A stretch of DNA of 11,588 bases from Candidatus Dormiibacterota bacterium (GTDB taxonomy: Bacteria; Chloroflexota; Dormibacteria; Dormibacterales; Dormibacteraceae): NCBI GenBank assembly GCA_003151665.1, contig PLYD01000085.1, positions 1 to 11,588 of the forward strand, in the 5' to 3' direction. This document shows positions 1 to 11,588 of the stretch, piece after piece. Under the pieces are notes generated by a model. It did not search any database. It had not been told where the DNA came from and saw nothing but the letters and a program-made list of their open reading frames with translations. The position numbers were made by a program, and so were the translations under genes. The first letter of the stretch is position 1; each line of letters begins with the position of its first letter.

Positions 1-2
1 CG

Positions 3-266
3 GGGTACACGCTGGGCAACCTGATGGGGGCGCAGCTGATGGAGAAGATCCGGGCGGAGATGCCGGACCTGGATGGGCAGATCGAGAGGGGCGAGTTCGG
101 GCCGCTGCTCAAGTGGTTGCAGGGCAGGGTGTACCAGCACGGGAGGAAGTTCACGCCGAATGAGCTGATGGAGAGGGCGACGGGCAAGCCGGTGTCAGCC
201 GAACCGTGGATTGCGTATGTGCGGGAGAAGTTTGGGGCGCTGTATGGGGCGAAGGCGGGGCGTTAA
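3..266 (+). CDS. M32 family metallocarboxypeptidase, C-terminal fragment
   Basis: The reading frame is open from the window edge and gives 87 residues beginning GYTLGNLMGAQL and ending in TAA. The layout (YTLGNL, then PDLDGQIERGEF, LKWL, HGRKFTPNELMERATGKP, and a closing YVREKFGALY) matches the C-terminus of M32 carboxypeptidases of the Thermus aquaticus type. These are cytoplasmic zinc enzymes that trim C-terminal residues from peptides. The catalytic HEXXH lies several hundred residues upstream, outside the window, so activity cannot be judged here. The ATG at position 24 is an internal methionine, not the start. No terminator with a T-run is visible downstream. The assignment rests on recognised family motifs. 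Confidence 0.88.
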   Translation, partial: GYTLGNLMGAQLMEKIRAEMPDLDGQIERGEFGPLLKWLQGRVYQHGRKFTPNELMERATGKPVSAEPWIAYVREKFGALYGAKAGR

Positions 267-567
267 CAGGCTGGGTTGTCCGGCGGCACGATCGTTTCTA
301 AGCTGCGCGTCAGATGCGTGTGTTGAGGGGGAGGGCAGCAACGCAGTGGAGGTGGGGAGGCCCGCGGTGGGCTGTGTTCATCTGGCTCTGCGGGTCGGTG
401 GCTGACGCGACGCACGTAGCAAATGGCGTGTGGTGACGAGGCTGGGGAGAAGTGTTTCGGGGGTGTCTAGCAGTTGTTAGCGTGGGGCGACCGCGGACAG
501 AGAACGTCAGATCGAAATTAGGCTCCTAAATCGGCCCAGTTAGGAGTTCACATCCCTGGCTGCGTCG
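267..567. other. Intergenic region between convergent carboxypeptidase and nitrilase genes
   Basis: About 300 bases without a convincing gene. A 64-codon frame that starts inside the carboxypeptidase gene has no family resemblance and looks like chance in GC-rich DNA. The only structure seen is near the nitrilase end: CTCCTAA (523-529) pairs with TTAGGAG (540-546) around a 10-nt loop, and another TTAGG lies at 518-522, so alternative foldings are possible. This hairpin begins 21 nt beyond the nitrilase stop on the minus strand, a sensible place for a terminator, but it has no real U-tract. Confidence 0.5.
523..546 (-). terminator. Possible terminator hairpin after the nitrilase gene
   Basis: A perfect 7-bp stem (CTCCTAA / TTAGGAG) with a 10-nt loop starts 21 nt past the nitrilase stop codon. 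On the minus strand it is followed by CCTAATTT rather than a U-run. It could mark the end of the lyase-nitrilase transcript, but the missing tail makes intrinsic termination uncertain. Confidence 0.35.
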
Positions 568-1533
568 TCAGGACTTGGTGGCGAAGTCGACCGGCGCTCT
601 GACCCCTCGATTCACCTCTAAGTGGAAGATGTCCGGCCGCCCGTAGTGGCCGGCGACGTCGAGCGTTCGCTTGGCCGCCGCCGCACTCGCCGGGTCGCAG
701 TACGCATAGATGATGCCGTGCTTCTCATGTAGCGGTCCCGCTACCACGGTGCCACTCGGATCCACGATCACCGAGTCGCCCGGGTTGAACCAGGCCTCGA
801 GATCCGGGAACGCCTGCTTTCGGTCGGGAAAGTCCGCGGGCATGTCCTTGCCACGCATGCTGCTCCCGTTGCCCAGCACCCAACATCGCCCCTCCAGCGC
901 GATGTGCCGCATCGTCGACAGCCACGCGCCGCCCTCGTCCCACGTCGGCGCGATGTAGATCTCGCAGCCCTGCGCGAAGATCGCAAAGCGGGCCAGCGGC
1001 ATGTAGTTTTCCCAGCAAATCAGCGAACCCACTCGACCTGAAGGCGTATCGCTGACGCGCAGCCCTGTGGCGTCGCCCGCCCCCCACACCATCCGCTCCG
1101 GGTTGGTGGGCATCAGCTTGCGATGCCGGTTCAGAATCTCCCCGTCCGGGCCGATCAGGACCACAGAGTTGTAAAGGGTCCCGCGGCTGAACTCCCCGTC
1201 CCGCTCGTGAATGCCGATCGAAACGGTGAGCTTGAGGCGCCGCGCCGCCGCCTGGATCAGCTTCAGCTGGCCGGCCTTCAGGTCGACCGAGTTCTCAAGC
1301 AGCCGTTTGTGGATGTCGCCGCTCAGCCCGTAATCCTCGCCCGGGCGCAGGCGCCAAACCCATTCGGGGTAGCCGGGAACCCAGGTCTCCGGGAAGGAAA
1401 CGAGCTTGGCGCCGCCGGCCGCGGCTTCTTCCAGCAGCTCAACGCCCCGCGCGAGGGTCTTCGGCCGGTTGAGGGCTACCGGTGGATGCTGGACAACGGC
1501 GACTCGGTAAGGGCTCGCGGCTTTTTTTGGCAT
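568..1533 (-). CDS. Nitrilase (carbon-nitrogen hydrolase superfamily, true nitrilase branch)
   Basis: A cytoplasmic hydrolase that should convert an organic nitrile to a carboxylic acid and ammonia. Counting from the ATG at 1531-1533 it has 321 residues, normal for nitrilases. The Glu-Lys-Cys triad is visible: E49 in FPETWVPGYP, K139 in RHRKLMPT and the nucleophile C173 in LICWENYMPLAR. The Trp-Glu-Asn after the cysteine and the later HIALEGRCWVLG are typical of plant/bacterial nitrilases (EC 3.5.5.1) rather than amidases or NAD synthetase domains. An in-frame GTG five codons upstream (1546-1548) is an alternative start; neither has a clear Shine-Dalgarno sequence. The gene begins about 30 bp after the HMG-CoA lyase stop on the same strand, so co-transcription is likely. 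The substrate cannot be inferred. Confidence 0.9.
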   Translation of the reverse strand: MPKKAASPYRVAVVQHPPVALNRPKTLARGVELLEEAAAGGAKLVSFPETWVPGYPEWVWRLRPGEDYGLSGDIHKRLLENSVDLKAGQLKLIQAAARRLKLTVSIGIHERDGEFSRGTLYNSVVLIGPDGEILNRHRKLMPTNPERMVWGAGDATGLRVSDTPSGRVGSLICWENYMPLARFAIFAQGCEIYIAPTWDEGGAWLSTMRHIALEGRCWVLGNGSSMRGKDMPADFPDRKQAFPDLEAWFNPGDSVIVDPSGTVVAGPLHEKHGIIYAYCDPASAAAAKRTLDVAGHYGRPDIFHLEVNRGVRAPVDFATKS

Positions 1534-1565
1534 GGAGCCATGTTGCACGTAGCGATGCCGTGTGC

Positions 1566-2456
1566 CTAGGGGTTTGCTGGGAAGTCGCCCGCACGCGCCA
1601 CCATGCCAGGCAGCTCCTTGCCCAAACGCTCGCCCAGCCAGCGCGAGCAGGCGATGAGGGCGTCGAGATCGATGCCCGTCTCCAGGCCGAGACCGCGCAA
1701 TAGATAGACGAGGTCCTCAGTCGCGATGTTTCCTGTGGCTTTGGGCGCAAACGGGCAGCCACCGGCGCCGCCCACCGACGCATCAAGCGAGACCACGCCT
1801 TGCTCGAGCGCCTCAACGGCGTTTGCGTATCCAGTGTTGCGCGTGTTGTGGAAATGGGCGCCAACGGTGGCGCCAAGCTGCCGCGCACCCGCGACCAGCT
1901 CCTTCACCTGCGAGGGAACTCCAACTCCGATGGTGCCGGCGAGGCAGATCTCGTCGGCAGGAACTGCCATCAAGCGCTCGACGATTCCAAGCACCTTCTT
2001 CGCGGGCACGGGTCCTTCGAACGGACAGCCGAAAGCGACGCTGATGGTCACTGTGATGGGCACGCGATCGGCGCGTGCCCTGCGTACAAGACTCAGCGCT
2101 GTCTCGATCCCCTCGTCACTGGTCGCGTTCTGGTTGCGCCGCCCGAACGTGTCGGTCGCCGCCATCGCATAGTGCACCTCGTCGACGCGAGCGGCACGCG
2201 CACGCTCGTAGCCCTTCTCGTTGAGAACCAGGCCTGCGCACGTGGTGCCGGCGCGCCGGTTCAGCGCCGTCATGACCTCCTCGGCCCCGGCCATCTGGGG
2301 AACCAGCTTGGGATTCACGAAGCTCGCGGCCTCGATTCGCTTCACGCCGGCGGCAGCGAGCCTGCCACACAGATCGGCGCGGATAGCGGGATCGAGAATC
2401 CGGTCCTCGTTTTGCAGCCCGTCGCGGGGACCGACATCGCAGATCAGCACGTCCAC
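1566..2456 (-). CDS. mvaB: Hydroxymethylglutaryl-CoA lyase family protein
   Basis: A TIM-barrel lyase of the HMGL family, expected to cleave 3-hydroxy-3-methylglutaryl-CoA to acetoacetate and acetyl-CoA in leucine catabolism. From the GTG at 2454-2456 it has 296 residues, the usual length. Visible motifs are GPRDGLQNE (Arg11, Asp12: catalytic Arg and metal ligand), ASFVNPKLVPQM, AFGCPFEG, HFHNTRNTGYAN (two metal-binding His) and GGAGGCPFAPKATGNIATED with the catalytic loop Cys. The open frame runs 136 codons further upstream, but that stretch is Pro/Arg-rich, overlaps the divergent genes and lacks family similarity. The GTG lies 6 nt after TACCTT, suggesting a leaderless start; a GTG two codons later, 6 nt after TACTTT, is equally possible. 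Related lyases with other acyl-CoA substrates cannot be excluded. No other leucine-pathway genes are in the window. Confidence 0.9.
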   Translation of the reverse strand: MDVLICDVGPRDGLQNEDRILDPAIRADLCGRLAAAGVKRIEAASFVNPKLVPQMAGAEEVMTALNRRAGTTCAGLVLNEKGYERARAARVDEVHYAMAATDTFGRRNQNATSDEGIETALSLVRRARADRVPITVTISVAFGCPFEGPVPAKKVLGIVERLMAVPADEICLAGTIGVGVPSQVKELVAGARQLGATVGAHFHNTRNTGYANAVEALEQGVVSLDASVGGAGGCPFAPKATGNIATEDLVYLLRGLGLETGIDLDALIACSRWLGERLGKELPGMVARAGDFPANP

Positions 2457-2462
2457 AAAGTA

Positions 2463-2468
2463 AAGGTA
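2463..2468 (-). promoter_or_regulatory. -10 box for a leaderless HMG-CoA lyase transcript
   Basis: On the minus strand TACCTT (TANNNT type) ends 6 nt before the GTG at 2456, placing the predicted transcript start on the start codon. There is no recognisable -35. An overlapping second candidate, TACTTT (2457-2462), sits 6 nt before the next in-frame GTG (2448-2450). Confidence 0.45.
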
Positions 2469-2509
2469 CGGCTCGCGTTGATCTGGCACGTACCACCGCC
2501 GCGACGGCT

Positions 2510-2515
2510 TATCCT
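2510..2515 (+). promoter_or_regulatory. -10 box for a leaderless DUF1059 transcript
   Basis: TATCCT ends 7 nt before the GTG at 2523, so the expected transcription start coincides with the start codon. It helps choose GTG 2523 over the downstream GTG 2553. No clear -35 is seen. Confidence 0.45.
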
Positions 2516-2522
2516 GCCCGGA

Positions 2523-2690
2523 GTGAGCACAAGCGGACCTACAAAGGAGCTGGTGGCTCAATGCGAATGCGGATTCGAGGTCCGGGGGATGCCGGACCAG
2601 ATCGTGCCGGCGCTCCAAAAGCACGCCGGCGAGTCGCACAATATGAAGGTCACCCGCAAGCAGGTGCTGGCGAGGGCACACCCCGCCTGA
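2523..2690 (+). CDS. DUF1059 family small protein
   Basis: A 55-residue protein lying within a longer, otherwise meaningless frame. The core, CECGFEVRG followed by an acidic/hydrophobic helix, HAGESHNM and VTRKQVLARAHPA, matches the DUF1059 family of small bacterial and archaeal proteins of unknown function. C14-x-C16 together with H34 and H39 could bind a metal; that is inference. The GTG at 2523 lies 7 nt after TATCCT, a leaderless arrangement. The GTG at 2553 would give 45 residues and has AAGGAG just upstream (2544-2549), but the spacing of 3 nt is short. It diverges from the HMG-CoA lyase across 66 bp and is followed 41 bp later by a second + strand gene. Confidence 0.75.
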   Translation: MSTSGPTKELVAQCECGFEVRGMPDQIVPALQKHAGESHNMKVTRKQVLARAHPA

Positions 2691-2731
2691 CTCGACCGCC
2701 GGCAACCACACCCTGGGCGGTCGAGGGGCCG

Positions 2732-3187
2732 GTGCAGGCCGAGGTTTTCGTGCTCCGGATGCGGCAGGGCCGTCCCGAGCTCGCTGGGCCGTGCGGCCCC
2801 GATCCCTGGTACATCGAGGTCGCGGCCGAGGACGATCCGGTGGAGGTCGTGAGCCGGCTGTCACGCAACCTGATGGGCGAGCCCGTGCTGGTGCACTCGA
2901 CCTCGTGGCGTCGCGCTCGAGGCGCTGTCGTCTTGAGCTTCGTGGTCGTCAATGCAGACGCCCAGGCCCCGCACCTGGTGGGGTTGCCGATCTCGAGAGC
3001 CGAGGTCGCACGCTCTGGAGCGACGAGCGCGGCGAAGACGATTGCGTCGGCCCAGGTCCTGGAGCACGGGCTCCGTCATCTGGCCTGGCTGTCCAGGGAA
3101 GACGAGTTCGTCATGGCTACGCTTAGTGATGAGTGGAAGCGGGCTTTGGAGGACTACGTGCCCGAGCCTTTCCGAAATCTGGTGTAG
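2732..3187 (+). CDS. Hypothetical protein (about 151 aa)
   Basis: I do not recognise this protein. From the GTG at 2732 it has 151 residues: an N-terminal strand (VQAEVFVLRMRQG), DPWYIEVAAEDDPVEVVSRLSRNLMGEP, then a strand-rich core (VLVHSTSW, GAVVLSFVVVN) and a charged helical C-terminus. The alternation vaguely recalls a Nudix-like alpha/beta fold, but no Nudix box is present, so I assign no function. G/C-rich third positions, the tight fit between neighbours and the 11-bp gap to the convergent lipoprotein stop support a real gene. A purine-rich GAGGGG (2723-2728) precedes this start closely; GTG 2750 and ATG 2759 are alternatives. The frame continues upstream to 2561, but there it overlaps the DUF1059 gene. 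Confidence 0.62.
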   Translation: MQAEVFVLRMRQGRPELAGPCGPDPWYIEVAAEDDPVEVVSRLSRNLMGEPVLVHSTSWRRARGAVVLSFVVVNADAQAPHLVGLPISRAEVARSGATSAAKTIASAQVLEHGLRHLAWLSREDEFVMATLSDEWKRALEDYVPEPFRNLV

Positions 3188-3198
3188 CTGTTGACGGC

Positions 3199-4236
3199 TT
3201 AGGCGCGTCCTGGGTTGGTCGGCGCGGCGGTGACGATCGCGGCAGTGGCCTGCTGGCCAGAGACCGAGCTGATGGTGCAGGAGACCGTCTTGGTTGCGTT
3301 GTATCCCACGTCCGGCACCACTTGCGCCTCGCACGTGCCGACGGTCGCCTTCGTGGCCGAGTCGGTCATCGTGAAGGCAATGGTGGACGGCGCCTGCGCG
3401 CCGAGCTTGCCACCGAGGTTCTTGACCACCGCCGAGACGACACAGGTGGCAGTGCAACGCGAGGTGTCCACAGAAACCACTGTGTAAATCGGCGGCAGCG
3501 TCGAGAGGTTGGAGAAGTCGATCACGTCGGTGGGCTTTGCGATCTTGAAGTCCTTGCCGAAGTTGCTGTACTGGAAATCGGCGTCATGAACTCCGTCGAC
3601 GGCGGCGCCTTTCTTCAAGCGCAGGTGGAGGAGCTGGTACGGGGAGTTGGCAGCGATGAAAACATCCGCCCTCGGGCCGGACAGGTTGACAGCATCAGTC
3701 CCGTCGACCGCGACGTTGTCGTTTCGCGTCGTCACGGCGGTGCCCAGGAACGTCGACCGAAACGCCGCCCCCTCTGTCAGGTCCACCAGCCGAGGCAGGT
3801 TCACGGCAGTACCTTTCCACCAGGCATTTCCTGCCGCTTTGACCAGGTTGAGGGACGCAGAATCCGAGCCCATGTGCTGGGCCAGGTATTTGTTGCCGCG
3901 AAAGTAGGAGTCGGTAGGGATGCCATTGGAATCGATGAGGACGATGGCCTCGAGATTCAGGTCAGGAGTGCTCACCGTCAAGTGCCAGCTGCGGAACCGA
4001 ACGACCTGCAGATCGATCGACCAATTCTCCAACCCGGCGTCTACATAAGTTCCTTTGATCTCGAAGCTCTTGGCCGCAGCGAGGGTGTCTGCGGCTCCGT
4101 TCTCGAGGGCGCGGGTCGATGGCTCACCAAGGCCGAACGGCGCCTGGCACCCTGATAGGAGAGCCACGAGGGTGACCCCGGCGGCAGCGGCCAGCGCCCG
4201 GTATCTCGCGCGCGGGGGTGCAACTATGGTTCGCAT
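3199..4236 (-). CDS. Secreted lipoprotein, LppX/LprG-like with C-terminal beta domain
   Basis: A 345-residue lipoprotein. An Arg-rich N-terminus, a hydrophobic stretch (ALAAAAGVTLVALL) and the lipobox LSGC with the acylated Cys at position 30 predict export and anchoring on the outer face of the membrane. Residues about 40-245 (SFEIKGTYVDAGLENWSIDLQVV, ending TDVIDFSNLSTLPPI) have the shape of LppX/LprAFG-type lipoproteins, whose half-barrel binds lipids. The last 90-100 residues form a separate Thr/Val-rich, apparently beta-sandwich part with four Cys (SRCTATC, VGTCEAQ, VSCTIS) that could pair as disulfides. The ATG at 4234-4236 is the natural start because the signal peptide begins there. 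It diverges from the RnfD-like gene. The ligand is unknown and the family call is by overall pattern. Confidence 0.8.
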   Translation of the reverse strand: MRTIVAPPRARYRALAAAAGVTLVALLSGCQAPFGLGEPSTRALENGAADTLAAAKSFEIKGTYVDAGLENWSIDLQVVRFRSWHLTVSTPDLNLEAIVLIDSNGIPTDSYFRGNKYLAQHMGSDSASLNLVKAAGNAWWKGTAVNLPRLVDLTEGAAFRSTFLGTAVTTRNDNVAVDGTDAVNLSGPRADVFIAANSPYQLLHLRLKKGAAVDGVHDADFQYSNFGKDFKIAKPTDVIDFSNLSTLPPIYTVVSVDTSRCTATCVVSAVVKNLGGKLGAQAPSTIAFTMTDSATKATVGTCEAQVVPDVGYNATKTVSCTISSVSGQQATAAIVTAAPTNPGRA

Positions 4237-4248
4237 TCGTTTGGCCCT

Positions 4249-4276
4249 GTAACGGCCCGGATACTATTACCGTTAC
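4249..4276. promoter_or_regulatory. Divergent promoter region with a perfect inverted repeat
   Basis: The 46 bp between the lipoprotein ATG and the RnfD-like GTG contain GTAACGG (4249-4255) and its exact complement CCGTTAC (4270-4276), 14 nt apart, so half-site centres are 21 bp (two helical turns) apart. Between them lies an AT-rich core that reads TACTAT (4262-4267) on the + strand and TAGTAT (4261-4266) on the - strand, a plausible shared -10 region. A dimeric regulator bound here could control both genes. No -35 is convincing. Confidence 0.45.
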
Positions 4277-4282
4277 CCGACC

Positions 4283-6058
4283 GTGGCGAGTTCCGAAGCG
4301 GCGCCTCCGCAGGGGCTGACCGTTCCCGTCGATTCCAGACGCGGGACGCCGCGTACCGGCAAACGCAGGGCCGTCCGCCTTGGCGGCCGCGAGTACCCCG
4401 TTGTCCTACCCAGCCTCCGCGACCCCCGAATGCACGTCGCCGCAGTTCTCCTGACGCTCCAGGCTCTCGGTCAGACGGTGCTAGGTTTCCGCCTCTCGAT
4501 CGCCCAGATCCTCATCTGCCTGGCCACTGGCGCCCTGATCGAGTTCTTGGTGACGTTCTTTAAGGACCATGCCATCATCTGGCCCGCCAGCGGGCTCCTC
4601 ACCGGCAACAGCACTGCCTTCATCCTCCGGGTTCCAGGCACGCTTCACGGCCAGTGGTGGAGCACCCACGGGATCGAGATCTTCATCGGTGTGGTGGCCC
4701 TGGGCATGGCGACGAAATACCTGATCCGCTGGAAAGGGCGTCACATCTTCAACCCCTCCAACGTGGCGCTCGTGCTGGCGTTCGTCGTCCTGGGCGTGCA
4801 GCACACCGAACCACTGGACCTGTGGTGGATACCGATGGGCCTGTGGATGGCGGTGACCTACGTGATCCTCGTCGGCGGCGGCCTGCTGATCGCGTGGGAG
4901 CTGAAGATGCTCGGCCTGGTGTTCGCCTTCATGATCGCGTTCGCCGCTTTCCTGGCGGTGGCGCTGTCGCAGGCCCCAGACCACTGCATGGTCGCAAGCT
5001 GGCGCGCGAATCCGATGTGCGGACGCGATCTGTGGCAGATCCTGGTCACCTCGCCAGAGGTCCTGATCTTCGCCCTGTTCATGATTCCCGATCCCAGGAC
5101 CGTGCCCGACGGCCAGGTGGCCAGGGTGGTGTTCGGTGTGATCGTCGCGATGCTGGCGGTGCTGCTGATCGGCCCGACCACGCTCGAGTTCTGGACCAAG
5201 ACCGCGATCCTCGGCAGCCTCGTCCTCGCTTGCGCGTTGCGATTTGCGCTGGTCGCCTTCCTGGCGCCATTCGTGGCCGAGGGAGGCGGGCTTCGATGGA
5301 TGCTTGGAGGGTTCAGGTGGCAGGTGCCGGCGGCCCTCGCCGTCGCACTTCTGTGCGTTGGAGCTCTGCCGGTGGCCGCTGACATCTCGACCACAGCGCC
5401 GACGCCGTTCGCTGAGCTCCCCGACGGCTCGACTCCAAAGGTCAACGTCACGGTCGGCAACGGGCCGGCATCAGCCGAATGGGTCTCAGCGGCGGCCGTC
5501 GCGGCCTTGCCGCCGCCCGGTGGCACATCGCCAGGCTCCGCCTCAGCTCGCGTGTGGTTGCTCCCCGGATACCCGACGATGACCGTGGCGGCCAACGTTC
5601 ACAGCTATGACCCGTCCCTAACTTCCAAGGGGGTCAATCAGATGGCTCACGACATCGTGCTCGACCTCATCATCGAGGCCGAGGCGCGTCGCTCCCATGA
5701 CCTGACGCTGGCGCAAAGTGGCGCCGAACCCGACGCGCTCACGGAATTCACGGACGTGATCAAGCAGGACATCGCCGCCAAGAAGTTCGTCCAGAAGACG
5801 TACACGTTCGACAAGCTCAGCCTGCAGCTTTTCTTGCCGAAGTTCGCGAGTCAAGCACCACTGTTGGAGGGGATCTCGCTGCATGGGACAGCGACCCTCA
5901 CGACGAGGGACGCATCGGGCAACGTGCTCTCGAGGACCACCTCGACCTACGCCAAGATCTGGGGCTTGGGTTACTACCAACAGGACAGCAACGGCAACCA
6001 GATCGGGACCAACCAGCTGATCCAGGTCGACTACACAGGCCTGACCCTAGCGCCGTGA
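4283..6058 (+). CDS. RnfD/NqrB-like membrane protein with large extracytoplasmic domain
   Basis: 591 residues from the GTG at 4283, the first start after the divergent promoter. Residues about 45-380 are a multi-pass membrane domain with landmarks of the NqrB/RnfD family: SGLLTGNSTAFILRVPG, HIFNPSNVALVLAFVVLG and FALFMIPDPRTVP...ARVVFG, corresponding to the LLTGLLLALTLPP, NPA and F-M-x-x-D-P blocks. In Rnf and Nqr complexes this subunit carries covalent FMN and takes part in ion-coupled electron transfer. I see no SGAT-type flavinylation motif between the NPS and DP blocks. Residues about 385-591 (from about ISTTAPTPFAEL) are an unrecognised, probably extracytoplasmic domain not found in ordinary RnfD. 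No other rnf or nqr gene is nearby. It diverges from a lipoprotein, so a shared envelope role is possible. Confidence 0.75.
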   Translation: MASSEAAPPQGLTVPVDSRRGTPRTGKRRAVRLGGREYPVVLPSLRDPRMHVAAVLLTLQALGQTVLGFRLSIAQILICLATGALIEFLVTFFKDHAIIWPASGLLTGNSTAFILRVPGTLHGQWWSTHGIEIFIGVVALGMATKYLIRWKGRHIFNPSNVALVLAFVVLGVQHTEPLDLWWIPMGLWMAVTYVILVGGGLLIAWELKMLGLVFAFMIAFAAFLAVALSQAPDHCMVASWRANPMCGRDLWQILVTSPEVLIFALFMIPDPRTVPDGQVARVVFGVIVAMLAVLLIGPTTLEFWTKTAILGSLVLACALRFALVAFLAPFVAEGGGLRWMLGGFRWQVPAALAVALLCVGALPVAADISTTAPTPFAELPDGSTPKVNVTVGNGPASAEWVSAAAVAALPPPGGTSPGSASARVWLLPGYPTMTVAANVHSYDPSLTSKGVNQMAHDIVLDLIIEAEARRSHDLTLAQSGAEPDALTEFTDVIKQDIAAKKFVQKTYTFDKLSLQLFLPKFASQAPLLEGISLHGTATLTTRDASGNVLSRTTSTYAKIWGLGYYQQDSNGNQIGTNQLIQVDYTGLTLAP

Positions 6059-6068
6059 TGAAAGGCTT

Positions 6069-6659
6069 TTATTGCTCGTCCCTGGTGACAGCTTTGGGGA
6101 TGCCAGCCGGTTCGTAAACAGGTGGCGGCTCGATGCCGAACGTGTCGGCGAGCCGCACGAACAGGCTGAACAAGGCGGCGACGTACGCGGCCTCGGCTAT
6201 TTGCTCGTCCGTCCAGCTCACGTCGCGCAGCCCCTGGACCTGTTCATCTGTGACCCGGTACGCGGCTTTGGAGATGGTGCCTACGAATTCGAGGAGCAGT
6301 CGCTCAGGCGGGTCCAGGTTGGCAGCGTCGAGGTCGCCGTCTCGGAGTGCATCCGTCACCCCCTCGAACTCTTTGCCCTGCAACTGCAGGAACCACGTGT
6401 GGGAGCTGAGTCAATACCTGCAGCGGTTCAGAGCCGAGACGTATGAGGCGATCATCTCGTGCTGCGCGCGGGTGAGGGCGCCGTCGCTGAAGTGCATGCG
6501 TGAAGCCGCCTGGATGCCGGCCAGGAAATCGGGCCGGAGGCTCATGGTCTTGATGATCCCGGCCACGGTGCCGCTTGGACTCACCGATTTGGCTTGGGCG
6601 TAGACCTCGGCCAGGGCGCCCTTCGCATCGGACTCCTCGACCATCTTGATTCGAGCCAC
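6069..6659 (-). CDS. AhpD/carboxymuconolactone decarboxylase-like peroxidase, putative selenoprotein (CxxU)
   Basis: Read through one in-frame UGA (6411-6413), this is a 196-residue protein of the peroxidase-related AhpD-like family, whose members act as thiol-dependent peroxidases or reductases through a CxxC...H centre. The motif region is SALNRC-R-Y-U-LSSH: Cys80, the UGA at codon 83 in place of the second Cys, and His87. Upstream (MVEESDAKGALAEVYAQAK, QHEMIASYVS) and downstream (LDPPERLLLEF, VTDEQVQGLRD, WTDEQIAEAAYVAALFSLFVRLADTFGIE) both fit the family, and the frame stays open to TAA. A SECIS-like hairpin follows the UGA. The start is a GTG (6657-6659); ATG 6642-6644 is an alternative and neither has a clear Shine-Dalgarno sequence. 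It lies 39 bp after the globin gene. A Cys-to-stop mutation or a sequencing error is the competing explanation. Confidence 0.77.
6377..6390 (-). promoter_or_regulatory. Putative bacterial SECIS hairpin
   Basis: On the minus strand CCUGC (6390-6386), loop AGUU, GCAGG (6381-6377) form a perfect 5-bp hairpin, extendable by one U-G pair. The loop begins 25 nt after the UGA and has G as its second base, within the published bacterial SECIS pattern (loop 16-37 nt from UGA, G among the first two loop bases). The lower stem is irregular; a competing CCAC/GUGG pairing lies at 6393-6402. SelB would bind such an element. Confidence 0.5.
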
Positions 6660-6670
6660 GACATTATTAA

Positions 6671-6684
6671 CGGCTTCCCAGCCG
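6671..6684 (-). promoter_or_regulatory. Small hairpin between globin and AhpD-like genes
   Basis: On the minus strand CGGCU-GGGA-AGCCG is a 5-bp stem closed by a GNRA-type tetraloop, inside the 39-bp gap between the globin stop and the AhpD-like start. AU-rich sequence (UUAAUAAU) follows. It could be a weak terminator, an attenuator or an mRNA processing/stability element. Confidence 0.3.
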
Positions 6685-6698
6685 AAAAGTGTTGGCGG

Positions 6699-7148
6699 TT
6701 ACTCGAGACCGTCCCAGGACCACTTCGGCACCGCCAGGTCGGCGGGCACGTGAGAGCCGGCGGGGGTGTAGGCGAGCACGTCTTTGGTTGCCCACTCCAT
6801 GTAAGCGCGAAGGCCGTCGCGGAGCTCGGGATCGTCGGGGAGATTCACGTCGTCGACGGCTTGCATGAAGCAGGCGACGAAGCGCGGGCCGAAGTCGTCG
6901 CCCGCGCCTTTACCGGCATGGATGCCGATCATTCCCGAATGGCCGCCACACGAGCCCGAGTAGCGGGCCGGGCCGCCGAAAACCTCGACCCAGTAGTCCG
7001 CCAGCCTCTCGAGGTGCTCGGGGTTGCGGGTTTGAGAGAAGGGGTGGTTCAGCTCAGGGTCTGCCAGAACTCGCTCGTGCAGCGCTGACGCGAGGGCGAG
7101 AAAGGCGGGATCACCGCCCGCGAATTCGTAAATCGATGGTCGGGCCAT
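6699..7148 (-). CDS. Group II truncated haemoglobin (globin)
   Basis: A 149-residue cytoplasmic globin from the ATG at 7146-7148. The sequence follows the group II truncated haemoglobins of high-GC bacteria: IYEFAGGDPAFLALASALHERVLADPEL, LADYWVEVFGGPARYS, a probable proximal His in IGIHAGKG, ATKDVLAY and the terminal PKWSWDGL. Such proteins bind haem and handle O2, NO or peroxide. The frame is open 31 codons further, but those residues have no globin character. The start is supported by CAAGAT 6 nt upstream and a TCGACG hexamer 18 nt further, a possible leaderless promoter. It is followed by the AhpD-like selenoprotein candidate on the same strand and diverges from the DUF1003 gene. Confidence 0.9.
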   Translation of the reverse strand: MARPSIYEFAGGDPAFLALASALHERVLADPELNHPFSQTRNPEHLERLADYWVEVFGGPARYSGSCGGHSGMIGIHAGKGAGDDFGPRFVACFMQAVDDVNLPDDPELRDGLRAYMEWATKDVLAYTPAGSHVPADLAVPKWSWDGLE

Positions 7149-7154
7149 CAGCAA

Positions 7155-7184
7155 ATCTTGAATCAACCCCGTGGCGAGCGTCGA
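7155..7184 (-). promoter_or_regulatory. Candidate promoter of the globin gene
   Basis: On the minus strand TCGACG (7184-7179), an 18-nt spacer and CAAGAT (7160-7155), the last 6 nt before the globin ATG. The -35 and the spacing resemble the arsR promoter (TCGACT-18-TATGAT-6-GTG). The -10 departs from consensus at its first base, so support is moderate. Confidence 0.35.
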
Positions 7185-7215
7185 CATAGGCCAGCGGAAA
7201 TCGATGCTGTGTGGC

Positions 7216-7618
7216 ATGAAACACAAGCTGGTCCGCAACAACGACGTTCATCCGCACACCGTGTTCAATAAGTGGCTCGCGCTGCTGATCACCAAACGGC
7301 GGCGGCAACATGTGGTTCTTTTACTTCCTGATCGTCTTCATCGGAGGCTGGATGCTGCTATCCAGGCTGGGCCCACTCGGCTTCGACCCCTACCCGTTTG
7401 CCCTCATGCTCCTGATCGTCGGCGGCATCTTCCAGGCTCTGGCGATGGTCGCCATCATGGTCGGCCAGAACGTCCAGGCTGCCGCCAGCGACGCCCGCGC
7501 CGAAACCGACCACGAAACCCTGGTCGCCATCCACGCCCTGACCGCGCAATCGGTCCAGATCCTCGAGGGCCAGAACAAGATCCTGGCGCTCCTCCAGGAG
7601 CAGTCCAAGAAGGGCTGA
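7216..7618 (+). pseudogene. DUF1003 membrane protein, frameshifted
   Basis: Two frames make one DUF1003 protein. From ATG 7216 the first gives MKHKLVRNNDVHPHTVFNK then WLALLITK, a normal lead-in to the first membrane segment, and then runs out of frame. The second gives GGGNMWFFYFLIVFIGGWML, the FDPYPF signature, a second hydrophobic helix (LMLLIVGGIFQALAMVAIMV) and GQNVQAAASDARAETDHE, all DUF1003 hallmarks. Dropping one base, the C at 7297 (ACC AAA c GGC GGC), fuses them into about 133 residues. The family is of unknown function. It may be a true pseudogene or a base-call error in a GC-rich (CGG)n run. Translation from ATG 7310 alone would give 102 residues with a truncated N-terminus. It diverges from the globin gene. 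Confidence 0.7.
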
Positions 7619-7713
7619 CCGACGGGGCTCCCGGCCGGGCGCTCGGGCGAATAGGGCGGCACTGAGCGGGAAAGCGTCTACATTGGAGTTAGAGCCCACG
7701 CACGCGCGGTGTC

Positions 7714-7965
7714 ATGCCCACCGAGGTGTGGGTTCCTGTGAGGAGCACGCACCTGACGAAGCGATTGGGAAAGGCGACGGTCGATGTGCACGGGCAGCCA
7801 GTCCTGTTTGTCCTGTTCGATGACGGGCGGGCGACCTGCGAGCACGTAGCGGCCGGAGCGCTCTCGGTCTCCAGTGGCCATGGACACCTCACAGCCCGGC
7901 GGCATGCTCCCAAGCCCTTCACGATTCACCGCTGCGCCAGCTGCCACCGCCGTTACGGGCCCTGA
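7714..7965 (+). CDS. Small hypothetical Cys/His protein
   Basis: I do not recognise this 83-residue protein. It contains C42-E-H44 and a C-terminal H72-R-C74-A-S-C77-H78, which could make a small zinc-binding unit (inference), plus a central strand-like VLFVLFDDG. Third positions are mostly G/C and the stop ends one base before the arsM stop, a compact convergent arrangement that favours a real gene. There is no clear Shine-Dalgarno sequence; a TACATT box at 7679-7684 is a possible -10 with a short leader. GTG 7726 and GTG 7738 are alternative starts. The opposite-strand frame over the same bases overlaps arsM and looks like a shadow. The 95 bp before this gene hold only a CCCGGCCGGG palindrome (7630-7639). 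Confidence 0.45.
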   Translation: MPTEVWVPVRSTHLTKRLGKATVDVHGQPVLFVLFDDGRATCEHVAAGALSVSSGHGHLTARRHAPKPFTIHRCASCHRRYGP

Positions 7966-7966
7966 C

Positions 7967-8728
7967 CTACGTCGGTTTCTTGGCCCTGATGTAAGCGCTT
8001 CCGACCTTGCCACCAACCCCGGGGATCGACTGGGTGGCGTGGACCTCAAAGTGCGTGTCCTCGAAGCCCGCCTCGAGGAGGGCTTTTCGGTAGTCGTCGA
8101 TCGGGATCGTGCCCGAGATGCAGCCCGCCCAGGAGTCCAGGCTCTTCTTCACGGTCGGGTCGAGGGTCTCGAGCTCCACTATGTCGGCTACGGCGAAGAG
8201 ACCGCCTGGTCGCAGTACGCGGAAGGCCTCTTTGATGACAGCACCCTTGTCCTCTGCGAGGTTGATCACGCAGTTGGAAATCACGACATCGATCGACGCG
8301 TCGGGCAGCGGGATGTTCTCGATCGTGCCTTTCAAGAAGGTGGCGTTCGATACTCCCGACTTCTTGGCGTTGCTGTTGGCGAGCTCCAGCATCTCGTCGG
8401 TCATGTCAACGCCGTAGGCGTGGCCGCCCGGGGCGACGCGCCTTGCAGAAAGCAGAACGTCGAGGCCGGCACCCGACCCCAGGTCCAGGACAACCTGGCC
8501 GGGCTCCAGCTGCGCGAGCATGGTGGGGTTGCCGCACCCGAGGCTCACGGCCTCGCTCAGTCCGATTTCCTTGAGCTCGTCCAGCGAGTACGAGCCACTG
8601 CAGCCGCAGTCAGGTCCATCGGCCTGGCAGCAGCCGGCCTCCGCGATGGTTTGGCCCGTGGGGATGACCTTCAGCTGCTTTGCCACCCCGGCGTATCTCG
8701 ACCGAACCGCCTCACGTATCTCGCTCAT
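7967..8728 (-). CDS. arsM: Arsenite S-adenosylmethionine methyltransferase (ArsM)
   Basis: A 253-residue cytoplasmic enzyme that transfers methyl groups from SAM to trivalent arsenic, giving methylated and finally volatile arsenicals. The SAM-binding loop is LDLGSGAGLD (about 81-90), with the acidic residue in GVDMTDEML. The conserved As(III)-binding cysteines are in place: C65 in VSLGCGNP, C153 in ISNCVINL and C203 in WAGCISGTIP, equivalent to Cys72, Cys174 and Cys224 of the algal CmArsM. A further cluster C33, C34, C41, C43 lies in the N-terminal loop. The ATG at 8726-8728 has a strong AGGAG Shine-Dalgarno sequence 6 nt upstream. It diverges from arsR across an 87-bp region with two operator-like sites, so arsenite-inducible expression is expected. 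Confidence 0.93.
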   Translation of the reverse strand: MSEIREAVRSRYAGVAKQLKVIPTGQTIAEAGCCQADGPDCGCSGSYSLDELKEIGLSEAVSLGCGNPTMLAQLEPGQVVLDLGSGAGLDVLLSARRVAPGGHAYGVDMTDEMLELANSNAKKSGVSNATFLKGTIENIPLPDASIDVVISNCVINLAEDKGAVIKEAFRVLRPGGLFAVADIVELETLDPTVKKSLDSWAGCISGTIPIDDYRKALLEAGFEDTHFEVHATQSIPGVGGKVGSAYIRAKKPT

Positions 8729-8734
8729 GGTTAT

Positions 8735-8739
8735 CTCCT
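8735..8739 (-). promoter_or_regulatory. Shine-Dalgarno sequence of arsM
   Basis: AGGAG on the minus strand, 6 nt before the arsM ATG. It is the clearest ribosome binding site in the window and contrasts with the leaderless-type starts of neighbouring genes. Confidence 0.8.
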
Positions 8740-8742
8740 CTG

Positions 8743-8758
8743 ATCGATGAACGTCGAT
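8743..8758. promoter_or_regulatory. ArsR operator-like site 1 (arsM-proximal)
   Basis: ATCGATGAACGTCGAT: ATCGA and TCGAT arms around 6 nt, the geometry of ArsR/SmtB-family operators. It matches site 2 at 13 of 16 positions in the same orientation. It lies just upstream of the arsM ribosome binding site, where bound ArsR would block arsM transcription, whose -10 may be TATGCT (minus strand, 8770-8775). Confidence 0.55.
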
Positions 8759-8778
8759 GGGTTGAGCCTAGCATATCC

Positions 8779-8794
8779 ATCGACTAACGTGGAT
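8779..8794. promoter_or_regulatory. ArsR operator-like site 2 (arsR-proximal)
   Basis: ATCGACTAACGTGGAT, a near copy of site 1 with centres 36 bp apart. It is nested in a longer inverted repeat, ATCCATC (8775-8781) and GATGGAT (8792-8798). It covers the arsR -35 and part of the spacer, so binding would repress arsR itself. Confidence 0.55.
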
Positions 8795-8809
8795 GGATTC
8801 TCGTATGAT
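8780..8809 (+). promoter_or_regulatory. arsR promoter, leaderless type
   Basis: TCGACT (-35, 8780-8785), an 18-nt spacer and TATGAT (-10, 8804-8809), which ends 6 nt before the GTG at 8816. The transcript is therefore predicted to begin at the start codon. The -35 overlaps ArsR site 2. Confidence 0.6.
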
Positions 8810-8815
8810 CGTCGC

Positions 8816-9163
8816 GTGACGAAGTTGAAGGAGCTGCCGGTTCTCCGCCAGCGCGGCGTGTGCTGCGGGCTTCCGGATGTCGACGCAAACTGGGCCGCGA
8901 GCACCGCCGCGCTCATGAAAGCACTGTCCGATCCGACCCGCCTCACCATGGCCGCCTCCTTATGGAAGTCCAAGGCTCCCATTTGTATCTGCGATTTCAC
9001 GGCGGGGCTTGGGCTGAGCCAACCGACAATCTCCCACCACATGGCCAAGCTCAAGGAAGTGGGCCTGGTCGATTCAGAAAAGCGTGGCATCTGGGTCTAC
9101 TACCGGTTACGCGCCGACCTCGCACCGGCGACGCGAAGGCTCTTAGCGCAGCTGATCGCCTAG
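8816..9163 (+). CDS. arsR: ArsR family arsenite-responsive repressor
   Basis: A 115-residue winged-helix repressor of the ArsR/SmtB family. The core is MKALSDPTRLTMAASLW, then KAPICICDFTAGLGLSQPTISHHMAKLKEVGLV (recognition helix SQPTISHHM) and the wing KRGIWVYYRL. Candidate As(III) ligands are C16-C17 near the N-terminus (RGVCCG) and C57, C59 in ICICDF. The N-terminal Cys pair plus a core Cys recalls the Corynebacterium ArsR site (Cys15, Cys16, Cys55), while CxC in the helix recalls E. coli ArsR. The GTG at 8816 is chosen because TATGAT lies 6 nt upstream; the open frame reaching back to 8747 runs through the operators. Arsenite binding should release it from the two sites before arsM and arsR. 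Its stop overlaps the convergent diguanylate cyclase stop. Confidence 0.93.
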   Translation: MTKLKELPVLRQRGVCCGLPDVDANWAASTAALMKALSDPTRLTMAASLWKSKAPICICDFTAGLGLSQPTISHHMAKLKEVGLVDSEKRGIWVYYRLRADLAPATRRLLAQLIA

Positions 9164-11436
9164 CGTCGCTTGCGAGCGCTCGACACCTCGTCGTCGGCGC
9201 GTTGGATCAAATCATCCGCAGAGTCGCCGGTGTGGAGCCGGGCAAGACCGACTGTGATGGAGGCACCAGAGCCATCTGCGCCGAGCCTCGCACTTACTGC
9301 CACGAAGCGTAGGCGGGCGTTTTCCATGGTGATCCCAGGGAGCGCGCATACGAACTCGTCACCCCCGACGCGTGTGATTACATCGTATGAACGCAAGCAA
9401 GCTCGTAGCGAGTCGGCGACCGCGATGAGCAGCACGTCTCCGGCAGCGTGACCCTGGCCATCGTTCGTCGCTTTCAGCCCGTCCACGTCGAGATAGGCGG
9501 CTACGAGCTCTCCGCTGTCGCGCTGCGCACGATTGATCTCGCGTCCGATGGCAGCCAGGCCGGCGCCGCGGCGGCTTACGCCCGTCAGCTCGTCGGTCCC
9601 GGAATCTTCACGATCCTTGGCGGCCTGCGCGCGATCCTCGGCCGCGATCTGGCGGTCGTGGCTGCCCTGCGCCCGATCATCCGCTGCAACCTTGCGGTCG
9701 TTGACCGCTCGCACGCGGCTGTCTGCGGCGTCAGCCCGCTCTGAGGCCGCTCTGGCGCCCGCATCCTCCGCGCGCTGACGATTGGTCGCCGCGCGATCCC
9801 CGGCGGTTCGGTCGAGATCTCCCGCAGCGTCGTCACGGGCTTCGGCGTCACGGTCGCGCAGACCGGCGGCGACGTCGCGGTCCCGCGCCGCCAGACCGGC
9901 TTCCCGACGGCGCACCGCTGTTTGCTCGTCGGTCCCGGAATCTTCTCGGTCCTTCGCTGCCTGGGCACGGTCTTCGGCTGCGACCTTACGGTCGTTGATC
10001 GCTCGTACGCGGCTGTCGGCAGCCTCAGCGCGACCCGAGTCGGCCCGGGCGCCTTCGTCAGCCGCGCGCTCGCGGTTGCTCGCCGCGCTGTCACCCGCCG
10101 TCCGGTCGCGATCACCGGCGGCGTCGTCGCGGGCTTCGGCCTCTCGGTCACGCAACCCGGCCGCGACGTCACGATCCCGGGCGGCCAGTCCGGCCTCCCG
10201 GCGGCGCACAGTCGTCAACTCATCGGTCTCGGAATCCTCGCGGTCCCTGGCCGCCTGCGCGCGATCGTCCGCTGCAACCTTGCGGTCGTTGATGGCTCGT
10301 TCGCGGCTATCCGCGGCATCGGCGCGACCGGAGTCGGCCCGTGCGCCCTCGTCCGCGGCGCGCCGGCGGTTGCTCGCGGCGCGATCGCCTGCAATTCGGT
10401 CGAACTCAGCGGCCGCGTCGTCACGGGATTCGGCGTCTCGATCACGCAGCTCGGCGGCAAGGTCGCGCGCCCGCGCCGCCAGGCCGGCATTTTCACGATC
10501 CTTGGCGGCCTGGGCGCGATCCTCAGCTGCAAGCCTGCGGTCGTTGATAGCCTGGGCGCGATAATCCGCAGACTCGGCGCGCCCCAAGGCGGCCTGGGCG
10601 CCTTCGTCTGCCACCCGCCGGCGGTTGCTCGCGGCGCGATCGCCTGCGGTTCGGTCAAGGTCACCCGCCGCATCGTCACGTGCCTCGGCCTCGCGGTCAC
10701 GCAGCCCGGCAGCAACATCACGGTCCTGAGCGGCCATACCCGCCTCCCGACGCCGCGTGCCGGTCAGCTCGTCGGTCCCTGAATCTGCGCGGTCCTTGGC
10801 CGCCTGGGCACGGTCTTCGGCCGCGACTCTGCGGTCGTTGATGGCCTGGGCACGGTTGTCCGCAGCCCCGGCGCGCCGCGAGGCGGCCAGGTCACGCTCG
10901 TCTGCCGCATGCTGACGGTCGGTCGCCGCGCGGTCACCTGCGGTTCGATCGAGATCGCCCGCCGCGTCATCACGCGCCTCGGCCTCTCGGTCGCGCAAAC
11001 CGGCCGCGACGTCACGGCCCTGCGCAGCCAGGCCCGCCTCCCGGCGGCGCACTCCTGTCAGGTCGTCGATCCCGGAATCTTCGCGGTCCCTTGCGGCCTG
11101 AGCGCGATCTTCGGCCGCCACCTTGCGGTCATTAACCGCCTGGGCGCGGTTATCGGCAGCCTCAGCGTGCGCCGACGGAGGTCGGGTGCCTTCGGCTTGT
11201 TGGCTCTCACTGGCCGCGCGGTCCCCTGCCGTCCGGTCGAGGTCACCGGCTGCGTCATCGCGCGCAGCGGCCTCCCGGTCGCGCTGCTCGGCCTCCCGGT
11301 CGCGCACGTCCGCGGCCAGATCGCGATCGCGTCCTTCTATGTCCCGCTCACCCGCGGTTGCCAGGGCGTCTTGGCCGTTATCAGACAAAGCTCCACAGAG
11401 TGGGCCCATCGCCATAACAATTGCAGCAACTGTCAC
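9160..11436 (-). CDS. Diguanylate cyclase with six long N-terminal repeats
   Basis: A GGDEF protein of 758 residues if started at the GTG 11434-11436, which has GGAG four bases upstream; ATGs at 11413-11415 and 11407-11409 are alternatives. The C-terminal catalytic domain runs from DELTG (615-619) to the end: metal/substrate residues in YLDVDGLKATND (D650, N658, D659), the intact GGDEF signature (691-695) and the product-inhibition site RSYD (682-685) exactly five residues before it. It should make cyclic di-GMP and be feedback-inhibited. Residues about 36-626 are six Ala/Arg/Asp-rich repeats of about 98 residues, likely alpha-helical or coiled coil. Residues 2-17 are hydrophobic and might be a weak membrane segment. 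No sensory domain is recognised, so the repeat rod may be the input or a scaffold. The open frame extends to 11577 only by crossing the tRNA. Confidence 0.88.
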   Translation of the reverse strand: MTVAAIVMAMGPLCGALSDNGQDALATAGERDIEGRDRDLAADVRDREAEQRDREAAARDDAAGDLDRTAGDRAASESQQAEGTRPPSAHAEAADNRAQAVNDRKVAAEDRAQAARDREDSGIDDLTGVRRREAGLAAQGRDVAAGLRDREAEARDDAAGDLDRTAGDRAATDRQHAADERDLAASRRAGAADNRAQAINDRRVAAEDRAQAAKDRADSGTDELTGTRRREAGMAAQDRDVAAGLRDREAEARDDAAGDLDRTAGDRAASNRRRVADEGAQAALGRAESADYRAQAINDRRLAAEDRAQAAKDRENAGLAARARDLAAELRDRDAESRDDAAAEFDRIAGDRAASNRRRAADEGARADSGRADAADSRERAINDRKVAADDRAQAARDREDSETDELTTVRRREAGLAARDRDVAAGLRDREAEARDDAAGDRDRTAGDSAASNRERAADEGARADSGRAEAADSRVRAINDRKVAAEDRAQAAKDREDSGTDEQTAVRRREAGLAARDRDVAAGLRDRDAEARDDAAGDLDRTAGDRAATNRQRAEDAGARAASERADAADSRVRAVNDRKVAADDRAQGSHDRQIAAEDRAQAAKDREDSGTDELTGVSRRGAGLAAIGREINRAQRDSGELVAAYLDVDGLKATNDGQGHAAGDVLLIAVADSLRACLRSYDVITRVGGDEFVCALPGITMENARLRFVAVSARLGADGSGASITVGLARLHTGDSADDLIQRADDEVSSARKRR
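9559..11331 (-). repeat. Tandem repeat array, about 294-bp units, inside the diguanylate cyclase gene
   Basis: Six head-to-tail units at 11032-11331, 10738-11031, 10483-10737, 10189-10482, 9895-10188 and 9559-9894. Three middle units are exactly 98 codons. The unit at 10483-10737 lacks 13 codons at its end (85 codons) and the last has a 14-codon insertion (112). Each runs LAAxxRDVAAGLRDREAEARDDAAGD..., INDRKVAAEDRAQAAKDRE, and most end SGTDELTGVRRREAG. They are direct coding repeats, not CRISPR. Confidence 0.9.
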
Positions 11437-11439
11437 GGT

Positions 11440-11457
11440 GCTCCGCAGGCTCGGAGC
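11440..11457 (-). other. Hairpin between tRNA-His and the diguanylate cyclase gene
   Basis: A perfect 6-bp stem (GCTCCG / CGGAGC) with a 6-nt loop, 21 nt past the encoded CCA of the tRNA and ending 3 nt before the GTG start. It includes the GGAG proposed as the ribosome binding site. It could help form the tRNA 3' end or hide the ribosome site; no U-run follows. Confidence 0.3.
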
Positions 11458-11478
11458 AGGGGTGGCTAGAGTGGATTT

Positions 11479-11556
11479 TGGGGTGGCTAGCGGGATTTGA
11501 ACCCGCGACAGCCAGATCCACAATCTGGTGCTCTGCCATGCTGAGCTATAGCCACC
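11479..11556 (-). tRNA. tRNA-His (anticodon GTG)
   Basis: A complete cloverleaf on the minus strand. The acceptor arms GTGGCTA and TAGCCAC pair perfectly, with the histidine-specific extra G at -1 (11556) opposite C73 (11482). The D arm is GCTC/GAGC, the anticodon stem CCAGA/TCTGG carries loop TTGTGGA with anticodon GTG, and the T arm is GCGGG-TTCAAAT-CCCGC. The 3' CCA is encoded (11479-11481). Confidence 0.97.
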
Positions 11557-11588
11557 ACGGTGCGGGCCTGGAGTCACCAGCCCTGTAG

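Follow-up and report, generated by a model that had tools for sequence, protein, structure and literature searches.

Background

Selenoproteins of the AhpD-like type, in which a CMD domain carries a CxxU motif, were described in the Sargasso Sea set of 2005 (PMC1088965) and in the GOS set of 2008, there as 'AhpD-like 1' (COG2128) and 'AhpD-like 2' (pfam02627) (PMC2398784). They appear again in a review of 2022 (PMC9312934) and in one of 2026, the latter naming an 'AhpD-like protein' (TIGR01926) and a 'CMD-like' protein (PF02627) (PMC13188914). For the enzymes of this fold that use cysteine, a further paper gives a relay of five residues, which is Glu36-Cys48-Tyr50-Cys51-His55 in the AhpD-like protein PA0269 and Glu118-Cys130-His132-Cys133-His137 in AhpD of M. 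tuberculosis (PMC3141380).

Here we analyse a stretch of 11,588 nucleotides from a Dormibacterota metagenome contig, referred to as the window, which encodes a putative member of this group. Like the Sargasso Sea and GOS selenoproteins it belongs to the same Pfam family, has its presumed Sec as the second residue of the CxxC motif and is followed by a SECIS-type hairpin with a G in a small apical loop; in contrast to the type named TIGR01926 it scores below the cut-off of that model, and the likeness is drawn from published descriptions. With the NCBIfam entry NF041238 (AhpD_rel_CFYUT, alkylhydroperoxidase-related (seleno)protein) it has a related fold and CxxU in common, whereas the motif is CFYUT there and CRYUL in the window; the loci L040 and L041 of relatives, which have CFYUT, seem nearer to the NF041238 type. 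Its best fold match, the uncharacterised peroxidase-related protein 2prr from Ralstonia, and PA0269, which shares the relay residues and their spacing, both have Cys where the window protein would have Sec. The earlier note on this DNA had expected a further case of a family already known, and this judgement agrees with the published record of CxxU AhpD-like selenoproteins, which goes back to 2005.

Methods

In protein profile searches the TGA was written as Cys (C for U). The two-ORF layout was defined as at least 82 open codons, a TGA and at least 113 open codons, a start codon not being required. For the hairpin, codon 93 and relay counts a set of 46 sequences was used; as these were picked by their TGA, its presence in 46/46 is no result. 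Copies of contigs already included were left out of this set (L001, L024-L033, L091, L092, L094-L096), as were L093 and the distant relatives L040, L041, L045 and L098-L111. The regular-expression motif search missed L028, L093 and several distant loci. Locus L087, whose frame is broken on the 3' side of the Sec codon, was used unaltered. Public protein matches numbered 291, and the figures given for them rest on the 120 matches listed.

Results and discussion

One reading frame across a TGA

The gene, read on the minus strand from 6659 to 6069, consists of a GTG start, 82 codons including this GTG, the TGA, 113 sense codons and a TAA (Table 1). The ORF caller divides it into an upstream ORF (6411-6659, 82 aa) and a downstream ORF (6069-6383, TTG start, 104 aa). 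Reading of the frame confirmed what the earlier note had described, namely two minus-strand ORFs in one phase, set apart by the TGA and nine sense codons, with the TGA at the second Cys position of the CxxC...H centre (C80-R-Y-TGA83-L-S-S-H87).

Table 1. Positions of the selenoprotein gene, its putative recoding elements and the neighbouring globin gene in the window.
Feature	Position	Strand	Remark	Basis
Coding sequence of putative AhpD-like selenoprotein	6069..6659	minus	196 codons + TAA, TGA read as Sec	Pfam CMD, AlphaFold2 pLDDT 95.1
In-frame TGA, codon 83 (putative Sec)	6411..6413	minus		TGA kept in 38/38 named loci, 17/17 orthologues
Motif C-R-Y-U-L-S-S-H, codons 80-87	6399..6422	minus		Cys80 and His87 in 46/46 aligned sequences
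SECIS-like hairpin UCCUGC-AGUU-GCAGGG	6376..6391; loop 6385-6382	minus	loop 25 nt 3' of TGA	
Leu93 codon TTG	6381..6383	minus	two loop bases and first 3' stem base; false start of downstream ORF	
Truncated (bacterial-like) globin gene	6699..7241	minus	ends 39 nt before selenoprotein gene	PF01152, 48 bits

The bare layout was rejected as evidence by itself, being as common in dinucleotide shuffles: the window contains 8 such layouts, whereas 300 shuffles average 6.4, and 103 of them reach 8. The case therefore rests on comparison with relatives. What is above chance is the homology across the TGA, the conserved TGA column and the conserved RNA hairpin.

Family, fold and relay residues

The protein passes the cut-off of the Pfam CMD family (PF02627; 45.7 bits, cut-off 23), while its scores for the peroxidase-related enzymes of TIGR01926 (76.3 bits) and for NF041238 (72.9 bits) lie below the curated cut-offs of 81.8 and 175. 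Since both scores fall short, we class the protein among the AhpD-like (CMD) selenoproteins but in neither of the two narrower families. PDB 2prr aligns over residues 28-182, that is, across the TGA, and together with the Pfam match this bears out the claim that the 113 codons on its 3' side continue the family fold. The AlphaFold2 model, built with 32 sequences, has a mean pLDDT of 95.1 and a pTM of 0.91, and its top match among solved structures is again this protein (2prr_A; TMq 0.80, 183 columns, E 1.1e-9); AhpD of M. tuberculosis (1knc_A) is a poor whole-fold match (TMq 0.54).

All five relay residues are present, i.e. Glu68, Cys80, Tyr82, U83 and His87. Glu68 is found, like Cys80 and His87, in all 46 aligned sequences, and Tyr82 in 45 of them. 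The spacing equals that of PA0269 and of M. tuberculosis AhpD, so that Sec83 would stand at the place of Cys51 in PA0269.

Conservation of the TGA column

The nearest genome examined, G001, contains a 96% identical copy of the gene with a single TGA. In this genome and 40 relatives, 41 in total, some match was obtained in 28 and an orthologue at 61-96% identity in 17, and each of the 17 orthologues has one TGA, always at the codon-83 column. The scan of named genomes gave 38 loci of 48-96% identity, which all have a TGA at this column, and among the matches listed from 301 genomes of the phylum of G001 (121 with matches), TGA was present in 16/16 of those that extend over the column at an identity of 59% or more.

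These findings bear on the possibility that we are looking at an ordinary Cys enzyme, with a TGA that stems from pseudogene decay or from faulty sequencing. The bare layout, as frequent in shuffles, would permit such a reading, and in one relative, L087, the frame is indeed broken further 3' of the Sec codon, with the TGA column kept. The same TGA in every named locus and every orthologue contradicts it, however, and 18 aligned copies contain no further in-frame stop, which also answers the earlier concern that close relatives might show scattered stops. The dN/dS ratios, moreover, range from 0.07 to 0.28 on the 3' side of the TGA and from 0.07 to 0.45 on its 5' side (17 comparisons), and both sides are under purifying selection. 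An explanation by pseudogene or error was rejected and is scarcely credible.

By record title the 38 loci belong to Dormibacterota (6), Chloroflexi/Chloroflexota (24), Anaerolineae (2), Ktedonobacterales (1), Planctomycetota (3), Acidobacteria (1) and Proteobacteria (1). The Proteobacteria-titled locus (L077, Centralia_MAG_675) has a 60-base stretch identical to L094 of genome G070; as G070 and G001 are assigned to one phylum, the title of L077 may be wrong. The Acidobacteria-titled locus (L086), from a groundwater bin, shares 68% identity and the TGA with the window gene, which would reflect either transfer between phyla or mis-binning. Apart from these loci, more distant AhpD-like genes of the relatives also have a TGA in this motif, reading CFYUT (L040, L041), CHYUT (L045), CDYUL (L106) and CAYUM (L110).

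Selenocysteine machinery and the use of UGA

The earlier note had proposed a search for selA, selB, selC and selD, and all four were found in the nearest genome, G001: a tRNA-Sec with the anticodon UCA (ARAGORN; 69.4 bits with Rfam), selB (343.7 bits) and selA (487.6 bits) adjacent on one contig and over their cut-offs, and selD (356.6 bits), likewise over its cut-off. In the 17 carriers of the orthologue, selA and selB are over the cut-off in 16, the exception being G017, which is 71% complete, and selD in 15 of these draft genomes (exceptions G003 and G010). A clear tRNA-Sec of at least 58.2 bits is present in 12; the search, which responds in control genomes too, also gave matches of 44-50 bits. 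A few of these pass the cut-off narrowly, and we take them for other tRNAs. In seven further carriers, selB and tRNA-Sec are over the cut-off without exception. One of them, G123, is a one-contig genome, which bears on the earlier condition that a complete genome without Sec machinery would speak against Sec. The genomes G026, G032 and G036, in which the orthologue is absent, have no selA match and no selB or selD that passes the cut-off, with marginal tRNA-Sec matches in G032 (48.5 bits) and G036 (47 bits). Many genomes possess the machinery without the orthologue, selA being over the cut-off in 35 of the 41.

As a separate observation, one TGA is present in 28 of the 36 selD genes that pass the cut-off (relatives; L018-L020), G001 being an exception, and SelD is probably itself a selenoprotein in most of these relatives' genomes.

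A UGA that is read through in frame could also specify one of the standard amino acids, either because the codon is reassigned or through read-through, and Trp does occur at this column in one of the 34 listed public protein matches that span it. The residue there is, however, Cys rather than Trp or Gly in 32 of these 34, and the tRNA of G001 with its UCA anticodon is a tRNA-Sec. In addition, TGA terminates 3 of the 10 window genes examined. It is also the next stop to follow the Sec codon in 14 of the 38 loci, the broken frame of L087 being counted among the 38. General reassignment of UGA was rejected because UGA ends ordinary genes, and decoding as a standard amino acid is altogether very improbable.

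A hairpin within the coding sequence

Just 3' of the UGA there is a hairpin with a G in its small apical loop, and it recurs with few changes in the 46 aligned stretches. In 44 distinct rows all 264 of 264 stem cells are paired. At one stem position 40 rows have C-G and 4 have U-A; the two substitutions are synonymous (Leu CTG/TTG, Gln CAG/CAA). None of 500 shuffles attains the observed number of paired cells, the number of doubly changed cells or the covariation score, while one doubly changed pair is reached by 170 and the further pair types by all 500. As the paired change represents one or two events and 170 of the 500 shuffles also give one such pair, it is supportive but not decisive.

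A stronger sign of an RNA signal would be the fixed codon 93, which is TTG in 46/46 of these TGA-bearing genes, whereas TTG accounts for 129 of 909 Leu codons gene-wide, those 46 included; when synonymous entropy is set against codon usage, it is the lowest of 95 columns. Compared with shuffles the hairpin shows no extra stability (z 0.15 and 0.44), and a search of the window for SECIS families (Rfam, E up to 5) found none, only a tRNA among its six matches being over the gathering score. The combined pattern of TGA and hairpin core has a single match in the genome of G001, located at the selenoprotein gene, the matched TGA being an overlapping one out of frame.

Cys forms and divided records in public databases

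The 34 matches spanning the codon-83 column, among the 120 listed, comprise the 32 Cys forms, one with Trp and one with a gap, so that a comparison of homologues at this column, as had been suggested, yields TGA at the 38 loci and mostly Cys in these listed matches. Cys80 is absent in 8 of the 32 listed Cys forms (six Thr, one Asn, one Tyr) and Cys83 is retained, which would fit residue 83 as the indispensable one of the pair. A tree of 48 Sec and 28 Cys rows requires 4 changes of label; neither the deep forks nor the bootstrap had settled.

The remaining 86 of the 120 listed matches begin after codon 83, in line with the expectation that standard callers would report a truncated product, and 80 align from residue 93. 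This residue is the TTG (window 6383) with which the downstream ORF starts, inside the hairpin. Because 80 of the 120 listed matches align from there, gene callers have probably used the recoding signal as a start codon.

Decoding and catalysis

Taken together, the conserved UGA at the second CxxC position, the hairpin and the Sec pathway in close relatives support the decoding of UGA 83 as Sec that the earlier note had put forward. On the basis of these comparisons we consider it highly probable, with a probability of roughly 0.94, that this AhpD-like (CMD, PF02627) peroxidase-related protein contains Sec at this position. SelB carrying Sec-tRNA(Sec) would bind the hairpin, whereupon Sec would be placed at UGA 83. 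By analogy with the AhpD mechanism, Sec83 might then attack a hydroperoxide, aided by Glu68, Cys80, Tyr82 and His87; Cys80 would resolve the oxidised Sec83 to a selenenylsulfide, and a thiol donor would reduce the latter. We regard such a cycle as fairly likely.

A selenoprotein whose main reaction is something other than peroxide reduction, e.g. reductive dehalogenation as in Bmp8, or service as a reductant or adaptor for a partner such as AhpC or the neighbouring globin, seems a less likely though by no means negligible alternative. The fold search also matched the debrominase Bmp8 (6ohj_A, E 9.9e-4, TMq 0.73), most of the close fold matches are uncharacterised proteins, and AhpD is termed an adaptor for AhpC and PA0269 only a weak peroxidase (PMC3141380). 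Bmp8 ranks, however, far below peroxidase-related structures such as 2prr_A, and the window protein has the complete Glu-Cys-Tyr-Sec-His relay; both points speak against the alternative.

Gene neighbourhood

The truncated globin gene upstream is a possible operon partner of the selenoprotein gene. Within the 38 named loci a globin lies at most 100 nt upstream in 18 and farther away in 4; none was found in 13, and 3 have too little upstream DNA to judge. Two of the 13 globin-less loci (L068, L069) share the window's downstream neighbours and the other 11 share neither neighbour (L078-L081, L083-L086, L088-L090). On the downstream side, a convergent gene without Pfam match is located within 300 nt in 24 of the 38 loci. 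Two window genes, 3199-4236 (minus) and 4283-6058 (plus), have no Pfam match and, in many loci of the Dormibacterota type, remain neighbours of the selenoprotein gene; we assume the former to be LppX-like and the latter RnfD-like.

From the gene order, with the globin upstream, one might guess at a role of the selenoenzyme in peroxide or reactive-nitrogen stress. It is conceivable, though rather doubtful, that in Dormibacterota the two genes work as a single system, in which the selenoenzyme would remove peroxide or peroxynitrite that arises or is handled at the haem of the truncated globin, or would re-reduce this globin.

Farther along the window, a methyltransferase gene (7967-8728, minus; Pfam Methyltransf_31), presumably ArsM-like, is divergent from a gene for an ArsR-type regulator (8747-9163, plus; HTH_5), and the two are likely an arsenic-response pair. 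The long ORF at 9160-11577 (minus) contains numerous repeats of the DRxA type and, towards its end, a GGDEF motif; since its 5' end overlaps a tRNA gene on the same strand (11482-11555, 67.6 bits), its true start is probably further downstream.

Conclusion

What appears to be new, judging from the sequences compared, is the use of Sec in Dormibacterota and the frequent truncated-globin neighbour of an AhpD-like selenoprotein. Literature searches that combined either form of the phylum name (Dormibacterota, Dormibacteraeota) with selenocysteine, and Dormibacter- with selenoprotein, found no report among the papers covered, which included few subscription papers. Dormibacterota, known here only from metagenome bins, would be added to the groups with a Sec pathway, and these 'split' AhpD genes are very probably conserved selenoprotein genes, of a clade that public databases contain largely in the form of fragments. 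As the clade lies below the cut-offs of TIGR01926 and NF041238, a Sec-aware family model for it could mend these records. The gene order also suggests a link of the selenoenzyme with the globin that can be tested; if true, this soil phylum, which is uncultured, would possess a globin module that depends on selenium.
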